A stretch of 64,000 nucleotides of DNA. It comes from a virus. The translations under genes were made by a program, and so were the position numbers. Where the stretch lies: IMG/VR virus record IMGVR_UViG_3300007735_000974, positions 1 to 64,000 of that record. One strand, given 5' to 3'. This document shows, in pieces, positions 1 through 64,000 of the stretch. Position 1 is the first letter of the stretch. The number at the start of each line of letters is the position of its first letter. Below the pieces are notes generated by a model that was given only the letters and a program-made list of their open reading frames with translations, did not search any database and was not told where the DNA came from.

Positions 1-45
1 TACAGTAAAAACAAGCAACATCCTAAGTTTTGTATGAATAAGTAA
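1..45 (+). CDS. C-terminal end of an upstream gene (tentative, partial)
   Basis: The first 45 bases read in frame 1 as 14 codons followed by TAA, ending in a polar/basic tail (…KFCMNK). The start would lie before the window. Nothing in so short a piece identifies it, and it could be non-coding. Confidence 0.25.
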   Translation, partial: YSKNKQHPKFCMNK

Positions 46-72
46 AAAATGAATCCCTCTGCTCCCACTTGC

Positions 73-79
73 ATAAATA
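73..79 (+). promoter_or_regulatory. late promoter (ATAAATA)
   Basis: ATAAATA lies 16 bases before the start codon of the ferritin-like gene. T4-type phages use TATAAATA-like -10 boxes without a -35 for gp55/gp33-dependent late transcription. The same motif recurs upstream of many genes in this window. Confidence 0.6.
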
Positions 80-95
80 CTTGAAAAAAAGTATA

Positions 96-539
96 ATGGA
101 AAAACTGTTCAAACTATTGAGTGATGCTCAGGCATCTCTTTTTGTTCTCTTCCAAAAAACTTGGATTTATCATTGGGATGTAGTTGGTCCTGACTTTCAA
201 CAACTTCATACTCTCTTTGGTGGGCAGTATGAAGCAATGTTTGAAGAGATTGACACTCTCACAGAACATATGAGATACTTAGGTATGAAACCAGTCAGCA
301 CTCTTTCAAGAGTTGTTGAAGTATCGACGATTGACCAAGCATCAAATAGTGCTCAATCAATTGATGCAAATGAAATGGTTAGGCAGTTGCGTGATGACAA
401 TAAAAAAATTATAGAAGTATTTGCAGAAATTTCTGAAGAAGCAGATAAACAAAAGCAATACGCAACTTCAAATTTAGTTCAAAGTTTAATGGAATCACAT
501 GGAAAATTCCATTGGATGTTAAGATCATTTTTAGAATAA
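96..539 (+). CDS. Dps-like ferritin (DNA starvation/stationary phase protection family)
   Basis: A 147-aa helical protein. Residues ~20-65 match the Dps ferroxidase region: HWDVVGPDF, then LH eleven residues later, then EEIDTLTEH, giving the His/His/Asp/Glu ligand pattern at the subunit interface. Dps proteins form 12-mers that oxidise and store iron and protect DNA from peroxide. The start at 96 is preferred over the ATG at 69 because the late promoter box (73-79) lies between them. A role in protecting host or phage DNA from oxidative stress in the light, or in iron handling, is inferred. Length is slightly short for the family. Confidence 0.75.
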   Translation: MEKLFKLLSDAQASLFVLFQKTWIYHWDVVGPDFQQLHTLFGGQYEAMFEEIDTLTEHMRYLGMKPVSTLSRVVEVSTIDQASNSAQSIDANEMVRQLRDDNKKIIEVFAEISEEADKQKQYATSNLVQSLMESHGKFHWMLRSFLE

Positions 540-556
540 TAAACTGACAATTAATA

Positions 557-814
557 ATGGAAAACTTACGCATTCGTTGCAAGTCGTGCAACAGAGAAAT
601 AGAAGGTCATCCTGTCAAAACAATTACTTGCGGATGTTCAAATATGGCATCTATTCGTGGAGATAAGATTTCAGCACTTGACTTATCCAAGATTGTTATG
701 TTAAACTCTATTCAGACAAAAACAAAATCAGGAGTTCTTTCAAACGAAGATCTTGCCTTTCAGGAAGCAAGACGCCAACGTAAAGTAAGACGTTTAGATT
801 TTGAAGTCCGTTAA
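557..814 (+). CDS. small conserved protein with N-terminal zinc-ribbon-like cysteines
   Basis: An 85-aa protein with CKSC near residue 8 and CGC near residue 25, a spacing that could bind one metal, followed by a helical, basic C-terminus (RRQRKVRR). It starts 18 bases after the ferritin-like gene and ends 12 bases before a tRNA, so it probably belongs to the same transcript. The specific function is not recognised. Confidence 0.7.
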   Translation: MENLRIRCKSCNREIEGHPVKTITCGCSNMASIRGDKISALDLSKIVMLNSIQTKTKSGVLSNEDLAFQEARRQRKVRRLDFEVR

Positions 815-825
815 GGACTTTTATT

Positions 826-910
826 GGAAGCGTGGCAGAGCGGTTTATTGCACTTGTCTTGAAAACAAGAGTGCTGAAAGGCACCACTGGTTCAAATCCA
901 GTCGCTTCCG
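826..910 (+). tRNA. tRNA-Ser (anticodon UGA)
   Basis: The acceptor stem GGAAGCG pairs with CGCTTCC at 903-909 with discriminator G. The anticodon arm is CTTGT-CTTGAAA-ACAAG, giving TGA. It has a long variable arm (GTGC…GCAC) and a T arm CTGG-TTCAAAT-CCAG. The 85-nt length and type II variable arm are as expected for serine. CCA is not encoded. Confidence 0.92.
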
Positions 911-958
911 TTACAATAACTACAAAACTTTAAGATATATCCTAATATCAACACATAC

Positions 959-989
959 TTGACAATCTTCAAATAGTGACTACTATAAA
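959..989 (+). promoter_or_regulatory. possible sigma-70 promoter
   Basis: TTGACA at 959-964 and TATAAA at 984-989 are separated by 19 bp, which is longer than optimal. The pair precedes the two small genes starting at 1014, which have their own AGGAG ribosome-binding site at 1001-1005. Confidence 0.35.
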
Positions 990-1013
990 TTAGTAATACT
1001 AGGAGATATAAAA

Positions 1014-1166
1014 ATGGATTCTCACACCTATAATAATTGGGTGAAGATTAAAGAGACATTTGAGAAATCTGGCAATACAAATAATATGTTTTATACGAGG
1101 GCGTGTGAAATTGTTAAAACTAAAAGAGATCCTTTAGAGAAATTTCTTAATAGTAAAAATGGATAA
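1014..1166 (+). CDS. small hypothetical protein (50 aa)
   Basis: A complete 50-codon frame (MDSHTYNNW…) with AGGAG nine bases before ATG. It is hydrophilic, with several Asn, Lys and Glu residues and no membrane segment. Its end overlaps the next gene by 8 bases, the coupled arrangement typical of this phage. Function unknown. Confidence 0.65.
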   Translation: MDSHTYNNWVKIKETFEKSGNTNNMFYTRACEIVKTKRDPLEKFLNSKNG

Positions 1167-1317
1167 AGATGAAATTCAATCAATGATTGATCAATCAGTT
1201 GCAAAAGCAATTGACAATCACAATAAAACTGCTACAATCATAAGTGCAAGTATTGGTTCAATTCTCTTGTTCTTTTATGCTCATGGTGTTCTTGCTGTGG
1301 TTGACAAGATAAGATAA
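1159..1317 (+). CDS. small single-pass membrane protein (52 aa)
   Basis: The start overlaps the stop of the preceding gene (ATGGATAA). The N-terminal 22 residues are polar, and a hydrophobic stretch (~residues 25-47, IISASIGSILLFFYAHGVL) forms one membrane helix, followed by a short basic tail. It is probably translationally coupled to the preceding gene. Function unknown. Confidence 0.65.
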   Translation: MDKDEIQSMIDQSVAKAIDNHNKTATIISASIGSILLFFYAHGVLAVVDKIR

Positions 1318-1341
1318 TTCTGGTATTATACATAAGAACAA

Positions 1342-1413
1342 CGGAGTGTAAGTCAGCGGTAGACGGCATCTTTTGGGAAGATGAAGACGGGAGTTCGATC
1401 CTCTCCACTCCGA
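1342..1413 (+). tRNA. tRNA-Pro (anticodon UGG)
   Basis: The acceptor CGGAGTG pairs with CACTCCG at 1406-1412, discriminator A. The anticodon arm is CATCT-TTTGGGA-AGATG, so the anticodon is TGG. The T arm contains GTTCGATC. The 72-nt type I structure is intact. Confidence 0.92.
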
Positions 1414-1431
1414 CTCATAAAACTTTACTTT

Positions 1432-1662
1432 ATGAAAATGAATTTAGAAATTAACGAACTTAAAAAATTTACAGTCGAAGAATTTCAATCTGATTTTGAT
1501 AATCTCATGAATAAAGTTGAAAACGGAGAATCTTTTATTATAACAAGCGAGCACGGAAACGCTGTTATGGTTCCATACAAAGAAGTTGTAGAAATATTTG
1601 AAGATGCTAATGTGGATGATGAAGTCATACGCATTCACACTGATCACGAAGAAGGTTCGTGA
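1432..1662 (+). CDS. Phd/YefM-like antitoxin
   Basis: A 76-aa protein with the Phd/YefM N-terminal pattern: a helix (FTVEEFQSDFDNLMNKVENG), then two strands (ESFIITSEHGNAVMVPYKE). This fold binds operator DNA as a dimer and neutralises a partner toxin with its C-terminus. The frame is open from 1381 inside the tRNA, so the ATG at 1432 is the sensible start. No toxin-like frame is next to it, as tRNA genes flank both sides. It could counter a host toxin or act only as a DNA-binding regulator. Confidence 0.7.
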   Translation: MKMNLEINELKKFTVEEFQSDFDNLMNKVENGESFIITSEHGNAVMVPYKEVVEIFEDANVDDEVIRIHTDHEEGS

Positions 1663-1669
1663 GTTTTAT

Positions 1670-1757
1670 GCGAGTGAGACTTGGTAGTCAGAGGAGTCTT
1701 ATAAACTCTTTCCGCCAGATTAGCGGCTTTGACCTGGTTCAAATCCAGGCACTCGTA
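1670..1757 (+). tRNA. putative type II tRNA, anticodon loop reads UAU (identity uncertain)
   Basis: The acceptor GCGAGTG pairs with CACTCGT (1750-1756), discriminator A. The T arm CCTGG-TTCAAAT-CCAGG is perfect. The anticodon arm GGAGT-CTTATAA-ACTCT gives TAT (codon AUA). A long variable arm with a CCGC/GCGG stem makes it type II, which is normal for Ser, Leu and Tyr but not for Ile. The D arm is short (GACT-TGGT-AGTC). It may be an odd or degenerate tRNA. Confidence 0.6.
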
Positions 1758-1760
1758 CCT

Positions 1761-1833
1761 GCTCGTTTAGCTATCTGGTGAAAGCACCGATCTCATAAAT
1801 CGGCACAGGTCGGATCGTAACCGACAACGAGCA
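1761..1833 (+). tRNA. tRNA with CAU anticodon (tRNA-Met type)
   Basis: The acceptor GCTCGTT pairs with AACGAGC (1826-1832), discriminator A. The anticodon arm is CCGAT-CTCATAA-ATCGG. The T arm GTCGG-ATCGTAA-CCGAC has an unusual loop lacking the common TTC start. Three codon assignments share CAU (initiator Met, elongator Met, lysidine-modified Ile). The base sequence alone does not settle which this is. Confidence 0.85.
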
Positions 1834-1858
1834 TCAGACAGTTAACTGACTGTCTCTC

Positions 1859-1887
1859 TTGACTTTCAATCTCATTTCCTCTATAAT
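1859..1887 (+). promoter_or_regulatory. sigma-70 promoter, near consensus
   Basis: TTGACT (1859-1864), a 17-bp spacer, and TATAAT (1882-1887). It directly follows the tRNA cluster and a small hairpin (GACAGT/ACTGTC, 1836-1855). Transcription should begin near 1894, which leaves the ATG at 1910 as the usable start of the next gene. Confidence 0.8.
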
Positions 1888-1909
1888 TACCAAGTCAACA
1901 AACAAAACA

Positions 1910-2125
1910 ATGACTCTCACTGCCAAATTCAAAAAAGACATTAGCACTCTTCGTTCTGCTGCTAATGGTGAATTTTATCTTGACGTAAAGAATCCGAAAC
2001 TTTACAAAAAAGTTCGCCGTTATTATGAAAATGTAGGTGTGGTTTTCTCTGAAGATCCTCTTGATAATTATGACATTCTCATTGAATGCATCGCTCAAGA
2101 TCTTGAATCTGTAGAAGTTGCTTGA
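1910..2125 (+). CDS. conserved hypothetical protein (71 aa)
   Basis: The protein begins MTLTAKFKKDISTL. An upstream in-frame ATG at 1859 would overlap the promoter -35 box and is rejected. The protein is mixed alpha/beta, slightly acidic, with no membrane segment or cysteine motif. It sits behind its own strong sigma-70 promoter, which suggests early expression. Function not recognised. Confidence 0.7.
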   Translation: MTLTAKFKKDISTLRSAANGEFYLDVKNPKLYKKVRRYYENVGVVFSEDPLDNYDILIECIAQDLESVEVA

Positions 2126-2164
2126 TTAAATAGACACGGATGGTCTATAACAGCACTGGTCTAT

Positions 2165-2172
2165 TATAAATA
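2165..2172 (+). promoter_or_regulatory. late promoter (TATAAATA)
   Basis: An exact TATAAATA lies 22 bases before the start codon of the GIY-YIG endonuclease gene, matching the T4 late -10 consensus. Confidence 0.65.
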
Positions 2173-2194
2173 AAATAGATTAACCAGAGTAGTT

Positions 2195-2674
2195 ATGCGT
2201 CAGTTTTATACCTATTGTTATTTGGGATTAAATAATCGTCCTTATTATATTGGAAAAGGAACTGGTCGTAGAGCTTATCATGTTCATGATAATGTCTCTG
2301 TCCCCCCGAAAGATAGAGTTCTTATTCTGAAAAATAATCTAACAGAAGAAGAAGCATTTAATCATGAAATGTATATGATATTTTTATTTGGTAAAAAATC
2401 TGAAGGTGGTATTTTAGAAAACATTAATGATGGGGGAAGATATAATACTCCGCCATCATGGATAGGTAAAAAACACACTGAAGAAACCAAGAAAAAAATA
2501 TCAAAATCTGTAAGTGGAAAAAATCATCCATTTTACGGAAAACCTCTAACTGAAGAGCATAAAAATAAAATAAAAGAAACAAAAAAGAAAAACCCCCAAT
2601 ATTTTTCTTCAGAAACAAGGTTAAAATTATCCATTGCTAAAAAAGAATATTGGAAGAAAAAAAAGTTAGAGTGA
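2195..2674 (+). CDS. GIY-YIG homing endonuclease with NUMOD3 repeats
   Basis: A 159-aa protein. The N-terminus has a GIY-YIG-type core (YTYCYLG … YYIGKGTGRRAY). A Glu in the EEAFNHE segment is the likely metal-binding residue. The C-terminal half carries NUMOD3 DNA-binding repeats (WIGKKHTEETKKKIS, GKNHPFYGKPLTEEHKNKI). Free-standing enzymes of this kind (T4 Seg proteins) cut a homologous site in competing phages and spread by repair. It has its own late promoter. A second enzyme of the same class lies at 44361. A mutant active site cannot be excluded by eye. Confidence 0.85.
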   Translation: MRQFYTYCYLGLNNRPYYIGKGTGRRAYHVHDNVSVPPKDRVLILKNNLTEEEAFNHEMYMIFLFGKKSEGGILENINDGGRYNTPPSWIGKKHTEETKKKISKSVSGKNHPFYGKPLTEEHKNKIKETKKKNPQYFSSETRLKLSIAKKEYWKKKKLE

Positions 2675-2716
2675 CATGGAGAGTCGTAAAAAAAACTGGT
2701 CGGGAGCAAACCCCTT

Positions 2717-2944
2717 ATGTCTAAAACAAGTATCTTAAGATACATTGGCAACGTTCTTCTCATTATTGGTTATCAAACTATGTTATGGGGAGATTTTAAA
2801 TATGGTTTAATGATAAAAGTTGTTGGAGGATTACTCACGGTGCCTTTTGCTATTAAACTTAAACTTTGGGATGTGCTATTCTTATGTGCATTTTTTGGTA
2901 TTTCCGAGATATCAAAGTTATCCCAACTTTTCTTAGTTAAGTAA
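2717..2944 (+). CDS. small membrane protein (75 aa)
   Basis: The protein begins MSKTSILRYIGNVLLIIGYQ and has two or three hydrophobic segments (residues ~8-24, 30-45, 50-68). A GGGAG element about 12 bases upstream is the likely ribosome-binding site. It resembles small inner-membrane proteins of unknown role in cyanophages. Confidence 0.65.
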   Translation: MSKTSILRYIGNVLLIIGYQTMLWGDFKYGLMIKVVGGLLTVPFAIKLKLWDVLFLCAFFGISEISKLSQLFLVK

Positions 2945-2976
2945 AACTAAGTGGTGGAGTCAAGTATGACCCTATT

Positions 2977-3072
2977 ATGAGTTTCTTGCTTCTCTCAAGA
3001 GCAAGTGGTGCGGATGGGACTCTCTCCCGCCTGGTTTCCAATTTCCAGTCAAAGAATTGGTGGCGTGCATGA
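2977..3072 (+). CDS. tentative 31-aa ORF ending in NWWRA
   Basis: ATG at 2977, stop at 3070-3072. The peptide is Ser/Leu/Arg-rich and ends in SKNWWRA. The DNA is more GC-rich than its neighbours, and it also contains an inverted repeat (CCAATT … AATTGG). It is followed by a terminator. It may be a small peptide gene, or the region may make a small RNA. Low confidence. Confidence 0.3.
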   Translation: MSFLLLSRASGADGTLSRLVSNFQSKNWWRA

Positions 3073-3084
3073 AAAGACCTGAGA

Positions 3085-3111
3085 GGAGAGTTGCATAAAC
3101 TCTCCTTTTTT
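3085..3111 (+). terminator. rho-independent terminator (overlaps the gmd promoter)
   Basis: The stem is GGAGAGTT (3085-3092) with AACTCTCC (3098-3105), loop GCATA, followed by six T. The loop side carries the TTGCAT -35-like box of the promoter that precedes gmd. Confidence 0.8.
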
Positions 3112-3119
3112 GGTATAAT
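3091..3119 (+). promoter_or_regulatory. sigma-70 promoter of the glycan operon
   Basis: TTGCAT (3091-3096), 17 bp, TATAAT (3114-3119). The start of transcription would be near 3126, about 13 bases before the gmd ATG, so the leader is very short. The -35 box lies in the terminator hairpin. Confidence 0.65.
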
Positions 3120-3138
3120 AAAAAAAAGTATTTTTGGT

Positions 3139-4137
3139 ATGAAGACAGCATTAATTACTGGTATTACAGGACAGGACGGTTCCTATCTTGCAGAACTTCT
3201 TTTAAATAAAGGTTATGAAGTTCATGGAATTATTCGTCGTTGTTCTTTAATCAATACTCATCGTATCGACCATATTTACAATAAAATTAAGTTGCACTAT
3301 GGAGACTTAACTGATTCAACAAATTTGGTTAGAGTTATTCAACAAGTTCAACCAGATGAAATTTATAATCTTGGTGCCCAAAGTCATGTAAAGGTTTCTT
3401 TTGAGATGCCTGAATATACAGGTCAAACAGATGCTCTCGGAACTCTACGTGTTCTTGAAGCAGTTCGTTTGCTTGGCATGGAGAATAAGGTTCGCATCTA
3501 TCAGGCATCAACCTCAGAAATGTTTGGATTGGTGCAAGAGGTTCCTCAGAAGGAGACCACACCATTTTATCCTCGTTCTCCTTATGGATGTGCTAAGGTT
3601 TATGGATACTGGATTACAAAGAACTATCGTGAAGCATATGGAATGTATGCTTGTACTGGGATTCTATTCAATCACGAATCCCCCCGTCGAGGTGAAACAT
3701 TTGTAACACGTAAGATTACTAGAGCCTTAAAAGCAATATCCGAAGGTAAGCAAGAAGTTCTTACTCTAGGCAATCTAAATGCAAAACGTGATTGGGGACA
3801 CGCTAGGGACTTTGTAGAAGCAATGTGGTTAATGCTTCAGCAAGATAAATCTGATGATTATGTGGTTGCAACTGGTGTTCAGTATTCTGTTCGTGAGTTT
3901 GTAGAGCAAGCAGCACCATATTTTGGAATGAATATCGTGTGGCAAGGAGAGGGTCTGAATGAGGTTGGTATTGATAGCAATACTGGATTGGTCCGTGTTA
4001 TAATTGATCCTAAATATTTTCGACCCGCTGAAGTAGAGACCTTATTAGGTGATGCCTCTAAAGCAAAAAAGAAATTAGGTTGGGAACCTAAAACCTCTTT
4101 TAAAAAATTAGTTGAGGATATGTGTATTAATGAATAA
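3139..4137 (+). CDS. gmd: GDP-mannose 4,6-dehydratase
   Basis: A 332-aa short-chain dehydrogenase/reductase. The NAD(P)-binding motif [12 protein letters not shown] starts at residue ~8. The catalytic YxxxK is in [10 protein letters not shown], and the Gmd signature [17 protein letters not shown] follows. It converts GDP-mannose to GDP-4-keto-6-deoxymannose, the first step to GDP-L-fucose. The next enzyme, fcl, lies two genes downstream. The start is set by the MKTALITG beginning of the Rossmann fold, just after the promoter. It is the first gene of an operon reaching about 21.6 kb. Its end overlaps the next gene by 8 bases. Confidence 0.95.
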
Positions 4138-5380
4138 TAATATGTTTTATGAAATTGAAAAATGCAGAGTTTGTGGAAATAGTCACTTAATTTCTGTACT
4201 AGATCTTGGAGATCAATACATCTCTGGAATTTTTCCAAAAAATATTTCTGATGATTTTTACCGAGGACCTCTTACACTTGTGAAGTGTGATGAGTCTAAA
4301 GGTGGTTGTGGACATGTTCAACTCAAACACACATTTGATTTGCCAACAATGTATGGTAATGAATATGGATATCGCTCTGGATTGAATTCCAGTATGGTCA
4401 ATCATCTTCAAGAAAAATATAAAAAAATTACTGATTTTTTGACTTTAAAGGAAAAAGATTTAGTCATTGATATTGCAGGCAATGATGGAACTTTTCTTGG
4501 ATTTTTTCCTTCCTATCTAAGACTTATTAGTGTCGATCCAACTTCTAAAAAGTTTTCTAAGTATTATAAAGAACACGTAGGTTATATTGCTGACTTTTTT
4601 AGTGAAAAAACTTATAAGCAATTTCTTGGAGATGAAAAGGCAAAACTAGTTACTTCATTCTCCATGTTCTATGACCTGGAAGATCCTTGTCAGTTTGCAA
4701 GAGAAGTAAATTCTGTTCTTGACCCTCAAGATGGTGTTTGGGTTTTAGAACAAAGTTATATGCCTGAAATGTTACGTGTTAATTCGTTTGACACAATTTG
4801 TCATGAGCATTTGTCTTATTATGGAATGAGGCAATTGAAATATATCATGGACAAATCAAACTTTAAAATTATAGATTTTGAGTTTAATGATGTTAATGGT
4901 GGCAGTATCTCTTTGGTAGTTGCAAATAAAAATAGTAAATATGAAGAGGCAACTCAACGAGTGAATGATATTATTCAAGAAGAACTTGATTTAAAACTTG
5001 ACACCACTAAACCTTGGCAAGAATTTTCTGAACGTATTGAAGATTGTAAAAATAAGTTTTGGGAAATTGTCACTGATTATCAAAAACAGGGATTGAAAGT
5101 TGCTGCTCTTGGTGCAAGTACAAAGGGAAATGTAACTCTTCAAACTTGGAAAATTACACCAAAAGATATTGAAGTTGTTGGTGATGTTAATCCAGACAAG
5201 GATGGATCTTATACTCCTGGAACTTGGATTCCAATTAAATCCGAAAACGCTGTTATTGATGATTATGACGTATTCGTAATTCTGCCTTGGCACTTTAGAT
5301 CCTTTTTTGTTAGCAGTTCTAAATTTAAAGGAAAAAAATTATTGTTTCCTCTCCCAACCCCTCAAGTTGTAGTTGTTTGA
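4130..5380 (+). CDS. sugar C-methyltransferase-like protein (zinc domain + SAM domain)
   Basis: A 416-aa protein. An N-terminal zinc-binding region (CRVCGN … [10 protein letters not shown]) is followed by a SAM-dependent methyltransferase core ([12 protein letters not shown], residues ~110-120) and a C-terminal domain with [14 protein letters not shown]. This order is that of the TylCIII-type NDP-sugar C-methyltransferases. They methylate a keto-deoxysugar, so the 4-keto product of Gmd is a possible substrate (inference). It overlaps gmd and lies 9 bases before fcl. Confidence 0.8.
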
Positions 5381-5389
5381 TTTAAAATT

Positions 5390-6325
5390 ATGGAAAAAAA
5401 TTCTAGGATATTTGTAGCTGGTCATAGAGGTCTTGTTGGTTCTGCAATTGTTAGAACACTTCTAGAAAATGGATATACCAATATAGTTACTAGAACAAGA
5501 AGTGAAGTTGATCTCCTCAATCAACAGCAGGTTGAAGATTTCTTTAAAAATGAAAACATTGAATATGTGTTTGATGCTGCTGCCAGAGTAGGTGGTATTA
5601 ATGCAAATAATGTTTATTCGGCTGAATTTGTGTATGAGAATATTCAAATTCAAACTAATCTAATTCATTATGCTTGGAAATATGGCGTTAAAAAGTTTCT
5701 CTTTATTGGTTCTGTCTGCATTTATCCTAAGTATGCAGAGGTTCCAGTTAAAGAAGAATCTTTAATGACTGGATATCTAGAACCAACAAATGATGCTTAT
5801 GCTATTGCTAAAATTTCTGGAATTAAAATGCTTCAGGCATATCATAAACAGTATGGATTTAAAAGTGTCTCTCTAATGCCGTCCAACATTTATGGACCTG
5901 GAGATAATTTTCATCCAGAAAATGGGCATGTTATTCCTGCAATGATAACCAAGTTCAATAATTCCAATGGTAAGTCTGTTACTTTTTGGGGTGACGGTAC
6001 GCCAATGAGAGAATTTTTATATTCTGACGATTTGGCAGATGCCTGTCTTTTTGCTATGGATAAATTTGAAAATGCCGAAGTTGTTAATGTGGGTTCTGGG
6101 GAGAATGTTAGTATCCTCAATCTTGCAAATACGGTTGCATCAATTGTTGGATATCATGGGGAAATTAATTGGGATACGACTCGTCCAAATGGAACTCCAA
6201 ATCGACCACTAGACTATTCTAAAATGACTAGTCTTGGATGGAAACCAAAACATACTCTTCGTGATGGATTGAAAAAATCATATCAATGGTTTACTGAAAA
6301 TACTTTTTATGACAGTTCAAAATAA
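5390..6325 (+). CDS. fcl: GDP-L-fucose synthase (GDP-4-keto-6-deoxymannose epimerase/reductase)
   Basis: A 311-aa SDR enzyme. It has the nucleotide motif VAGHRGLVGSAIVR, GSVCIYP with the catalytic Ser/Cys region, YAIAKISGIKM (YxxxK), and the family sequences PSNIYGPGDNFHPENGHVIP and WGDGTPMREF. It completes GDP-L-fucose synthesis from the Gmd product, and supplies the donor for the GT11-like fucosyltransferase at 19269. Length and motifs are those of the WcaG family. Confidence 0.93.
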   Translation: MEKNSRIFVAGHRGLVGSAIVRTLLENGYTNIVTRTRSEVDLLNQQQVEDFFKNENIEYVFDAAARVGGINANNVYSAEFVYENIQIQTNLIHYAWKYGVKKFLFIGSVCIYPKYAEVPVKEESLMTGYLEPTNDAYAIAKISGIKMLQAYHKQYGFKSVSLMPSNIYGPGDNFHPENGHVIPAMITKFNNSNGKSVTFWGDGTPMREFLYSDDLADACLFAMDKFENAEVVNVGSGENVSILNLANTVASIVGYHGEINWDTTRPNGTPNRPLDYSKMTSLGWKPKHTLRDGLKKSYQWFTENTFYDSSK

Positions 6326-6341
6326 TCTTGGCACTTAAAAA

Positions 6342-7052
6342 ATGAAATCAAAAACAGAATCAAAAGTCACATTTAATAGACTTTTAACCGAAGACGATGT
6401 TTCAGTATTCTCTGAAATAATTAAAAAAGAAAAGTACCCAGAAAAGGGATTTAGGCATAGAGAACTATGGAATGTTCCTGCTGGATTTTCAAAATGGGTT
6501 TCTGTTCTTGAGCAATTCAGATCTTTAAATAAAAATAATTTAAAGGTTGTGGAATTGGGTCCTGGTACTGGGGTTGTTCCTTATATCATTGCCAGTTGGG
6601 GAAATGATGTCACTGGAATTGATATTGAAGTTATTGAAAATTGGTGCCCTAAAAATCTAATCAGGATGGTTATTGGAGACGCTTTATTGGAGATAAAAGA
6701 AATGGATAGTGAGAGTGTAGATGTTGTAACCGATCTTTGTGCTATACATGAATTCAATCCCGTAAGTAATGAAGAATTTAAAAATGTTGGTCTAAAGCAA
6801 GTCGCAGATCAAATTTTTAGAATCTTGAAAAAGGGTGGGAAATTTTTCATGTCTACTGACGTTTCTCTTGTTTTCCCTCCATCACAACCAGGTGGATTCC
6901 TTCTTCCAGAAGATTTGATTGATATTGTAGAATCATCTGGATTGAAGTTAACTAGTCCATATAAAAAGGAATACGAACAATCAGAATACAAACCAATCTA
7001 TCAATCGGCAATTGGTTTGCATATTGCTACTTTCTCTTTTGAAAAACCATAA
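6342..7052 (+). CDS. class I SAM-dependent methyltransferase
   Basis: A 236-aa protein. Motif I is VVELGPGTGVVPYI (~residue 68), with an acidic residue closing the second strand (GIDIE) and a downstream FRILKKGGKFFMST that matches the post-motif III loop. Its place between fcl and a nucleotidyltransferase suggests methylation of a sugar or glycan, but the acceptor is not known. Intact for the fold. Confidence 0.8.
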   Translation: MKSKTESKVTFNRLLTEDDVSVFSEIIKKEKYPEKGFRHRELWNVPAGFSKWVSVLEQFRSLNKNNLKVVELGPGTGVVPYIIASWGNDVTGIDIEVIENWCPKNLIRMVIGDALLEIKEMDSESVDVVTDLCAIHEFNPVSNEEFKNVGLKQVADQIFRILKKGGKFFMSTDVSLVFPPSQPGGFLLPEDLIDIVESSGLKLTSPYKKEYEQSEYKPIYQSAIGLHIATFSFEKP

Positions 7053-7053
7053 T

Positions 7054-8610
7054 ATGAAAATTGTTATTCCAATGTCTGGAATGAGCCGCAGATTTATAGA
7101 CGCGGGATATCAAATTCCAAAGTATCTAATTCACGCTAACAATAAAAGAGTCATAGAGCATATTGTTGATTTATATCCTAAGGATAGTAATTTTCTGTTT
7201 ATTATAAATGATAAACATGAGCAGGAGACAGAGGTTGTAAATTTGTTGAATGATATTGTAAGTAATAAAACAATTGTAACTATTGATTCTCATAAAAAAG
7301 GACCAGTATATACAGTTTCTCAAGCACTACAGCACATAGAAGATGATGAACAAGTAGTTGTTAATTACTGCGACTTTTCAATGTATTGGGATTATCAAGA
7401 TTTTGAAAATTTTGTAGATGAAACTGAGTGTGATAGTTGTGTTGTTTGTTACACGGGATTTCATCCACACATGTTAGGTGGTGATAATTATGCTTTCTGT
7501 AAAGTCAACTTGCACAATGACATATTGGAAATAAGGGAGAAGCAACCCTTTACCGACAATAAAATGTCTGAGTATGCTTCTACTGGAACTTATTATTTTC
7601 GTAAAGGTGAATATGTTAAAAAATATTTTCAGCAGTTAATTGAAGAAGACGTAAATATCAATGGTGAATATTATGTAAGTCTTGTTCATAATTTAATGAT
7701 AAGAGATAATCTTATAAACAAGGTTTATGAAGTTCCTCATATGTTACAATGGGGAACGCCACTTGATTTTGATATGTATCAAAAGTGGTCCAACTATTAT
7801 GAAAAAACACTTCATGGGCAAAAGGAAATTTTTATTCCAAATACTGTCACTTTGATACCAATGGCAGGAGCTGGGAGTAGATTTTTAAAAGAAGGATATT
7901 CGGAACCAAAACCATTTATTTCGGTGAATGGTAAAAGAATGGTTGACCAAGCACTTCGTTGTCTGCCTAAAACTGATAAAACTATTTTTGGTTGTTTACG
8001 TGGACACAGAAGATTCTCTATCCTTGGTAATATTGTATGGATTGATGATGTATTGCCAGGACAAGCTTGTACAACAGAACGTCTTGTAAATGAAATTGAG
8101 TCTGAATCAATATTGATTTCTGCCTGTGATAATGGTGTATTTTATGATGCTAATAAGTTTTTAGATTTGGTAAATGATGATGAAAATGATATAATTGTTT
8201 GGAGTTATAGGAACAATTATACAAGTTACTACAATCCAAATATGTATTCTTGGTTAGACATTGATGAAAATCAAAACGTCTTGAATGTAAATGTAAAAGA
8301 ATTTAAAGGAACAAATCCTGTAGAAGAGTATGCTATTGTAGGAACAATGTTCTTTAGAAATAAGGACACTTATCTTGAACCTCTTCAACAACTTTATAAT
8401 AAAAATAAGAGAACAAACAATGAGTTCTATATTGATAACTTATTAAATGAAGCTATAGAACTTGGATATAAAGTTAAAAATTTTGAAATAGATGAATATA
8501 TTTGTTGGGGAACACCTAACGATTTAAAAACCTACGAGTATTGGCAAAGATTTTTTAATAAAGTTGATTGGCATCTTTATGAATACGCAAAAGACTATTT
8601 TACCAATTGA
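7054..8610 (+). CDS. two-domain sugar nucleotidyltransferase
   Basis: A 518-aa protein with two GT-A-like nucleotidyltransferase domains in tandem. Domain 1 starts IPMSGMSRRFIDAGYQIPK (residue ~4), and domain 2 starts IPMAGAGSRFLKEGYSEPK (~270). The family motif is GxGxRF…PK. Domain 1 has lost the second Gly (GMSRRF), and its later acidic site reads NYCDFSMYWD versus SACDNGVFYD in domain 2. One domain may be catalytic and the other regulatory. Such enzymes join CTP, UTP or dTTP to a phosphorylated sugar. A third copy is at 12653. Confidence 0.8.
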   Translation: MKIVIPMSGMSRRFIDAGYQIPKYLIHANNKRVIEHIVDLYPKDSNFLFIINDKHEQETEVVNLLNDIVSNKTIVTIDSHKKGPVYTVSQALQHIEDDEQVVVNYCDFSMYWDYQDFENFVDETECDSCVVCYTGFHPHMLGGDNYAFCKVNLHNDILEIREKQPFTDNKMSEYASTGTYYFRKGEYVKKYFQQLIEEDVNINGEYYVSLVHNLMIRDNLINKVYEVPHMLQWGTPLDFDMYQKWSNYYEKTLHGQKEIFIPNTVTLIPMAGAGSRFLKEGYSEPKPFISVNGKRMVDQALRCLPKTDKTIFGCLRGHRRFSILGNIVWIDDVLPGQACTTERLVNEIESESILISACDNGVFYDANKFLDLVNDDENDIIVWSYRNNYTSYYNPNMYSWLDIDENQNVLNVNVKEFKGTNPVEEYAIVGTMFFRNKDTYLEPLQQLYNKNKRTNNEFYIDNLLNEAIELGYKVKNFEIDEYICWGTPNDLKTYEYWQRFFNKVDWHLYEYAKDYFTN

Positions 8611-9682
8611 GTATTGGAATTCTGGAAGAACAAGACTTATAAAAGAAAAAGATGAGAATGGCAGAGATATTGAGGTTGCATACTTTTTCTCTTGCCAATT
8701 TGTAGGACTATCCAAGCATTATCCACAACCACTCATTTATTCTCACCAAACTCATAAACTACATCTTCCAACCAAGGAGATGTTTATGTCTCTTGGGAGA
8801 GGGACAGTATATGAGGAGACGATGGAATATGAAGTTGAAGTTCCAATGATCTTTAAGAACTTCTGCTCAGTTCCTGTATTTTACTTTGTGTACAATGTGG
8901 CAAACTACTATCATTTCATTTATGATACATTGCCTTATCTCTATTCATACTTTAATGAGAAAGAGATTCATCCAGACCTGAAACTTCTTGTAAGTCCTCC
9001 TGAGGGTAAAGACGATTTGTATCCCTTCGTATGGGAATGCCTGGAACTTTTGGGAATAGGTCGTAAGGACGTAGTGTTTCTCAATCCAGATACCTTATAT
9101 AATACGGTTGTAGTTGGTTCTTCATTAACTCACAATGGACTATCAAACACTCCGCCACATTCGGGGGTCTTTGATATTATTAACCGTATGAAGGGTGACT
9201 ATCAAGGACCAGAGAAGATTTATATCTCACGTAGAACTTGGTTACATAATAACTTTGAAAACATCGGCACCAACTACACAGAGCGTCGTCGTTGTGTGAA
9301 TGAGGATGAAGTAGCAGAATTTTTTAAATCCCAGGGATATGAAGAAGTCTTCTGTGAAAATATGACAATGAAAGAAAAGATTGGACTCTTCAATTCTGCA
9401 AAGTATGTTGCTGGTCCTATTGGTGGTGGTATGTGTAACGTAATCTTTTCGCCACCAGAAACCAAGGTCATTTCAATCAACAGCCCTTTGTTCTTTGATA
9501 TTAATACGCGCTTTGAGTATTCAATGATACACACACAACTTCATCACTTTAACGACACTGAGTTTGTTGAGAAGGTAGAAGAAAGTGTAGAGAGTGATGG
9601 TGCGCTTTCTATTTCTGGTGGTCTAAACTCACCTTGGAAGGTGGATCTAAATAAACTAAAAACATTTCTTAACAATGTCTGA
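8579..9682 (+). CDS. glycosyltransferase, GT61 (DUF563)-like
   Basis: About 367 aa. The C-terminal half has the GT61 pattern: KIYISRRTW, then NEDEVAEFF, and SAKYVAGPIGGGMCNVIF with PPETKVISI. An earlier NYYHFIYDTLPYL matches the family's central His-containing motif. The start at 8579 overlaps the previous gene by 32 bases. An ATG at 8564 is also possible. The acceptor cannot be inferred. Confidence 0.8.
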   Translation: MNTQKTILPIEYWNSGRTRLIKEKDENGRDIEVAYFFSCQFVGLSKHYPQPLIYSHQTHKLHLPTKEMFMSLGRGTVYEETMEYEVEVPMIFKNFCSVPVFYFVYNVANYYHFIYDTLPYLYSYFNEKEIHPDLKLLVSPPEGKDDLYPFVWECLELLGIGRKDVVFLNPDTLYNTVVVGSSLTHNGLSNTPPHSGVFDIINRMKGDYQGPEKIYISRRTWLHNNFENIGTNYTERRRCVNEDEVAEFFKSQGYEEVFCENMTMKEKIGLFNSAKYVAGPIGGGMCNVIFSPPETKVISINSPLFFDINTRFEYSMIHTQLHHFNDTEFVEKVEESVESDGALSISGGLNSPWKVDLNKLKTFLNNV

Positions 9683-10340
9683 AATAATAGAACTAGCAAG
9701 AGAAATCAGTGAATACACTATCTGTGGTGAGGGTAATGTATCTGTAAGAGACGGAGAGAATACTTTTTTAATTAAGGCAAGTGGGACTAGTCTTCATACT
9801 CTATCTAATGAAGACCTGACACTATGTAATATCCATGGAGTTCAGTTAGATTCTTCTCATAAAAAACCAAGTATTGAAACTTCATTTCACGCTTGGATTA
9901 TGAGAACTTTTCCAGAGATAAACTTTATTGCTCATACTCACCCACCACACACAACTAAAATTCTCTGTTCTAATCAGTTATATCAGTTTGCAAATCACCG
10001 TTGGTTCCCTGATCAGATTGTGAGAAATGGAACTAAGTCCTGTGTAGTTCCTTATGCACCACCTGGAAAGGCAATTTTAAAACTTGTAGAAAAGCACGTA
10101 TCTGCATTTGTTGATTATGAAGGATACTTTCCAAAGTTGATTTTATTGCAGAATCATGGTATAATCACAGCATCTGCATCTAAAAAAGATTGCGCTGCCG
10201 CAACCTTAATGTGTGAAAAATCTGCTGATATTTTTATTGGAGCAAAACTTCTAGGTGGAGTTAAGTTCCTGACTAAGCAAGAAGTCGCTGATGTCGATAC
10301 CTGTCCAAATGAAAACTATAGAAGAAAACTCTATCAATGA
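9675..10340 (+). CDS. class II aldolase/epimerase/dehydratase family protein
   Basis: A 221-aa protein of the fuculose-1-phosphate aldolase/ribulose-5-phosphate epimerase/MtnB fold. It has GEGNVSVRDG and IKASGTSL (phosphate-binding), PSIETSFHAWI, HTHPPHTTK (zinc-binding His pair) and LLQNHGIITA (third His). Members cleave, epimerise or dehydrate ketose phosphates. The neighbours (HAD phosphatase, cupin, RuBisCO-like protein, nucleotidyltransferase) suggest synthesis of an unusual sugar-derived precursor. It overlaps the genes before and after by 8 and 4 bases. Confidence 0.85.
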   Translation: MSEIIELAREISEYTICGEGNVSVRDGENTFLIKASGTSLHTLSNEDLTLCNIHGVQLDSSHKKPSIETSFHAWIMRTFPEINFIAHTHPPHTTKILCSNQLYQFANHRWFPDQIVRNGTKSCVVPYAPPGKAILKLVEKHVSAFVDYEGYFPKLILLQNHGIITASASKKDCAAATLMCEKSADIFIGAKLLGGVKFLTKQEVADVDTCPNENYRRKLYQ

Positions 10341-10648
10341 AAATCATTTATGTTGATATTGACGAAACCATTTGTCATCGGGAAACTTCTGTTGACTTTG
10401 GCACAACTCATGATTACACCAAAGCAAAACCTATCCCAGAGAATATAGAAAAGATTAATAAACTCTATGACGAAGGTCATACAATAGTTTATTGGACTGC
10501 TCGTGGTTCTAGAAAGCAAATTGATTGGACAGAACTTACAAGTCAACAACTTGCTGAGTGGGGAGCGAAGTATCATGAGTTAAGAGTGGATAAACCTTTT
10601 TATGACTTATTCATTGAAGACAAATCATTACGGATTGAAGAATTATGA
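10337..10648 (+). CDS. small HAD-superfamily phosphatase
   Basis: A 103-aa protein. The HAD motif I YVDIDETICH provides the nucleophile Asp and second Asp. Motif II is YWTARGSRKQ (Thr). A Lys in RVDKPFYD and acidic IEDKSLR match motifs III and IV. It has no large cap domain, like the capsule-biosynthesis HAD proteins found with sugar nucleotidyltransferases. A role in dephosphorylating an intermediate of the surrounding pathway is inferred. Confidence 0.8.
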   Translation: MKIIYVDIDETICHRETSVDFGTTHDYTKAKPIPENIEKINKLYDEGHTIVYWTARGSRKQIDWTELTSQQLAEWGAKYHELRVDKPFYDLFIEDKSLRIEEL

Positions 10649-11106
10649 AAATTATTTCTCATCGCGGAAACATTCGTGGTCCTGTACCTGACAAGGAAAA
10701 TCGTCCTAGTTACATTGATTGTGCAATCGGTAATGGATATGATGTGGAAATTGACGTTCGTTCAATCAATGGTGAACTTTGGTTAGGTCACGATGAACCA
10801 CAGTACAAGGTTGACCATAATTGGATAGATAAGCGTAGGCACTATTTGTGGTTACACTGTAAAAATATTGAAGCAGCAACTGAATGTTGGGCATATCATT
10901 CATTTTGTCACTCGAATGATCCATTTGTCTATACATCCGTTGGAAAAATTTGGTTGCATAATGACTTAGAATCGGTTTTGTTGAATGATAACATTATCAT
11001 ACCTAGGATTAGTAAATCTGATTTGGAGTCTTTTAATAAGGATAAAACTTTAGGAACACCATTTGCTATCTGTACTGATTACCCCGCTATGATTGGAGAA
11101 TACTGA
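10645..11106 (+). CDS. glycerophosphodiester phosphodiesterase-like (PLC-like TIM barrel) protein
   Basis: A 153-aa protein beginning KIISHRGN, then ENRPSYIDCAIGNGYDVEIDVR and GELWLGHDEP. These match the His-Arg, Glu-Asn and Glu-Asp-His residues of the N-terminal part of the GDPD family. It is about half the usual ~250 aa, so it may be a reduced form or a derived binding protein. It overlaps the HAD gene by 4 bases, so joint production is likely. The substrate could be a glycerophosphate-like group on a glycan (inference). Confidence 0.7.
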   Translation: MKIISHRGNIRGPVPDKENRPSYIDCAIGNGYDVEIDVRSINGELWLGHDEPQYKVDHNWIDKRRHYLWLHCKNIEAATECWAYHSFCHSNDPFVYTSVGKIWLHNDLESVLLNDNIIIPRISKSDLESFNKDKTLGTPFAICTDYPAMIGEY

Positions 11107-11107
11107 A

Positions 11108-11872
11108 ATGACTAAAAAATTTGCTGTTTGTTTTTCTGGTTATCCCAGATTTGTTAGAAAACAATTCGAAAATATTAAGACTAATTTTCTAGATGGTCTT
11201 GGAGATTATGACATCTATGCGATGTTTCAATGGCCTGAGGATTGGAAAAATACTTTAATGCATGTTAGTCATGACGACAAGTTTGAAACTAATGAAGTAG
11301 AAGATTTCAAAGAACTCTATGGACCTTTAAATCTTAAAAAGATTGCCACTATTCCACCTTATGACTTTAGTCATCTTGAATTTAATGGTAAAAATGCAGA
11401 ACCAGATTTGGGTGGGGTTTCTGAAGAAATCTTGAGAGACCTCTTTTATAGACAAAAATGTCAGTTTCAAGGTATCGAAGATTGTATCAAACTTATTGAC
11501 AACCCAAATGACTATCAATTTGTTGTCAGAATGAGAACGGATCTAGTCTTTCATTCAGAAGTAACTATGAAAGATTTAGAATCCAAAGTAATTATCAATC
11601 AAGACGGATATATTGCTGGAGCAGATAGACCAGCTTCAGATTGGTTCTTCATCACTCCAACAAATAAACTTGAGTTTTTTACTGAACTTTCTAAAATTGA
11701 AGAGCACTTTAAAGAAGGTGTTGTTGGGCATCACAGAATCATTGCCCAACTTGGTGAGAAGTATGGCATTGAATATCACGAGTTCAATATTCGAACACCC
11801 ACAGCCACTGGAGGAGCGTCTGTTCTTTACAAAAAACCCACTGACAATTATAATGTAATTAGGAAGTTTTGA
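11108..11872 (+). CDS. putative glycosyltransferase, SGxPR paralogue family
   Basis: A 254-aa protein. It has FSGYPRFVRKQFENI near the N-terminus and FVVRMRTDLVFH about 145 residues later, which resembles a nucleotide-sugar-binding DxD-type region. Two paralogues follow (11877 and 16651) with the same two motifs. The start at 11108 has GGAG nine bases upstream. It is assigned as a glycosyltransferase from context and this pattern, so the call is tentative. Confidence 0.6.
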   Translation: MTKKFAVCFSGYPRFVRKQFENIKTNFLDGLGDYDIYAMFQWPEDWKNTLMHVSHDDKFETNEVEDFKELYGPLNLKKIATIPPYDFSHLEFNGKNAEPDLGGVSEEILRDLFYRQKCQFQGIEDCIKLIDNPNDYQFVVRMRTDLVFHSEVTMKDLESKVIINQDGYIAGADRPASDWFFITPTNKLEFFTELSKIEEHFKEGVVGHHRIIAQLGEKYGIEYHEFNIRTPTATGGASVLYKKPTDNYNVIRKF

Positions 11873-11876
11873 TAAG

Positions 11877-12653
11877 ATGAAAGTAGCTTTAATATTTTCT
11901 GGTCAACCCAGATTCGTAAAGGAGTGTGCTCCTTATTTAATTGAAAATATTGTTAGCAAATATGATGTAGATGTATTTGCTCATTTGTGGTTTGATGAAA
12001 ACCTATTGAAAACTCCTTATAAGTATGAAGGAAATTGGCCAACTCAAACTATTAGTCCAAATGCTTTAGAAACTTTTAAAGAACTTTATAATCCTATCGG
12101 TCTTGAAGTTGAAGAAAGCATGTCATTTCAAGACGACAGCATGGACTTTGAAGCAAGTATGAGAAAATATAATGATTGGGCAACACCTAATGCTCCAGAC
12201 AATATGAAAAATGGAACAAAGGGTTTTATGAATTTGATTAAGTCAAATCAAATTTCATACTTTTATAGTCTGAACAAAGCAAATCTTTTGAAGAAAAAGT
12301 TTGAATATCAAAATAACTTTAAGTATGATTGGGTTATCAGGGCAAGAACTGATACTGCACCACATACTCCTTTGGAACTTTCTAACTATAATCCAAATGC
12401 TGTAACATACACGAATATTAATAATCAAGAATCTGTTACTCCTGGATTAATTTGTGACTGGTTGAATTTTGGTAACTCATACGTTATGGACGTGTTTAAT
12501 AGTTGTTTTCCCTGTTATGATCATCTTATTGAAGAATGTAAAAGAACAAATAATGGTGCTTGGTCTCCAGAACTAGTTCATAGAAAAATGGTTGATCTTT
12601 ATAAAGTGAAAGCAGAAGGTCATTCTATTCCAGTATCATTGCCCAGATTTTAA
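11877..12653 (+). CDS. putative glycosyltransferase, SGxPR paralogue family
   Basis: A 258-aa paralogue of the preceding gene: IFSGQPRFVKECAPYL near the N-terminus, DVDVFAHLWFDEN, and YDWVIRARTDTAPH in the centre. Its stop overlaps the ATG of the nucleotidyltransferase (TAATG). It is likely to act on the same glycan as its paralogues, with acceptor unknown. Confidence 0.6.
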   Translation: MKVALIFSGQPRFVKECAPYLIENIVSKYDVDVFAHLWFDENLLKTPYKYEGNWPTQTISPNALETFKELYNPIGLEVEESMSFQDDSMDFEASMRKYNDWATPNAPDNMKNGTKGFMNLIKSNQISYFYSLNKANLLKKKFEYQNNFKYDWVIRARTDTAPHTPLELSNYNPNAVTYTNINNQESVTPGLICDWLNFGNSYVMDVFNSCFPCYDHLIEECKRTNNGAWSPELVHRKMVDLYKVKAEGHSIPVSLPRF

Positions 12654-13366
12654 TGAATATTCTTATTCCTATGGCAGGTGAGGGAACACGTTTCCCCAGA
12701 GACACCTACAAAGTCCCAAAACCACTAATTAACGTTAATGGTTCTCCAATGATTCAAGTTGCTCTGGCATCTTTAGGATTAGTTGGAACTTATCATTTTG
12801 TTATTCGTAAAGACAGTTACTATGATCAGGTGTGCCATTTATTACACTCTATCTTTCCAGATTCAAAAATAATTAGTGTTGACGAAACAACTTCTGGTCC
12901 AGCATCTAGTTGTCTTTTGTTTCGGGATTATATCAATAATGAAGATGAGTTAGTTGTTGCTAACTGCGATCAAATCATGTGGTGGGATCCAAATTTATTT
13001 CTTAATACTGCAAGATATTATAGGTATGACGGATTAGTTGTTACTTATACCACAACTACACCAAAGAATAGTTATGCCAAAATTGATAAAATGGGATTTG
13101 TTCAGGAGATAAAAGAAAAAGAAGTTATTAGTGATGTTTCTTTAAATGGAATTCATTACTGGAGAAAAGGAAAATATTTTGTGCAAAGTGCAGAAAGTAT
13201 GATACAATGTAAAGATACTGCTCCAAATGGTGAATTTTATGTTGGTCCGACATATAATTATATGATTAAACAGGGTTTGAAAGTTGGAATTCATCATATT
13301 CCAAACTATCAACATAATCCAGTTGGAGTCCCAGAGGATTTGAATTCTTTCTTGCAAAAATTATGA
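12653..13366 (+). CDS. sugar nucleotidyltransferase (single domain)
   Basis: A 237-aa protein with the family start LIPMAGEGTRFPRDTYKVPK, complete GxGxRF and PK motifs, the acidic VVANCDQIMWW, and NGEFYVGPTYNYMI. It would activate a sugar or polyol phosphate as an NDP derivative. It precedes the cupin and RuBisCO-like genes with 4-base overlaps, which links it to that cassette. The nucleotide used cannot be told from sequence. Confidence 0.85.
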   Translation: MNILIPMAGEGTRFPRDTYKVPKPLINVNGSPMIQVALASLGLVGTYHFVIRKDSYYDQVCHLLHSIFPDSKIISVDETTSGPASSCLLFRDYINNEDELVVANCDQIMWWDPNLFLNTARYYRYDGLVVTYTTTTPKNSYAKIDKMGFVQEIKEKEVISDVSLNGIHYWRKGKYFVQSAESMIQCKDTAPNGEFYVGPTYNYMIKQGLKVGIHHIPNYQHNPVGVPEDLNSFLQKL

Positions 13367-13689
13367 ACGTTACAAAGATAAAAGATTATGTCCGTGGGTG
13401 GTTCATTGGAAACTTTGAACCCTCTTTGTTGAAGACAAGTGGTTTTGAAGTTGGCGTTCTTACCCATCCCAAAGGAGAGCAATGGCCAGCACACTATCAC
13501 AAAGAAACTATTGAATATAATGTTCTTGTTTCTGGTAAAATGACCGTCCAGGGAAAAGAGCTAAATAGTGGTGATGTATTTGTCTTTGATAAAGGAGAGA
13601 TTGCAGATCCTGTTTTTCTTGAAGACTGTACTGTTGTTTGTGTGAAAGTCCCCTCCATTCCTTCTGATAAATTTGAGATTGAAAAATGA
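13363..13689 (+). CDS. single-domain cupin protein
   Basis: A 108-aa protein. Cupin motif 1 is complete: G-5-HYH-4-E-6-G (GEQWPAHYHKETIEYNVLVSG, residues ~43-63), giving two His and one Glu for metal binding. Motif 2 (GDVFVFDKGEIADPVF) lacks the usual His, so the metal site may have three ligands. Small cupins include sugar-phosphate isomerases, epimerases and dioxygenases. It overlaps the RuBisCO-like gene by 4 bases. The reaction is unknown. Confidence 0.75.
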   Translation: MNVTKIKDYVRGWFIGNFEPSLLKTSGFEVGVLTHPKGEQWPAHYHKETIEYNVLVSGKMTVQGKELNSGDVFVFDKGEIADPVFLEDCTVVCVKVPSIPSDKFEIEK

Positions 13690-14924
13690 AATTTTTTAGA
13701 GAACTAACTGAATACGAAAAAGATCGTTGTGTAGTTGCAACTTACTACATTGAATCTTATGAAAACCTTGGCACTTTGAGAGATGCTGCTTGGAATCTTG
13801 CCATTGGACAAAGCGTTGGTAACCCAAAAGTTCGTAATCGTTGGGAAAGCGATGAACTATTTGAGCTAGCATCTTGTGTGATTTACGCTGACGAAAATGA
13901 ACTTTCTCAGCAAACCAAAGGGCAAGTAAAAATTGGTTTCCCTAAAGTTAATACTGACTGGGAGGGAGATGGAATTTCTCACCTTCTTTGTCAATTGATG
14001 GGTGGTCAGTTAGACATTGATGTATTCAAAGTTTGCAGACTGCAGAAGTTAGAGTTTCCTGCAGATGTTGAAGCATCATTCCTTGGACCTAAAAATGGTA
14101 TTGATGGAATTAGAAAGTTTGTTAATCGTTATGACAAACCTCTTTCTGGTGCGATTGTAAAACCAAAAACTGGTATCTCTCCACAAACTCTCTCCGAGAT
14201 GGTGAAAGAACTTCTTGACGGAGGCGTAGACTTTATTAAAGAAGATGAGATTCTTTCTAATCCCTCCTTCTGTCGTCTTGAAGATCGTGTAGAACTTATT
14301 TCTAACATTGTTAATAATTGTGGGAGAAATGTAATCTATACATTCTGCATTAATGGTGATCATCATACCATTCTTGATCGTGCTAAATTTGTTGCAGAGA
14401 ATGGTGGTAACGGTATTCATATTAATTTCTGGTCAGGTCTTGGAGTTTATAACTCTGTAAGAAAAATGAACCTACCATTGTTTATCCATTATCAGAAGAG
14501 TGGAGACAAAATCCTTACGGATAAACGCCACGCATTTGGAATAGATTGGGACGTTCTTTGTGACCTTGCTGGTCTCTGTGGTGTGGATACGATTCACGCT
14601 GGAATGTGGGGTGGATATCTAAGCGATGACGAAAATGAACTTCGTCAAACCATGGCAACACTTCATAAGAGAAATGTTCTTCCCGCACTGAGCTGTGGTA
14701 TGCATCCAGGCATTGTCAACACGACCGCAGAGAAGTTTGGTACAGACTTCCTTGCTAATTGTGGTGGAGCAGTTCATGGGCACCCAGGTGGCACTCTGGC
14801 AGGTGCTCTGGCAATGCGTCAGGCAATCGACAAAACTCCTGGTCCAGAGTTTCGTGCTGCTATTGATAAATGGGGGTATGAAACTGGAGGAGGTTCTTTA
14901 CCTGAGTGGGTTTTAGATTTTTGA
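13686..14924 (+). CDS. RuBisCO-like protein (form IV type)
   Basis: A 412-aa homologue of the RuBisCO large subunit. The barrel motifs are VKPKTGIS (K159, K161), GGVDFIKEDE (K185, D187, E188: the carbamylated-Lys metal site), FIH (H268), DTIHAG (H304), SCGMH (S336, G338) and CGGAVHGHPGG (359-369). Several residues needed for CO2 fixation appear replaced: loop-6 Lys (Y311), the Arg/His after H268, and the N-terminal Glu/Thr/Trp region (GQSVGNP). It therefore looks like an enolase or decarboxylase relative, not a carboxylase. It is the last of a block with cupin, nucleotidyltransferase, HAD and aldolase genes. The substrate is unknown. Confidence 0.88.
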   Translation: MKFFRELTEYEKDRCVVATYYIESYENLGTLRDAAWNLAIGQSVGNPKVRNRWESDELFELASCVIYADENELSQQTKGQVKIGFPKVNTDWEGDGISHLLCQLMGGQLDIDVFKVCRLQKLEFPADVEASFLGPKNGIDGIRKFVNRYDKPLSGAIVKPKTGISPQTLSEMVKELLDGGVDFIKEDEILSNPSFCRLEDRVELISNIVNNCGRNVIYTFCINGDHHTILDRAKFVAENGGNGIHINFWSGLGVYNSVRKMNLPLFIHYQKSGDKILTDKRHAFGIDWDVLCDLAGLCGVDTIHAGMWGGYLSDDENELRQTMATLHKRNVLPALSCGMHPGIVNTTAEKFGTDFLANCGGAVHGHPGGTLAGALAMRQAIDKTPGPEFRAAIDKWGYETGGGSLPEWVLDF

Positions 14925-15001
14925 TTCCCTCTTTTAAAACGAATATATAAAAAAGAATTTTATTTACTGAAGATTATTTAATTTAACAAGGAGATTAATT
15001 C

Positions 15002-15643
15002 ATGAAGTGGCAAACTGACCTTATTAAGGACATTAGAAGCAATACGCCTTATGATGATACTGAAGCAGGTATTAATCATTTTCTACATATTTGGCCTGGT
15101 ATTGAAAATGATCCAGGAGTTTTAAATCCATTTGATGGTGTTGAGTGTAGTGAGTGTAATAAAGCAGCACTGCTTGAACAATTTTTGAAGGTTCGGGATA
15201 ACTGTGCGGCAATTCTTGAAATTGGAATTGGTAGAAATGGTGAGAACTCTTTTGCTCATGTGTTTTTCAAAAATAAAAAAGACGAAACCAAGTACGTTGG
15301 AATTGACATTGAAGATCGTAGTTGGTTGATTGATTGTGGTGAAAACATCTACACTATTCAAGGTAGTAGTTCAAACTATGAGGAGAATGTAGAAATTTTT
15401 AAAACTATGGGTGTAGATAAATTTGATTTTATTTTCATTGATGGTGATCATAGTGTAAATCAAGTTCTTAGAGATTGGGAATATTCAAATCTTCTAAATG
15501 ATGGTGGAATTGTTGGATTCCATGATACTAGTCATCATACTGGACCTTATCTATTCATTAAAAATTTGAATAAAGATATTTGGGATGTAGTTGAAAATGC
15601 TTGCCCACAAGATTATGGCATTGGATTTGCCAGAAAAAAATAA
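15002..15643 (+). CDS. class I SAM-dependent methyltransferase (Methyltransf_24-like)
   Basis: A 213-aa protein. Motif I is ILEIGIGRNGENSF (~residue 75), with YVGIDIEDRS, then FDFIFIDGDHSVNQVLRDW and GIVGFHDT, which are typical of this group of O-methyltransferases. AAGGAG is present eight to thirteen bases upstream. A 77-base AT-rich gap separates it from the RuBisCO-like gene, the largest gap in the operon. It is likely to modify a glycan sugar. Confidence 0.8.
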   Translation: MKWQTDLIKDIRSNTPYDDTEAGINHFLHIWPGIENDPGVLNPFDGVECSECNKAALLEQFLKVRDNCAAILEIGIGRNGENSFAHVFFKNKKDETKYVGIDIEDRSWLIDCGENIYTIQGSSSNYEENVEIFKTMGVDKFDFIFIDGDHSVNQVLRDWEYSNLLNDGGIVGFHDTSHHTGPYLFIKNLNKDIWDVVENACPQDYGIGFARKK

Positions 15644-15646
15644 ATC

Positions 15647-16654
15647 ATGAATCATATTGAAAATTTAAAATCCCAATATAAGGTAATTGTCTGGGGATTT
15701 AAACCAAACGAACAAGGCATTCATAAAAATACTGTAGGTTATGTTTGGGGTGGGTATTATAAAGGTTTCAAATCATTAGGGTTTGAAACCCACTGGATGT
15801 GTGATGATGATTATGATTCATCTCTAGATTATTCTAACTGCATTTTTATTGCTGAAGCATGGGACAGTAATAAAATGCCAATTGAAAATACATCCATTTA
15901 TTACGTTCATAATGCTTATGATCCCTCAAAATATATCGGTAAAGTAAAAAAATTTATCGATATGAGATATAATCAAAAGTTTATGAATAATCCAAATTAT
16001 GTTTTTGAACGTAATAAAGACGAAGATGTTAAGGTAGGTCCTTGTTGCTATTATCAAGAATCGACTAATAAAATAATTCATTTAAAAAATGGATTTGTTG
16101 ATTATGATATAGATGACTTTGACAAAATCTATACTAATTGGGCAACTGATTTATTGCCGGAAGAAATGAATGAGGATGATATTTACTTAGAGAGAGAAAA
16201 TCTTATTGTTTTTCTTGGCACAATTTATTCTGATCAGTATACTAATATACCAGAATTACAAGAATTTGCAGAAGTTTGTAAAACAAATAATGTTGATTTT
16301 CTAGTTAATCCATATTCTTATGGATCAGATCAAATTTCTGTAGATGACTATATCTCAAATTACAAAAGATCATTGTTTGGTCTTGACCTAAGAGGAAAAG
16401 ATAATAGAGAAACTGGATATATTCCGTGCCGAGTATTTAAGAATGCAAGTTATGGTCTTTTGAGCACCACTAATTCCGAAGAAATTTTCAAAGAAATGGA
16501 CGGATATTGTGTATACAATCCATCTGTAACTCAACTATTTTATGATGCAATGGAGAAAAGAACAGATTTGGATTTTGTAAAGGAATCTTTTAATTATGTA
16601 AAAGAAAATCATACTTATATTAATAGATGTTCTGATTTGCTTAAAGTACTATGA
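15647..16654 (+). CDS. putative glycosyltransferase (GT-B-like)
   Basis: A 335-aa protein. The N-terminal half has a Rossmann-like start (YKVIVWGF … YVWGGYYKGFKSLGFETHW). The C-terminal part has DLRGKDNRETGYIPCRVFKNASYG, resembling the donor-binding Glu/Arg region of GT-B enzymes. It sits between a methyltransferase and glycosyltransferases. The family was not identified with certainty. Confidence 0.6.
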   Translation: MNHIENLKSQYKVIVWGFKPNEQGIHKNTVGYVWGGYYKGFKSLGFETHWMCDDDYDSSLDYSNCIFIAEAWDSNKMPIENTSIYYVHNAYDPSKYIGKVKKFIDMRYNQKFMNNPNYVFERNKDEDVKVGPCCYYQESTNKIIHLKNGFVDYDIDDFDKIYTNWATDLLPEEMNEDDIYLERENLIVFLGTIYSDQYTNIPELQEFAEVCKTNNVDFLVNPYSYGSDQISVDDYISNYKRSLFGLDLRGKDNRETGYIPCRVFKNASYGLLSTTNSEEIFKEMDGYCVYNPSVTQLFYDAMEKRTDLDFVKESFNYVKENHTYINRCSDLLKVL

Positions 16655-17373
16655 AAGTAGCATTTTGTTTTTGTGGACAACCAAGAGACGTTAAAAACAG
16701 TCTTGATAATATAAAAAAAGCATGGGGAACATATCAAGAATTAGATTTTTTCTTCCATACTTGGATACCAGAAGATAGAACACCATATCGTATTGATACG
16801 CCATCAGATTCTTATTTTACTGGCATTGAATCATATTTAATTGAAAGTTTGAACCCAGTCAAGTGTGAATTTCAAAGACAAATAACTTTTAGAAATCAAT
16901 ACAGAGATTCTGTGCATTGGCCAATCCGTAGTGCCTTTATCCCTAATCCGTCTCAAAATATTCAGTCCTTCTTTTATTCACTGAAGAAGGCAAATGATTT
17001 GAAACGGCAACATGAAATTGAAAATAATTTTCGATATGATTGTGTAATTAGATGTAGATTTGACTACATCTTCAATAAAAAGTATAATGTTGAAGACTTT
17101 GATTTAAATTATCTAAACGTAAAGGGTGATTGTAAGCATACTGAATATGCTATCAATGACCATGTTGCATTATCAAACAGCGAAAATATGGATTTATATT
17201 CTACCGTGATTGATAATATGCAGAAGTATTATATGGAAGGTATTGAATTTAATACTGAAGTTATCTTAGGATATAATGCAATGATGCAGGGTTTGGAATA
17301 TCATAAAACTCTGGGTGATAATGATGAGTCATACGTTTCTACAAAAGTTGAAAGGAATAGAGTTTTCTTATGA
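16651..17373 (+). CDS. putative glycosyltransferase, SGxPR paralogue family
   Basis: A 240-aa third member of the family at 11108 and 11877, with FCFCGQPRDVKNSLDNI at the N-terminus and YDCVIRCRFDYIFN in the centre. Four-base overlaps join it to both neighbours. It is assigned from family pattern and context. Confidence 0.6.
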   Translation: MKVAFCFCGQPRDVKNSLDNIKKAWGTYQELDFFFHTWIPEDRTPYRIDTPSDSYFTGIESYLIESLNPVKCEFQRQITFRNQYRDSVHWPIRSAFIPNPSQNIQSFFYSLKKANDLKRQHEIENNFRYDCVIRCRFDYIFNKKYNVEDFDLNYLNVKGDCKHTEYAINDHVALSNSENMDLYSTVIDNMQKYYMEGIEFNTEVILGYNAMMQGLEYHKTLGDNDESYVSTKVERNRVFL

Positions 17374-18338
17374 ACATTGCTTTTATTGGTCCTGGTGTTA
17401 TGCCCATCCCACCTAATGGTTGGGGTGCTGTTGAGATGATGATATGGGACTATGCTACCATTATGGGAGACTTAGATCACACTGGTATAATCATCAATAC
17501 TCCAGACAGAAATCAAATTCTTGAAGAATTGAAGCAAGATAAGTTTGATATTGTTCATCTTCATTATGATGTGTTTCATGATATTATTCCTTACATTCCA
17601 ACCGTAACAAATGGGAAATTAGTAGTATCAAGTCATTATCCTTATATAAACAATCCTTCAATGTGGAGGCAAGATAACTATGGTCCAATTATGAATTCTT
17701 ATTCCAAGAATGAGAACTTTCATATTTTTGCCTCAAGTCAAAACGATATTAATACATTTGTTGAAAATGGTGCAATTGAAGAACGCTGTTGGTTGAGTCG
17801 TCTTGGTGTCTTGCATTCTTCATATTCTTTTGACGCAACTCCAACATATAGTAATACACTTTGTTTTTCCCAAGTATGTGATCGCAAACGTCAATATCTT
17901 CTGCAAGATTTTGATAATGTGGACATTATTGGAAGAATGGAGCAAGGAAGGTTTACCAATCCAAAAAACTATAAAGGTGAGTATGATAGGAAAAAACTAA
18001 ACGAAGAGATTACCAAGTATCCAAACTTTACTCTTCTAAGTAAAATTGAAAATACAACTCCTCTTGTTGTAAAAGAAGCATTGATTTGTGGACTTGGCGT
18101 AGTTGTTTCTGAAACAGTTTCTGTTGAATTGGATACTACAAGAGAATTTGTTGACGTGATTCCAGAAGATAGAATAGAAGACATTTCATACGTTAATTCG
18201 GTTTTGGAAAAGAACAAAGAGTACTCCGTTCAAAACAGAGAAGAGATTAGAGAATATGGTATCAATACTTTTGGATTGGAAAGTATCATTAAAAATGAAT
18301 ATGTTCCTAAATTGGAATCTATAATCAATGAAAATTAG
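17370..18338 (+). CDS. GT4-like glycosyltransferase
   Basis: A 322-aa GT-B enzyme. It has the N-terminal glycine loop IGPGVMPIPPNGWGAVE, a DIVHLHYD segment, and a C-terminal TPLVVKEALICGLGVVVSE that matches the E-x7-E donor-binding region. The next gene is a paralogue with the same layout, so this is a tandem duplication. The ends overlap (4 and 11 bases). Confidence 0.8.
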   Translation: MNIAFIGPGVMPIPPNGWGAVEMMIWDYATIMGDLDHTGIIINTPDRNQILEELKQDKFDIVHLHYDVFHDIIPYIPTVTNGKLVVSSHYPYINNPSMWRQDNYGPIMNSYSKNENFHIFASSQNDINTFVENGAIEERCWLSRLGVLHSSYSFDATPTYSNTLCFSQVCDRKRQYLLQDFDNVDIIGRMEQGRFTNPKNYKGEYDRKKLNEEITKYPNFTLLSKIENTTPLVVKEALICGLGVVVSETVSVELDTTREFVDVIPEDRIEDISYVNSVLEKNKEYSVQNREEIREYGINTFGLESIIKNEYVPKLESIINEN

Positions 18339-19272
18339 TATTATTGGTCCTGCAACTCAAATACCTCCAGTTGGTTGGGGAGCAGTAGAAAGTTTAATCT
18401 GGGATTATAAGATAACTCTAGAGAAGTTGGAACATCAAGTTCAAATTATTAACGTTGGAAGTCCTGTAGAAATCATTCAAAAAGTTAATTCTTTTAGACC
18501 AGATTTTGTTCATATTAACTATGACGATTGGATTACAATCTATCCATACATTCAGTATCCTTGTGCTTGTACAACTCACTATGGTTATCTTGAAAATCAA
18601 GATATGATGGGTGGATATGTGAATATATTCAATTTATTTGGACAATACAAACCAAATATTTTTTGTTTGTCTTCAGGTATAAAAGAAGTATACAGAACTA
18701 GGTTAGGTATACCAGAGCAAAATTTATATTTGAATCCAAATGGAGTAAATGTAGAAAATTTTAAATTTACTACAGACCCAAAATTTCCTGATAGAAGCAT
18801 TTATCTTGCAAAGGTTGACTATAGAAAAAGACAATATTTGTTTCAAGGAATCTCCAGTTTATGGTATGCTGGGAACATTGCAGACTCTAGATTCAATACT
18901 CAAAAAAATTATCTTGGGGAGTGGAGTAAAGAAACTCTTTATGCCAATTTGACAGACTATGGAAATCTGGTATTATTGAGTGATGGTGAAGCGCATCCTC
19001 TAGTTTGCATGGAGGCTTTTGCTGCTGGTTTAGGTGTTGTCGTTAGTGAATATGCGACTGCTAATCTAGATTTAGATAAAGATTTTATTGACGTTATTCC
19101 TGAAAATAAAATCAGTGACATTTCATATATTGAAAGTGTTATAACCAAGAACAGAGAATATTCTATTTCTCATCGTGAAGAAATTTTTGAATACTCCAAA
19201 AACTTTGAGTGGTCAAATATAATAGAGAATTATTATCTACCCAGTATTGAAAAATTGATTGAAAAATTATGA
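18328..19272 (+). CDS. GT4-like glycosyltransferase (paralogue)
   Basis: A 314-aa paralogue of the preceding gene. It has the N-terminal IGPATQIPPVGWGAVES, DFVHINYDDW, and donor-site HPLVCMEAFAAGLGVVVSE, in which E-x7 is complete. It is likely to add a different sugar to the same chain (inference). Confidence 0.8.
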   Translation: MKISIIGPATQIPPVGWGAVESLIWDYKITLEKLEHQVQIINVGSPVEIIQKVNSFRPDFVHINYDDWITIYPYIQYPCACTTHYGYLENQDMMGGYVNIFNLFGQYKPNIFCLSSGIKEVYRTRLGIPEQNLYLNPNGVNVENFKFTTDPKFPDRSIYLAKVDYRKRQYLFQGISSLWYAGNIADSRFNTQKNYLGEWSKETLYANLTDYGNLVLLSDGEAHPLVCMEAFAAGLGVVVSEYATANLDLDKDFIDVIPENKISDISYIESVITKNREYSISHREEIFEYSKNFEWSNIIENYYLPSIEKLIEKL

Positions 19273-20060
19273 TAGGATTTAATGCTTTAGGTCAATTAGG
19301 CAGACTTGGAAATCAAATGTTTCAATTTGCTGCTCTCAAAGGAGTTGCAAATAAACATGGATATCAATACTGTATTCCTCCAAGTCAAAATAAAAATGAG
19401 TGGAAAGATCATCAATTGTTGGTCCCATTCAAATTAGAAAGTGTTTCTCAATTGAACGTCCAATATATTGATGTTGATAGACCAATTGTTATGGAAGGGA
19501 CATTTTCATTTAATGAAAAGTTTTTTAATCAATGTCCTGATTGGGTTTCTATTCAAGGATTTTTTCAATCTGAAAAATACTTCAAACATATTGAAGATGA
19601 GATTAGATCTGATTTTACATTCAAAGATGAAATCCTGGAACCTTGCAGAGAAATGATTTCTCAATTGAATGCTTCTCCAATTGCACTTCATATTCGTAGA
19701 ACGGACTATATTACCAATCCAAATCATACTGCACTTGAATTGGATTATTATCAAAAAGCATTGGAGCAGTTTGGTAATGAAACAGTTCTTGTATTCTCTG
19801 ATGATCCAGAATGGTGCAATCAACAAGAACTATTTTCTTCAGATAGGTTTCTTATTGCTGAGGGCAATAGTAATTATGTTGACTTATGTTTGATGACATT
19901 ATGTTCGGGTCATATTATTGCAAACTCTTCATTCTCTTGGTGGGGTGCGTGGTTAGCAAACAATAATAAAGTTGTTGCGCCATCTGGGTGGTTTGCTGGA
20001 TCTGATAATAAACACATAGATACTAAAGATCTTATTCCAGAAACTTGGATGATAATTTAA
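19269..20060 (+). CDS. alpha-1,2-fucosyltransferase-like (GT11)
   Basis: A 263-aa protein with GT11 motifs in order: GRLGNQMFQFAAL (residue ~10), then the GDP-binding HIRRTDYITN (~140), VFSDDPEWC, and the C-terminal NSSFSWWGAWLANN. GT11 enzymes move fucose from GDP-L-fucose to galactose in alpha-1,2 linkage. gmd and fcl in the same operon supply this donor, so the substrate match is strong. The acceptor is inferred. It overlaps the GT6 gene (TAATG). Confidence 0.9.
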   Translation: MIGFNALGQLGRLGNQMFQFAALKGVANKHGYQYCIPPSQNKNEWKDHQLLVPFKLESVSQLNVQYIDVDRPIVMEGTFSFNEKFFNQCPDWVSIQGFFQSEKYFKHIEDEIRSDFTFKDEILEPCREMISQLNASPIALHIRRTDYITNPNHTALELDYYQKALEQFGNETVLVFSDDPEWCNQQELFSSDRFLIAEGNSNYVDLCLMTLCSGHIIANSSFSWWGAWLANNNKVVAPSGWFAGSDNKHIDTKDLIPETWMII

Positions 20061-20776
20061 TGAAAGTTGCGATTTGTTTTATTGGAACTGGAAAGTATTT
20101 GAACTTCCTTCCAAAGTATTATGAAAATATTCAAGAATATTTTCTTCCTAACAGCGAAAAGACTTTTTTAGTTTTTACTGATGGAGAAGGTGATTTTCCT
20201 GATGATGTCAAAGTATATCAACAAGAACATCTTGAATGGCCTTATGTTACTTTAACAAGATTTGGAATCATTCAAAAAGCAAAAAAAGAAATTGTAAAGA
20301 ATGATTGGTTTGTTTTTATTGATGCAGATGCATTGGTAGTTGATTCAATTACTGAAGAAGAATTTTTTAATAATGAAAAACCATTCTTTGGTGTTCACCA
20401 TCCTTGCCACTTCCTTCAAATGCCTCCTCATAATAAATATCCAGGAGCATTTGAAACCAATCCACTATCACTATCACACATAAGTCAAACTGATGATTTA
20501 TCTGTGTATTATCAGGGATGTTTATGGGGAGGAAGAGTTCCTGATGTTCTTGAAATGATTGAAGAACTTGATGGTAGAATCAATAAAGATCTTGAAAATA
20601 ATGTGATTGCGGTCTGGCATGATGAAAGTCATATCAACAAATTTTTTATTGAGCGCAAAGAAAATGTAAATATTTTAGGACCTGAATATGCATATCCTGA
20701 AGTATTTTCTGAACATTGCAAATTTGAACCAAAAATAGTACACTTAGCAAAGAACAACTCAAAATATCATGTTTGA
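20060..20776 (+). CDS. GT6 (ABO-type) glycosyltransferase
   Basis: A 238-aa protein with FIDADALVV (a DxD-like site), YYQGCLWGG and AVWHDESHINKFF, the signature order of family GT6. Animal and bacterial GT6 enzymes transfer Gal or GalNAc in alpha-1,3 linkage, and the ABO enzymes need an alpha-1,2-fucosylated galactose acceptor. That acceptor would be made by the preceding GT11-like gene, whose stop codon overlaps this start. The Ala in DAD is typical of bacterial forms, in which DxD is often NxN or varied. The donor sugar is not known. Confidence 0.85.
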   Translation: MKVAICFIGTGKYLNFLPKYYENIQEYFLPNSEKTFLVFTDGEGDFPDDVKVYQQEHLEWPYVTLTRFGIIQKAKKEIVKNDWFVFIDADALVVDSITEEEFFNNEKPFFGVHHPCHFLQMPPHNKYPGAFETNPLSLSHISQTDDLSVYYQGCLWGGRVPDVLEMIEELDGRINKDLENNVIAVWHDESHINKFFIERKENVNILGPEYAYPEVFSEHCKFEPKIVHLAKNNSKYHV

Positions 20777-21578
20777 ATTAGTTGATAAGAATAAATCTGC
20801 TCATAAACTTAAAGGTATTGGTCCAATCTATTACTTAAATCTTGATGGTCAACCAGAAAGACGCCAGTATATGGAAGACCAATTTAAATATTGGGAGATT
20901 GAAAACTACACACGTATTTCTGCATATGATGGACGTGAGGATGACTTAAGTAATATTATTGCTGGTCGTTATCCTGAAATGATGACTTCTGGTGAAATTG
21001 GATGCACTACATCTCATCTAAAAGCAATTAAACATTGGATGGAAACATCTGATGATCCTTATGCAATTATTATGGAGGATGATTGCAACTTAGACTTGGT
21101 TAAGTTCTGGAACTTTACTTGGGATGATTTCTATGCACACATCCCTTATGACTGGGATATTGTACAAATTGCTATTATCTGTACTGGCGATATTCACGTT
21201 AAGTTGCATAAGAGATTTGTAAATGATTTTTCTACGGCTTGTTATTTGATTAATCGACATCACGCAGAAAAACTTCTTAAGTTTCATTGTAGAGGAAATA
21301 AGTATAAACTTGATAATGGCGTTAAACCAAGACCTGTTGCAGATGATTTGATTTATAATACGGGGAATACATATTCAATTCCTCTTCTTCTTTATAGAAT
21401 TGAATTGGGATCTTCTATTCATCCAGAACATATTGATGCATTTCATAAAGCAAACTATAATGCTTTATCGCAGTTTTGGGAACAGAATGGTGCTGATATT
21501 GATATTAAGGATTATATGAATTACGATCCTTATCTTGGTAGGATAACCGAAAATTCCGCAGCAAATCAATCCGCTTGA
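20769..21578 (+). CDS. GT25-like (LPS-type) glycosyltransferase
   Basis: A 269-aa protein with the GT25 start IYYLNLDGQPERRQYMEDQF, GEIGCTTSHLKAIKHW, AIIMEDDCNL (acidic metal/donor site) and a later ACYLINRHHAEKLL. The LgtB/LpsA family adds galactose or related sugars to lipooligosaccharide. It is the last gene of the operon. The stop is followed by a sigma-70 promoter for the porin gene. Confidence 0.85.
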   Translation: MFELVDKNKSAHKLKGIGPIYYLNLDGQPERRQYMEDQFKYWEIENYTRISAYDGREDDLSNIIAGRYPEMMTSGEIGCTTSHLKAIKHWMETSDDPYAIIMEDDCNLDLVKFWNFTWDDFYAHIPYDWDIVQIAIICTGDIHVKLHKRFVNDFSTACYLINRHHAEKLLKFHCRGNKYKLDNGVKPRPVADDLIYNTGNTYSIPLLLYRIELGSSIHPEHIDAFHKANYNALSQFWEQNGADIDIKDYMNYDPYLGRITENSAANQSA

Positions 21579-21603
21579 CATATTTTATAATTTATATTAT
21601 ACT
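21575..21603 (+). promoter_or_regulatory. sigma-70 promoter upstream of the porin gene
   Basis: TTGACA (21575-21580), 17 bp, TATACT (21598-21603). It overlaps the end of the last glycan gene. The leader to the porin ATG at 21700 is about 90 bases. Confidence 0.75.
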
Positions 21604-21631
21604 ATGCTCATCTTAAGATTTGCTTAAGACG

Positions 21632-21639
21632 TATAAATA
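21632..21639 (+). promoter_or_regulatory. late promoter (TATAAATA)
   Basis: An exact TATAAATA lies 61 bases upstream of the porin start and 29 bases downstream of the sigma-70 -10 box, so the gene can be expressed in both the early and late phases. Confidence 0.65.
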
Positions 21640-21699
21640 ACGAAGATTTGCCTTGTTGTAAATCTTCACATTGTCGTTTAGTACAAAAAACAAACTTTT

Positions 21700-23187
21700 A
21701 TGAAAATCAAACAACTGATGCTTGCACCTGTTGCTTTGGGTATGATTGCTCCTTCTGTTGCAAATGCCGCAGACCTTAATATGTCAGCAGTCAATCAATA
21801 CTCAACTGGAGAACAGGTTTCGAGCGTTACTCAATTGTCTGATGTTCGTCCTACGGATTGGGCATACCAGGCACTCAGCAACCTTGTTGAGAAATATGGT
21901 TGCGTTGCAGGTTATCCCAACGGAACCTTTGGTGGTGGTAAGTCAATGACCCGTTTTGAGGCAGCAGCTCTTCTGAATGCTTGTCTTGATCGTGTGACTG
22001 AAAGCACTGACGAACTTCGCAAACTTCTTGCTGAGTTTGATACAGAACTTACTGTTATCACTGCTCGTGTTGATGGTCTTGAAAGCAAAGTTGGTAAACT
22101 TCAAGCACAACAGTTCTCTACCACTACCAAACTGAAGGGTGAAGCAACTTTCGTTCTTGGTGGTGTTCCTGGTTATAAGACTACTACTGGTGCTACTGCT
22201 GGTAATACTGCATTCAACTATGATCTTCGTATCAACCTTGATACTTCGTTCACTGGTAAAGATTTGCTTCGCACTCGTCTGCGTTCTGGCAACTTCTCTG
22301 CACAACCTTTTGGTTCTTCTTCTTCACTTCTCAAACTTGATAAAGCAGAAACTTCACAAGGTACTGGAACTACCAGTAACATCTGGTTGGATCGTCTTTA
22401 CTACACCTTCCCTGTTGGTCAGAATGTAAAACTGACTGCAGGTGCTCTGGTTCGTAACACAGAACTTGCTTGGATTCCTTCTGCTTACAAGTCGGACATT
22501 CTTGACTTCTTCCAACTTGGTGGTGCTTCAGGTGTTTATAACAAAGCAACTGGTGCTGGATTTGGTGCTCAGTACACTCAACCTGGCAAACAAGGTTTTG
22601 TTGCTAACTTGAACTATATTGCTGAGAATGGTTCTGATAGTTCTACTGGTGTCTTTGATTCTGAAGGTAAACTGAACCTTCTGGGTCAGATTGGTTATCG
22701 TGCCACTCAATGGGGTGCTGCTGTTGGTTATCGTTATGGTACTTACGGTACTCGCGTTCGTAACTACAACGCTCTTGGCGGTGGTTCTGGTGCTCTTACA
22801 AATGGTCAAGAATCAAATAGTGTTGCATTCAACGCTTATTGGCAACCAAAGACTTCTGGTATCGTTCCTTCCATCAGCTTCGGTTATGGATACAACGGTG
22901 TGAGCGGTGCTGGTGCAAGAACTGGCGCTACTAACTCACAATCGTGGATGGCAGGTCTTCAGTGGTCTGATGTGTTTGCTAAAGGTAATGCTGCTGGTGT
23001 TGCTTACGGTGAACCTTCTAACTCGGAAAATGCTCCTAAAGCACAAATGTTGGAAGTGTTCTATAAGTATCGTGTGAGCGATAACATTAGTGTTACTCCT
23101 GCTGTGTTCTATGTTTCGGACAACCAAGGTGCTAAAAATGCTGCCTCTAACTGGGGTGGTGTGATTCAGACAACCTTCAAGTTCTGA
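21700..23187 (+). CDS. cyanobacterial-type outer-membrane porin with SLH domain
   Basis: A 495-aa exported protein. The signal peptide (MKIKQLMLAPVALGMIAPSV…ANA) is followed by an SLH domain (~residues 45-95: LSDVRPTDWAYQALSNLV, YGCVAGYPNGTF, MTRFEAAALLNACL), a short coiled coil (~100-135), and a beta-rich, Gly/aromatic C-terminal domain ending in F (…TTFKF). This is the layout of Som/OprB-like porins of cyanobacteria. The SLH domain binds the cell wall. It is more GC-rich than its neighbours, consistent with a host origin. It has strong early and late promoters and its own terminator. A role in changing nutrient uptake or the cell surface is inferred. Confidence 0.9.
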   Translation: MKIKQLMLAPVALGMIAPSVANAADLNMSAVNQYSTGEQVSSVTQLSDVRPTDWAYQALSNLVEKYGCVAGYPNGTFGGGKSMTRFEAAALLNACLDRVTESTDELRKLLAEFDTELTVITARVDGLESKVGKLQAQQFSTTTKLKGEATFVLGGVPGYKTTTGATAGNTAFNYDLRINLDTSFTGKDLLRTRLRSGNFSAQPFGSSSSLLKLDKAETSQGTGTTSNIWLDRLYYTFPVGQNVKLTAGALVRNTELAWIPSAYKSDILDFFQLGGASGVYNKATGAGFGAQYTQPGKQGFVANLNYIAENGSDSSTGVFDSEGKLNLLGQIGYRATQWGAAVGYRYGTYGTRVRNYNALGGGSGALTNGQESNSVAFNAYWQPKTSGIVPSISFGYGYNGVSGAGARTGATNSQSWMAGLQWSDVFAKGNAAGVAYGEPSNSENAPKAQMLEVFYKYRVSDNISVTPAVFYVSDNQGAKNAASNWGGVIQTTFKF

Positions 23188-23190
23188 TAA

Positions 23191-24510
<1,320 letters not shown>

Positions 24511-24517
24511 TTTACTT

Positions 24518-24545
24518 GGGGATGCTTGACATCCCTTTCTTTTTC
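24518..24545 (+). terminator. rho-independent terminator overlapping the hli promoter
   Basis: GGGATG (24519-24524) pairs with CATCCC (24530-24535) around loop CTTGA, followed by TTTCTTTTT. The TTGACA of the next promoter starts inside the loop. Confidence 0.75.
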
Positions 24546-24554
24546 CTATATAAT
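24526..24554 (+). promoter_or_regulatory. sigma-70 promoter of the hli cassette
   Basis: TTGACA (24526-24531), 17 bp, TATAAT (24549-24554): both hexamers are perfect. It gives a leader of about 21 bases to the hli ATG at 24582. Confidence 0.85.
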
Positions 24555-24581
24555 TGTGTAACAATTCGTAATAAAACGAAA

Positions 24582-24791
24582 ATGACTGTAACAACTAATG
24601 AACGCGGACAACAAAATATGTTCGCTAAAGAACCTAAGATGTATGTCTCGCAAAGTGATGCAGAACGCTATGCGCTTCAAACACACGCAGAACGTGCTGA
24701 ACTCTTGAATGGACGCACTGCGATGTTGGGATTTGTTGCTGCACTTGTATCTTATGCAACAACAGGACACCTCTTCTTTGGTGTAGTATAA
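24582..24791 (+). CDS. hli: high-light-inducible protein
   Basis: A 69-aa protein with a polar N-terminus and one Hli-type transmembrane helix: ERAELLNGRTAMLGFVAALV, carrying the Glu and Asn/Arg that bind chlorophyll, then TTGHLFFG. Hli proteins sit in thylakoid membranes and protect photosystems from excess light. Cyanophages use them to keep photosynthesis going during infection. The start is after the promoter, so the longer upstream frame is rejected. Confidence 0.92.
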   Translation: MTVTTNERGQQNMFAKEPKMYVSQSDAERYALQTHAERAELLNGRTAMLGFVAALVSYATTGHLFFGVV

Positions 24792-24877
24792 TGAGTGAAG
24801 CAATCTTTACCATAACAAGTATTGCCTTCTTTGTGCTTCTTGCACATTCTATCAATCAACTTTCAGAAACTTATTAA
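24791..24877 (+). CDS. mini single-pass membrane peptide (28 aa)
   Basis: ATG overlaps the hli stop (TAATG). The peptide is MSEAIFTITSIAFFVLLAHS, then eight polar residues. One membrane helix of ~18 residues. It lies between two hli genes. Its size and place resemble small photosystem subunits, but no match is recognised. It was found by reading the gap and may be a real co-translated peptide. Confidence 0.55.
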   Translation: MSEAIFTITSIAFFVLLAHSINQLSETY

Positions 24878-24888
24878 GGAGAAAAACA

Positions 24889-24996
24889 ATGAACGAACGC
24901 GCAGAACGTATTAATGGTTGGTTTGCTATGATTGGAATCGTAGCAGCAATGGGTGCTTATGCATTGACGGGCCAAGTAATTCCTGGAGTATGGTGA
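24889..24996 (+). CDS. hli: short high-light-inducible protein
   Basis: A 35-aa minimal Hli protein: NERAERINGWFAMIGIVAAM keeps the ERxNGxxAMIG chlorophyll-binding helix, then ALTGQVIPG. AAGGAG lies 8 bases upstream. It is part of the hli transcript from the promoter at 24526. Very short but complete for the family core. Confidence 0.85.
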   Translation: MNERAERINGWFAMIGIVAAMGAYALTGQVIPGVW

Positions 24997-24997
24997 G

Positions 24998-25123
24998 ATG
25001 AATCATCTACCACAACTATTATTAGTTTTGTGGGTAACTTTCATCTGTTGGAAAGCATCTCAACCACCTGATGATGATGACCATAGTGGAGGAAAACTTC
25101 AACCAGTTTATGTGAGAAAATAA
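24998..25123 (+). CDS. small membrane peptide with acidic linker (41 aa)
   Basis: The ATG is two bases after the hli stop. It has a hydrophobic helix (LPQLLLVLWVTFICW) and a tail with DDDD and a basic end (YVRK). It closes the hli cassette before a terminator at 25148. Function unknown, possibly membrane-associated with the Hli proteins. Confidence 0.6.
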   Translation: MNHLPQLLLVLWVTFICWKASQPPDDDDHSGGKLQPVYVRK

Positions 25124-25147
25124 AAACAAAATAAGTATTCATAATTA

Positions 25148-25180
25148 TCTCTACTCTAAATATGAGTGGAGATTTTTTTT
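25148..25180 (+). terminator. rho-independent terminator of the hli cassette
   Basis: TCTCTACTC (25148-25156) pairs with GAGTGGAGA (25164-25172), then eight T. Confidence 0.8.
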
Positions 25181-25342
25181 ATTGTATGCATAGAAACGAA
25201 TTTTCAAAAGGAAGAAATTAGGTGTTATGTTGAAAAGTTAAAGTGTCAATTGGATAAAGAAAAATACACATCAGATCCAAAAGGATTGGCGCACAAATAC
25301 CTTAATCAAGTTTTGGATAAAATTCATGAATATTATAGATGA
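25166..25342 (+). CDS. small hypothetical protein with GTG start (58 aa)
   Basis: An open frame from GTG (25166) to TGA (25340-25342). The N-terminus is hydrophobic (MEIFFIVC), then a helical, charged body (QKEEIRCYVEKLK, YLNQVLDKIHEYYR). It reads like a real protein, but the start lies in the terminator stem, there is no ribosome-binding site, and no ATG is available. It could be made from read-through, or be a remnant. Confidence 0.4.
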   Translation: MEIFFIVCIETNFQKEEIRCYVEKLKCQLDKEKYTSDPKGLAHKYLNQVLDKIHEYYR

Positions 25343-25439
25343 TTTATTATTCTTTTTTAGTTTATTTTGTTTTGGATATAACTTTAATTATAATAAAGGC
25401 ATCAAGATCTAAATAGGATAGTGTTACATATGAGGTAAA

Positions 25440-26129
25440 ATGACCTTAGATCTTCATAACTTTTTTAAGTATTATGATGATAAGAATGAAAATCATGTAG
25501 CAGCAGTACAGTGGTTAGAAGATAACCTCCCTGCTGAATATATGGATGATTCAGAAACCGAATGGATTAAAATCTTTAGAACTAAGCCACCAACTCCACC
25601 AGTATTGGCAGTTCCATACTTTAACCAAGTAGATAATTACAGAGATGCACATAGGACTTGCAACTCTTCGTCGTGTGCAATGTGCTTGGAGTTCCTCAAA
25701 CCAGGTACTCTCAAAGGTGCAAAAGGCGACGATGCCTATGTACAAAAAGTTTTCGCAATTGGTGATTCAACTGACCACGCAGTACAGACGAAAGTTCTTG
25801 CTTCTTATGGCGTTAAGTCACATTTTAGTTACAATCTTGGGTTTGCTGATATTGATAGAGAGCTTGCTGCTGGGCGTCCATTGGTTATCGGTATCCTCCA
25901 CCGTGGTCCTCTTTCTGCTCCAACTGGCGGTCACATGGTCGTAGTTATTGGTACTACGCCAGATCTTAAAGGTTATTATATTAATGACCCATATGGATCA
26001 TTAAATGATAACTATACTGGTCCAGTAGAGCATGGTAAGAAAACCATTTATACCAAAGATGTTCTCAAGTATCGTTGGTTAGATCAAGGTAAACCTGGCA
26101 CTGGCTGGGGTCGTATTTTCGGTTCGTAA
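25440..26129 (+). CDS. C39-like cysteine peptidase with shared N-terminal domain
   Basis: A 229-aa protein. Residues 1-50 (LDLHNFFKYYDDKNENHV, VQWLEDNLP) are a domain also found at the start of the next gene. Residues ~55-225 are a C39-family-like papain fold: VPYFNQVDN (oxyanion Gln), CNSSSCAM (likely nucleophile C79), TGGHMVVVIG (His) and YYINDPYG (Asp). It could cut peptide cross-links in the cell wall or a leader peptide. The neighbouring lysozyme suggests wall degradation. The 97 bases before it are AT-rich, with a weak TATAAT and a TAAATAGG box, but no clear promoter. Confidence 0.7.
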   Translation: MTLDLHNFFKYYDDKNENHVAAVQWLEDNLPAEYMDDSETEWIKIFRTKPPTPPVLAVPYFNQVDNYRDAHRTCNSSSCAMCLEFLKPGTLKGAKGDDAYVQKVFAIGDSTDHAVQTKVLASYGVKSHFSYNLGFADIDRELAAGRPLVIGILHRGPLSAPTGGHMVVVIGTTPDLKGYYINDPYGSLNDNYTGPVEHGKKTIYTKDVLKYRWLDQGKPGTGWGRIFGS

Positions 26130-26147
26130 TCATCAGGAGACAGAACA

Positions 26148-26798
26148 ATGGCAAAAGTAGATCTACACAATTTTTTCAAGTTTTATGATGATAAGAATGA
26201 AAATCACGTAAAAGGAGTTCAGTGGTTGGAAGATCATCTTCCAGTTCAGTATTTGGAAGATAAAGCAGAATGGGCGGAGATTTTTAGAAAAAAGACTAAT
26301 GCTGTAGCAGCACCTGCCGCTGCAGCATCTGGTGATGACGTTCCAGCAGCGGGACTTCAATTGATTAAACAATTTGAAGGATGCCGATTGAATGCATATC
26401 CAGATCCTCTTACAGGAGGTCTTCCAATCACAATTGGATGGGGATGCACTAGAGATAAGAATGGTGGTCCATTTAAATTAGGTCAATCTATTACACAAGC
26501 AGAAGCAGATTCATTGTTAATGGATGAATGCCGTAAGAACTTCCTTCCAGCACTTCGTAAAATTCCACATTGGAATGAAATGAGTGATGGTAAGAGAGGT
26601 GCATTACTTTCTTTTGCTTATAACTTGGGTGCTGGTTTTTATGGTAGTGGTGACTTTAATACTATTACCAAACGTCTAAAAAATAAAGAATGGGATTTAG
26701 TTCCTGATGCTTTATATCTCTACCGCAATCCTGGTTCAAATGTAGAAGCAGGTCTTGCTCGTAGAAGAAAGGCAGAAGGTGAATTTTGGAAGAAGTAA
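26148..26798 (+). CDS. GH24 lysozyme (endolysin) with shared N-terminal domain
   Basis: A 216-aa protein. Residues 1-50 are paralogous to the start of the preceding gene. A short Ala-rich linker (AAPAAAASG) precedes a T4-lysozyme-type domain (~70-215): IKQFEGCRLNAYPDP with catalytic E77 and D86, PITIGWGCT, and a C-terminal GLARRRKAEGEFW. AGGAGA lies 9 bases upstream. It is a muramidase that would open the host wall at lysis. A membrane-spanning candidate holin is at 27745. Confidence 0.88.
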   Translation: MAKVDLHNFFKFYDDKNENHVKGVQWLEDHLPVQYLEDKAEWAEIFRKKTNAVAAPAAAASGDDVPAAGLQLIKQFEGCRLNAYPDPLTGGLPITIGWGCTRDKNGGPFKLGQSITQAEADSLLMDECRKNFLPALRKIPHWNEMSDGKRGALLSFAYNLGAGFYGSGDFNTITKRLKNKEWDLVPDALYLYRNPGSNVEAGLARRRKAEGEFWKK

Positions 26799-26799
26799 A

Positions 26800-27291
26800 A
26801 TGAAAACATTCCAGGAATTTTTAAAAGAAGCATCTTGTTCTTGTGATAAAAGAACTAGTGTGAAAGAGTTTGAAAAACTTATTCCTAAGTTTCTTCCATT
26901 TGTTTTCAAAGAATTGAAAATGAAAAAGAAGCAAATTCCTCCTATGCATTTTCCTCACGATGAACATGATAATGGTAATGGACTTCATGTAAAAGATATT
27001 CCTGGAATTACATTTACCACTAATTCTGATTGGGGACAAACAAAACACACTTGGGGGCAAACAAGTTCAAAAAATCGTATTGTGGTTGATATTAAAAATC
27101 GCCATCCATTAGATGCATTAAGAACATTGGGACATGAGATCGTTCATTATCATCAACATATAAATGGTATTCACGGTGATGGTGTAACTGGAAGTCCGAC
27201 AGAGAACGAAGCAAATGCACGTTCTGCTGTTATGATGAGAAACTTTGATGCTGCCTATCCAGAGGTCTTCAAAATGCATCCTATAGAATAA
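26800..27291 (+). CDS. putative zinc metallopeptidase (HExxH)
   Basis: A 163-aa protein with GHEIVHYHQHINGIHGDG (HEIVH at ~residue 121) and ENEANARS about 20 residues later for the third ligand. It begins MKTFQEFLKEA, a start also seen in T4-like phage prohead and host-interacting proteins. The start is one base after the lysozyme stop. No signal peptide is seen. The substrate is unknown. Confidence 0.65.
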   Translation: MKTFQEFLKEASCSCDKRTSVKEFEKLIPKFLPFVFKELKMKKKQIPPMHFPHDEHDNGNGLHVKDIPGITFTTNSDWGQTKHTWGQTSSKNRIVVDIKNRHPLDALRTLGHEIVHYHQHINGIHGDGVTGSPTENEANARSAVMMRNFDAAYPEVFKMHPIE

Positions 27292-27312
27292 ATAAAATCT
27301 TTACTTAAAAAA

Positions 27313-27699
27313 ATGAAACTTTTTAAAATTGGTGCAGTGGTTGCTGCCCTTTCTTTAGCAACATTATCTGTTAAGGCAGATGTTATTACTGGAGTTCACG
27401 ATGGAGATACTGTAACAACATCATCAGGTGAAAAGATTCGTCTCGCTTGTATTGATGCTCCAGAAGTAACAAATAACAAGCACGGTAAAAAGGATCCGAT
27501 TGGTGGTCCAGCAGCACAGAAATGGTTGTCTGATTTAGTTCTTAATCAAGATATTAAAATTGAAAGAGTTACTAAAGACCTTTATGGTAGAACTGTTGGT
27601 CGTCTTTTCCTTTCTGATGGAACTGAAATCAATCAACAGGCAGTTGCAACAGGTCATGCTGTAGTTTATATGCCAAAGGCATGTCCTTGGGCTAAATAG
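27313..27699 (+). CDS. secreted staphylococcal-nuclease-like enzyme
   Basis: A 128-aa protein. The signal peptide (MKLFKIGAVVAALSLATLSV…) is followed by an SNase/OB fold: GVHDGDTVT (Asp pair), IRLACIDAPEV (Arg, Glu) and LYGRTVGRLF (second Arg). All four catalytic positions are present. Such exported nucleases cut DNA or RNA outside the cytoplasm. It could degrade host DNA in the periplasm or scavenge nucleotides (inference). Confidence 0.85.
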   Translation: MKLFKIGAVVAALSLATLSVKADVITGVHDGDTVTTSSGEKIRLACIDAPEVTNNKHGKKDPIGGPAAQKWLSDLVLNQDIKIERVTKDLYGRTVGRLFLSDGTEINQQAVATGHAVVYMPKACPWAK

Positions 27700-27744
27700 G
27701 TTAGAATAATTATCTAAAGTGAGTCCACCATTATTTTAGATACA

Positions 27745-28107
27745 ATGTCTAATTCATCAAACAAAAGAGAAAATGGTATGGGAACTTTGATTCGTGTTAC
27801 TGTTTTAAGTTGGGCAGCTGCCCTTTTGACTGCTAGTTATGCTGGATTGCTTCCCAAAATGGATCCAACCTTCATTGCTACAGTCTTTACTGCTTCTGCG
27901 GCAACATTTGGTGTAAATACTATGAAGAAGGATAGTGAAGGAGATGCCAAACGAGATTCCGAACCTGCAATCACCGCAGTTGAACCAACTCCAGAACTTG
28001 TCGAACCAACAGTTGAACCAGTTGTCGCAACTGAATCAACTGAAGGTTGCCCAACCTGTGGAGATTCCCCAGACTACAGTAGAGCGTCTGCCTCAACACA
28101 AGTTTGA
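27745..28107 (+). CDS. membrane protein with Pro/Glu/Val repeat tail, holin candidate; possible frameshift partner of the next frame
   Basis: A 120-aa protein. It has two hydrophobic helices (~residues 16-37, 42-60), then a low-complexity tail of EPT/VEP repeats and a Cys-rich end (CPTCGDSP). The sequence after residue ~95 continues more naturally in the +1 frame (VAQPVEIPQTTVERLP…, next entry). The two-helix start beside lysozyme suits a holin, but that is only inferred. Confidence 0.6.
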   Translation: MSNSSNKRENGMGTLIRVTVLSWAAALLTASYAGLLPKMDPTFIATVFTASAATFGVNTMKKDSEGDAKRDSEPAITAVEPTPELVEPTVEPVVATESTEGCPTCGDSPDYSRASASTQV

Positions 28108-28696
28108 TCTTCCAGTTATAAAGGATTTGGGGCGTCCCATAGTGAACGTTCCAGATCCTTCTTTATCTTATCCTGTACTTCAAGTTCCAACACAAGAGGA
28201 GTTTGATGCTGCCGTAAAAGCGGACCAACAAAAGAAAGAAAAAGAAGAAGAACAGAAAGAAAGAAAATTACCTGATAGTAAACCAGTAATTCCGCAGGTT
28301 CAAATTCCTGCTCAAAATACACAAGATAATCGGAATATTTCAGATCAACCACCCGTATCTAATCTTGGTGTTCCAGAAATCCAGGTTCCATTTGTTGGAC
28401 CAGTTCCAGTGCCACCTAAAGAACAAGTTATGCTTGCTGGAACAACTGCAACTGCATCTGTTGCCGCAGCAATTATAGGTAAGTCTTTTGTTGAATGGAT
28501 GGTCAAAAAATTCAAACCAGTTGTAGAAAGAATGTTTGCTCAGGCAAAGAAAATGATGAATAAGGACTTGACACCTTATGAAACACAATTAATCTTTACT
28601 GCGGCTCTTGATAAAAAACATCTTAAACTACTCAAGAAAGAACAGAAAAAAGAAAAACTAGAACAGAAGAAAAAGTTTGATTCTAAAAAATCTTAA
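27935..28696 (+). CDS. Pro-rich membrane-associated protein in an overlapping frame
   Basis: An open frame that overlaps the previous gene in frame +2. The N-terminal 40 residues (QLNQL repeats) mirror the out-of-frame repeat DNA and are probably not translated from 27935. From about 28040 it reads as a Pro/Val/Gln-rich linker, a hydrophobic segment (TATASVAAAIIGKSFVEWM, ~170-188) and a Lys-rich helical tail. The real start is unclear: it may be an internal start, or it may be reached by frameshift from 27745. The end overlaps convergently with the minus-strand gene. Confidence 0.5.
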   Translation: MKEMPNEIPNLQSPQLNQLQNLSNQQLNQLSQLNQLKVAQPVEIPQTTVERLPQHKFDLPVIKDLGRPIVNVPDPSLSYPVLQVPTQEEFDAAVKADQQKKEKEEEQKERKLPDSKPVIPQVQIPAQNTQDNRNISDQPPVSNLGVPEIQVPFVGPVPVPPKEQVMLAGTTATASVAAAIIGKSFVEWMVKKFKPVVERMFAQAKKMMNKDLTPYETQLIFTAALDKKHLKLLKKEQKKEKLEQKKKFDSKKS

Positions 28697-28895
28697 AGTC
28701 TCTGGTTCCAGGAATTTTTGGAAGAGGTAGATTTTTTAGTAAATCATTTACTCTGTGTTCTACAATTTTATTAATCATCTCTTCTGGATGATTAATCATA
28801 TCTTCTGCTTTTTTATAAGTTACATAAGCACCAACTGCTAAACCTAAAGATACAGTTAAACTGAGTGCTGATAAGATTAATGAGAGTTCTTTCAT
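28683..28895 (-). CDS. small membrane protein (70 aa)
   Basis: Minus strand. The protein begins MKELSLILSALSLTVSLGLA, one membrane helix, then a charged helical body and a Pro-rich end. GGAGG is 8 bases before ATG. It overlaps the start of its upstream neighbour by 4 bases (ATGA). The longer frame from 28988 would cross that neighbour and is rejected. Confidence 0.65.
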   Translation of the reverse strand: MKELSLILSALSLTVSLGLAVGAYVTYKKAEDMINHPEEMINKIVEHRVNDLLKNLPLPKIPGTRDFKIF

Positions 28896-29002
28896 TGATG
28901 TTCCTCCAAATACGCCAATCGTAGTATATAGTAAATACTCCAAAGAGTTCCTACTAAACCAAGTCCAAGAATTATAATTACACCCCAAGGTAGTTCAGTC
29001 AT
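28892..29002 (-). CDS. mini membrane peptide (36 aa)
   Basis: Minus strand. MTELPWGVIIILGLGLVGTL then a short charged end (LRLAYLEEHQ). One membrane helix. ATGA overlaps join it to both neighbours, which supports it as a real co-translated gene. Confidence 0.6.
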   Translation of the reverse strand: MTELPWGVIIILGLGLVGTLWSIYYILRLAYLEEHQ

Positions 29003-29736
29003 TTTTTAGGAATACACTCCTGTTTCTTTTTGTTCTCATTATATGGATAATATTTACCTTCTGGTTTCATAAATCCACAACCAATCAACCATTCTTTTGT
29101 TTTTGGTGTTGGTGGATATTCTTTATAAAGAGTTTTATTTGCACAAGCCTCTAATCCTTTAGCAGTTTCACCTTTTTGATTTGCTGCCCAGATTGCATCT
29201 GCTTCCCAGGGAATTGCTGCACCTTGACCTGCAAGACCATAAAGTTCTTCTGCTCTTGCCTTTACCCAATTTGGAATTTGATCATCGTGATAAACTTGAG
29301 CGATGAATGGATTTGAAACACCTCCTGCCATACAATCTTGAACTGTATGCCATCCTTCGTGACGTAGAGTGCTTAGGAATCCTCTAGGATCATCTAAAAG
29401 ATCTCTACGAATAAAGAATCTATTATAATCTGGTTTATAAATTCCATTCAAATATCTTGGAAAGTATTTTTTATCTCCAATATAAACACCAACATTAATC
29501 TTATCTAAAGCAACAATAATTTTTGATGCTTCATCTGCCATTTCTGGAATGAATTTATCAAATTTATAATCTGCGTGGATCTGTTCTACACCTTTCATAC
29601 ATTCCAAAAGGATCATACACCCAAGAGCAGCATTGCTATTATCTGGAAGATCTTGTGTATCTTTTCCAGGAGTAACTGCGAGTGTAGGTAAAGTTAAACT
29701 TAATGAAAGTCCAATTGCCGTAAGTAGTTTTTTCAT
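28999..29736 (-). CDS. exported HExxH protein, putative metallopeptidase
   Basis: Minus strand, 245 aa. The signal peptide (MKKLLTAIGLSLSLTLPTLA) is followed by a globular body with LRHEGWHTVQDC (HEGWH at ~residue 130), and two downstream acidic segments (EELYGLAGQ, PWEADAIWAA) that may give the third ligand. Six Cys residues suggest disulfides in the periplasm. ATGA overlap with the upstream 66-aa gene fixes the start. The substrate is unknown. Confidence 0.65.
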   Translation of the reverse strand: MKKLLTAIGLSLSLTLPTLAVTPGKDTQDLPDNSNAALGCMILLECMKGVEQIHADYKFDKFIPEMADEASKIIVALDKINVGVYIGDKKYFPRYLNGIYKPDYNRFFIRRDLLDDPRGFLSTLRHEGWHTVQDCMAGGVSNPFIAQVYHDDQIPNWVKARAEELYGLAGQGAAIPWEADAIWAANQKGETAKGLEACANKTLYKEYPPTPKTKEWLIGCGFMKPEGKYYPYNENKKKQECIPKK

Positions 29737-29933
29737 TCGTTCCAACATCCTTCTTCTTTGTGTATCCAAACCTTCAAGTTTTTTACATATTTTCTTAATA
29801 TTTCTGCTTGTTCCTCGTGCCACGGATCTCCTGTTTCCATTCCGATCCTTGTGTGATTGTCTATTGCTTTTAATATTTGGTGTATTGGTTTATTCCAACA
29901 CTCACGTTTGGGAGTGTTCCACTCTCTTGGCAT
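29733..29933 (-). CDS. hypothetical protein (66 aa)
   Basis: Minus strand. MPREWNTPKRECWNKPIHQI, Trp-rich and charged, with no membrane segment. It overlaps the next gene by 4 bases and starts seven bases after the stop of the Lys-rich peptide gene. Function unknown. Confidence 0.6.
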   Translation of the reverse strand: MPREWNTPKRECWNKPIHQILKAIDNHTRIGMETGDPWHEEQAEILRKYVKNLKVWIHKEEGCWNE

Positions 29934-29939
29934 AAATCC

Positions 29940-30056
29940 TCACTTTTTCTTACCACCATTTTTTGCTTTTTTGGCAGTCGCATTGCCTTGATTTTGTTTG
30001 GAGTTCTTTTGTCCTCCAGCAGAACCTTTTTTACCTTTGTTTGCTGACTTTGCCAT
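29940..30056 (-). CDS. very basic Lys/Gly/Asn-rich peptide (38 aa)
   Basis: Minus strand. MAKSANKGKKGSAGGQKNSK followed by a similar low-complexity tail ending GGKKK. About one third of residues are Lys, with no acidic residues. It is likely disordered and able to bind nucleic acid or acidic surfaces. Its place in a tight operon supports translation. Function unknown. Confidence 0.55.
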   Translation of the reverse strand: MAKSANKGKKGSAGGQKNSKQNQGNATAKKAKNGGKKK

Positions 30057-30651
30057 TGTTCTGTTGTATTGACTTAGTATTTATTGAATTTACTGGATCA
30101 ATTGTAACAATTTTTGGTGGTTGTATTATAATATCCGCACAAATTTTTGCATAAGGACTATTAGGATGAAAATCAACTCCAGATTTCTTTGCTTCTCCAC
30201 ATTTGATTAATCTTACAAGTTCAAAATCAAGACGTGCTTTTGCTGCTTCTGCATCTTGTCTTTCTATTTCTGTTCGCACTCTTTGTTTGCAGAGTTCTTG
30301 TAATGAACCATCAAGAGGAAAGTTAAAACCCATTGAAAATCCAAAGTTTCCATTATAAGTTTGAAATGATGTTGGGTCTTGACTAAAATTTGTACTGCCT
30401 AAAAGAAAAGGTGCAAAACTCATTGTAGGTCCTTGGCAAGAAACACCAGCACCATAAGTATTTGTAGCATAAGGACCTTGAAGAACCTGAACTGCCTGAT
30501 TGGTTACATTGCCAGTTGCAGATGCTGAAGGTCCTGCTATGTTTGTGTTTGATGGTGCTTGCTGAGCCATTGCTGACCCAGCAAACATTATTGCGTAAAG
30601 ACAGAGATTGAATTTGTTGTAGAATCTTCTGTAGTTTTTCTGTCGATCCAT
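30031..30651 (-). CDS. exported hypothetical protein (206 aa)
   Basis: Minus strand. An N-terminal signal (NLCLYAIMFAGSAMAQ) follows a basic start. The middle is Gly/Asn/Ser/Thr-rich with two Cys, and a helical segment (RVRTEIERQDAEAAKARLDF) and Cys-containing C-terminus follow. It is the third of three exported genes in a row and overlaps the second by 64 bases. It may be an outer-membrane or virion surface protein. Not recognised. Confidence 0.65.
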   Translation of the reverse strand: MDRQKNYRRFYNKFNLCLYAIMFAGSAMAQQAPSNTNIAGPSASATGNVTNQAVQVLQGPYATNTYGAGVSCQGPTMSFAPFLLGSTNFSQDPTSFQTYNGNFGFSMGFNFPLDGSLQELCKQRVRTEIERQDAEAAKARLDFELVRLIKCGEAKKSGVDFHPNSPYAKICADIIIQPPKIVTIDPVNSINTKSIQQNNGKVSKQR

Positions 30652-30950
30652 GTCTCTTTACTGATACCAGGTGTCAGTGATGTTTCACTAAACTGGAATG
30701 CGGCACCTTGATTATAAATTGAATAGTTTGCTCCTGGTTGAGGTCTTCCAGGAATATTGATATTCGTGCCAGTTACAGTATATGAATTTCCAGTGGAATA
30801 TTCTATTTGGTGAATGTTCTCAATAACTTCAGTATGTGTTTTTGTTTCTGCTGTGATGGTTCCACTCGTAAAATTTGGAACCACGGGAACCGCTAGGGCA
30901 GTGGATGAAGAAAACCCTAGCAGAAATAAACCTGCTAGGAATTTTCTCAT
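30588..30950 (-). CDS. exported hypothetical protein (120 aa)
   Basis: Minus strand. Signal peptide MRKFLAGLFLLGFSSSTALA, then a Thr/Ser/Asn-rich, probably beta-rich domain (TITAETKTHTEVIENIHQ, AAFQFSETSLTPG). The phrase FQFSETS matches FSFSETK in the neighbour at 30947, so the two are probably distant paralogues. ATGA overlap with that gene. Function unknown. Confidence 0.65.
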   Translation of the reverse strand: MRKFLAGLFLLGFSSSTALAVPVVPNFTSGTITAETKTHTEVIENIHQIEYSTGNSYTVTGTNINIPGRPQPGANYSIYNQGAAFQFSETSLTPGISKETWIDRKTTEDSTTNSISVFTQ

Positions 30951-31408
30951 TTGAATACACTCAATTCAACACTACGTTGTGCTGTTGCGGTAGTACCAGG
31001 ACCACCAGCGGTTACCGTAGGAACTCCAGTGCCACTTAAAGTTCCTGCAAGAGAACCTTTATCACCTGCCAACTGAGTAACAGAATCTCCATAAAGGTTT
31101 GGTGAGGAAATTGCTCCAGATGACCATGTTTGACTGGTTACTGAGGTATCAGCAGCATTTTTAGTTTCTGAAAAACTAAATGATTGTCCAGCAGTATTGA
31201 CATCATAAGAACCAGCAGTTCCAACACCACCAAATGTTGTTGCTTTAATATTTGAACCCGAAACCGAGTATGATGCGCCAATTCTGGTTGATTGAACCGC
31301 AGCACCCTGAACGCCTAATTGTACGGAATCAGTTATTTTGTTTGTAATCTCACCAGCAAAAGCAGGAGTAACCAAGAATAACGAAAAGATAAGAGATAAT
31401 CTTTTCAT
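30947..31408 (-). CDS. exported beta-rich hypothetical protein (153 aa)
   Basis: Minus strand. Signal peptide MKRLSLIFSLFLVTPAFA, then a Gly/Ser/Thr/Ala-rich domain without Cys. It has IGASYSVSGSNIKATTFGG and SFSFSETKNAAD motifs that resemble those of the next gene. It is first in the minus-strand operon, after a late promoter at 31433. It may coat the cell surface or the virion. Not recognised. Confidence 0.65.
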   Translation of the reverse strand: MKRLSLIFSLFLVTPAFAGEITNKITDSVQLGVQGAAVQSTRIGASYSVSGSNIKATTFGGVGTAGSYDVNTAGQSFSFSETKNAADTSVTSQTWSSGAISSPNLYGDSVTQLAGDKGSLAGTLSGTGVPTVTAGGPGTTATAQRSVELSVFK

Positions 31409-31432
31409 TGTTCTATTTTATAGGACTATAAG

Positions 31433-31440
31433 TATTTATC
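31433..31440 (-). promoter_or_regulatory. late promoter (GATAAATA, minus strand)
   Basis: GATAAATA reads on the minus strand 25 bases before the ATG at 31408. It is divergent from the plus-strand late promoter at 31477. Confidence 0.6.
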
Positions 31441-31476
31441 GACATATTTTTTTATATTTGACTACTTGTGCCATAC

Positions 31477-31484
31477 TATAAATA
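31477..31484 (+). promoter_or_regulatory. late promoter (TATAAATA)
   Basis: An exact TATAAATA lies 21 bases before the 74-aa gene at 31506. Confidence 0.65.
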
Positions 31485-31505
31485 AGTCGAATTAATTAAT
31501 TTGTT

Positions 31506-31730
31506 ATGACCGAACAACAAGAACATCTTGCAAATCTTGTAAAGCAAGCACAAGACCTTTCCCTTGAATTGGAAGGATTACAAATTAAATCTACAACAAA
31601 AAGAGAACTATTTTTGAAAGTACAAGGTGCGATTGAGTATCTTACACAAATAGGTGTAACTCTTCCAGAACCAGAACCTGAAGAAATTCCACTCCCAGAA
31701 GCAGAAGAATCTGCGGTAGAAGCAGAATGA
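31506..31730 (+). CDS. small coiled-coil protein with acidic tail (74 aa)
   Basis: Residues 1-48 are helical (EHLANLVKQAQDLSLELEG, LKVQGAIEYLTQIG), followed by a Pro/Glu-rich tail (LPEPEPEEIPLPEAEES). It has its own late promoter and terminator. It is probably a structural or chaperone-like small protein. Function unknown. Confidence 0.7.
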   Translation: MTEQQEHLANLVKQAQDLSLELEGLQIKSTTKRELFLKVQGAIEYLTQIGVTLPEPEPEEIPLPEAEESAVEAE

Positions 31731-31735
31731 TTTAC

Positions 31736-31758
31736 AGTCCCCGAAAGGGGACTTTTTT
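31736..31758 (+). terminator. rho-independent terminator before psbA
   Basis: AGTCCCC (31736-31742), GAAA loop, GGGGACT (31747-31753), then T run. Confidence 0.85.
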
Positions 31759-31763
31759 ATGAC

Positions 31764-31797
31764 TTGACAGGATTTCCTGACAATGCTATGATAAATA
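31764..31797 (+). promoter_or_regulatory. psbA promoter: overlapping sigma-70 and late elements
   Basis: TTGACA (31764-31769), 17 bp, TATGAT (31787-31792), with GATAAATA (31790-31797) sharing bases with the -10 box. The psbA leader (about 150 bases) contains a hairpin of 7 bp (CCCACAC/GTGTGGG, ~31870-31893) and GTTCAG/CTGAAC (~31908-31925), which may affect mRNA stability or translation. Confidence 0.75.
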
Positions 31798-31945
31798 AAT
31801 GTTAAGAAATGAAACATTTCTTAATCTTGCCCCACCGAGACTAATGGGCAAATAAAATCCGTCTCTCATACCCACACTGGAGGGTGGTGTGGGATATACT
31901 GTAATCGTTCAGTTCCCCCTGAACTTATACCTACCCTTTTAACAA

Positions 31946-33028
31946 ATGACTGCTACAATTGCTTCACGCCGCTCTGGCGAAAATACCTGGGAACAATTCT
32001 GCTCTTGGGTGACTTCTACGAACAACCGCCTTTATGTCGGCTGGTTCGGTGTATTGATGATTCCAACGTTGCTTGCTGCAACCACTTGCTTCATCATCGC
32101 ATTCGTCGGTGCTCCCCCTGTGGACATTGACGGTATTCGTGAACCCGTTGCTGGTTCACTCATGTATGGAAACAACATCATCTCTGGTGCCGTTGTTCCT
32201 TCTTCTAATGCTATCGGTCTTCACTTTTATCCCATTTGGGAAGCTGCTTCCCTGGATGAATGGCTTTACAATGGCGGCCCTTTCCAACTTGTTGTATTCC
32301 ACTTCCTCATTGGCATCTACTGCTATATGGGACGTGAATGGGAACTCTCTTATCGTTTAGGTATGCGTCCTTGGATTATGGTTGCTTACAGCGCACCTGT
32401 TGCTGCTGCATCTGCTGTATTCCTGGTCTATCCTTTCGGTCAAGGTTCTTTCTCTGATGCAATGCCTCTGGGTATCAGTGGCACTTTCAACTACATGCTT
32501 GTGTTCCAGGCAGAACATAACATCCTGATGCACCCCTTCCATATGCTTGGAGTTGCTGGTGTGTTCGGTGGTTCACTGTTCAGTGCTATGCACGGTTCTC
32601 TGGTTACTTCTTCGTTGGTTCGTGAAACCACCGAGAATGAGTCACAGAATTATGGTTACAAGTTCGGTCAAGAAGAAGAGACATACAACATCGTTGCTGC
32701 ACACGGTTATTTTGGACGCCTTATTTTCCAATACGCTTCCTTTAATAACTCACGTTCACTGCACTTCTTCCTTGCTGCTTGGCCCGTTGTAGGCATCTGG
32801 TTCACTGCTCTTGGTGTTTCTACGATGGCTTTTAATTTAAACGGGTGGAATTTTAACCAAAGTATTTTGGACTCACAAGGACGTGTAGTTAACTCTTGGG
32901 CAGATGTCCTCAATCGTGCTGGACTCGGAATGGAAGTTATGCATGAGCGTAATGCCCACAACTTTCCTCTGGACCTTGCTGCGGCAACCAACACTCCTGT
33001 TGCCCTGACTGCACCAAGTATCGGTTGA
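31946..33028 (+). CDS. psbA: photosystem II D1 protein
   Basis: A 360-aa complete D1. It has the usual helices, [15 protein letters not shown] with the His ligands of chlorophyll and iron, and the C-terminal processing site LDLA before AATNTPVA. The position equal to residue 130 is Glu (MGREWEL), the high-light D1 form. No intron interrupts it. Phage D1 replaces photodamaged host D1 during infection. It has a strong promoter, a structured leader and a terminator at 33048. The adjacent endonuclease gene resembles those that protect or spread psbA. Confidence 0.98.
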
Positions 33029-33047
33029 TAAAAACTCAATAGTTTTT

Positions 33048-33074
33048 AAGACCTCCTTCTGGGGGTCTTTTTTT
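33048..33074 (+). terminator. rho-independent terminator after psbA
   Basis: GACCTCC (33050-33056), TTCT loop, GGGGGTC (33061-33067), then T7. Confidence 0.85.
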
Positions 33075-33082
33075 ATGGGCAC

Positions 33083-33112
33083 TTGACTAAATAGTTAAAC
33101 TTATGGTATAAT
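33083..33112 (+). promoter_or_regulatory. sigma-70 promoter of the endonuclease gene
   Basis: TTGACT (33083-33088), 18 bp, TATAAT (33107-33112). Transcription would start near 33119, so the ATG at 33120 would be leaderless and the ATG at 33138 is a possible start. Confidence 0.65.
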
Positions 33113-33119
33113 AAGTTTA

Positions 33120-33578
33120 ATGTTTAATAAGCAAACAATGAAAACCTGTAATGTATGTGGCGAAACAAAACCTATTTTGGAATATTATCCAACTAAATTC
33201 AAGAGTAAAGAATTTCCCGATAAAGTATATTATCATGGTAAATGTAAGTCCTGTTTTATTAAGGCAAAGCAAAAAGATTACACTCCTGAAAAAGGTAGGG
33301 ATAAAAATTTAAGACATTTATATGGAATAACACTTCAAGAATATAATGCCCTATTAGAAAAACAAAATAATCGTTGTGCTATTTGTGAGAGCACCGATCC
33401 AAAAGGTAGAAAGTCTGGTAGAGGTGGGGCAGTAGAAGTTTTTTATGTTGATCATGATCATAATACAGGAAAAGTAAGAGGATTGCTTTGTAATATTTGT
33501 AATAGAACTATGGGATATATTGGTGAAAATTCTGGTGTATTAGAAGAAATGATTAAATACCTACAAAAGCATCAATAA
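33120..33578 (+). CDS. endonuclease VII-like HNH homing endonuclease next to psbA
   Basis: Up to 152 aa. It has a zinc site of four Cys (CNVCG … CKSC), then LYGITLQEYNALLEKQNNRC and YVDHDHNTGKVRGLLCNICN, the recombination-endonuclease-VII HNH core. Free-standing relatives adjacent to psbA are known in cyanophage S-PM2 (F-CphI). Here psbA is intronless. The start may be at 33138, given the promoter position. Confidence 0.85.
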   Translation: MFNKQTMKTCNVCGETKPILEYYPTKFKSKEFPDKVYYHGKCKSCFIKAKQKDYTPEKGRDKNLRHLYGITLQEYNALLEKQNNRCAICESTDPKGRKSGRGGAVEVFYVDHDHNTGKVRGLLCNICNRTMGYIGENSGVLEEMIKYLQKHQ

Positions 33579-33582
33579 AAAA

Positions 33583-33663
33583 ATGCTCCTCATCCTCCTT
33601 CTCTTTCAACTCTTCGGAATATTCATGTTCATAATGTCTATCACAGACCACTATCACTATTAA
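33583..33663 (+). CDS. mini hydrophobic peptide, copy A (26 aa)
   Basis: MLLILLLFQLFGIFMFIMSI then a polar tail. It is almost the same as copy B at 34436. The differences between them are mostly synonymous or conservative in this frame, which supports translation. One membrane helix. The opposite strand has a 34-codon open frame, rejected elsewhere. Confidence 0.45.
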   Translation: MLLILLLFQLFGIFMFIMSITDHYHY

Positions 33664-34034
33664 TAAGAAAAAATACTCTCAATAAAATCCCAGGAATACT
33701 CTAATTTTTTATCTTGAACTATTCTCCAACAGTGTTTTTTGTTGCTAATATTTTTCATAAGAACTAAAATATCCTCACACCATTCAATAGATAGTAATTC
33801 AAGACAATGTGTGATTATTTGTTTTTTATTTCTTTTTAATTTCATTAATAATAATTCTTTGTCTCCATTATAGTTGGATATAATGCCAGAAATTTCCGAA
33901 AGTCTAAATCCAATATAATATTTTAATTCTGAAGTTTTACTATTAGTTTCCAAGTAGTCTTGAAAATTAAGTATAAATTGCTCTATACTATTCGAATATA
34001 ACTTTAATAGTTTTGATTTTTCAGGGATTTTCAT
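33660..34034 (-). CDS. hypothetical protein (124 aa)
   Basis: Minus strand. MKIPEKSKLLKLYSNSIEQF, helical, basic and leucine/isoleucine-rich, very AT-rich. It overlaps the upstream minus gene by 14 bases. It is inserted between two copies of a small peptide gene and runs against its neighbours, which suggests an acquired cassette. Function unknown. Confidence 0.6.
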   Translation of the reverse strand: MKIPEKSKLLKLYSNSIEQFILNFQDYLETNSKTSELKYYIGFRLSEISGIISNYNGDKELLLMKLKRNKKQIITHCLELLSIEWCEDILVLMKNISNKKHCWRIVQDKKLEYSWDFIESIFSY

Positions 34035-34416
34035 TTTTTTGATACATCTTATTTAAGAGTCTTTTATTATCTTTATTTGTTTTATTAATTTCTGACTGTT
34101 GTTTTAAATCCTTTAATTTTGATTTTTTAGTATGTCCTTTTATTAATGTGCTGATTACATTTACATTTTGTGCATTTTTTCCTTCATCATCTCCTTTATG
34201 AACTGCTGCATATGTATTTTTTCTAATTGTATCAATTGCTCTTTTTGAATTATTTGTATCCCCAGATTTAGTCATAAAATTTTTAACAACTTTCATCTTA
34301 TGTGCATCTTGATTCGAACCACTTTTCATTTTTCTATCAATTTGCCTACTTACACTATCTTCTGGAAATGGTTTAAATTTCTCAAGTAATGATATAAATT
34401 CTTTATAAGTTCTCAT
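34021..34416 (-). CDS. hypothetical basic protein (131 aa)
   Basis: Minus strand. MRTYKEFISLLEKFKPFPED, then a Lys/Asn/Asp-rich body with helical repeats and a Lys-rich end. Similar MRTYKEFI-type starts occur in T4-like phage small-capsid or prohead-associated proteins. ATAAATA elements at 34425-34438 on the minus strand may be its late promoter. Function unknown. Confidence 0.6.
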   Translation of the reverse strand: MRTYKEFISLLEKFKPFPEDSVSRQIDRKMKSGSNQDAHKMKVVKNFMTKSGDTNNSKRAIDTIRKNTYAAVHKGDDEGKNAQNVNVISTLIKGHTKKSKLKDLKQQSEINKTNKDNKRLLNKMYQKNENP

Positions 34417-34435
34417 AAGAATTTTATTTATATTT

Positions 34436-34510
34436 ATGTTTCTCATCCTCCTCCTCTTCCAACTCTTCGGAGTTTTCCTTTTCATAATGTCCATCACACA
34501 ATATCTTTAA
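34436..34510 (+). CDS. mini hydrophobic peptide, copy B (24 aa)
   Basis: MFLILLLFQLFGVFLFIMSI then QYL or similar. About 60 bases are nearly identical to copy A. It is followed by the 59-aa gene at 34519. The likely ancestral order is mini-peptide then 34519, with the two minus genes inserted. Confidence 0.45.
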   Translation: MFLILLLFQLFGVFLFIMSITQYL

Positions 34511-34518
34511 TACATAGA

Positions 34519-34698
34519 ATGGTTTCTACTAAAACTATGAAAAACATATCACTTTCAGAAGAGCAGATTAAACTTCTTGCTGATGCAGTATGGATGAGAC
34601 AAAGACGTTTCATCGCAGGGGACAAAAGATTCAAAGAATATGGTGAAATGTTAGATACCCTTTTGGAGGGAATGGAATATACTCCTACTCGATTTTGA
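34519..34698 (+). CDS. small conserved protein (59 aa)
   Basis: It begins MVSTKTMKNISLSEEQIKLL, then helical LADAVWMRQRRFIAGDKRF and EMLDTLLEGMEY. It is a compact all-helical protein with no membrane part. The second Met (34537) could be the start. It is two bases from the metallophosphoesterase gene. Function unknown. Confidence 0.65.
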   Translation: MVSTKTMKNISLSEEQIKLLADAVWMRQRRFIAGDKRFKEYGEMLDTLLEGMEYTPTRF

Positions 34699-34700
34699 TT

Positions 34701-35408
34701 ATGACTTACGATACGGTTTTTATATCTGATGTGCATTTGGGAACCAATCGGTGTGATGCTGAAAGGTTCTTAAAGTTTCTCAAAGAACTTAAAACAAAAA
34801 AATTAGTATTGGTCGGAGACATTATTGATATTGCTTGTATGGAAAAATATGGCACAAAATGGAAATCAATACATACAGAATGTCTCCACCAAATCTTAAA
34901 CTTAGCAAAGAAAGGTACAGAAGTCGTTTATATTCTTGGTAATCACGAAGGGCAGATTCGTCGTTATGCAAATTTTGAACACAAGAACTTTCAGATGGTA
35001 GATGAGTATACTCATAAAGATTCAAACGGAAATAAGTTTTTTTGTATTCACGGAGATAAGTATTCGGAGTATTCTTCTGGATCTTGGAAGCAATTGGTGT
35101 TCAATAAGGGATATGAGTTAATTACTCCTTTGAGCATGTTTCTGGAAAGATTCTTCAGATTCTCTTTGGTTTATTACTTAAAGAATACAATTCGTGGAAA
35201 GAATTATATTAATCAATATGAAACTGATATTGCATCCTATTGCGTTCAGAAAGATAAAAAATATGATGGGGTAATATGTGGACATATTCATCATGGAAAT
35301 ATTCGTAACTTTGGAAAAATTACTTATATGTGCTGTGGTGATTGGTGTGACACATGTTCTGCAATTGTAGAGAAAAATGGAATGTATGCTCTTGAAAAAT
35401 ATAAATGA
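34701..35408 (+). CDS. calcineurin-like metallophosphoesterase (LpxH-like)
   Basis: A 235-aa protein. The motifs are ISDVHLG (DxH), VGDIIDI (GDxxD), LGNHEG (GNHE), IHGDKYS and ICGHIHHGN (GHxH), in the order of the dimetal phosphoesterase fold. UDP-2,3-diacylglucosamine hydrolases (LpxH) and related enzymes share it. The substrate could be a nucleotide, lipid or tRNA 2',3'-phosphate and cannot be settled. Its stop overlaps the start of the next small gene. Confidence 0.85.
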   Translation: MTYDTVFISDVHLGTNRCDAERFLKFLKELKTKKLVLVGDIIDIACMEKYGTKWKSIHTECLHQILNLAKKGTEVVYILGNHEGQIRRYANFEHKNFQMVDEYTHKDSNGNKFFCIHGDKYSEYSSGSWKQLVFNKGYELITPLSMFLERFFRFSLVYYLKNTIRGKNYINQYETDIASYCVQKDKKYDGVICGHIHHGNIRNFGKITYMCCGDWCDTCSAIVEKNGMYALEKYK

Positions 35409-35533
35409 TTAGTTCAGAAACACCAGATAAACTTGCAGAGATTATCATGGATACTTGGCCTAATCTTTACAGACCAATGAAAAGAGAGTATAATACTCAA
35501 AGAACTCAAAAGCAAAATGATCGAAAGGATTAA
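35405..35533 (+). CDS. small hypothetical protein (42 aa)
   Basis: MISSETPDKLAEIIMDTWPN, then a basic/Gln-rich tail. ATGA overlap with the preceding gene and 17-base overlap with the next. The promoter at 35466 lies inside it. Function unknown. Confidence 0.5.
   Translation: MISSETPDKLAEIIMDTWPNLYRPMKREYNTQRTQKQNDRKD
35466..35494 (+). promoter_or_regulatory. sigma-70 promoter
   Basis: TTTACA (35466-35471), 17 bp, TATAAT (35489-35494), 22 bases before the gene at 35517. It lies within the preceding small gene. Confidence 0.65.
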
Positions 35534-35771
35534 TGAACTCATCGCAGAACTTGGATGGGAACCAACGGATGAGATTGTAGTTCAGATTGGTGGTGTAGCA
35601 GCAACTGGAACAGCAACTCATCCTGATGCAAATCCAAAATGGGCAAAACCTTTTGGCACAGTCTCATATCAAAATGATGCTTTCATTGTCATTAAAAATG
35701 CAAATAGGAATCCAGTTGTTCCTTCTCAACTAAACCCAGAATTGAAACAACATCATGAACAAGTACAATAG
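35517..35771 (+). CDS. conserved hypothetical protein (84 aa)
   Basis: MIERINELIAELGWEPTDEI, then a short Gly/Ala/Pro-rich part and a tail. The sequence suggests a helix followed by strands. It overlaps the next gene by 17 bases. Function unknown. Confidence 0.65.
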   Translation: MIERINELIAELGWEPTDEIVVQIGGVAATGTATHPDANPKWAKPFGTVSYQNDAFIVIKNANRNPVVPSQLNPELKQHHEQVQ

Positions 35772-36042
35772 TGAAGATTATTTTTCGGTCATTGAAACTA
35801 AGACTGGAAGAAAGATTGTAGATTGTGCAGAAGAATTAGATGCATTGATGATGGTAGCATTTGATCCTGCTAACAGAACTTATACAAGAAATAAGTTTCT
35901 GATGGGTCCTGTGGTGGATATTCATATGCCTAAAGCACTTCCGACAAATGAAATTGTTGTAAGTAAAAGTGATCCTATAAAAGTAGAAAAATTACCTCAA
36001 GTTAAGTTGCCAGAAGGAAAACAAGAACCTTTTGTAGTATGA
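35755..36042 (+). CDS. conserved hypothetical protein (95 aa)
   Basis: MNKYNSEDYFSVIETKTGRK, with an acidic helix (AEELDALMMVAF) and a Pro/Lys-rich C-terminus (KVEKLPQVKLPEGK). It could be a small adaptor with a flexible tail. Function unknown. Confidence 0.65.
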   Translation: MNKYNSEDYFSVIETKTGRKIVDCAEELDALMMVAFDPANRTYTRNKFLMGPVVDIHMPKALPTNEIVVSKSDPIKVEKLPQVKLPEGKQEPFVV

Positions 36043-36075
36043 ATCTTTAATACATAATTATAGTTGCAACTACTT

Positions 36076-36447
36076 ATGGTTCCTCTACATTCTTTCAAGG
36101 ACTATCTGTTTAATTTAGAAACAACAAGTAAAGCAGAAGCAAAACGAATGTGGAGGCAAAGCATAAAAGAACAATGGGAGTATAAATGTGCCTATTGTGG
36201 CTCGGAAGAAAACATAACACTGGACCATATTATTCCACAATGTAAAGGTGGACTTGATATTAAAACAAATGTAGTGGCATGTTGTCATTCTTGCAATCAA
36301 TCAAAAGGACATACCTATTGGGAAGATTGGTTTTCTATGCAAGAATTTTTTGTAGAAGAAAAACTTTATAAATTATATGAGTGGATGAAACCCGAAAAAC
36401 CACAAAATCTTTATATTTACAGACCCAGAAGAAACGACGCAAGTTAG
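36076..36447 (+). CDS. HNH endonuclease
   Basis: A 123-aa protein. KCAYCGSEENITLDHIIPQC has the CxxC and the catalytic LDH, followed by GGLDIKTNVVACCHSCNQSKG with the second CxxC and conserved Asn. This is the complete HNH core with a structural zinc. It may be a homing or host-DNA endonuclease. The start used is the ATG at 36076, not the TTG at 36064. Confidence 0.85.
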   Translation: MVPLHSFKDYLFNLETTSKAEAKRMWRQSIKEQWEYKCAYCGSEENITLDHIIPQCKGGLDIKTNVVACCHSCNQSKGHTYWEDWFSMQEFFVEEKLYKLYEWMKPEKPQNLYIYRPRRNDAS

Positions 36448-36451
36448 TATT

Positions 36452-36691
36452 ATGAAATTTACAGTTTATTCAAAAGATGGTTGCCCCTATTGCAGCAAGA
36501 TTGAGCAGGTGCTACAATTAGCAAACCTTGAGCATGTTGTCTACAAACTTGGAGACCATTTTGACCGTGAAGCATTTTATGCAGAATTTGGCCAAGGTTC
36601 TACCTTTCCTCAAGTAATCTTGAATGATCAAGAACATCTTGGGGGTTGTTCGGACACAGTTCAGTATCTTCAGGAGCAAAAATTAGTTTAA
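36452..36691 (+). CDS. glutaredoxin
   Basis: A 79-aa protein. The active site CPYC is at residues 11-14, followed by TFPQVILND (cis-Pro) and the GGCSD that binds glutathione. It reduces disulfides and can supply electrons to ribonucleotide reductase. It overlaps the next gene (TAATG). Confidence 0.92.
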   Translation: MKFTVYSKDGCPYCSKIEQVLQLANLEHVVYKLGDHFDREAFYAEFGQGSTFPQVILNDQEHLGGCSDTVQYLQEQKLV

Positions 36692-37050
36692 TGGAAAGCA
36701 CTTTTCACGAAGTATACTTTGATGTTGAAAAAGCAATTGACTTTGCTTTTGACGGAAAATTTATTTTAAAATTTTATGAATATCTTAAAATAAAGGGAAT
36801 CCGAAAAGCAGAAGTTGAAGAGTTCATTGAAAGTAAAACTGCAAGTGAACTTAGCAATTTAGTTATGGACTTGGATGAATATCTTGAGGGTGGCGATGAT
36901 AATAATCATAAACAACTTCGTGAAGGATATGGTCATATTCCAAAACCACAAGCAAGAAAAATAAGAAATTACCTTTATGGTATTCTTGAAGATGCCTGGA
37001 GATACAACAATGACAAGAGACCAGGAAGAAAGAAAAAACAAACTAAATAA
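36691..37050 (+). CDS. conserved cyanophage hypothetical protein (119 aa)
   Basis: MESTFHEVYFDVEKAIDFAF, then a helical, acidic body (EVEEFIESKTASELSNLVMD) and a Lys/Arg tail (RPGRKKKQTK). It is joined to the glutaredoxin stop. The tail suggests nucleic acid contact. Function unknown. Confidence 0.7.
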   Translation: MESTFHEVYFDVEKAIDFAFDGKFILKFYEYLKIKGIRKAEVEEFIESKTASELSNLVMDLDEYLEGGDDNNHKQLREGYGHIPKPQARKIRNYLYGILEDAWRYNNDKRPGRKKKQTK

Positions 37051-37216
37051 TTCAGAACCCGAAATCAATCGGGGGGTTGAGTTATTACTTAGAAATAGGA
37101 GGAGAGAATCATTAAAGCCAAAGACTTTTCAAATGAAGTTTGGTAAAATGATTTCTCTCCTCCAGAGAGAGTTTCATTTCTTTATAGAATTTCACTTTGA
37201 TATTAGGAAAAAATAA
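37010..37216 (+). CDS. small basic protein (68 aa)
   Basis: MTRDQEERKNKLNNSEPEIN, then RRRESLKPKTFQMKFGK and an aromatic C-terminus. It overlaps the preceding gene by 41 bases. A long inverted repeat lies within it (37098-37163). It could be DNA- or RNA-binding. Function unknown. Confidence 0.65.
   Translation: MTRDQEERKNKLNNSEPEINRGVELLLRNRRRESLKPKTFQMKFGKMISLLQREFHFFIEFHFDIRKK
37098..37163 (+). repeat. inverted repeat, 16 bp arms inside a gene
   Basis: GGAGGAGAGAATCATT (37098-37113) pairs with AATGATTTCTCTCCTCC (37147-37163) with a single extra T. The loop is 33 bases. It could form a strong RNA hairpin. No T run follows. Confidence 0.6.
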
Positions 37217-37233
37217 CTCTCTGGAGAAAACAA

Positions 37234-37479
37234 ATGGAACTATCAGTTATTTTGACATTTACAACTTTATTTTGTATAATGTTCTTATTAATCGGACTTA
37301 TTGTAGGATGGATTTTTAAACAATATCAAGTTGAAAGGATATATGGTATTCGTAATATTCATCCAGAATTTTTTGATAATAATGGAAATTTAATTCCAGA
37401 TGAGGTATTATCTGTTCGTTTTGAAAAAGGGTTTTTTGATGAAGATGATTATGATGAAGATGATTATGATGATGATTGA
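37234..37479 (+). CDS. membrane-anchored acidic protein (81 aa)
   Basis: One N-terminal membrane helix (~residues 5-29: LTFTTLFCIMFLLIGLIVGW), a conserved-looking middle (NIHPEFFDNNGNLIPDE) and an Asp/Glu/Tyr tail (EDDYDEDDYDDD). The GGAG site is nine bases upstream of ATG. A perfect sigma-70 promoter lies within its first codons. Function unknown. Confidence 0.7.
   Translation: MELSVILTFTTLFCIMFLLIGLIVGWIFKQYQVERIYGIRNIHPEFFDNNGNLIPDEVLSVRFEKGFFDEDDYDEDDYDDD
37252..37280 (+). promoter_or_regulatory. sigma-70-like promoter, perfect consensus, inside a gene
   Basis: TTGACA (37252-37257), 17 bp, TATAAT (37275-37280), both hexamers exact, within the first 16 codons of the membrane protein gene. 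Confidence 0.5.
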
Positions 37480-37504
37480 TAAATAAACAAAATTCTATTA
37501 TAAT
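37476..37504 (+). promoter_or_regulatory. sigma-70 promoter overlapping a late element
   Basis: TTGATA (37476-37481), 17 bp, TATAAT (37499-37504). GATAAATA at 37478-37485 overlaps the -35 box. Both serve the gene starting at 37530. Confidence 0.7.
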
Positions 37505-37529
37505 AAACTAATTATTTTTGAAAAAAATT

Positions 37530-38096
37530 ATGACAATTACTAAAACAAAAACTTCAACTACAATTGAGAGTTTACCTGCAAACCCATTTATTTTTGAAAT
37601 TTTAAATTTAGCATCTAAGCAGAGATCAAATGCAAAAAAAGTAGAAGTTCTCCAAACGTATAATGAGCCTGCTTTAAAGTCTATCCTAATTTGGAATTTT
37701 GATGAATCTGTTATTTCTCTTCTTCCAGAAGGACAAGTACCATATGCTAGTGCAGGGGAGCAAACATCTTATAGTGGAACATTAAGTGCAAAAATTGAAG
37801 ATGCAGTATCTAAAATGCAAGAATTGAATTCTAATTCTCTTGGATCTATGGATCAAGGCAAATCTTCAATTAGAAAAGAATATCATATGTTCTATAATTT
37901 TGTAAAAGGTGGTAATGATGGATTAAGTTCTCTTCGCAGAGAAACTATGTTTATTAATATTCTTCAAGGATTACATCCTCTTGAGGCAGAAATTCTTTGC
38001 CTTGTCAAGGATAAAAAACTTCAAACTAAGTATAAGATCAGTTTTGAAAATGTGAAAGAAGCATATTCGGACATTGTTTGGGGTGGGCGTTCATGA
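37530..38096 (+). CDS. conserved cyanophage protein, DUF6433-like
   Basis: A 188-aa protein beginning MTITKTKTSTT, with LASKQRSNAKKVEVLQTYN, ALKSILIWNFDESVISLLP and LQGLHPLEAEILCLVKDKKL. This layout is a conserved helical family in T4-like phages that is usually annotated DUF6433. No catalytic motif is seen. It has its own early and late promoters. The downstream start overlaps (ATGA). Confidence 0.75.
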   Translation: MTITKTKTSTTIESLPANPFIFEILNLASKQRSNAKKVEVLQTYNEPALKSILIWNFDESVISLLPEGQVPYASAGEQTSYSGTLSAKIEDAVSKMQELNSNSLGSMDQGKSSIRKEYHMFYNFVKGGNDGLSSLRRETMFINILQGLHPLEAEILCLVKDKKLQTKYKISFENVKEAYSDIVWGGRS

Positions 38097-38428
38097 GTTC
38101 TGCAGTAGTGGAGAAAGAAAAAATGGCAGAAAATAAAAAAGTACAAAACCAAGTTCTGCCTCATGAATATGGATGTGAAATTCTTTTAGAAAAAACAAAA
38201 CTTGAACAAGCAAAAGATTCTTCTTTTCCAAATGATGCTTATTTAATTTGGTATAGTGTTGACGGACAAAATTATATTGATTTGGTAAGAGGAACTAGAG
38301 TTCGTATTTTTGATATGTATTATGATAAGTATGGTTCTGGTTCTGTACAAAAAATTGATTTTGGATATGGCAGAATAAGTCCCAAACTATGGGGATACAA
38401 ACAACCAGAAAAAAAGAAAAGAAAATGA
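38093..38428 (+). CDS. conserved hypothetical protein (111 aa)
   Basis: MSSAVVEKEKMAENKK, a charged N-terminus, then AYLIWYSVDGQNYIDLVRG (beta-rich) and a Lys/Arg tail. Four-base overlaps join it to both neighbours. It may bind nucleic acid through its tail. Function unknown. Confidence 0.65.
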   Translation: MSSAVVEKEKMAENKKVQNQVLPHEYGCEILLEKTKLEQAKDSSFPNDAYLIWYSVDGQNYIDLVRGTRVRIFDMYYDKYGSGSVQKIDFGYGRISPKLWGYKQPEKKKRK

Positions 38429-38631
38429 GTGCAGGATTTGGTGCCGAAAAAATTAAAAGTGGTGAAGCAAAAGTTATCATCAATGATAATGAAGTAAATA
38501 AACTACTAAAAAAATATAAGAAAATTAAAAAATATATGAAGTCTCCTTTGTATGCTGTCAAAACAATTGATGGTACAGAAGAAATTGTGAGTTCATTACT
38601 TAAAGAAGCAGAGGAGAACCCTATAGACTAA
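38425..38631 (+). CDS. small basic conserved protein (68 aa)
   Basis: MSAGFGAEKIKSGEAKVIIN, then a Lys-rich helix (LLKKYKKIKKYMKS) and an acidic end. Its stop shares a base with the speD start (TAATG). Function unknown. Confidence 0.65.
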   Translation: MSAGFGAEKIKSGEAKVIINDNEVNKLLKKYKKIKKYMKSPLYAVKTIDGTEEIVSSLLKEAEENPID

Positions 38632-38957
38632 TGGGTAAGCATTATCTACTTAACTTGTATGGGTGCTCGTTTGTCCTTTTGGACGACGAGCGTTGTCTTA
38701 TAGATTTATTAGAAAACGCAGCAATTGCAAGTGGCGCTACTGTGATTCAAACTATTTCAAAGAAGTTTGAACCACAAGGAGTTACTGTTATTTGTCTGCT
38801 TTCGGAAAGTCATATCAGTATTCATACATGGCCTGAGGAAGGTAAAGCATCAGTGGATGTCTATACATGTGGAGATTGCAATCCAAAGATTGGATGTGAT
38901 ATAATCATTCAGCAACTCTATGCAACTGATCATACATTGAGTTACATAGAACGGTAA
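38631..38957 (+). CDS. speD: S-adenosylmethionine decarboxylase
   Basis: A 108-aa pyruvoyl enzyme. LSESHISIHTWPE carries the self-cleavage Glu59-Ser60 and the catalytic His. VDVYTCGDCNP has the catalytic Cys. The product, decarboxylated SAM, feeds spermidine synthesis and so leads to methylthioadenosine. It is a common cyanophage metabolic gene. It is 36 bases upstream of the glutamine-riboswitch-like RNA. Confidence 0.95.
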   Translation: MGKHYLLNLYGCSFVLLDDERCLIDLLENAAIASGATVIQTISKKFEPQGVTVICLLSESHISIHTWPEEGKASVDVYTCGDCNPKIGCDIIIQQLYATDHTLSYIER

Positions 38958-38980
38958 CAAATGTTACAAAATTGACTGTC

Positions 38981-38988
38981 TAAATAAA
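38981..38988 (+). promoter_or_regulatory. candidate late promoter (TAAATAAA)
   Basis: TAAATAAA lies just upstream of the riboswitch-like RNA. If used, transcription would begin near 38994, at the first stem of the RNA. It departs from the usual TATAAATA. Confidence 0.4.
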
Positions 38989-38990
38989 TG

Positions 38991-39048
38991 ACGTTCATTC
39001 GCTATTCGCAAATAGCGAACGGAAGTAGGGATACCGAAGGAACGCACC
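38991..39048 (+). ncRNA. glutamine riboswitch-like RNA (Downstream-peptide/glnA motif)
   Basis: P1: CGTTC (38992-38996) pairs with GAACG (39040-39044). P2: TTCGCTATT (38998-39006) pairs with AATAGCGAA (39011-39019), 9 bp with loop CGCA. The core ACGGAAGTAGG (39019-39029) and CCGAAGGAACGC (39034-39045) match the conserved bases of the glnA/Downstream-peptide glutamine aptamers known from cyanobacteria and cyanophages. It precedes a 32-aa gene, as typical for the class. I matched it from memory of the consensus. Confidence 0.8.
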
Positions 39049-39076
39049 AATACCCAAAAAGTAAAGGAGCACTCCA

Positions 39077-39175
39077 ATGAAAATTAAAAACAACTGGCAA
39101 TTAGTTCTTATTAAGAAACAAAAAGAAAAAGAACAACGTAAACATCAAGCAAAACTTGCAATGGCAATGCGTTGA
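39077..39175 (+). CDS. short basic downstream peptide (32 aa)
   Basis: MKIKNNWQLVLIKKQKEKEQ, then RKHQAKLAMAMR. It is very basic and probably helical. AAAGGAG (39063-39069) sits eight bases upstream. It is the only gene after the glutamine-riboswitch-like RNA and is followed by a terminator, so it forms a self-contained unit. Other basic short proteins under such RNAs in cyanobacteria inhibit glutamine synthetase. The same role here is only an inference. Confidence 0.75.
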   Translation: MKIKNNWQLVLIKKQKEKEQRKHQAKLAMAMR

Positions 39176-39180
39176 GTTCT

Positions 39181-39207
39181 GAGAGGGTTGACACCCTCTC
39201 TTTTTTT
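39181..39207 (+). terminator. rho-independent terminator with -35 box as loop
   Basis: GAGAGGG (39181-39187) pairs with CCCTCTC (39194-39200), then T7. The six-base loop is exactly TTGACA, the -35 box of the promoter at 39188. Confidence 0.88.
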
Positions 39208-39216
39208 GTTTATAAT
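39188..39216 (+). promoter_or_regulatory. sigma-70 promoter, perfect consensus
   Basis: TTGACA (39188-39193), 17 bp, TATAAT (39211-39216). It drives the 54-aa gene at 39238 and thyX. The -35 is the loop of the terminator. Confidence 0.85.
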
Positions 39217-39237
39217 TACTGTGTCTGATTTATATCA

Positions 39238-39402
39238 ATGGATAAAGAAAAACTTAAATTGATTGTTAGAAACCTTGAGTCTTTAGTGGAGTGCCTTAAG
39301 TCAGAAGTTTATTCTGATGTAGATTCATATGAATTAAAATATGAAGAAGTGGCACCTTATATTACTGACTACGACGAAGTATTTTATGATGGAGATGATT
39401 AA
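39238..39402 (+). CDS. small acidic protein (54 aa)
   Basis: MDKEKLKLIVRNLESLVECL, then an Asp/Tyr/Glu-rich tail (DSYELKYEEVAPYITDYDEV). It is the first gene after the promoter and is one base from the thyX ATG. Function unknown. Confidence 0.65.
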   Translation: MDKEKLKLIVRNLESLVECLKSEVYSDVDSYELKYEEVAPYITDYDEVFYDGDD

Positions 39403-39403
39403 T

Positions 39404-40159
39404 ATGAAACCTATTAAAGCAAAAGATCTTTTAGAACTCGATAAAGAAATGAAAGTTGTGATGCTTCGGCAGACACAACTTCCACAAACTCTTGTTTATC
39501 AGGGTGGAAAAAATGATTACTCCGAAGATCCAATTCATACAAAACTCACTCCAAATGAAACGGAATGTGGTAAATGGGTTATTGAGCAATTACTTGCGAA
39601 TGAACGTGGGCACTGGGGTCCGTTGGAACATCCTGCGATTGCTTTGGATTGTGTTGGATTTGTTCATAATGTAATGGTTCAGGCACGAACTCATCGTGTT
39701 GGTGTATCATTTGATGTTCAATCTCAACGTTATACTGGTCGTCGTGTTCTTAAGGTTGCTAAAGGTGAATTGAAACCTCAACAAGTTTATTATGTGCGTC
39801 CTGCTGGTCTCTATCTTGACCGTAAAGGGCACAAATATGAATGGACGCAAGATGACTACGAAAGGCAGTTAAAGTTCTGTCTGGCGGCATCTGAGAGGTA
39901 TGCAGAGGGTTATGAAAAACGTGGTATGGCGGAAGAACATTTGAGAGATTATCTTCCACAGAATATTCGTCAAAACTTTGTAGTTTCATTCTCATTGAGA
40001 GCAGCACTTCATTTTCTTGATCTTCGTGCAAAACTTGATGCACAAGTTGAAATTCAGGCACTCTGTGAAGGTATGGTTCCAGTGATTAAACAATGGGTTC
40101 CTGAGATCTTTAGTTATTATGAAGAGAAGCGTCTTCATAAAGCACGTTTGAGTCCTTAA
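39404..40159 (+). CDS. thyX: flavin-dependent thymidylate synthase
   Basis: A 251-aa protein. It contains RTHRVGVSFDVQSQRYTGR (ThyX motif RHRxxSxxxxSxR, with the first Arg-His variant), ERGHWGPLEHPAI and, near the end, QNIRQNFVVSFSLRAALHFL. It makes dTMP from dUMP with flavin and methylenetetrahydrofolate, supplying thymidine for phage DNA. The ATG at 39404 is used because an upstream frame overlaps the 54-aa gene. Confidence 0.93.
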   Translation: MKPIKAKDLLELDKEMKVVMLRQTQLPQTLVYQGGKNDYSEDPIHTKLTPNETECGKWVIEQLLANERGHWGPLEHPAIALDCVGFVHNVMVQARTHRVGVSFDVQSQRYTGRRVLKVAKGELKPQQVYYVRPAGLYLDRKGHKYEWTQDDYERQLKFCLAASERYAEGYEKRGMAEEHLRDYLPQNIRQNFVVSFSLRAALHFLDLRAKLDAQVEIQALCEGMVPVIKQWVPEIFSYYEEKRLHKARLSP

Positions 40160-40164
40160 ATCGT

Positions 40165-40323
40165 ATGAAAAACTGGTGTTTAAAGAACAATCTAACGGGA
40201 GATATTTTTAAGGTTTTTCTTACTAAAGAAAAACTTAGTGAATATCTTGAAACAAATTTAAATGTTGAAGAGTGTATTGATTGTATAGAGTGTGATGATG
40301 CTCCGTCTATCTGTATCGAATAA
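40165..40323 (+). CDS. small cysteine-containing acidic protein (52 aa)
   Basis: MKNWCLKNNLTGDIFKVFLT, then an acidic C-terminus with four Cys in 19 residues (ECIDCIECDDAPSICIE), which could bind a metal or form disulfides. No ribosome-binding site is obvious. Function unknown. Confidence 0.6.
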   Translation: MKNWCLKNNLTGDIFKVFLTKEKLSEYLETNLNVEECIDCIECDDAPSICIE

Positions 40324-40326
40324 ATA
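40319..40326 (+). promoter_or_regulatory. late promoter-like AATAAATA
   Basis: AATAAATA, 25 bases before the 82-aa gene at 40351. Confidence 0.5.
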
Positions 40327-40350
40327 TTTTTGTATATTATTTTTTAATAA

Positions 40351-40599
40351 ATGGCAACGTATCCTGTTTGTAATAAAGTTACTGGTGAACAAAAAGAAGT
40401 TGTTCTAAGTGTTCATGATTGGGATCAGTGGAAAAAAGATAACCCTGATTGGGATCGTGATTGGTCTGATCCATCGACTTGTCCATCATCTGGGGAAGTG
40501 GGCGAAGTTTATGATCGATTAAAAAAATCACATCCAGGGTGGAATGATGTTCTTCATCGAGCATCAAAAATGCCTGGATCAAAAGTAAAACCAATCTGA
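40351..40599 (+). CDS. conserved cyanophage protein (82 aa)
   Basis: MATYPVCNKVTGEQKEVVLS, then a Trp/Asp-rich central part (DWDQWKKDNPDWDRDWSDPS) and SHPGWNDVLHRASKMPGS. Proteins of this shape between thyX and phoH are common in cyanophages and resemble FmdB-type regulators (which normally carry a Cys zinc ribbon, here weak). Function unproven. Confidence 0.65.
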   Translation: MATYPVCNKVTGEQKEVVLSVHDWDQWKKDNPDWDRDWSDPSTCPSSGEVGEVYDRLKKSHPGWNDVLHRASKMPGSKVKPI

Positions 40600-40603
40600 C
40601 ATC

Positions 40604-41356
40604 ATGACAAGAAAAAATACACCCAAATCACCAGTTCCATTTGGTGTAAGTAATCGGCAGATGAAGAGGAAGAAACCACTCAATCTTGATATTATGAGAG
40701 AGATAGAACCTCTCACAGAAAATCAAACAAAGATGTATGAATCATATAAAAAAAATCAACATATTGTTGCTTATGGGTGTGCTGGTACAGGTAAAACTTT
40801 CATCACACTTTATAATGCATTGAAAGATGTTTTGGATGAAAAGAGTCCATATGAAAAAATTTATATTGTTCGTTCTTTGGTTGCAACTCGTGAAATCGGT
40901 TTTCTTCCTGGCGATCATGAAGACAAGTCTTCCCTTTATCAAATTCCCTATAAGAATATGGTAAAGTATATGTTTGAGTTACCAACAGAAGCAGACTTTG
41001 AAATGCTTTATGGTAATCTCAAAACTCAAGGGACGATTAGTTTCTGGAGTACTTCATTCATTCGTGGAACAACTCTTGATAACTCCATTATTATTGTTGA
41101 TGAATTCCAAAACTTGAATTTTCATGAACTTGATAGTATAATTACCCGAGTTGGTGAAAATTCGAAGATCATGTTCTGTGGCGATGCTACACAATCCGAT
41201 CTTCAAAAAACTAATGAAAAGAATGGTATTATTGATTTTATGAAAATTCTTCGTGTAATGCCTTCTGTAGATATTATTGAATTTGGAGTGGCAGATATTG
41301 TGCGCTCTGGATTTGTGAAAGAATATATTGTCGCAAAAATGGAATGTAATCTATGA
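40604..41356 (+). CDS. phoH: PhoH-family ATPase
   Basis: A 250-aa P-loop ATPase with GCAGTGKTF at residues 58-66 (Walker A), IYIVRSLVATREIGFLPGD, SIIIVDEFQNL (Walker B) and FCGDATQSDLQ. PhoH is common in marine cyanophages. The function is not settled; in bacteria it is phosphate-regulated and linked to RNA or DNA metabolism. Four-base overlap with the next gene. Confidence 0.93.
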   Translation: MTRKNTPKSPVPFGVSNRQMKRKKPLNLDIMREIEPLTENQTKMYESYKKNQHIVAYGCAGTGKTFITLYNALKDVLDEKSPYEKIYIVRSLVATREIGFLPGDHEDKSSLYQIPYKNMVKYMFELPTEADFEMLYGNLKTQGTISFWSTSFIRGTTLDNSIIIVDEFQNLNFHELDSIITRVGENSKIMFCGDATQSDLQKTNEKNGIIDFMKILRVMPSVDIIEFGVADIVRSGFVKEYIVAKMECNL

Positions 41357-42036
41357 GTTTTATTCATTGTAATTACTTAGGTGACATTGAATTAGAGTGC
41401 AAAACAACAGAAAGCATCCGTCTCTATAATCTTCCGAATGGAGACTGGGTGCCTTCTATTACTTCTGTAACTTCATTCTACAATCGCCAGATCTTTGCGA
41501 AGTGGCGTGAGCGTGTTGGACTTGAAGAAGCAAATCGTATTACAAAGAAAGCAACAGCAAGAGGTACGGACTTTCATCAAGTCTGTCAGGACTATCTTGA
41601 AAATAAAGAACTTAACTGGGATGACTATCAACCCCTAACAAAGTTTATGTTCTTTCATGCTAAACCATATCTTGATAAGATAAATAATATTCATGCGATT
41701 GAGAGAACTCTGTATTCAGAATACCTGGGATTAGCAGGTAGAGTTGATTGTATCGCAGAATACGATGGAGAACTTGCAGTCATTGACTTCAAAACATCGG
41801 AAAAAATTAAACCAGAAAAATGGATTGAAAACTATTTCGTTCAAGAAACATTTTATGCTGCTGCATACTATGAACTGACTGATATCGTTCCTAAAAAACT
41901 TATTACCATTATGGTAACTCCTGGTGGTGAAGTCAAAATATTTGACAAAAGAAACAAAGGGGATTATATTAAGTTATTAGTTCGCTATATTAAGGAATTT
42001 GTACATCACAATACTGGGACAGAGAATGGAGAATGA
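41353..42036 (+). CDS. PD-(D/E)XK exonuclease (RecB-like)
   Basis: A 227-aa protein. GLAGRVDCIAEYDGELAVIDFKTS has the Asp and D-x-K catalytic pair, followed by QETFYAAAYYE (the QxxxY helix of RecB-type nucleases). The T4-like cyanophage gene at this place is usually annotated exonuclease. It may work with gp59 and uvsY in recombination or host DNA breakdown. Confidence 0.85.
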   Translation: MSFIHCNYLGDIELECKTTESIRLYNLPNGDWVPSITSVTSFYNRQIFAKWRERVGLEEANRITKKATARGTDFHQVCQDYLENKELNWDDYQPLTKFMFFHAKPYLDKINNIHAIERTLYSEYLGLAGRVDCIAEYDGELAVIDFKTSEKIKPEKWIENYFVQETFYAAAYYELTDIVPKKLITIMVTPGGEVKIFDKRNKGDYIKLLVRYIKEFVHHNTGTENGE

Positions 42037-42283
42037 ATTAGAAAAGGTTCTGGAAAGTAAGTTTTTCTGTCCTGCTCGGTTTGCACAGGAGATTGAAACT
42101 CTTGTGCATAGTGAGGAAAAGATGAGTTACATTGATGCAATTATTCATTTCTGTGAGAAGAATAATCTTGATGTAGAATCAGTGCCCAAACTGATTTCGA
42201 AACCATTGAAAGAAAAGATTAAGTATGAAGCAATGGAACTTAACTTCTTGAAAAAGACCTCTCGTGCCAAATTAGTCTTTTAA
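42026..42283 (+). CDS. 33: late transcription co-activator gp33-like
   Basis: An 85-aa acidic/basic helical protein. SKFFCPARFAQEIETLVHSE and SYIDAIIHFCEKNNLDVESV are the patterns of T4 gp33, which links RNA polymerase to the sliding clamp for late transcription. Place before gene 59 supports this. It matches the many late promoters in the window. Confidence 0.8.
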   Translation: MENELEKVLESKFFCPARFAQEIETLVHSEEKMSYIDAIIHFCEKNNLDVESVPKLISKPLKEKIKYEAMELNFLKKTSRAKLVF

Positions 42284-42339
42284 TTCTTTTTAGTGGGAAA
42301 ATTTTCCCGGTAAAAATTCACTATATTACTTTTTTTTGA

Positions 42340-42936
42340 ATGATGCCTTTTGATGCTTATAAGTGTTATCTCTCTCTAAAAAATCATTTTACGAAAGAGT
42401 CATATGATTATCACAAATATTGTGGTAAAAGTCGTGCAACAGTACAATCTTTTTATAAACGCAAAGATAGGTTTTGGTTTGAAAAAGTAGTAAGACAAAA
42501 ATCAGATCAAGAAGTAGTAGATTTTTTTGTTGCAAATTTTGTTTCTTGTAGTGATCCCCAATCATTATGGATTGGTGAGATTATGAAAGAGGGTGAAACA
42601 AGATATAGAGAATGGCAAAAGAAAGTTCAGTCACTCTCTTATCTGTTCAAGGAAGAATCTCAACAACTCTTCTCTCAATATAAGTTTGAGGAAGTATTTG
42701 ATTGCTCCAAGTCTCATCCAATATTATTGCGAATGTTTCTGAGTGGAAAGATTAGTATTGAAACATTGGTCATCTATAACAGAATCTTTCAGTACGGGAA
42801 TAATTTTGATAAGAAATTAAAAGATCCTGTGTGGGAAACCGTCAGTATGAAAATTAAAAAGTACAGTCCATTTCTAAATATTGATGTATTTCATTATAAA
42901 AGAATTTTGAAAAAAGTTATTCTTGGGGATTCATGA
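42340..42936 (+). CDS. 59: helicase loader gp59-like
   Basis: A 198-aa basic, all-helical protein: MPFDAYKCYLSLKNHF (start pattern of gp59), KDRFWFEKVVRQKSDQEVVD, QLFSQYKFEEVFDCSKSHP. It loads the gp41 helicase on gp32-coated forks. It lies before uvsY and 32 as in T4-like phages. The start could be the second Met. Upstream of it is a palindrome (GGGAAAATTTTCCC). Confidence 0.85.
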   Translation: MMPFDAYKCYLSLKNHFTKESYDYHKYCGKSRATVQSFYKRKDRFWFEKVVRQKSDQEVVDFFVANFVSCSDPQSLWIGEIMKEGETRYREWQKKVQSLSYLFKEESQQLFSQYKFEEVFDCSKSHPILLRMFLSGKISIETLVIYNRIFQYGNNFDKKLKDPVWETVSMKIKKYSPFLNIDVFHYKRILKKVILGDS

Positions 42937-43277
42937 GTTTTTTTAATTCCGATATCGTCCGTGCAGAGATGACCGAAATCTCCGAACTACAAGATGAAAT
43001 CTATGGAAGTGTCTTCACTTTTCCTACAATGACGAAGGAAGAAAAAATTCGTCATGTTGAACTTTTGGATAAACTTTTAAATAAACAACAAATTCTTTAT
43101 ACTCGTCTAAGTCTATCTGATGATCCAGAAGCACAGAGAATGAAAGAAAAAATTTCAAGTTCTGCTGTAATGATGGGACTTTCTCCTGGTGTGGACATGA
43201 ATGTTATCTTTAACAACATGTCTAAAATGCTTGAAGTGATGAAAGAACAGATTGACAAAAACGATTCTGACGAGTAG
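42933..43277 (+). CDS. uvsY: recombination mediator UvsY
   Basis: A 114-aa helical protein. FNSDIVRAEMTEISELQDEI and KIRHVELLDKLLNKQQILYTR match UvsY. It loads UvsX on gp32-bound DNA. It overlaps 59 by 4 bases. A promoter for gene 32 begins inside its end. Confidence 0.85.
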   Translation: MSFFNSDIVRAEMTEISELQDEIYGSVFTFPTMTKEEKIRHVELLDKLLNKQQILYTRLSLSDDPEAQRMKEKISSSAVMMGLSPGVDMNVIFNNMSKMLEVMKEQIDKNDSDE

Positions 43278-43280
43278 AAT
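43252..43280 (+). promoter_or_regulatory. sigma-70 promoter of gene 32
   Basis: TTGACA (43252-43257), 17 bp, TAGAAT (43275-43280), within the end of uvsY. ATG of gene 32 is at 43326, giving a leader of about 40 bases. Confidence 0.7.
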
Positions 43281-43325
43281 AACGAAGTACACAAAAGCCA
43301 AATCCGATTAATCTGAGGTATACAA

Positions 43326-44258
43326 ATGTCTTTTTCAGATCTTAAAAAGCAATCTTCTCTTGGTTCTTTGACTCAAAAACTGGTCAAAGAAGTTGAGAAG
43401 ATGAGCACTACTTCTGGTGGTGCTGATGAACGTCTCTGGAAACCAGAGATGGATAAAACTGGCAACGGATTCGCAGTTATTCGTTTCCTGCCTGCTCCCG
43501 AAGGTGAAGAACTTCCTTGGGCAAAAATGTATTCCCATGCCTTTCAAGGTCCTGGTGGTTGGTACATTGAGAACTCACTGACTACCATTGGTCAGAAAGA
43601 TCCTCTTGGTGAATACAATCGTGAACTGTGGAACACTGGTACTGAAGCAAATAAAGAAACTGTTCGTAAGCAGAAGCGTAAACTGTCTTACTATAGCAAT
43701 ATCTACGTTGTAAAAGATCCTGCAAATCCTGCAAACGAAGGTAAAGTCTTTCTGTTCAAATACGGCAAGAAGATTTTTGATAAGGTTATGGAAGCCATGC
43801 AACCTGAATTTGAAGATGAAACTCCTATCAATCCCTTTGACTTTTGGCAAGGTGCAAACTTCAAACTGAAGATTGTGAAGAAGGATGGTTACTGGAACTA
43901 TGATAAATCTGAGTTTGATCGTCAGGGACCTCTTCTTGACGATGATGATGCAATGGAAGCAATTTGGAAGAAAGAGTATTCTCTTGCTGCTGTAGTTGCT
44001 CCCGATCAATTCAAGTCCTATGAAGATCTTGAGCGTCGTCTCAAGAATGTTCTGGGTCAAAAGAGTGCTGCTCGTGCAGTTGCTGAGCAAGAGGAAGTTT
44101 ATGAGTCCTATACTCAAGCACCTACTGCTGAAAGTCGTGTAGTAGAAGAACTGGAGCAATCTTATGCTCGTTCTAAATCTCCTTCACTTCCCGTAGTTAA
44201 TTCTGTAGATGAAGATGAAGATGATGCCTTGCAATATTTTCAACGCTTGGCAGAATAA
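43326..44258 (+). CDS. 32: single-strand DNA-binding protein gp32
   Basis: A 310-aa protein. The N-terminal cooperativity domain (SSLGSLTQKLVKEVEKMS), a central DNA-binding part (GFAVIRFLPAPEGEELPWAK, HAFQGPGGWYIENSLTTIG), and an acidic C-terminal tail (EDEDDALQYF). It coats single-strand DNA during replication and repair. The protein is made from its own promoter. Confidence 0.93.
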   Translation: MSFSDLKKQSSLGSLTQKLVKEVEKMSTTSGGADERLWKPEMDKTGNGFAVIRFLPAPEGEELPWAKMYSHAFQGPGGWYIENSLTTIGQKDPLGEYNRELWNTGTEANKETVRKQKRKLSYYSNIYVVKDPANPANEGKVFLFKYGKKIFDKVMEAMQPEFEDETPINPFDFWQGANFKLKIVKKDGYWNYDKSEFDRQGPLLDDDDAMEAIWKKEYSLAAVVAPDQFKSYEDLERRLKNVLGQKSAARAVAEQEEVYESYTQAPTAESRVVEELEQSYARSKSPSLPVVNSVDEDEDDALQYFQRLAE

Positions 44259-44298
44259 ATAGTAATGCCTTAACTGACTCGCATCTTTAAGGTTGGTG

Positions 44299-44323
44299 GG
44301 GGGAGAGAAATCTCCTCCTTTTT
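44299..44323 (+). terminator. rho-independent terminator after gene 32
   Basis: GGGGGAGA (44299-44306), GAAA loop, TCTCCTCC (44311-44318), then T5. Confidence 0.85.
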
Positions 44324-44325
44324 AA

Positions 44326-44333
44326 TATAAATA
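44326..44333 (+). promoter_or_regulatory. late promoter (TATAAATA)
   Basis: An exact TATAAATA that places the start of the next gene at 44361 rather than 44337, which would fall at the transcription start. Confidence 0.65.
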
Positions 44334-44360
44334 ATAATGCGAGTCATTTTAAGAGCAGTT

Positions 44361-44978
44361 ATGGAATTTATAGAGTATCACTATGTCTATTATTCCTATG
44401 AGGAATATGGAATGGGATATATTGGATCAAGAACTTGTAGATGCTTACCCGAAGAAGATGTAAAGTATTTTGGTTCATTCAAAGATGAAACATTCAAACC
44501 AACCAAGAAGATAATACTCAAAAGCGATTATACTACAAGAGAGGAAGCATATATTGATGAAATTGTTTTACAGCAGTACTATAAAGTAGTAGAAAATCCA
44601 CACTTTGCTAATAGAGCATATCAAACTTCTACTGGTTTTAGTAGAAAAGGAGTGGTTCCTCATAACAAGGGAATTAAAATGTCTGAAGAACAAATAAAAA
44701 AACTAAGTGAATCCTGTAAAGGAAGAAAGTTATCTAATAAAACCAAACAAAAAATAAGTGAAAAAATTAAGGGAAGAGTTTTATCAGAGGATCATAAAAG
44801 AAAAATAGGAGAATCAAATAAAGGAAAATCAAGACAAACTACGGAAGGTATAGAAAGACTTAAAAAGATGCAACAAGAAAAAAAAGGAAAACCTGGAAAG
44901 AAACATTCTGAAGAAACTAAAAGAAAAATAAGTGAAGCATCCAAAGGAAGAGTTCCTTGGAATAAAAAACCTAATTAG
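44361..44978 (+). CDS. GIY-YIG homing endonuclease with NUMOD3 repeats
   Basis: A 205-aa protein. The core is YYSYEEYGMGYIGSRT, then KYFGSFKDETF and a long tail of NUMOD3-type DNA-binding repeats (NKGIKMSEEQIKKLSESCKG, HKRKIGESNKGKS, HSEETKRKISEASKGR). It is the second such enzyme in the window. Its end overlaps gp53 (minus) by 8 bases. Confidence 0.85.
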   Translation: MEFIEYHYVYYSYEEYGMGYIGSRTCRCLPEEDVKYFGSFKDETFKPTKKIILKSDYTTREEAYIDEIVLQQYYKVVENPHFANRAYQTSTGFSRKGVVPHNKGIKMSEEQIKKLSESCKGRKLSNKTKQKISEKIKGRVLSEDHKRKIGESNKGKSRQTTEGIERLKKMQQEKKGKPGKKHSEETKRKISEASKGRVPWNKKPN

Positions 44979-45639
44979 TTAAACGAATATTATCTCCTCT
45001 CTTAAGGTCCTCACTAACATACTGTGAGGACCCTTTCCTATAGGGCATAATATCTCCCATATCATCAAAAACTACATTCAAGTATCTTGGTTTAAGAACA
45101 AAGATATTTCTCTTATTATTCTCTAACTTATCTTCATACTCATAATTGGTAACTGGTTTTGCAATATTTCCAGTATTAACTTGTTTATTAATAAAGTAGT
45201 CATAATAATTTATTGAATATCCATTAGGAACTTCTAATCCACCAGGAACCATAATTACTCCTTGACTATTTTTGATTTCAGTTGTTTCGTAATGATGTAT
45301 TCCATTATAAAGAGTATCATAATTGCCATACTTATTCAGCACGTATCTATCAAATCCATCTTGTGTTAATGGCCATTCTGTTTGAATATTGACTACATTA
45401 TTGCAGAGAAGAACCAACCAATCTAATGTCGAATCTCCATAAACTTCAAAGGCAACATTATCGGGGCGATCATTTCCCCTAATCTTATACTTTTCAAAGA
45501 ATGCTAAGTCTTGGAAAATGTCTTCACGAAGTTTCCCTTTTTTAAAAATATTTTTTACGGGAATATAATCTCCAATATTAGCATTTGGAAGTCTGCTGAC
45601 GTAATCAAAATTTGGAACTTGGCGGAAGTAACTTGGCAT
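44971..45639 (-). CDS. 53: baseplate wedge protein gp53
   Basis: Minus strand, 222 aa. It has the gp53 beginning: SYFRQVPNFDYVSRLP and GDSTLDWLVLLCNNV, and NIQTEWPLTQDGFDRYVLNK. It joins the six wedges to the hub in the baseplate. It is the last of four minus-strand genes with late promoter at 47833. Confidence 0.85.
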   Translation of the reverse strand: MPSYFRQVPNFDYVSRLPNANIGDYIPVKNIFKKGKLREDIFQDLAFFEKYKIRGNDRPDNVAFEVYGDSTLDWLVLLCNNVVNIQTEWPLTQDGFDRYVLNKYGNYDTLYNGIHHYETTEIKNSQGVIMVPGGLEVPNGYSINYYDYFINKQVNTGNIAKPVTNYEYEDKLENNKRNIFVLKPRYLNVVFDDMGDIMPYRKGSSQYVSEDLKRGDNIRLTN

Positions 45640-45640
45640 T

Positions 45641-46954
45641 TTAGTAACCTATTTCTGTGTCTGGTTGATTATCAGCATTTCCATAATCATCATTAAAGAT
45701 TGGTTCAAGTTCTGTAAATTGCATTTGAATTTCATATGATACCATTGCACCATCAGTAAATGTTGCATAATTTGCTTCTGGCGTATAATTTACAGTAAAA
45801 GATTGTAATGCACATTCTTTTATTTTATTAATAAATTTGTGTTCTTTATTTTTATGGAGATACTGAATTTGAAATGTATGGGGGGCTTTTAAAAATAGAT
45901 TTGATTGTGTTCTGATTGGAGACATTCCTTGCTTAAAAAATCTAATAATACTTCTAACACTTTCTGCTTCTTTTTTGCTTCTTGGACTCAATCTGAATAT
46001 AAAATTAAATGGTCTTAATTGAGGACCATTGAATAATAACTCCATATTTGGATTTGTTACTGCTCCCTGTGTTCTTGCAAGAAGTCCAGTGACTCCTGTA
46101 GCTGATTGTGCAAAATAAACTGATAATCCTTTTTTTGCATCTCCAAGATTATTCTGTAAAGCAGACAATCCATCATTAGCAGCATCAGCACCCTCTTTTC
46201 CGCCACCATTGATTCCAGATAATGCTATTTTTGCTGCTTCAATTTCCAAAGCATTCATCGATTGAGAACCCCAATCCACTAGATTTCCATCACTTATTCC
46301 TCCTGGAATTGGGAGAGTAACAGTTCCTATTATATCTCTACCTTTGTTTCCTGCTTGAATTCTTGAAGAAAACCCAAAACTACTGCCTCCCGAACTTGCA
46401 AAATTTTTGGGTGAATATTTTACCATATTAAATTTAATCACATCTTGATATTCTACTTGTAGATTTTCTGGGTATTTTAATATAAGGGAGAAATTGTTTC
46501 TTGTTCCTCCTTGTTCTTTTGCAATATCTGCTGTAAGAGCAGCTGTAGTTTTTGCATCTTCTGCTGATGTTCCAGCATTTGCTAAAGAACTTTTAAATTC
46601 CTTCGAATCTTTTATTTTTGCAAGTTCGTCTTTAGTTGATATTCCTGGAGTTGATAAAAGTTTAGTTGATTGTTGTTTATTTGCTTTTTCTGCGTTTTGT
46701 AGTTTGGTTAGTCCTTGGAATTTAACAAAGTTGTCATAATTACCACCTTTTGTTACTTTTCCACTAACATCTGTTGTTGTAAGTAATCCTCTTGTATTGC
46801 TTATAGGTTGTATAAGATATAATTGTCTCTGTCCTGTTGTTACATTTGTTACATTCGCATATCTATTACCATCCACAGTAAACTCTGAAGAATATTCTTC
46901 AGGTTTATTTGAATTTATATTATTCCATCCATTAACAGTTGGTCTATCTGTCAT
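45641..46954 (-). CDS. 48: baseplate tail tube cap gp48
   Basis: Minus strand, 437 aa. The C-terminal region with LLFNGPQLRPFNFIFRLSPR and SIIRFFKQGMSP is typical of T4 gp48, which caps the central hub and begins the tail tube. The N-terminal part has a long Ser/Thr/Ala-rich insert without a clear motif. It is one base from gp53. Confidence 0.85.
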   Translation of the reverse strand: MTDRPTVNGWNNINSNKPEEYSSEFTVDGNRYANVTNVTTGQRQLYLIQPISNTRGLLTTTDVSGKVTKGGNYDNFVKFQGLTKLQNAEKANKQQSTKLLSTPGISTKDELAKIKDSKEFKSSLANAGTSAEDAKTTAALTADIAKEQGGTRNNFSLILKYPENLQVEYQDVIKFNMVKYSPKNFASSGGSSFGFSSRIQAGNKGRDIIGTVTLPIPGGISDGNLVDWGSQSMNALEIEAAKIALSGINGGGKEGADAANDGLSALQNNLGDAKKGLSVYFAQSATGVTGLLARTQGAVTNPNMELLFNGPQLRPFNFIFRLSPRSKKEAESVRSIIRFFKQGMSPIRTQSNLFLKAPHTFQIQYLHKNKEHKFINKIKECALQSFTVNYTPEANYATFTDGAMVSYEIQMQFTELEPIFNDDYGNADNQPDTEIGY

Positions 46955-46970
46955 TATAGATATGGTCTTT

Positions 46971-47363
46971 TTATTTATTTAGACGGAATTTTGCATAAGG
47001 TATAGACATTAATTCGTCAAGTTCATTATATCTAACTGTAAAAAGTTTTCCTGCAACTTCTTCCCAAGTATAATTTCTATATTTTTCCCAATGAAAATTA
47101 ATTCCCCTAAATCCCCACTTAAAAAGACCTGTACAAGCAATTAGTGGATGTTGATCATATTCAATATTAGGTGTTTTTGGATTATAAACAAAAGTATAAA
47201 ACTTGCCAATTTCTGGATATAATGCATCTTCTTTAAGAACATCCATAATAATCAGCATCAATTCTTCGGGATTTTTTGTACCTGCTGCAGCAACTCTTTT
47301 TTTAAGTTCTTTTACTCTTGCAGTTGAGGATTTATCTACATACTGCCCGAAACCTTCTGCCAT
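46971..47363 (-). CDS. hypothetical structural protein (130 aa)
   Basis: Minus strand. MAEGFGQYVDKSSTARVKEL, then FYTFVYNPKTPNIEYDQHPL and FKWGFRGINFHWEKYRNYTW. It is between gp48 and gp4, so a tail or head completion role is likely. It shares a base with the gp4 gene. Not recognised. Confidence 0.7.
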   Translation of the reverse strand: MAEGFGQYVDKSSTARVKELKKRVAAAGTKNPEELMLIIMDVLKEDALYPEIGKFYTFVYNPKTPNIEYDQHPLIACTGLFKWGFRGINFHWEKYRNYTWEEVAGKLFTVRYNELDELMSIPYAKFRLNK

Positions 47364-47800
47364 TAGAACAACTCTTCTTCGGTTATAATTTTAAATTCTA
47401 ACATTCTATCTTTACACCACTCATCTGCTGCTTTCCACTTTGCCTGATTAACTGCATAAGTTTTTGCTTCATATAAAAATCCTTTTGTCATTCTTGATTT
47501 TGGTTTCGGTGGTTGAGTTTGTCTCTTTGGTTTGACTTCAATCACATATGTCTTAATTTGTCCGGTGATTTCTTTGACTTTGATTATGAAATCTGGAAAG
47601 TATCTATGAACGCGATTATCAACGGGAGAGAGATATGGGATCCAAAACTCTTCACTTCCCCATTCAATTATATTTTCATTTAGATCGCACCAAGAGCAGA
47701 AACGTCTTTCCCAACTACTCCTACAAATAATATTGTTTGCGTCACCTTTATATTTGTTTGGATGAGATGGTTTGTATTTGCTCTTAATACTTTCTGCCAT
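47363..47800 (-). CDS. 4: head completion protein gp4
   Basis: Minus strand, 145 aa. RSSWERRFCSWCDLNENIIE and FPDFIIKV with YVIEVKPKRQTQ give a PD-(D/E)XK nuclease pattern (D … E-x-K). T4 gp4/gp50 trims or seals packaged heads. First gene of the minus operon, with late promoter at 47833. Confidence 0.85.
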   Translation of the reverse strand: MAESIKSKYKPSHPNKYKGDANNIICRSSWERRFCSWCDLNENIIEWGSEEFWIPYLSPVDNRVHRYFPDFIIKVKEITGQIKTYVIEVKPKRQTQPPKPKSRMTKGFLYEAKTYAVNQAKWKAADEWCKDRMLEFKIITEEELF

Positions 47801-47832
47801 TATCTCTACTACATAATATAACGGTTCAAAAA

Positions 47833-47840
47833 GTATTTAT
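47833..47840 (-). promoter_or_regulatory. late promoter (ATAAATAC, minus strand)
   Basis: Reads ATAAATAC on the minus strand, 33 bases before the gp4 ATG. Its complement includes TATAAAT on the plus strand beside the gp54 ATG, too close to serve that gene. Confidence 0.6.
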
Positions 47841-47842
47841 AA

Positions 47843-48718
47843 ATGCCTACTAAAAGGACAGTAGCATCCATTAAAGCAAATTTACTTCGCCCAGCACTGA
47901 CTTCTCATTTTGAAGTTGAAATTGCAGCACCAAGCAATGGTGAATTTAAAAAATTTCTTAAATATAATGGAGTAAATTACAAACAGGAACAATTAAATTT
48001 ACTATGTTCAGAAGCAACTCTTCCTGGATCGAGATTAGCGACTCTTGAAATTAATAATGATTTTACTGGCGTAACAGAAAGACACGCATATAGAAGAGTC
48101 TATGATGAGGGAATTGATTTTACTTTCTATGTTGATGCAGAGAACTATTTGCCAATTAGATTTTTTGAGACTTGGATTAAATTTATTGTAGATGAAGGTA
48201 TTGGAAAACAGTCAGATAAAAATGCAGGATCAAAAGATCCACATTATTTTTATAGAGCAAGATACGTGGAAGAGTACGTTGCATCTGGACTAAAAGTTAT
48301 AAAATTTGAAAGAGATTATAAAGGACAGACTTTGGAGTATGAATTTATAAAATCATTTCCAACTTCTGTAACTTCAATACCAGTTTCTTATGATGCATCA
48401 TCTCTACTTAAATGTACCGTAACTATGACTTATATTAGATATGTTTTGAATCAAGGAAGTGCAGAAGATATACAACAACCAAATGATCAATCATCTTCAA
48501 AATCTCCAAGTGGATTTGGTGATCCTGCATTAGAAGCTGCTTATAACAGAGCAAATAATCCATTACAAGGAAATGGATTTGCTGATCCAAAACTTGAAGC
48601 AAGTGCTCAGGCAGCACTTGGCGGAGCAACTCCTGGATATTCTGATCCTGGTCTTGAAAAAGCATATCAAGCACAATTTGGAAATAAAGAAGAAATTACA
48701 ATAAATTCTTTTAGATAA
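47843..48718 (+). CDS. 54: baseplate tail tube initiator gp54
   Basis: A 291-aa protein. It contains RPALTSHFEVEIAAPSNGEF, CSEATLPGSRLATLEINND and FYVDAENYLPIRFFETWIKF, the pattern of T4 gp54, which starts tube assembly on the baseplate. The C-terminus (~residues 222-285) has three similar repeats: GFGDPALEAAYNRA, GFADPKLEASAQAA, GYSDPGLEKAYQAQ. Its function is unknown. No clear promoter was seen upstream. Confidence 0.85.
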   Translation: MPTKRTVASIKANLLRPALTSHFEVEIAAPSNGEFKKFLKYNGVNYKQEQLNLLCSEATLPGSRLATLEINNDFTGVTERHAYRRVYDEGIDFTFYVDAENYLPIRFFETWIKFIVDEGIGKQSDKNAGSKDPHYFYRARYVEEYVASGLKVIKFERDYKGQTLEYEFIKSFPTSVTSIPVSYDASSLLKCTVTMTYIRYVLNQGSAEDIQQPNDQSSSKSPSGFGDPALEAAYNRANNPLQGNGFADPKLEASAQAALGGATPGYSDPGLEKAYQAQFGNKEEITINSFR

Positions 48719-48724
48719 TTGTAT

Positions 48725-48755
48725 AAAAAATGAGGGTCATTAAGACCCTCATTCT
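48725..48755. terminator. bidirectional terminator between convergent genes
   Basis: AATGAGGGTC (48729-48738) pairs with GACCCTCATT (48744-48753). The A run at 48724-48730 gives a T run on the minus strand, and TTCTCTT follows on the plus strand. Confidence 0.8.
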
Positions 48756-48871
48756 CTTGCATTTGTGGGTGGATCAGGTAAAGGTAATATTGATATTATA
48801 TAAGTCATACCAAAAATGGCACCTGTAAATATAAAATACGCAATTATTATTTTTTTTAGTAAATTAATCAT
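48749..48871 (-). CDS. mini membrane protein (40 aa)
   Basis: Minus strand. MINLLKKIIIAYFIFTGAIF followed by a second hydrophobic part and a polar Pro-rich end. It overlaps the upstream gene by 8 bases (ATGATTAA). One or two membrane helices. Function unknown. Confidence 0.6.
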   Translation of the reverse strand: MINLLKKIIIAYFIFTGAIFGMTYIISILPLPDPPTNARE

Positions 48872-49103
48872 CTTTTTTATAGGAACCAATCATTCCAAGA
48901 GCGCCTGTAACTGCAATTAAATTTGAAAGTAAAAACCAATTTCCTTCAGCAGAGACATTCATTCTATGACGAATTTCTTGATGCTGTGCTCCCACGGAAA
49001 CTGCTTTTTCAAGAGATTCCATGTCTTTAATTCCCCAAGATCCAAAATAAGTTGAAAGTCCAACTCCATAAAGAAAAACAAGACCAAAGAAAAGTTGTCG
49101 CAT
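48864..49103 (-). CDS. small membrane protein (79 aa)
   Basis: Minus strand. MRQLFFGLVFLYGVGLSTYF (helix 1), a polar middle with HQEIRHRMNVSAEG, then LLSNLIAVTGALGMIGSYKK (helix 2). A TATAAT on the minus strand lies 24-29 bases upstream, but without a good -35. It might be a holin or antiholin, though no lysis gene is adjacent. Confidence 0.65.
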   Translation of the reverse strand: MRQLFFGLVFLYGVGLSTYFGSWGIKDMESLEKAVSVGAQHQEIRHRMNVSAEGNWFLLSNLIAVTGALGMIGSYKKDD

Positions 49104-49188
49104 TTGTGTTGTTTGTTTGTCCTCATATTATAGAGTATTTTCTGCAGAAAACCTATTGAGGTGGTCACTTTTTCATCCGTCCACCCCC

Positions 49189-49196
49189 TATAAATA
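49189..49196 (+). promoter_or_regulatory. late promoter (TATAAATA)
   Basis: An exact TATAAATA, 28 bases before the gp26 gene, at the head of the tail-hub operon. Confidence 0.7.
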
Positions 49197-49223
49197 ATCA
49201 CACTGAACTACTTATAGGACATT

Positions 49224-49943
49224 ATGCCTTTACCAAAGATTTCTACGCCAACTTATGAACTTGAATTGCCATCAACAGGAGAAACAATTCAATATCGACC
49301 ATTTTTAGTTAAAGAAGAAAAACTACTTGTAATTGCTTTAGAAAGTGAAGAAACAAAGCAAATTACAACTGCGATTAAAACAGTTATCAAGAACTGTATT
49401 CTTACTAAAAGTATTAAGGTAGAAACTCTTCCTACTTTTGATATTGAATATTTGTTCTTAAATATTCGCGGTAAGTCTGTTGGAGAAGAACTTGAAGTTA
49501 ATATTATTTGCCCTGATGATAGTGAGACTCAAGTACCTGTAAAAATTAATCTTGATGATATTCAAGTTCAAAAGAACGAAGAACATACTAACAAGATAAA
49601 AGTTGATAAATCGATTATGATGGAAATGAAGTATCCTTCATTGGACCAATTCATCAAAAGTAATTTTGATTTTAATGATAAAAATGCTATGGATCAATCA
49701 TTTGATTTGATTGGATCTTGTATTGATAAAATTTATACAGAAGATGAAGTTTGGTCTACTGGTGATGTCACTAAAAAAGAACTGAGTGACTTTTTAGAAT
49801 CAATGAATTCATCACAATTCAAAGAAATCGAAAAGTTTTTTGAGACGATGCCAAAACTTTCTCATAAAATTAAAGTTATAAATCCAAAAACACAAGTAGA
49901 AAGTGAAGTTATCTTAGAAGGGTTAGCATCTTTTTTCGCATAG
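49224..49943 (+). CDS. 26: baseplate hub protein gp26-like
   Basis: A 239-aa protein beginning LPKISTPTYELELPSTGETI and containing YRPFLVKEEKLLVIALESEE, typical for T4 gp26-like proteins. It takes part in assembling the hub and sometimes the tape measure chaperone. Position before the tape-measure genes supports the call. Confidence 0.8.
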   Translation: MPLPKISTPTYELELPSTGETIQYRPFLVKEEKLLVIALESEETKQITTAIKTVIKNCILTKSIKVETLPTFDIEYLFLNIRGKSVGEELEVNIICPDDSETQVPVKINLDDIQVQKNEEHTNKIKVDKSIMMEMKYPSLDQFIKSNFDFNDKNAMDQSFDLIGSCIDKIYTEDEVWSTGDVTKKELSDFLESMNSSQFKEIEKFFETMPKLSHKIKVINPKTQVESEVILEGLASFFA

Positions 49944-49954
49944 CCTTGGTCCAC

Positions 49955-50134
49955 ATGGACCTTGAGAATTATTTTCGACTTAATTTTTCGTTAATGCAAT
50001 ATCATAAATATTCATTAACAGAGATTGAAAATATGATTCCTTGGGAAAGGGATGTCTATGTTACATTGCTACAACAGCATCTTGAAGAAGAGCAAGCAAA
50101 ACAACAGCAGCAAATGAGTAATGGACACTTCTAA
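49955..50134 (+). CDS. 51: gp51-like small hub assembly/tail chaperone protein (59 aa)
   Basis: MDLENYFRLNFSLMQYHKYS followed by LTEIENMIPWERDVYVTLLQ. The MIPWERDVY pattern matches small chaperones encoded beside tape-measure genes (gp51 position in T4-like phages). A TTG at 49946 would extend it by three residues. It overlaps the next gene by 14 bases. Confidence 0.6.
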   Translation: MDLENYFRLNFSLMQYHKYSLTEIENMIPWERDVYVTLLQQHLEEEQAKQQQQMSNGHF

Positions 50135-52586
50135 TGATTTAAAAAATTTAGAATTCCAACTTAAAAAGAAGGTAATCTCTACTGAAAGTTTTAAGAGAGG
50201 CGGTACATTTGACACGTCTAAAAACATTACAAATATTCATAAGAACATATCTAATCTTGCTGGACACCTTAGAAAAGTTGCTATAAGAGTTGGTAATTTA
50301 GAGAAGGTGGTTAAAAATAATTCGAGAAAAATTACAAGTCTTAAAAACATCTCTAAACTTCAAGGACCACAAATAAGAGGAACCAATATTGGTGCAAAAC
50401 TTCCTGGTGGATCAGTTCAAAGTGTAGATAAAGATATTGCTGCAATTACTGCTGCTGTCATTTCTATTCATGAAACAATAAAACAACAACAAAATTTACT
50501 TGCAGGTTCTATAGAATCTGATAGAAGAAAAAAAGAAAAGGAAAAAGGGGCGGCCGCTGAAAGTAAATTAGAAAAAAGATTTGAAGGACTAAAAAAGATT
50601 GCAGAGAAAATAATTGCACCTGTGAAATCCATTCTTGATAAGATAATAGATTTTTTTATTAATATTTTACTTGGCAGAGTAGTAATTAAATTACTTGATT
50701 GGTTAGCAGATCCAAAGAATGCTACCAAGGTCAAATCTATTATTAGATTCTTGGGAGATTGGTGGCCTGCTTTATTAGGAGCTTATATTTTATTTGGTAA
50801 TTCTTTTGGCGGATTAATTCGCAGCACTGTAGGAATTGTTGGAAGATTTATATTTCAAATAGGAAAGGTTGCTATACCTCAACTTTTAAGAGTTATTGCT
50901 GCAAATCCAATTGCTTCTTTGGTAGTTGGTGGAGCAGCTGCTGTAGGTATTGGTGCATACACTGCATCACAACAAAACGAACAAAAGAGAGAAGGTGTAA
51001 AACCAGGACAAGGAACTCCAGGAGCTCCTCAATTACAAAGAGAGCAGGTTTTACAGCGTGGTCTTGGTGGAATGTTTAATGGTGGTGGATTTGCCCGTGC
51101 TTACAGTGGTGGTGGATTATCGAGTGGATTTGTAAGTGGAGAAAAGGGAGTAGATAAAATTCCTGCAATGCTTTCTGATGGCGAATTTGTGATGTCTCGT
51201 GGTGCCGTTGCAAAGTATGGTGTTGATACTTTGGAGGAAATGAATGCTGCTGGTGGTGGAACAAATAAACCAAAAATGATTTCAGGTGTTCCTCATGCTG
51301 CTGGTGGAGGTTTAATTGGCGATCTATATGAAGGTGCTAATAGAGCATCTGGTGGAAATTTAAAACCAGTTGTTGATGAAATTATTAGAGGATTATCGTC
51401 ACAATATAAATGGGCAAATGATTTAGCAAGAAAAACTGGAGTTAAACTTTCTGGAGTTGGTAATAATGTATATAATGCGGTTATGAATGAAGGTGTAAAG
51501 GCACAGGGATATCTTACTGGTGGAAGATTGCAAAAAGATGCAACAAATCTTTTAACTTCTGCTGCAAGTAATGCAAGTGGACTTTATAATCAAGTGAATA
51601 ATACTGTCAATGATCCAAATTTACAAAAAAATGTATTAAATTATGGTCAGAAAACATTAAATTCTGTTAAAAAAAATGTTGTTAACTCCGCTGCAGGAAT
51701 TTTTAGTGGAATAGAAAAAGGCGCATCATCAAACGAATATAAAAAATTCTCTGATACATCAAATAAAACACAAGATAAACTTATTAATGTCAATGATAAA
51801 TTTACTAAGATGCTTCCAGAAGGTCCTTTTAGAGAAATGATGGATAAGGGATTAATTCCTATTCCTTCTGGTAATGCAACTATGATGAGAAATTTGACTT
51901 TTGTAAAGGCAATGTTAGGTCCTTTAGGTAAACCTTTCAAAATTATGTCAAATAAAGAAGTTGACGCGATGAGACAAAAAACAATTGATCTTACTGCAAA
52001 AAAACATGGGCTAATTACTGATCCAAAAACTGGTCAAATTAAAATGAATTGGAACCAGGAGGATATTAATAAAGGTGGTCGTGGAGGTGGTGCATATACA
52101 GATAAACTTGGACCAGGAGGACGTGCATTTAATTCTATTTTAGGAAGATTCTCTGCATCAACGGAAGGTAATGGTAATACTTTATACACAGATGACCGAT
52201 ATAATTTTAATAAAACAGTATCGGAATATGCTGGGATGGCAAAAAAAGGATTATTAAAAGGATCTTTGAGTGATGCTGGATATTATGGATTATCAATGGC
52301 AGGTAGATTTGCTCAAGATATTGGATGGTTAAATCAAAGAGCTCTTGGGTCCAGAATTGAAATTGGAAGAGTTAAAAGACCACCAGCACAAATAGCAAAA
52401 TCAAAACCAGTTGCAAAACCAGTTAAACCTCCAGTAAAACCACAAGCAAAAGTTGTTTATGGTCCTTCAGTTCCATCACGTTTGAAGAGTAAACCAGGTG
52501 CTACTCCCAAATCTAGTGTTCCAAACTTTACTGCAGGTGCTCCTGGTATGAGATCAAAACAACAAACTCTTGGGTTAATGAGATAA
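50121..52586 (+). CDS. tape-measure-like tail/hub protein (821 aa)
   Basis: The N-terminal 150 residues are helical and coiled. Two hydrophobic segments follow (~residues 175-215, 255-290). Then a Gly-rich segment with SGEKGVDKIPAMLSDGEFVM, a common tape-measure motif, and a Pro/Lys-rich tail. It lies after gp26/gp51, the place of the tail-length determinator. T4 gp29 (590 aa) is the closest role, but the exact match cannot be shown here. Confidence 0.6.
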   Translation: MDTSNDLKNLEFQLKKKVISTESFKRGGTFDTSKNITNIHKNISNLAGHLRKVAIRVGNLEKVVKNNSRKITSLKNISKLQGPQIRGTNIGAKLPGGSVQSVDKDIAAITAAVISIHETIKQQQNLLAGSIESDRRKKEKEKGAAAESKLEKRFEGLKKIAEKIIAPVKSILDKIIDFFINILLGRVVIKLLDWLADPKNATKVKSIIRFLGDWWPALLGAYILFGNSFGGLIRSTVGIVGRFIFQIGKVAIPQLLRVIAANPIASLVVGGAAAVGIGAYTASQQNEQKREGVKPGQGTPGAPQLQREQVLQRGLGGMFNGGGFARAYSGGGLSSGFVSGEKGVDKIPAMLSDGEFVMSRGAVAKYGVDTLEEMNAAGGGTNKPKMISGVPHAAGGGLIGDLYEGANRASGGNLKPVVDEIIRGLSSQYKWANDLARKTGVKLSGVGNNVYNAVMNEGVKAQGYLTGGRLQKDATNLLTSAASNASGLYNQVNNTVNDPNLQKNVLNYGQKTLNSVKKNVVNSAAGIFSGIEKGASSNEYKKFSDTSNKTQDKLINVNDKFTKMLPEGPFREMMDKGLIPIPSGNATMMRNLTFVKAMLGPLGKPFKIMSNKEVDAMRQKTIDLTAKKHGLITDPKTGQIKMNWNQEDINKGGRGGGAYTDKLGPGGRAFNSILGRFSASTEGNGNTLYTDDRYNFNKTVSEYAGMAKKGLLKGSLSDAGYYGLSMAGRFAQDIGWLNQRALGSRIEIGRVKRPPAQIAKSKPVAKPVKPPVKPQAKVVYGPSVPSRLKSKPGATPKSSVPNFTAGAPGMRSKQQTLGLMR

Positions 52587-52587
52587 G

Positions 52588-55500
52588 ATGGCAATTAATA
52601 CTCAAAAGTTTTTGCCATCATCTAAAGGAGGAGCACTTACAAAAGTTGCTAAGATTTCTAAAGGTTCTGTTGCGATTATTTCTGAAAAGTCGCAAAAAAA
52701 TATTGGAATTATAAAAGTAAAAGTTATTGAGATTGATAAACTATTAAAGGGAACAATAGCATCTCAAAAGAAAGAACTTAATGCTAAAAGAATAAAAAGT
52801 GAAGAGGAAAAATTCTCCGAATTAGAATCAAAATTAGAAACAAAACCAAAGGCAGAAAAAGGAAAAATAGAAATGCCAAAAGTCCCGAAAATGGGATTTT
52901 TGGATTGGATTAAAAACTTTATTGGTAATATTATTCTTGGATATTTTGCAGTAAGACTTGTAGATCAATTACCAAAATTGAAGGGAGTAATTTCTTTTAT
53001 TGGAAAAGCATCTGATTTTGTTCTGGATATTGGAGGAAAACTTTTAGATGGATTAGTAACATTTATTGATTGGGGATACAAAGCATATGATGCTACCAGA
53101 GGATTTGTAAAAAACCTCTTCGGTCAAAATGAAGTAAAACAATTTGATAGATTATCAAGTTTATTAAATCAGTTTTTAAATCTTGCTATTATCGCAGGAA
53201 TGGTTGCTGCTGGTTCTGGCGGTGGACGTGGTGGAAGAGGTGGTGGTGCAAGACTCAGACCTGGAATGGGTGGAAGACCAAGAGTAACGACAAGTGGAGG
53301 TGGTCGTGCTGGTGGCATTGATATAAGAAATCCACTTAGAGAAAGACCTACAATAACTGAAGGACGTGGTGGAAGAACTGGATTTAGACTGCCAGAACTT
53401 TTTGGAGGAAAACCAAAAGCAAAAGTTACTGTAGGTGGATCTGCTGAGAAAGGATTATTTGGCGGAATATTTAAAGGATTAAAAGGTCCCAAAGCAGCAA
53501 AAGCATTAGGATTTGTTGGAAGAGGATTAGAAGTTGCCGCATTAATTCCTACAGTACTTGAAGTTATTGATTTAGTTAAACAGAAAAAATATAAAGATGC
53601 TGTTCGCACTATTATTAGTGCTGGATTAAGTATTGCAGTATTTGAGACAGTTATGGGTGCCACTGGTGCTGCTGCTCTTGCTGAAGAAATTTTTAGTGGC
53701 GGAGTTGCAACTCCCGCAGCAATCGCAACGTTATTTGGGGGTGTAGTTGCTTCAACTGCCGCATCTGCAGGAACTTCTGCAGTATCTGATGCTCTTCTCA
53801 AAAAACTTGGACTGGAAGATAAACCTAAAGGTATGAGAAGTGGTGGTACAACATCAAAAGGCCCAAAAAGAAGAACTTTAAATACAAAGAAAGGAAAATA
53901 TAAAAGAAAACTTGCTCCAAGAAAACCTGGACAAGTTCAAATTCAACCTGGTGCTGATGTTGGTGGTGAAGATAAATTATTTGGATTATTTCCCAATCCG
54001 CTTAAAGCGGCTCAAAATGCTATTGATATGATGAATCCATTTAAGGTGATTGAAAATACTGGAAAAGAACTTGGAAAGAGTGATTACTTTGGACCAATTC
54101 TGGCGATTACTTCTAAAATTCTTTTAGGACAAAAACCAAACCAAAAAGATTATGAAAACGTTGGTCTTGGAATTAATCTTTTAGTTTCAAAAGGATTGAA
54201 TGAAGGTCAATTAAAGGGTGGACTTGCTGCTGCATTTGCAGAAGGTGGATTTGTTGATCCAAAAACTTTAGATGCCATAAATCAAGGCGGTGATATTACA
54301 AATTGGGTTGCAAAAGCATTTAGAGAATCAACAGAGAATAATACCCAAGATATTTTAAGAGACATTCAAGAAAACTTGAGATTGAAAAAAGGAGAACCAC
54401 CTGCACCTACCCCAGACACCGAGGGCACTGGTGGAGTTGGGGGCGAATATTCTCCTTCTGGACTGCAGGGAGACATATACAAGTATCTTCTTTCTAAAGG
54501 CATGGATGATATACATGCTCTTGGAATTATGGCTAATATATCAAGAGAAAGTGGATTTAGACCAGGAGCAGATGAAACTGGAACAGGTAGTGGTGGAGTA
54601 GGACTATTTCAATATACTTATCCAGCCAGAAAAGAAAAATTTTTAAAAGCAGTTGCTGATTATAAAACAAATTGGAAAGGTCAAATTGATTATGCAATTA
54701 ATGAAAGCGTAGGTCCACAATATTTAAAAATGAATTTTAAATCACCACAAGAAGCTGCAGATTGGTGGATGTTAAAATGGGAAAATCCTGCGGAAGATAT
54801 AAAATATGATAAAGGTCCAAAGATACACGCACAATATCTTGCAAGTCTTGAAAAATTTAAAACACAAAAAGGATACCAAATACCAACCAGTGCTGATGTG
54901 GGAAGTATGCTTGGTGGAAGTGGAAAATTAAAACAGTATCTTACAGGAGATCATACAGATAAAGCACATTATGATAAAAATCACGATAGTATTGCAGGTG
55001 TAATAGACAATTATCATGACCATTTAGCATTTGCTGATCATGCAACTGCGGTTAATGCATATAATTTTTTCAAACAAAAAGGTTTTACAGTAACTGAACT
55101 TCTTGGAAATCCATATTCCTCAACAGAACTTGCTAGAAGACATAGTGGACCAGATCATCCTGCTGGTCTTGCTTTTGATGTTCCGGGTATTCAATGGGGA
55201 GGAAAACCGGGAACTTCATCTGGACCAAGAGAATGGCAAGGATCTGCAAAAGTTAGAGATACCTTAAAACAATTTCTTGGTGGCTCTTCTAATCCAGCAA
55301 TCGCAAAAGCATATGCAAAAGGCGGAGAAACTCTTGCTGGACCTCACCTTGCAATGTTGGGAGAAAAGGGAAGAGAGATAGTTGTTGATGCTGATAGTTC
55401 TGGTCCAGCAAGAGATATGTTGCTTGCTATCAACCAAGCAAAAGATCATAAAGGAGTGATGAAAGCAATTCAACAATATGCTCCTTATGATGCACTCTCA

Positions 55501-55638
55501 CCACAAACAATTGTTATGCCATCATCTGGTGGAGAAAGTGATTATGATTCTGGAATGTCTGGTGGAGGTGTTATGATGATGGACGGAGGTGGAGGAGATT
55601 CTTATGATCCATTTGATGCTCTGGAAATGGGTGGTTAA
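52588..55638 (+). CDS. large tail hub protein with tail-lysozyme and peptidase-like domains (1016 aa)
   Basis: The N-terminus resembles the preceding protein (Lys/Glu-rich, then a hydrophobic FIGNIILGYFAVRLVDQLPK). A Gly/Arg-rich linker (~210-260) and a membrane-like part (~330-380) follow. Residues ~620-755 match the phage tail lysozyme pattern: ALGIMANISRESGF (Glu), VGLFQYTYPAR. Residues ~795-900 contain ARRHSGPDHPAGLAFDVP, like the His/Asp site of M15 peptidases. It may pierce the wall at infection. TMP and wall degradation are likely joined here. Confidence 0.65.
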   Translation: MAINTQKFLPSSKGGALTKVAKISKGSVAIISEKSQKNIGIIKVKVIEIDKLLKGTIASQKKELNAKRIKSEEEKFSELESKLETKPKAEKGKIEMPKVPKMGFLDWIKNFIGNIILGYFAVRLVDQLPKLKGVISFIGKASDFVLDIGGKLLDGLVTFIDWGYKAYDATRGFVKNLFGQNEVKQFDRLSSLLNQFLNLAIIAGMVAAGSGGGRGGRGGGARLRPGMGGRPRVTTSGGGRAGGIDIRNPLRERPTITEGRGGRTGFRLPELFGGKPKAKVTVGGSAEKGLFGGIFKGLKGPKAAKALGFVGRGLEVAALIPTVLEVIDLVKQKKYKDAVRTIISAGLSIAVFETVMGATGAAALAEEIFSGGVATPAAIATLFGGVVASTAASAGTSAVSDALLKKLGLEDKPKGMRSGGTTSKGPKRRTLNTKKGKYKRKLAPRKPGQVQIQPGADVGGEDKLFGLFPNPLKAAQNAIDMMNPFKVIENTGKELGKSDYFGPILAITSKILLGQKPNQKDYENVGLGINLLVSKGLNEGQLKGGLAAAFAEGGFVDPKTLDAINQGGDITNWVAKAFRESTENNTQDILRDIQENLRLKKGEPPAPTPDTEGTGGVGGEYSPSGLQGDIYKYLLSKGMDDIHALGIMANISRESGFRPGADETGTGSGGVGLFQYTYPARKEKFLKAVADYKTNWKGQIDYAINESVGPQYLKMNFKSPQEAADWWMLKWENPAEDIKYDKGPKIHAQYLASLEKFKTQKGYQIPTSADVGSMLGGSGKLKQYLTGDHTDKAHYDKNHDSIAGVIDNYHDHLAFADHATAVNAYNFFKQKGFTVTELLGNPYSSTELARRHSGPDHPAGLAFDVPGIQWGGKPGTSSGPREWQGSAKVRDTLKQFLGGSSNPAIAKAYAKGGETLAGPHLAMLGEKGREIVVDADSSGPARDMLLAINQAKDHKGVMKAIQQYAPYDALSPQTIVMPSSGGESDYDSGMSGGGVMMMDGGGGDSYDPFDALEMGG

Positions 55639-55661
55639 ATAGAAATAAGAGGTAATATCAA

Positions 55662-57002
55662 ATGTCAAAACAGATAATCTCAAAAAGTGCAGAACCGTCT
55701 TTTATTGAAAGATTGGATATTGTATCAAATAAAGATCAGAGTAAGACCGTAAGCGTTACTGGTGGAACTATTCGTTTGATGTATTATGAAAGTATCTTAC
55801 AAGATACTATAAAAGCAACTATAACGTTTACAGATTCTGGAAATAGTATTGACAAGAAAACCGTTCTTGAGGGATTGCCTCTGGTTGGACAAGAGAAAGT
55901 TTATGTAAAATTCAAAGACAATAATGACCAACAAATAGATCTAACTTTATATGTAAATAAAGTTACTCCCCTATCTGATGATACAACAAAATCCATGGTT
56001 CAATTGGATCTTGTATCTAAAGAGTTTATTATGAATGAGAAGGTGAGGTTAAACACAAGATTCGATGGCAAAATATCTGATCATATTAAAAAAATTCTAT
56101 CGGATGCTAATTATATCAATACTCAAAAGAAACTTGATATTGAAGAGACATCTAATACCTATAACTTTATTGGTAATAATAAAAAACCATACTATGTAAT
56201 GAACTGGTTATCAAAAAAAGCAGTTCCACAATTACCTGGAGCAGATGGAAGCACTGCTGGTTATTTTTTCTTTGAAACTTCGGAGGGGTTTAAATTTAAA
56301 TCAATTGATTCTATGCTAAATCAAGAGAAGAAAAAATCAATTACTTTTAACCAATCACCAGATTCAAGAGGAGATAATATACCTGCAGGTTATGATATAA
56401 AGGCTTTAGAATATTCAAAAGATAATCGTGTTGATGTCAAAGAAAAATTAAAAATGGGAGCATTCTCAACTCGTACAATTTTATTTGATCCATTCAATTG
56501 TTACTATGAAGTTATCACCCCAAATGCAAAAGAAAAAGAAAAAGATTTGAAACTTGGTGGAAAAGAACTGCCTGTATTAAATCCTGAATTTAATAAAGAA
56601 GGAAAAAATAAAGATTTTTCAAGAACAACATATATGTTGATTGATAAAGGATCGCTTCCTTCTGGAGATACTTCACAGCAAATAGAAAAATCAAAAGAGC
56701 AAAATTTTGATCCAAAGAAAATCTTAAATCAATCAATTATGAGGTATAATCAATTATTCTCTGCTAAAAGCACAGTCACAATACCCGGAGACTTTTCATT
56801 ACATGCAGGAGATTCTGTTCTTATTGATGCGAAACAACTTGCCGAGGCAGATGAAGAAATAAACAAGGAATATGGAGGTCTATATATTATAGCGGATTTA
56901 TGTCATTATATTTCTACAAAAGAAACTTATACTAAACTTAATTTGGTAAGGGATTCATTTGGTAGAATTGGTAATCACACATCTGGGAAAATACCATTAT
57001 GA
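55662..57002 (+). CDS. 27: baseplate hub subunit gp27
   Basis: A 446-aa protein. FIERLDIVSNKDQSKTVSVT, then GGTIRLMYYESILQDTIKAT and a later STVTIPGDFSLHAGDSVLID. This pattern is that of T4 gp27, which forms the trimeric hub cup. A downstream 72-aa gene and gp5 follow as usual in cyanophages. Confidence 0.8.
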   Translation: MSKQIISKSAEPSFIERLDIVSNKDQSKTVSVTGGTIRLMYYESILQDTIKATITFTDSGNSIDKKTVLEGLPLVGQEKVYVKFKDNNDQQIDLTLYVNKVTPLSDDTTKSMVQLDLVSKEFIMNEKVRLNTRFDGKISDHIKKILSDANYINTQKKLDIEETSNTYNFIGNNKKPYYVMNWLSKKAVPQLPGADGSTAGYFFFETSEGFKFKSIDSMLNQEKKKSITFNQSPDSRGDNIPAGYDIKALEYSKDNRVDVKEKLKMGAFSTRTILFDPFNCYYEVITPNAKEKEKDLKLGGKELPVLNPEFNKEGKNKDFSRTTYMLIDKGSLPSGDTSQQIEKSKEQNFDPKKILNQSIMRYNQLFSAKSTVTIPGDFSLHAGDSVLIDAKQLAEADEEINKEYGGLYIIADLCHYISTKETYTKLNLVRDSFGRIGNHTSGKIPL

Positions 57003-57217
57003 ACAACAGAACTCTTCAACAGCATATTGATGATGATAAGAATGAATTGGATAATTCAAATACAAATAGTCAGAGGCGTCGTCATTTAGAAGATGAATTG
57101 TCTTCTTTAGAAAAATATAAGGAAAATCATCCAGAAGATCATCACGACCCATCACCATTAGAACTTTATTGTGATAGTAATCCAGAAGCATTAGAATGTA
57201 GAATTTATGAAAATTGA
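56999..57217 (+). CDS. small acidic protein between gp27 and gp5 (72 aa)
   Basis: MNNRTLQQHIDDDKNELDNS, then a helical, charged sequence with HPEDHHDPSPLELYCDSNPE. It is common at this place in cyanophages. Four-base overlap with gp27. Function unknown. Confidence 0.7.
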   Translation: MNNRTLQQHIDDDKNELDNSNTNSQRRRHLEDELSSLEKYKENHPEDHHDPSPLELYCDSNPEALECRIYEN

Positions 57218-57223
57218 TAAGTA

Positions 57224-59038
57224 ATGGAAGGAACTGCATTATTTAATTCGGGATTTTTGGGAGCATCATTTAATTGGTGGGTTGGTCAGATTGCTGATGA
57301 CTCCACCTGGCGTGATAATATGCTGCCTGGAAAACATCAAAGTAAGGATGAGGTTCCTGGTTGGGGTCGTAGATATAAAGTCAGAATTATTGGATTGCAT
57401 GATAAAGAAGAAGAGACGATTCCTTCGGACCAACTTCCTTGGGCTCAGGTTATGTATCCCATCACAGCAGGTGGTGGTCAAACAAATGCACTTGAAACTC
57501 CAGGTTTGAGGCAAGGTAATTTTGTATTTGGATTTTTCCTTGATGGACAGGATCAGCAAGTTCCTGTAATTATGGGAGTGTTAGGTAATAATTCTCAGAC
57601 CGCACTTGCAACAAAAATTGGAACAACAAAACAAAACTTTGCTGCTACAAGTGGATATGCAGAAGGAAAAGAACCTCCACAACTACAAGCAAGACCAAAA
57701 GTTCCTGACACTGGATTAGGTACAAAAAAACCAAAAGATCCAGAACAATCTGCAGAATGTGCTCCTGCTCCTCCTGGTGTTAAGGTTAATGAGTTTGGTC
57801 TTCGTTCAGATTTACCTTTAAGTAAGTTGCAATTTTTAGATCAACAAAGTGCGCTAAGAGAAGCAGAAGCAAGAGGATTGACAGGAGCAAATAAATCTGA
57901 TTTCGTTCAAAAAGCAGTTGCTAAAGGAATTAAAGATCGCTGCAAGTTTGCAAATTCTCCACAATCTGGATCAGCGCCAGGAGCAACAATTGAGCAACCA
58001 GATAATCCACATATTGTAACTGCTGGTGATGTAAAGAGACAAGAATATTATACTAAAAAAATTGTATTGATGAATCCTTGTGATATGACTGGATCTTCAT
58101 TAAAAGCAATGAAAACAATTATTGAAAATCTTACAAAAGATATTAATAAGTATTTGGCAGCAGCAAATAGTTATATTGATGCGGTTACAAATGTAATATC
58201 ATCTCTTAAAGATATAATTGCAAATGCTGCTTGTCAAATTGCAAAATACATGAAGATTATTTTTGATAAAATCTTTGAATATGTTTTGAAAAAAATTAAT
58301 AAAGCACTATCAAAAACAGTTGATTTATTATTTCCAAATCAAAGATTTAAGTATAGTGACATTAAGGAAAAGATTAATGAAATTCTTAATGCTGTATATA
58401 GTAAAATTACTAATAATCTTTGTGGACAAATACAAGGATTTTTGGATAAAGTTCTGAATAAAAGTATATCAAAAGAACGTGATCCAGATGAAGAAGATTC
58501 AACTGTTCCAACAAATGGTACTACCACAATTACTCCTATTTGTTCTGTAGAAGAATTAAGTGGAAGTATCATTGGTCAAAATATGAGTGATATGAATAAA
58601 TCTGCAGATGACATTTTAAATAATGTCAATAATTTTCTTTCAGATATTCAATCTGAGTTGTCAGAAGTTTCTGGTGCAGTCAATAATATTTCGTCTATAG
58701 TTGGAGGAATTAGTGGAAGTATTACAACAGCACTTAATTTTACAAATATTATCTTAAATATATTTCCAAGTGATTCAAAACCAAACTGTGCAGTATCAGA
58801 TCAATATTGTTTAGCAACTGGTGGAGGTGCTACTGAACCAGCACAATTACCAAGAGCTGCTGAAGTAGACAAAGCAGCACAGAATCCCACACAATCAACA
58901 CCCACACCAACAGTACCATTCAAAGAACCTTCAAAATCTACAGTTGATGTTAATTATAGTGACAAACCATCTACTGCTGCTGAAAGAGCACAAGTCAGTG
59001 CAAATCAAACTCCTGGGTTTACCCGGATTGGTGGATAA
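57224..59038 (+). CDS. 5: baseplate hub/spike protein gp5-like
   Basis: A 604-aa protein. The N-terminal OB-fold domain (FNWWVGQIADDSTWRDNM, YKVRIIGLHDKEEETIPSDQ, AQVMYPITAGGGQTNALETP) matches gp5. The middle is linker-like, with a helical segment (~290-370), and a Pro/Thr-rich tail. No lysozyme domain is seen, and the C-terminal beta-helix is absent. A separate gene at 63248 looks like a spike and may take that part. Confidence 0.8.
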   Translation: MEGTALFNSGFLGASFNWWVGQIADDSTWRDNMLPGKHQSKDEVPGWGRRYKVRIIGLHDKEEETIPSDQLPWAQVMYPITAGGGQTNALETPGLRQGNFVFGFFLDGQDQQVPVIMGVLGNNSQTALATKIGTTKQNFAATSGYAEGKEPPQLQARPKVPDTGLGTKKPKDPEQSAECAPAPPGVKVNEFGLRSDLPLSKLQFLDQQSALREAEARGLTGANKSDFVQKAVAKGIKDRCKFANSPQSGSAPGATIEQPDNPHIVTAGDVKRQEYYTKKIVLMNPCDMTGSSLKAMKTIIENLTKDINKYLAAANSYIDAVTNVISSLKDIIANAACQIAKYMKIIFDKIFEYVLKKINKALSKTVDLLFPNQRFKYSDIKEKINEILNAVYSKITNNLCGQIQGFLDKVLNKSISKERDPDEEDSTVPTNGTTTITPICSVEELSGSIIGQNMSDMNKSADDILNNVNNFLSDIQSELSEVSGAVNNISSIVGGISGSITTALNFTNIILNIFPSDSKPNCAVSDQYCLATGGGATEPAQLPRAAEVDKAAQNPTQSTPTPTVPFKEPSKSTVDVNYSDKPSTAAERAQVSANQTPGFTRIGG

Positions 59039-59041
59039 ATA
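59034..59041 (+). promoter_or_regulatory. late promoter (GATAAATA)
   Basis: GATAAATA overlaps the stop codon of gene 5, 19 bases before the start of the 1388-aa gene. Confidence 0.6.
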
Positions 59042-59060
59042 TTGTTAATCAGAAAAAGAT

Positions 59061-62000
59061 ATGCCGACTAATTTATTTGGACCTGCATCAAAAGATGATA
59101 TTAAAGTAGGGTACATTTCTACTGATACTGGATATGTGACGGGAGTGACTATCTGCGAGGCAAATAATTATGCTCAAAAAAATCCAGGAACAACATTTAT
59201 TTTTAGAAATGGAAATAATAATATTCAGTATTTGAATATTAATGAAGTAAATAAATTAACACCAAATGACATCGTTTCTACAGCAAATACTTGTGGTGGA
59301 CCTCAAGCAGTTGTAGAGTGCGGCGTTCCTGTCATTAGTATTACTGGTGGAGGTGGTGTAGGAGCATTGGGAAATGCAGTTGTTGGTAGTGATGGAGCAA
59401 TACTTGCAGTAGATGTGATAGAAGGAGGATTTGGATATCAGTACGAACCTTTTGTAAATGCAAAAGATAACTGCCAAATTGGTAATGGTGCAGTGCTGAC
59501 TGCTGTTCTTGGAGAAAGTACTGAAACACTTGAAACATATGATAATGAAGCAGACTTTGAAGAATATGAAATATGTCCCGATACAACTGTTGGATATGGT
59601 AGAAATTGGGGTCCTAATGGAGAAGATTTAGGACCTTGGGATCCAAAAACTTATACAGAGGTAAGTGAAGATCCAATTCAAAAAGAAATTGAAAAATATC
59701 AAAAAGAAGTTACTGTAGGAAAAAATCCATTCTGGACAACAAGAAAGAATACACCAAAAAGAGTCACATCTTTAGGACAACCTTTTAGAAAGTATGACGT
59801 AACTGATGCTTCACATTTGAAATTAGTTCGTGAGTCAACTAAAAATAAAACCTATACTGCTTGGAATGAATTTATGAATTCCTACGCAGTATCTCCTGTT
59901 TCTCCTTCAAATGTTTCGGGAAGTGATTATGCAGGAAGAGTATTTACTTTTGAATGGGAGGATAGTTTCCCTCGTGATGGTGAATATATTTTTAGAGGAT
60001 TGTGTGATAACAAAGCAACACTATATGTTGATGGATTAAAATTATTTGATCTTGGTGGTTTTAATCAAGCTGTAAATCCTCAAAGAAAAACTTTGCAGGC
60101 GGGAGTTCATAAAATTAGAGTAGATCTTTTAAATAATCCAATTTATGAAACTAAAATAATACAGGATAAAGTAGAAACTCAAGTAGCAGGAGCAGATTTC
60201 ATTCTTAAGAGTGATGGATATTATTTACTGGTTGGTGGAAATGTTGAAACTGAAGTAACTCTTTCATTGTCTTGGAAAGATGATCCAAATAGTTATGGAA
60301 TAGCAATTTCAAAAGCAATTATTCCAAATCCAGATGGTGAACCAATAATCTTAGAAAAAAATAAAGAAAATGGCAATTGGGCAACAAGGGGATCTGTAAG
60401 TGCAAAATCTATTTTTAAAGTAAATAGAGAATATGGACCAATTACACTTGTAGATACGCAAAGAACACCAAGACTTGCAAATAAAAATACTTTTTATGGA
60501 GAAAGTAGTACCAGGTATGGAAAAATTGAATTCTTTGATGGAGGTGGTGATGATGTAAATGGTTATATTCAAATTATAGAAACAAAAAATCTTCAACCAA
60601 ATAGAATAATTAGTCAACCCACATCAAGTGCAATTCAAAATAGAGTTGTATTTAATACAGTAGATTATATTGATAAGGCAAATCGTCCTTTGTGGAGAAC
60701 TAATGTATTTGGTAGAGGTGGATTTATTAATGATTATGGAGTATGTCCATTTGATACTACTGTAACTTTAAATGATAATCCATATGCAGGTACTCATACG
60801 ATTGTTTGGTCGAATGTAAATTTCCCTGTTGATGGTTCTTATAGAATTAGAATGGGAGTTGACGATAATGTAACTCTTTATATCGGGGATGAGCAAATAA
60901 GATATGAGGGATTTATTCCAGGAACATCAATATCAAAACCTGAATTTAACGAGATTAGAACTTTTAAAGCGGGAAATTATACTATTCGCGCAGAACTTGA
61001 ACAAATACCTGGTGGACAATTTGGATTTGATCCAACAAGACTTCTCAATCCAATGGTGCTTGCTATTGATATTGGAATTTCATATGCTTCTGAACAGGTT
61101 GTCACTTCAAAATCTTGGAATGAAAACCCAATGGCAATTTCTGTTACAATTGATGCTCCTCCTCCAATCATTCCTCAAGAAAAACCACCTGTACAAACTG
61201 GAAGATGTCCTCCAAGTCCACTTTGGTCTACAAGATTTCCTGGAGCATCTAACTCTTGGTATCCTGTAAGATTTAATGGATGGAGCAAATTCTTAAATCG
61301 TTATGCACTATCTCCAGTTCCTCCGTTGGATACTCTTGACAGTGATAGTGGAGGATCAATTTTTAGAAATTCTTGGAATATAGAAATTCCTTATCGAGGA
61401 TATTATAAACTTCAAGGAGAGGTAGATGATATTGCAAAAATTTATATTGATGATAAATTGTCATTGAATCTTTCACGAAGAGTGGGCAAAACGAATGGTT
61501 CGGAAAAGGTTCTATTAGAAAAAGGCAATCATACAATTTCTGTTGAGGTTACTAACTATACTTCTGAAGCATTTACGCAAGTTGAAAAGAAAATTTTTAG
61601 TACTCACGATTGGGAAGTTGCTCCAGTAATTACTCAAAAGCAAGAACAAAAAGCAGGAAGTCTTTTTATTAAAGAAGGAAATCAATATTATATGCTTGCA
61701 GGTGGCAATGACATTGTTGAAATTGATCTTGTACTTGATTGGAAAGATGATCCAAGAACTGCTGGACTTGCTGTAAAGAAATTAATTATCGATACAGAAA
61801 AGGGTCCCTTGATATTTGATAAAGCTCCTGGTGTCACAATCAGTGGTAGGCAGAGGGGACTTAGGATATCTGGAGGAACAATACCAACGACAGGTTCTAT
61901 TGCAAAAACAGGAACATTTAAGGCGAATAAAAAATATGCAATCACAATTGAAGGAAGAGCAGAAGGTTCATTAGATCCTGTCATCGTTGATACTGGATCA

Positions 62001-63227
62001 AACCCAGATCAAAAGCAACAAAGAATTAATTTATTTGATGGTGATGGTAATGATGTAAATGGTAAGTTTACTGCTACAAATGCAAGACAACTTTCTCCAG
62101 CAAGAGAATCCCAAACCTTGACTCCAATATTAGAAAAAAATGGAGTGACTTATTCGGGTCCTCAACTTGCTTCTTATCGATCTGGTTTTATTTCCCCTGC
62201 ATATTTTGATGGAACTGGTCAAGAAGTTATGGATAAAAACTGGACTATGAAATGGACTAATGTTGATTTCCCAGAAGATGGACAATATATTATAAAAGCA
62301 GAAGCAGATGATGAAGTAATTGTTAGAATTGATGGAGTTGAAGCAGGAAGAGCTAAAGTATTTCAAGGTATGAGAACATCTTTTATAAACGTTACTAAAG
62401 GAAAAAGAACTGTTGAATTGCAACTTTATAATATTGCAGGAAATGCTCAAAGTACTTTTGAAGATAATCCAGTTGTTGCTGCGGTAGAAATTACTAAAAA
62501 TGTAACAGTCAGTACAGGGCACAGTAAACCCTGGACTGAAAATCCAATTGGAGTATCTGCAATTTTAGTTCCACCACCTTGCCCTAAATTGATTAGAGGT
62601 AGAGGTGTTGTAGATAAAGTAATTGTAGAAGATCCAGGAGTTGGATATATATCACCTGCACCTACTGGTCAAGGATATCCAGTTATTCTTAAACTTGCAG
62701 AAGTTATTGTAGAAAATCCAGGAATCAATTATAATTGTGGAGTGGACCAACTTCAAATTACTCCTGATACTGGATGCCAATTGAGTTATACTTGCGATTC
62801 TTTTGGTAGAATTAAAGATGTCAAAGTAAATGGTGGGTGTAGTGGATTTACTTTCTACCCAGAAATTACTCTTCCATCAGAAACAGGAGTAAATGCATCA
62901 TTCCGCCCAGTATTTGAAGTTATAAGAGATCCATTAACTGTTGATGATGGAAAAAAATTAATTCAAGTCACTGATTTAGTAGGTCTCAAACAAACTGGAT
63001 ATGTAGATGGTCGTGCATATTATGGTGCTGTCTTCTATGAAAATGGTGTAAAATATGCAGGATATTATAAAACAGTTGGAACACCAACTCGTGTTTATAA
63101 TACTCTTCAAGAAAGCATTACTGCCAAGGTCACAACCCCTGCAAGTGCAATTGAAAGGTCTGGTACTGATGTTACCAGCAATGATCCAAGACTTAATATT
63201 CCAGGTACACCAAATACCACTACATAG
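59061..63227 (+). CDS. large virion adhesin-like protein with four PA14-like modules (1388 aa)
   Basis: Four similar beta-rich modules at ~residues 222-375, 542-660, 720-835 and 1038-1126. Each has a W[TR]xx start or equivalent, then FPxDGxYxxxxxxDD/DN and a xLYVDG-type strand, like PA14 carbohydrate-binding domains. Short VEDPGVGYISP- and IEGGFGYQYEP-type repeats flank them. It is probably a host-surface glycan-binding virion protein. It is behind its own late promoter. Exact family is uncertain. Confidence 0.7.
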   Translation: MPTNLFGPASKDDIKVGYISTDTGYVTGVTICEANNYAQKNPGTTFIFRNGNNNIQYLNINEVNKLTPNDIVSTANTCGGPQAVVECGVPVISITGGGGVGALGNAVVGSDGAILAVDVIEGGFGYQYEPFVNAKDNCQIGNGAVLTAVLGESTETLETYDNEADFEEYEICPDTTVGYGRNWGPNGEDLGPWDPKTYTEVSEDPIQKEIEKYQKEVTVGKNPFWTTRKNTPKRVTSLGQPFRKYDVTDASHLKLVRESTKNKTYTAWNEFMNSYAVSPVSPSNVSGSDYAGRVFTFEWEDSFPRDGEYIFRGLCDNKATLYVDGLKLFDLGGFNQAVNPQRKTLQAGVHKIRVDLLNNPIYETKIIQDKVETQVAGADFILKSDGYYLLVGGNVETEVTLSLSWKDDPNSYGIAISKAIIPNPDGEPIILEKNKENGNWATRGSVSAKSIFKVNREYGPITLVDTQRTPRLANKNTFYGESSTRYGKIEFFDGGGDDVNGYIQIIETKNLQPNRIISQPTSSAIQNRVVFNTVDYIDKANRPLWRTNVFGRGGFINDYGVCPFDTTVTLNDNPYAGTHTIVWSNVNFPVDGSYRIRMGVDDNVTLYIGDEQIRYEGFIPGTSISKPEFNEIRTFKAGNYTIRAELEQIPGGQFGFDPTRLLNPMVLAIDIGISYASEQVVTSKSWNENPMAISVTIDAPPPIIPQEKPPVQTGRCPPSPLWSTRFPGASNSWYPVRFNGWSKFLNRYALSPVPPLDTLDSDSGGSIFRNSWNIEIPYRGYYKLQGEVDDIAKIYIDDKLSLNLSRRVGKTNGSEKVLLEKGNHTISVEVTNYTSEAFTQVEKKIFSTHDWEVAPVITQKQEQKAGSLFIKEGNQYYMLAGGNDIVEIDLVLDWKDDPRTAGLAVKKLIIDTEKGPLIFDKAPGVTISGRQRGLRISGGTIPTTGSIAKTGTFKANKKYAITIEGRAEGSLDPVIVDTGSNPDQKQQRINLFDGDGNDVNGKFTATNARQLSPARESQTLTPILEKNGVTYSGPQLASYRSGFISPAYFDGTGQEVMDKNWTMKWTNVDFPEDGQYIIKAEADDEVIVRIDGVEAGRAKVFQGMRTSFINVTKGKRTVELQLYNIAGNAQSTFEDNPVVAAVEITKNVTVSTGHSKPWTENPIGVSAILVPPPCPKLIRGRGVVDKVIVEDPGVGYISPAPTGQGYPVILKLAEVIVENPGINYNCGVDQLQITPDTGCQLSYTCDSFGRIKDVKVNGGCSGFTFYPEITLPSETGVNASFRPVFEVIRDPLTVDDGKKLIQVTDLVGLKQTGYVDGRAYYGAVFYENGVKYAGYYKTVGTPTRVYNTLQESITAKVTTPASAIERSGTDVTSNDPRLNIPGTPNTTT

Positions 63228-63247
63228 TAATACGTTAGGCATTTCTA

Positions 63248-63919
63248 ATGGCTACATCACAAAATCGTAATAATTCAAAACTGGGTACTCCCACAGCATT
63301 GATTAAAGGTGGTGCTGCCGGAGGTCCACTCTCGAAAACAAATACTGCTAAACAAAACTATACTGCAAAAACACTTGGTAATGATCATGGGTCAATTTCT
63401 TTTGGCGCTATTCATAAACAAGGTGACGTAACTTCAGATGTAATGCTTCAAGCATCTGATGGAAGACACGGAATTGTCTTAGATAAAGATGGTTCTCGTA
63501 AAGGATGTACACAAATTACTGCACCAGGTAGAATTACTATTGATGCAGGTCTTGATAAAAAAGAAGCAGAAGATACATTGATGATTCATTCTTGGAATGG
63601 AAACATTTGTATCGTTGCAAGTAATGGAAAACTTCGATTGCAGGGAACTGATATTGAATTAGTTGCTGTTGGTGAAGGTGGTTCCAAAGGAAACATCCGT
63701 ATGAAAGCAAGTGAAACAATTGAACTTGACGGGAAAAAAATTATTGGAAATGCAAAAACTTTATGTAAAATGGTTTCCAGTGGTAAAGTTGAAATGGCAG
63801 CAAATACTTGTATGAATATCTATGGATCATTAATTAGAAATACCACTGATGCTGTCTCAAATAAAGACGGTAAGAATGGTGGACAACTTCTTCAAAATTT
63901 ACAAAATCTAATAAGTTAA
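63248..63919 (+). CDS. spike-like structural protein with beta-helix repeats (223 aa)
   Basis: It starts MATSQNRNNSKLGTPTALIK, then repeats such as GRITIDAG, NGKLRLQGTDIELVAVG, GNIRMKASETIELDGKKI and SSGKVEMAANTCMNIYG. This pattern is typical of the C-terminal beta-helix of gp5-type spikes (VgrG). Here it is a separate gene. A role as a trimeric spike tip is plausible but not proven. Confidence 0.65.
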   Translation: MATSQNRNNSKLGTPTALIKGGAAGGPLSKTNTAKQNYTAKTLGNDHGSISFGAIHKQGDVTSDVMLQASDGRHGIVLDKDGSRKGCTQITAPGRITIDAGLDKKEAEDTLMIHSWNGNICIVASNGKLRLQGTDIELVAVGEGGSKGNIRMKASETIELDGKKIIGNAKTLCKMVSSGKVEMAANTCMNIYGSLIRNTTDAVSNKDGKNGGQLLQNLQNLIS

Positions 63920-63926
63920 AAGTAAA

Positions 63927-64000
63927 ATGGCAAATTCTTCTGATGATATTTCAACTGGAAGACAGTTGATGGTTGGTGCAGGACAACCTTTATGGATGGG
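63927..64000 (+). CDS. next structural gene, start only (partial)
   Basis: ATG at 63927 opens MANSSDDISTGRQLMVGAGQ and runs to the window edge, so the product cannot be identified. No ribosome-binding site is obvious in the 7-base gap. Confidence 0.6.
   Translation, partial: MANSSDDISTGRQLMVGAGQPLWM

Follow-up and report, generated by a model that had tools for sequence, protein, structure and literature searches.

We found that a T4-like cyanophage carries, inside a glycan operon, a gene for a RuBisCO-like protein (RLP) that keeps company with genes for a sugar-phosphate nucleotidyltransferase (NTPtr), a small cupin and, in most loci, a miniature glycerophosphodiester-phosphodiesterase-like protein (mini-GDPD). 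We regard it as an even call that the RLP is a non-carboxylating, enolising enzyme of glycan precursor synthesis, working with the NTPtr and the cupin and usually with the mini-GDPD. The window, meaning the whole stretch of 64,000 nucleotides analysed, comes from a virus record of 67,883 bases whose nucleotide similarity is to Synechococcus phages. Consistent with the T4-like cyanophage that an earlier note on this DNA had recognised, it holds psbA (31946–33028), PhoH and genes for an ssDNA-binding protein, the tail tube and the baseplate. The glycan operon named in the same note is also there, with GT61, GT4, GT11, GT6 and GT25 glycosyltransferases and GDP-mannose dehydratase and epimerase. 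The genes discussed below are as follows.

7012–8610, + strand: second nucleotidyltransferase, 532 aa (NTP_transf_3, 9e-12)
9675–10340, + strand: class II aldolase/epimerase-like protein (Aldolase_II, 1.9e-29; best NCBIfam subfamily L-ribulose-5-P 4-epimerase, 1e-20)
10337–10648, + strand: HAD/EcbF-BcbF-like capsule phosphatase (TIGR01689, 3.7e-5; HAD_PNKP, 8e-5)
10645–11106, + strand: mini-GDPD, 153 aa (invariant motifs; GDPD profile match 3i10, 7e-5)
11093–11872, + strand: putative glycosyltransferase, paralogue in family F4 (clusters with the genes at 11877 and 16651; no Pfam match)
11877–12653, + strand: putative glycosyltransferase of family F4, DUF7796-like (DUF7796, 1.8e-6), overlapping the NTPtr start
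12653–13366, + strand: NTPtr, 237 aa (NTP_transferase, 1.8e-8; nearest PDB entry 4evw, 2e-32)
13363–13689, + strand: small cupin, 108 aa (Cupin_2, 3.7e-5, below cut-off; PHROG 24762, 1e-32, function unknown)
13686–14924, + strand: RLP, 412 aa (PF00016, 2e-43; alignment, tree, active-site table; AF2/Foldseek)
15002–15643, + strand: SAM methyltransferase downstream of the RLP, family F6 (Methyltransf_24, 1.7e-7)
18328–21578, + strand: run of glycosyltransferases (GT4-like, GT11, GT6, GT25; Pfam)

The RLP gene is an uninterrupted open reading frame with an ATG start, and stop codons crowd the opposite strand, which is not open. The protein scores 149 bits with RuBisCO_large (PF00016; cut-off 30.1), which places it inside the RuBisCO superfamily, and at E ≤ 1e-3 it has 99 distinct matches in the PDB, the strongest at 4e-40. 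Its AF2 model (pLDDT 89.4, pTM 0.88) has the RuBisCO fold, with the form III enzyme 2d69 as the closest Foldseek match (TM 0.85, probability 1.00), a resemblance too close to be chance. Against nine close viral relatives its dN/dS is 0.017–0.074 (dS was saturated for two more), so the gene is under strong purifying selection and is functional. These data bear out the earlier identification of a 412-aa homologue of the RuBisCO large subunit. The profile search that had been proposed as a check also separates the protein from each curated subfamily: the form III NCBIfam model scores best (200 bits against a cut-off of 497), followed by two MtnW equivalogs (169 against 409 and 125 against 513.6) and OiaX (155 against 700), all far below threshold.

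We aligned the active site with those of forms I, II and III, MtnW, OiaX and other RLPs (RuBisCO positions are in brackets). The carbamate and metal site is kept as K185, D187 and E188 (K201, D203, E204) and is present in 102/102 family members; the Lys pair is kept as K159 and K161 (K175, K177), and the phosphate-site residues as S336 (S379), G338 (G381) and G360/G361 (G403/G404), which are invariant or nearly so across about 100 sequences of the clade. At H304 (H327), 90 of 101 members have His and the other 11 Gln, so this residue would not be strictly needed. The loop-6 Lys (K334) is Tyr311, and Tyr in 101/101 members; N123, H294 and E60 are Gly107, Gln270 and Gly41, and are replaced throughout about 100 relatives; R295 is Lys271 (Lys in 97/102); and the N-terminal substrate lid is rebuilt as IGQSxGNP. 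The altered positions are themselves fixed, in that G41, Q42, N46, P47, G107, K159, K161, K185, D187, E188, Q270, S272, G273, M307, Y311, S336, C337 and G338 are invariant in 101–102 members.

The earlier reading of the metal site, the Lys pair, H304 and the loop-6 Tyr was therefore correct at each aligned position. Its catalytic His, H268, was misplaced: that residue falls at position 292, and the catalytic H294 is Gln270. The Thr-to-Ile change it had noted, just before the Lys pair, is present but not diagnostic, as it also occurs in archaeal form III enzymes. The form I/III active site is not intact, and the residues that mark a carboxylating RuBisCO (Lys334, Asn123, Glu60, His294 and Arg295) are missing. 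Form III enzymes (Pyrococcus horikoshii 2d69/2cwx and Thermococcus kodakarensis 3a12) are the best overall sequence and fold match and share the metal site, K175/K177 and the phosphate-site residues, but the RLP differs from them at loop-6 Lys, N123, H294, R295 and E60, in forming its own clade and in its glycan context. Judged by these residues, the RLP is not a carboxylase; read against the established RuBisCO mechanism, the pattern suggests that metal-assisted enolisation is kept and carboxylation lost. The protein is thus of form IV in the broad sense, a RuBisCO homologue without the carboxylation residues, as the earlier note had it: it misses the curated cut-offs, has a clade of its own, and the carboxylation residues are replaced in every member.

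That clade was resolved by the phylogeny that had also been proposed as a check (IQ-TREE, LG+C20). The window protein groups with viral, SAR11, archaeal, Legionella, Azospirillum, Verrucomicrobia and Elusimicrobia sequences on a branch with support of 100/100, both before and after removal of the long branches (form II, a Vibrio nigripulchritudo RLP and Sphingobacteriales) from which the final tree was rebuilt. Forms I and III, OiaX-type RLPs and MtnW lie outside, as do form II and a Vibrio RLP in a wider quick tree. The placement of MtnW beside the clade is unsupported (the deep forks around it have 87/72), and the fork just inside the clade has 45/0. Three SAR11 members (L082–L084) nest within the viral group, which indicates that the genes have moved between phages and hosts.

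Members of the clade are common in viruses and rare in cells. Relatives are encoded in at least 345 stretches of IMG/VR, one of them a 518-kb viral contig (L055); the contigs of that collection were called viral automatically and are for the most part fragmentary. None was found among 50,697 records of named phages or in PHROGs. A GTDB-based genome scan found only 21. Cellular carriage amounted to 4/22 genomes of the genus Legionella, 1/101 SAR11 relatives and 2/236, 1/199, 1/289 and 1/241 in other groups, and these rates are upper estimates because the searches centred on gene-carrying genomes.

In the window, the NTPtr, cupin and RLP genes are joined by successive ATGA overlaps. Of 42 loci with RLPs less than 90% identical and sufficient flank, 41 have the NTPtr near the RLP, 33 a mini-GDPD and 31 the cupin, and the SAM methyltransferase family F6 recurs in 31 RLP loci. 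The cupin, a candidate sugar(-phosphate) isomerase, epimerase or lyase, adjoins the RLP directly in most loci. The commonest order is NTPtr–cupin–RLP–GDPD (20 loci). Other loci are rearranged, for example to GDPD–RLP–cupin–NTPtr in an Elusimicrobia MAG and in Azospirillum oleiclasticum, where CysD/CysN-like genes follow. The set stays together as its order varies in phages, Azospirillum, Elusimicrobia and Legionella, and that hosts so distant preserve it despite the reshuffling is good evidence for a shared pathway.

The mini-GDPD is much shorter than usual GDPDs, and its catalytic motifs are in place, with HRGN, E.D, GHD and H.K invariant. Its AF2 model (pLDDT 89.9) matches the GDPD 1zcc at a Foldseek probability of 1.00 and a modest TM (TMq) of 0.50–0.59. 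Because only one Foldseek match fell below 1e-3, the assignment rests on motifs and fold; the window protein matches no Pfam family at E 0.001, and members L083 and L088 give no Pfam GDPD match at E 0.1. In the window this gene lies about 2.5 kb upstream, with two glycosyltransferase-like genes between it and the NTPtr, and it most resembles the copies in the aldolase module of phages Bellamy and S-SM2, so that in the window it is less firmly tied to the RLP than it is in other phages. The aldolase II gene itself occurs in Bellamy and S-SM2 without an RLP and is probably part of a separate sub-module. The second nucleotidyltransferase forms a branch separate from the RLP-linked NTPtrs; its C-terminal half has no Pfam match, and the protein is common to Bellamy and S-SM2.

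In three Legionella species a LicD-family gene (6e-44) sits beside the RLP–NTPtr pair, which suggests, without proving, a CDP-linked product. LicD was rejected as a general partner because it was seen only beside the Legionella genes. Several loci carry further genes. SAR11 loci (L088:4930–5667 and similar) and a Nanoarchaeia MAG (L087:13265–13885) have a second, divergent nucleotidyltransferase with the RLP. The CysD- and CysN-like sulfate-activation genes after the Azospirillum cassette (L096:6771–9568), assigned by eye, hint at a sulfated glycan. In L030:2367–5061 and seven other loci of the L029 type, the RLP is followed by an APH/fructosamine-kinase-like protein, a 3-dehydroquinate-synthase-like sugar phosphate cyclase and a short-chain dehydrogenase, possibly for cyclitol synthesis by the phage.

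Other parts of the window and related records also drew attention. The cyanophage encodes a GT6 glycosyltransferase, the ABO blood-group family (20045–20776; Pfam 1.4e-23), and an S-adenosylhomocysteine hydrolase (23257–24510; 1.6e-64) preceded by an OprB porin with an SLH domain (21700–23187). A NUMOD3-motif protein at 2195–2674 is probably a homing-endonuclease relative. In the records of L002 and L005 (G1097:C1:109183-110975 and G1099:C1:50089-54531), psbA matches come in separated pieces, which suggests an intron or duplicated or truncated copies.

The substrate class is suggested by what takes the place of the RLP. Cultured cyanophages without an RLP encode NTPtr relatives about 33–42% identical to that of the window, some of them fused to another enzyme: ribose-5-phosphate isomerase B (RpiB; PF02502, 3.9e-32) in Bellamy and SynMITS9220M01, the DHBP synthase RibB (PF00926, 5.4e-65) in S-SKS1, and a HAD_2 phosphatase in S-CAM9, DSL-LC03 and B23. 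Viral contigs and phage records together yielded 49 RpiB, 9 RibB and 8 HAD fusions, three of the last within RLP loci, and in the tree the fused NTPtrs nest among those of RLP loci. The surroundings are shared as well: the window's cupin family is present in 45/45 of the longer NTPtr–RpiB loci, mostly directly downstream and adjoining the fusion, a GDPD is present in 40/45, and family F4 also occurs beside NTPtr–RpiB and HAD–NTPtr cassettes. We found no RLP in those 45 loci, no RpiB or RibB in the RLP loci and, in a whole-record search, no RpiB in 20 RLP-bearing viral records. The RLP and RpiB, never found together, thus appear to occupy one slot, a mutual exclusion that is only partly tested, given that the query used to retrieve the RpiB loci was the NTPtr portion of an RpiB fusion and that most viral records are fragments. 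RpiB interconverts ribose-5-phosphate and ribulose-5-phosphate, RibB consumes ribulose-5-phosphate via an enediol, and RuBisCO enolises ribulose-1,5-bisphosphate; their common denominator is a pentulose phosphate. The replacement does not prove an equal reaction, as RpiB could supply ribulose-5-phosphate and the RLP another ketose.

Database annotations of the NTPtr fusions vary among 'phosphatase', 'hypothetical' and 'HAD'. The NTPtr–RpiB fusion of Bellamy (gp206; L102:3494–4651) and 48 other loci, with the window's cupin family downstream, is labelled 'phosphatase'. S-SKS1 (SWZG_00042; L222:4501–5928) and eight IMG/VR contigs have an NTPtr fused to an apparently intact RibB.

We propose that, of the RuBisCO reaction, the RLP has most likely retained the first half alone. 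A carbamylated Lys185–Mg2+ centre would polarise the carbonyl of a pentulose-type phosphate, and Lys159 would take a proton to give a 2,3-enediol(ate), which the altered site (Tyr311, Gln270, Lys271 and Gly107) would re-protonate elsewhere, resulting in isomerisation or epimerisation instead of carboxylation. The cupin may then isomerise, epimerise or eliminate, and the NTPtr would join an NMP, possibly CMP, to the phosphate of the product, forming an NDP-ketose or a ketose-derived unit. Glycosyltransferases or a phosphotransferase would add the activated ketose to a surface glycan, and the GDPD would trim or recycle a phosphodiester. A little short of evenly balanced, in our estimate, is the broader proposal that this mainly phage-carried clade is anabolic, isomerising a pentulose phosphate for a dedicated NTPtr to yield a new nucleotide-activated ketose, and forms part of an enzyme-swapping module. 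Phages would exchange the module's sugar-phosphate enzyme among RLP, RpiB, RibB, HAD and aldolase-type proteins. We know of no nucleotidyltransferase or glycan link for the RLP of Rhodospirillum rubrum, the closest functional model. That protein, likened to ours by description only, acts as a 5-methylthioribulose-1-phosphate isomerase, an enolising isomerase on a pentulose-1-phosphate derivative (as cited in PMC6302742 and PMC10176493). The substrates of characterised RLPs resemble RuBP, and the chemistry is proton abstraction, isomerisation, decarboxylation or oxygenation (PMC10176493). Mammalian ISPD, a cytidylyltransferase, can make CDP-ribulose (as cited in PMC4924997), and xylulose, though rare, does occur in bacterial polysaccharides (PMC8707391).

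The RLP might instead act after the NTPtr, enolising and then epimerising or isomerising the sugar moiety of an NDP-sugar in the manner of RmlC- or FdtA-type enzymes, perhaps with the cupin. In many nucleotide-sugar pathways modification follows activation, no partner is as constant as the NTPtr (41/42), and the rebuilt N-terminal lid could be counted in the same direction. However, both RuBisCO phosphate sites look conserved (K271 for R295, S336, G338, G360 and G361), which suits small phosphates, and the NTPtr's RpiB, RibB and HAD partners come from families that act on free sugar phosphates; we consider this order of steps unlikely.

Quite unlikely, in our view, is a role in decarboxylation or C–C bond chemistry on a sugar-acid phosphate, as OiaX and XiaX have in apionate catabolism, here with a ketose that is branched or shortened as the product. 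Small sugar phosphates are likewise the substrates of OiaX (3-oxo-isoapionate-4-phosphate decarboxylase) and of other RLPs encoded next to four-carbon acid sugar kinases, plasmid RLPs are mostly OiaX or neighbours of such kinases, and the OiaX profile gives second-tier similarity. Yet its 155 bits are far from the cut-off of 700, the cassette neighbours that we examined included no such kinase, and the OiaX context is catabolic. The two groups separate at 100/100 and differ in their N-terminal motifs, and OiaX-type proteins keep His-Arg at H294/R295 and have a loop-6 pattern unlike GGY.

A methylthio-sugar route (methionine salvage or the MTA–isoprenoid shunt), with the RLP acting as MtnW or the R. 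rubrum protein does, is very unlikely. Folds of the aldolase II, HAD, cupin and RLP kinds are all nearby in the window, and the methylsulfurylase that follows the R. rubrum RLP is a cupin. PMC6302742 describes or cites both the isomerase and the methylsulfurylase step. MtnW (2,3-diketo-5-methylthiopentyl-1-phosphate enolase) is also a non-carboxylating RLP that only enolises and keeps the metal site. But the window RLP keeps K177, which MtnW has lost, differs from it in loop 6 and lacks a methionine-salvage context, its constant partner being a nucleotidyltransferase and not a methionine-salvage gene. Methionine salvage was dropped as a reading because the aldolase–HAD block is separable, occurring in Bellamy and S-SM2 without an RLP, and because both MtnW scores fall far under their cut-offs.

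The tight gene coupling to both NTPtr and cupin could also befit a catalytically dead scaffold or structural partner, which we hold to be highly improbable, as the carbamate Lys, the Asp, the Glu and the Lys pair are invariant across phages, archaea and bacteria and argue for catalysis. A genuine CO2-fixing RuBisCO, serving as a carbon-fixation auxiliary gene, can be discounted almost entirely: despite the homology, form III enzymes as nearest characterised relatives by score and reports of viral 'rbcL' as carbon-fixation genes (PMC12615777, PMC8506154), it is already contradicted at the level of residues, with Tyr for loop-6 Lys334 in 101/101 members and N123, H294 and E60 replaced throughout, and the gene sits in glycan operons.

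Earlier surveys may have met this clade. Global Ocean Sampling described unplaced RuBisCO homologues outside the known forms, with N123 and H327 variable (Yooseph et al. 2007, PMC1821046), and the clade may be one of these groups; the likeness is by description, and the account of those homologues, as far as it goes, gives no phage or pathway context. Carbon fixation is the role that published accounts give to viral rbcL-like genes (PMC12607003, PMC8506154, PMC12615777), one viral rbcL being reported to carboxylate RuBP in lysates (PMC12615777), and such reports may include the present clade. Among them, the landfill study has a virus-encoded protein that clusters with 'RbcL-like' proteins, and rbcL in IMG/VR viruses, and in the part compared here, by description, it speaks of carbon fixation and describes no glycan cassette (PMC12607003).

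RLPs in general are a known kind of protein. We found none with a glycan role in the open-access literature, and what appears to be new is the fixed NTPtr–cupin–GDPD context, the place in a glycan operon and the RpiB/RibB swap that suggests a substrate. To our knowledge, the roles ascribed to RLPs to date lie in sulfur salvage and sugar catabolism; a part in making glycan precursors would be a first among them, in a clade that resides mainly in viruses. The compact gene set, found in the isolated A. oleiclasticum as well as in phages, offers a test system for a RuBisCO site turned isomerase. It also carries a warning that a viral 'rbcL' called carbon fixation by annotation alone may be an RLP without the carboxylation residues. 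If the proposal is true, swapping of the sugar-phosphate enzyme would diversify the surface sugars of phages.

What the first reader, a model, noticed from the sequence alone, without database searches (positions are those of the whole stretch)
38991..39048. Glutamine riboswitch-like RNA in the phage genome
The sequence has a 5-bp closing stem, a 9-bp hairpin, and the core ACGGAAGTAGG … CCGAAGGAACGC, the conserved bases of the glnA/Downstream-peptide aptamers. It lies just before a short gene. It would let the phage sense glutamine, the nitrogen-status signal of cyanobacteria, during infection.
Basis: partly seen in the sequence, partly recalled or inferred. Interest (0 to 1): 0.85.

Follow-up and report, generated by a model that had tools for sequence, protein, structure and literature searches.

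The report
Phage glutamine riboswitch controlling tiny peptide
A virus of ocean cyanobacteria carries an RNA sensor for glutamine, placed behind a DNA site that looks like the host's nitrogen regulator site, and the two together appear to control one 32-residue protein; the sensor type is already known in such viruses, but this combined circuit seems undescribed.

Summary
Window 38990-39048 (+) is a type-1 glutamine (glnA) aptamer: Rfam RF01739, 52.6 bits against a cutoff of 35. Helices P2 and P3 covary across 111 viral variants, and P1 switches C-G to G-C in some. It is type 1, not Downstream-peptide. Glutamine riboswitches in cyanophages are already reported (PMC9964418, PMC9602691; PMC9004378 for other marine phages), so the element itself is not new. 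New here is the circuit. (1) A GTA-N8-TAC NtcA-type box sits exactly 13 nt before a TANATA -10-like box, just upstream of the aptamer. The composite occurs once in each of three complete isolate genomes, always at this locus; of 70 unique IMG/VR matches about 68 lead into a glutamine aptamer. Its position resembles NtcA-repressed gifA/pirA. (2) After P1 the RNA can sequester the Shine-Dalgarno: a predicted glutamine-ON translational switch. (3) The target is one 32-aa basic peptide under purifying selection (pN/pS 0.08), followed by a terminator. In sister phages it is fused to, or follows, a DUF4278/YRG protein, mirroring host gifB. Direct homology to GS-inactivating factors was tested and not found. 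Ligand binding was not tested.

The parts
38954..38967 (+). NtcA-type box GTA-ACAAATGT-TAC; overlaps the speD stop codon (38955-38957)
   Evidence: direct sequence. GTAN8TAC is 24-25 nt before P1 in 30 of 121 viral loci; 27 unique leaders hold a box versus 1.2 expected. The identical 14-mer is at the syntenic S-PM2 locus.
38981..38986 (+). -10-like box TAAATA (TANATA), exactly 13 nt after the NtcA-type box
   Evidence: composite GTAN8TAC-N13-TANATA: 1 in window, 0.01 expected; once each in S-PM2, S-CREM1 and DSL-LC03, always at this locus
38990..39048 (+). type-1 glutamine (glnA) aptamer; P1 38992-38996/39040-39044, P2 38998-39006/39011-39019, P3 39028-39029/39034-39035
   Evidence: RF01739 52.6 bits, E 1.1e-8; covariation
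39021..39022 (+). G22/G23-equivalent ligand-site and linchpin residues (GG of CGGAAG)
   Evidence: by comparison with the 5DDP construct printed in PMC5393176 and the linchpin description in PMC11477058
39045..39045 (+). C60-equivalent linchpin cytosine; in the free state predicted to pair with the Shine-Dalgarno region
39044..39070 (+). expression platform: SD-sequestering hairpin GCaCCaaUAC...GUAaaGGaGC (39044-39045/39069-39070, 39047-39048/39066-39067, 39051-39053/39061-39063)
   Evidence: predicted folds; analogous hairpins in unique viral and bacterial leaders
39063..39069 (+). Shine-Dalgarno AAAGGAG
   Evidence: direct sequence; conserved in relatives
39077..39175 (+). 32-aa basic peptide gene, MKIKNNWQLVLIKKQKEKEQRKHQAKLAMAMR (10 K/R, 2 E)
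   Evidence: (purifying selection)
39181..39207 (+). intrinsic terminator closing the riboswitch-peptide unit
   Evidence: 8-bp stem followed by a T run

Best explanation
The element is a cyanophage copy of the cyanobacterial glutamine circuit. An NtcA-type box overlapping the -35 region (centre about -32 if TAAATA is the -10) would block transcription when 2-oxoglutarate is high (nitrogen-poor) and release it when nitrogen is plentiful. The transcript begins at or just before a type-1 glutamine aptamer. Without glutamine, the segment just 3' of P1, including the linchpin C, pairs with the Shine-Dalgarno. Glutamine stabilises P1 through the G23-C60 linchpin, opens that hairpin and lets the ribosome translate a 32-aa basic peptide. 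A terminator right after the ORF confines control to this peptide. Shown here: the aptamer's identity, its covariation, the association with the peptide, the promoter composite, selection on the ORF, and a terminator-like hairpin. Inferred: glutamine binding, the ON direction, NtcA binding and its repressing sign, and that the peptide tunes host nitrogen metabolism (perhaps as an IF17- or PirA-like inhibitor of glutamine synthetase or a partner of PII).
For: RF01739 match. Covariation. 49 of 50 records fetched by the peptide alone carry the aptamer. pN/pS 0.083 over 51 ORF cores. Terminator at 39181, and a 12/12 sigma-70-like promoter at 39188-39216 ahead of the thyX side. GTAN8TAC-N13-TANATA once per isolate genome, always at this locus; of 70 unique IMG/VR matches to box + TANATA + CGTTSA, 53 have the aptamer core and all but 2 of the other 17 are aptamer-like on reading. 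Phage and cyanobacterial boxes before glutamine riboswitches share flanks: AA.tGTAtCAaAtgtTACAAAa versus AAc.GTAacaat.gATACAGAa. Repressing NtcA sites sit at -30.5 (gifA) and -33.5 (pirA), activating ones near -41.5 (PMC6316151; PMC8092223). C after P1 paired with probability 0.51 versus 0.20 shuffled (84 viral leaders) and 0.87 versus 0.16 (57 bacterial leaders). Open-P1 state favoured by 1.55 kcal/mol in the window. Type-1 and type-2 glutamine riboswitches activate on glutamine, and host aptamers sit mainly before DUF4278 genes including gifB (PMC6316151).
Against: No ligand or reporter data. The window's own SD hairpin is weak: GGAG is only slightly freer in the modelled ON state (0.34 versus 0.26), and GGA/UCC beside it may still pair. 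No TSS is mapped, so the -32 position assumes TAAATA is the -10 box. NtcA binding is not shown, and Sullivan et al. read cyanophage NtcA sites as activating (PMC3037559). The peptide has no detectable homology to IF7/IF17 (best E 2.6 for a family member; hhalign probability 0.4%) and no Pfam or NCBIfam match.
Confidence: 0.72

Rival explanations
1. The aptamer is real, but the upstream palindrome is a phage- or sigma-factor-specific promoter element (a T4 middle-promoter analogue), not an NtcA site, so only glutamine is sensed.
For: The box sits at about -32, like T4 MotA boxes (own knowledge); many other marine phages drive the same aptamer from late TATAAATA promoters with no such box.
Against: The composite occurs once per phage genome, only at this locus, so it is not a general phage promoter. 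It matches GTAN8TAC and shares flanks with boxes before host glutamine riboswitches.
Confidence: 0.25
2. The riboswitch turns the peptide OFF with glutamine, or acts on transcription rather than translation.
For: In the window the predicted SD exposure differs little between states.
Against: Both glutamine riboswitch types are reported as activating (PMC6316151). The anti-SD pairing uses the linchpin C, so it competes with the bound state. No terminator was found between aptamer and ORF.
Confidence: 0.15
3. The riboswitch controls thyX and the downstream operon rather than the peptide (as speculated for the phage Melnitz).
For: A thyX gene (Thy1 family) lies downstream, and S-PM2 has td at the same place.
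Against: A terminator follows the peptide at 39181 and a 12/12 sigma-70-like promoter lies at 39188-39216. S-CREM1 has the riboswitch and peptide without thyX next to it.
Confidence: 0.07
4. The aptamer is a relic that no longer binds glutamine.
For: Degenerate variants exist in S-PM2 and relatives, below the Rfam cutoff.
Against: The window copy keeps G22, G23, C60 and all helices and scores 52.6 bits; helix changes in relatives are compensatory.
Confidence: 0.04

Closest known systems
Type-1 glutamine riboswitch (glnA RNA, RF01739), e.g. Synechocystis gifB 5'UTR
   Same: aptamer sequence and structure; SD-sequestering platform after P1; NtcA-type box in the promoter; small basic or DUF4278 product
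   Different: in a phage; NtcA-type box 24-25 nt before P1 (gifA-like) rather than mostly 9-19 nt as in the cyanobacterial loci; product is a 32-aa peptide with no detectable IF homology
S-CREM1 glnA riboswitch (PMC9964418)
   Same: cyanophage, same NtcA box-N13-TAGATA promoter, product ends in the same NW..LI..Q.EKE stretch
   Different: longer variant aptamer; peptide fused to a YRG N-terminus; the passages read and the record's annotation name neither the promoter box nor the gene link
S-PM2 speD-td locus (AJ630128 142258-142995)
   Same: same gene order and identical 14-bp box; related peptide S-PM2p191
   Different: aptamers degenerate and tandem (unannotated); YRG gene p190 precedes the peptide
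Melnitz / pelagimyophage glutamine riboswitches (PMC9004378)
   Same: phage-borne glnA-type riboswitch in a thyX neighbourhood
   Different: non-cyanobacterial host; said to control ssrA; no NtcA box reported in the passages read
Downstream-peptide RNA (RF01704, type 2)
   Same: related glutamine aptamer before short ORFs in marine picocyanobacteria
   Different: the window element matches RF01739, not RF01704

Membership tests
Type-1 glutamine riboswitch (RF01739) | covariance-model score above the gathering cutoff | tested here: met
   52.6 bits versus 35
Type-1 glutamine riboswitch (RF01739) | three-helix junction with covarying helices | tested here: met
Type-1 glutamine riboswitch (RF01739) | ligand residues G22, G23 and linchpin C60 present | tested here: met
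   39021-39022 and 39045, by comparison with 5DDP
Type-1 glutamine riboswitch (RF01739) | located in the 5'UTR of a gene with an expression platform | tested here: met
   ORF at 39077 with SD hairpin; the hairpin is weak in the window copy itself
Type-1 glutamine riboswitch (RF01739) | binds L-glutamine selectively | not testable with these tools
   needs in-line probing or ITC
Downstream-peptide RNA (RF01704) | RF01704 score above cutoff | tested here: not met
   no match in cmscan
NtcA-regulated promoter | GTA-N8-TAC box near the core promoter | tested here: met
NtcA-regulated promoter | NtcA binding stimulated by 2-oxoglutarate | not testable with these tools
   needs EMSA
GS inactivating factor (IF7/IF17) | sequence homology to the IF domain | tested here: not met
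   hmmsearch best E 2.6 for a family member; hhalign probability 0.4%
DUF4278 (PF14105) | Pfam match in the window peptide | tested here: not met
   no match for the 32-aa peptide; the relative with a YRG N-terminus E 0.05, another phage YRG protein 1.1e-7

The most novel reading that the evidence does not exclude
Cyanophages carry a complete viral version of the host's gifB circuit: an NtcA-repressible promoter plus a glutamine-ON riboswitch driving tiny YRG/helix proteins that inhibit or retune host glutamine synthetase or PII when nitrogen is plentiful. This would make nitrogen status a direct, two-metabolite input to phage infection.
Probability: 0.35. Interest if true: 0.8.

Novelty: new member of a known kind. 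Interest (0 to 1): 0.55.

Why it matters
It gives a precise genetic hypothesis for how cyanophages read host nitrogen state. Two sensors, 2-oxoglutarate through NtcA and glutamine through RNA, appear to converge on one very small gene, with the same logic as the host gene that shuts down glutamine synthetase. The locus is in S-PM2, a long-studied laboratory isolate, so it can be tested directly. It also suggests what the unannotated short ORFs between speD and td/thyX may be.

Tried and rejected
Tested whether the 32-aa peptide is a GS inactivating factor: profiles of 40 host IF proteins against viral ORFs and the reverse, then hhalign; no significant match. PDB, Pfam and NCBIfam searches with the peptide gave nothing; PHROGs gave only weak matches (phrog_545 E 0.16), but the fused relative matches phrog_545 at 4.6e-7. 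tblastn of the peptide in phage records found nothing; the profile does find S-PM2p191 and the S-CREM1 and DSL-LC03 proteins (S-PM2p191 and the S-CREM1 protein were in its seed). The peptide profile found nothing in 386 cyanobacterial genomes (no positive control, so weak evidence of absence). A T4 late promoter was considered for the window and rejected: TATAAATA is found before other aptamers, not here. Control of thyX rejected because of terminator and promoter. A first codon-selection script failed on a frame error and was redone; a first P2 covariation count used a wrong register and was redone. The composite promoter pattern was derived from the viral loci before being counted, so its count at those loci is not an independent test; its single occurrence per isolate genome is the informative part.

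Full report
What was checked. The window is part of a 67,883-bp IMG/VR virus record. psbA at 31946-33028 (named from its sequence) behind a PhotoRC-II RNA, speD, thyX and phoH mark it as a T4-like cyanophage, and the gene order around the finding matches Synechococcus phage S-PM2.

The RNA. cmscan against all of Rfam 15 finds RF01739 (glnA, type-1 glutamine riboswitch) at 38990-39048 with 52.6 bits, cutoff 35. A pattern scan of IMG/VR hit its 120-locus limit. Among 111 distinct viral aptamers, P2 and P3 pairs are kept through double changes far above shuffled partners (for P2, for P3), and within the window's own peptide family P1 switches C-G to G-C and P3 GG/CC to CC/GG. The residues that contact glutamine and form the G23-C60 linchpin in the crystal structure (PMC11477058, PMC5393176) are present. 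Ligand binding itself was not tested.

The gene. The ORF at 39077-39175 encodes 32 residues and has an SD, AAAGGAG. Its family was found in 104 viral contigs by peptide alone; 51 unique sequences give pN/pS 0.083, so it is a real gene. Of 50 such records 49 hold an RF01739 match. The core NW..LI..Q.EKE...AQLAMAMK occurs alone (window), as a second gene after a YRG protein (S-PM2p190/p191; L034, L040), or fused behind a YRG N-terminus (S-CREM1_206, L057). The YRG part matches DUF4278 in some phage proteins, the domain found in host proteins under glutamine riboswitches, including IF17 (PMC6316151). Host loci retrieved here show the aptamer before DUF4278+IF and short IF7-like proteins. The phage peptide itself shows no significant similarity to IF domains, so it is not filed as an IF. 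That it folds as a helix is a guess from its sequence; no structure was predicted.

The promoter. Upstream lies GTA-ACAAATGT-TAC (38954-38967), the NtcA recognition pattern, and 13 nt later TAAATA. This composite is expected 0.01 times in the window and occurs once. It occurs exactly once in each complete genome of S-PM2, S-CREM1 and DSL-LC03, each time in front of the glutamine aptamer locus. A scan of IMG/VR for box, TANATA and CGTTSA, with no aptamer core in the pattern, gave 97 stretches. Of 70 unique matches, 53 continue into an aptamer core and, by my reading of the 17 others, all but two (L328, L412) into degenerate aptamer forms; where a next small gene was called it was YRG in 31, helix-type in 22 and other in 7. 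Phage boxes share flanks with boxes before host glutamine riboswitches. If TAAATA is the -10, the box centre is about -32, like repressed gifA (-30.5) and pirA (-33.5) and unlike activated promoters near -41.5. Published cyanophage NtcA sites were read as activating (PMC3037559), so the sign is inference.

The switch. The bases right after P1 are complementary to the SD region in many different ways: CAUCU...AGAUG, CACC...GGGUG, CACUC...GAGUG, CUUUAC...GUAAAG, and GCaCCaaUAC...GUAaaGGaGC in the window. The linchpin C is paired with probability 0.51 versus 0.20 in shuffles (viral) and 0.87 versus 0.16 (bacterial genomes). The SD GGAG itself is less clearly set apart (0.61 versus 0.54 viral, 0.82 versus 0.69 bacterial). 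In folding models the open-P1 state is preferred by 0 to 3.8 kcal/mol, 1.55 in the window, a range a ligand could overturn. The window's own hairpin is among the weaker ones. No terminator was found between aptamer and ORF; one lies just after the ORF, and a perfect sigma-70-like promoter overlaps it, so downstream genes, thyX included, can be transcribed separately.

Verdict. The element is a bona fide member of a known riboswitch class, already reported in cyanophages and other marine phages. The two-input circuit, the tiny-peptide families it serves and the anti-SD platform in phages were not found described in the papers searched here; most subscription papers, and the primary gifB riboswitch paper, could not be read, so this is a statement about a limited library. 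Function of the peptide remains the open point.

Noticed in passing
L322 1201-1470 (DSL-LC03); L342, L344, L350, L351, L377 and other IMG/VR loci: A short ORF (ending CKIDAKAD*) appears to lie inside a glutamine-aptamer-like element: its last codons and stop (GACGCAAAAGCCGACTGAAGGAACGC) resemble the aptamer's 3' part.
   Followed up: partly
L320 1154-1260 (S-PM2, about 142314-142420): Tandem degenerate glutamine aptamers with G23->C and C60->G, a possible swapped linchpin pair; below the Rfam cutoff and unannotated.
   Followed up: partly
L172, L203 (SAR86 / gammaproteobacterial genomes) and L004, L022, L041 (viral): Viral contigs and SAR86-type genomes share a small protein MTKY...NPFYP under glutamine aptamers, suggesting that phages of other hosts use the same system.
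   Followed up: no
L162, L182, L185, L204, L230, L231: Alphaproteobacterial and gammaproteobacterial genomes carry type-1 glutamine aptamers before genes that look like ammonium transporter, glutamine synthetase and glutamate synthase (read by eye).
   Followed up: no
window 2977-3074: wcaG RNA (RF01761, 104.5 bits) upstream of an ORF (3091-4137) that looks like a GDP-mannose dehydratase.
   Followed up: no
window 31812-31907: PhotoRC-II RNA (RF01717, 68.8 bits) directly before psbA (31946-33028).
   Followed up: no
window 39188-39216: A 12/12 sigma-70 consensus (TTGACA-17-TATAAT) whose -35 lies inside the terminator hairpin of the peptide gene.
   Followed up: no
L007, L033, L045, L067 and others: Many phage glutamine aptamers follow a T4-type late promoter TATAAATA by about 7 nt, so transcription would start near P1.
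   Followed up: partly
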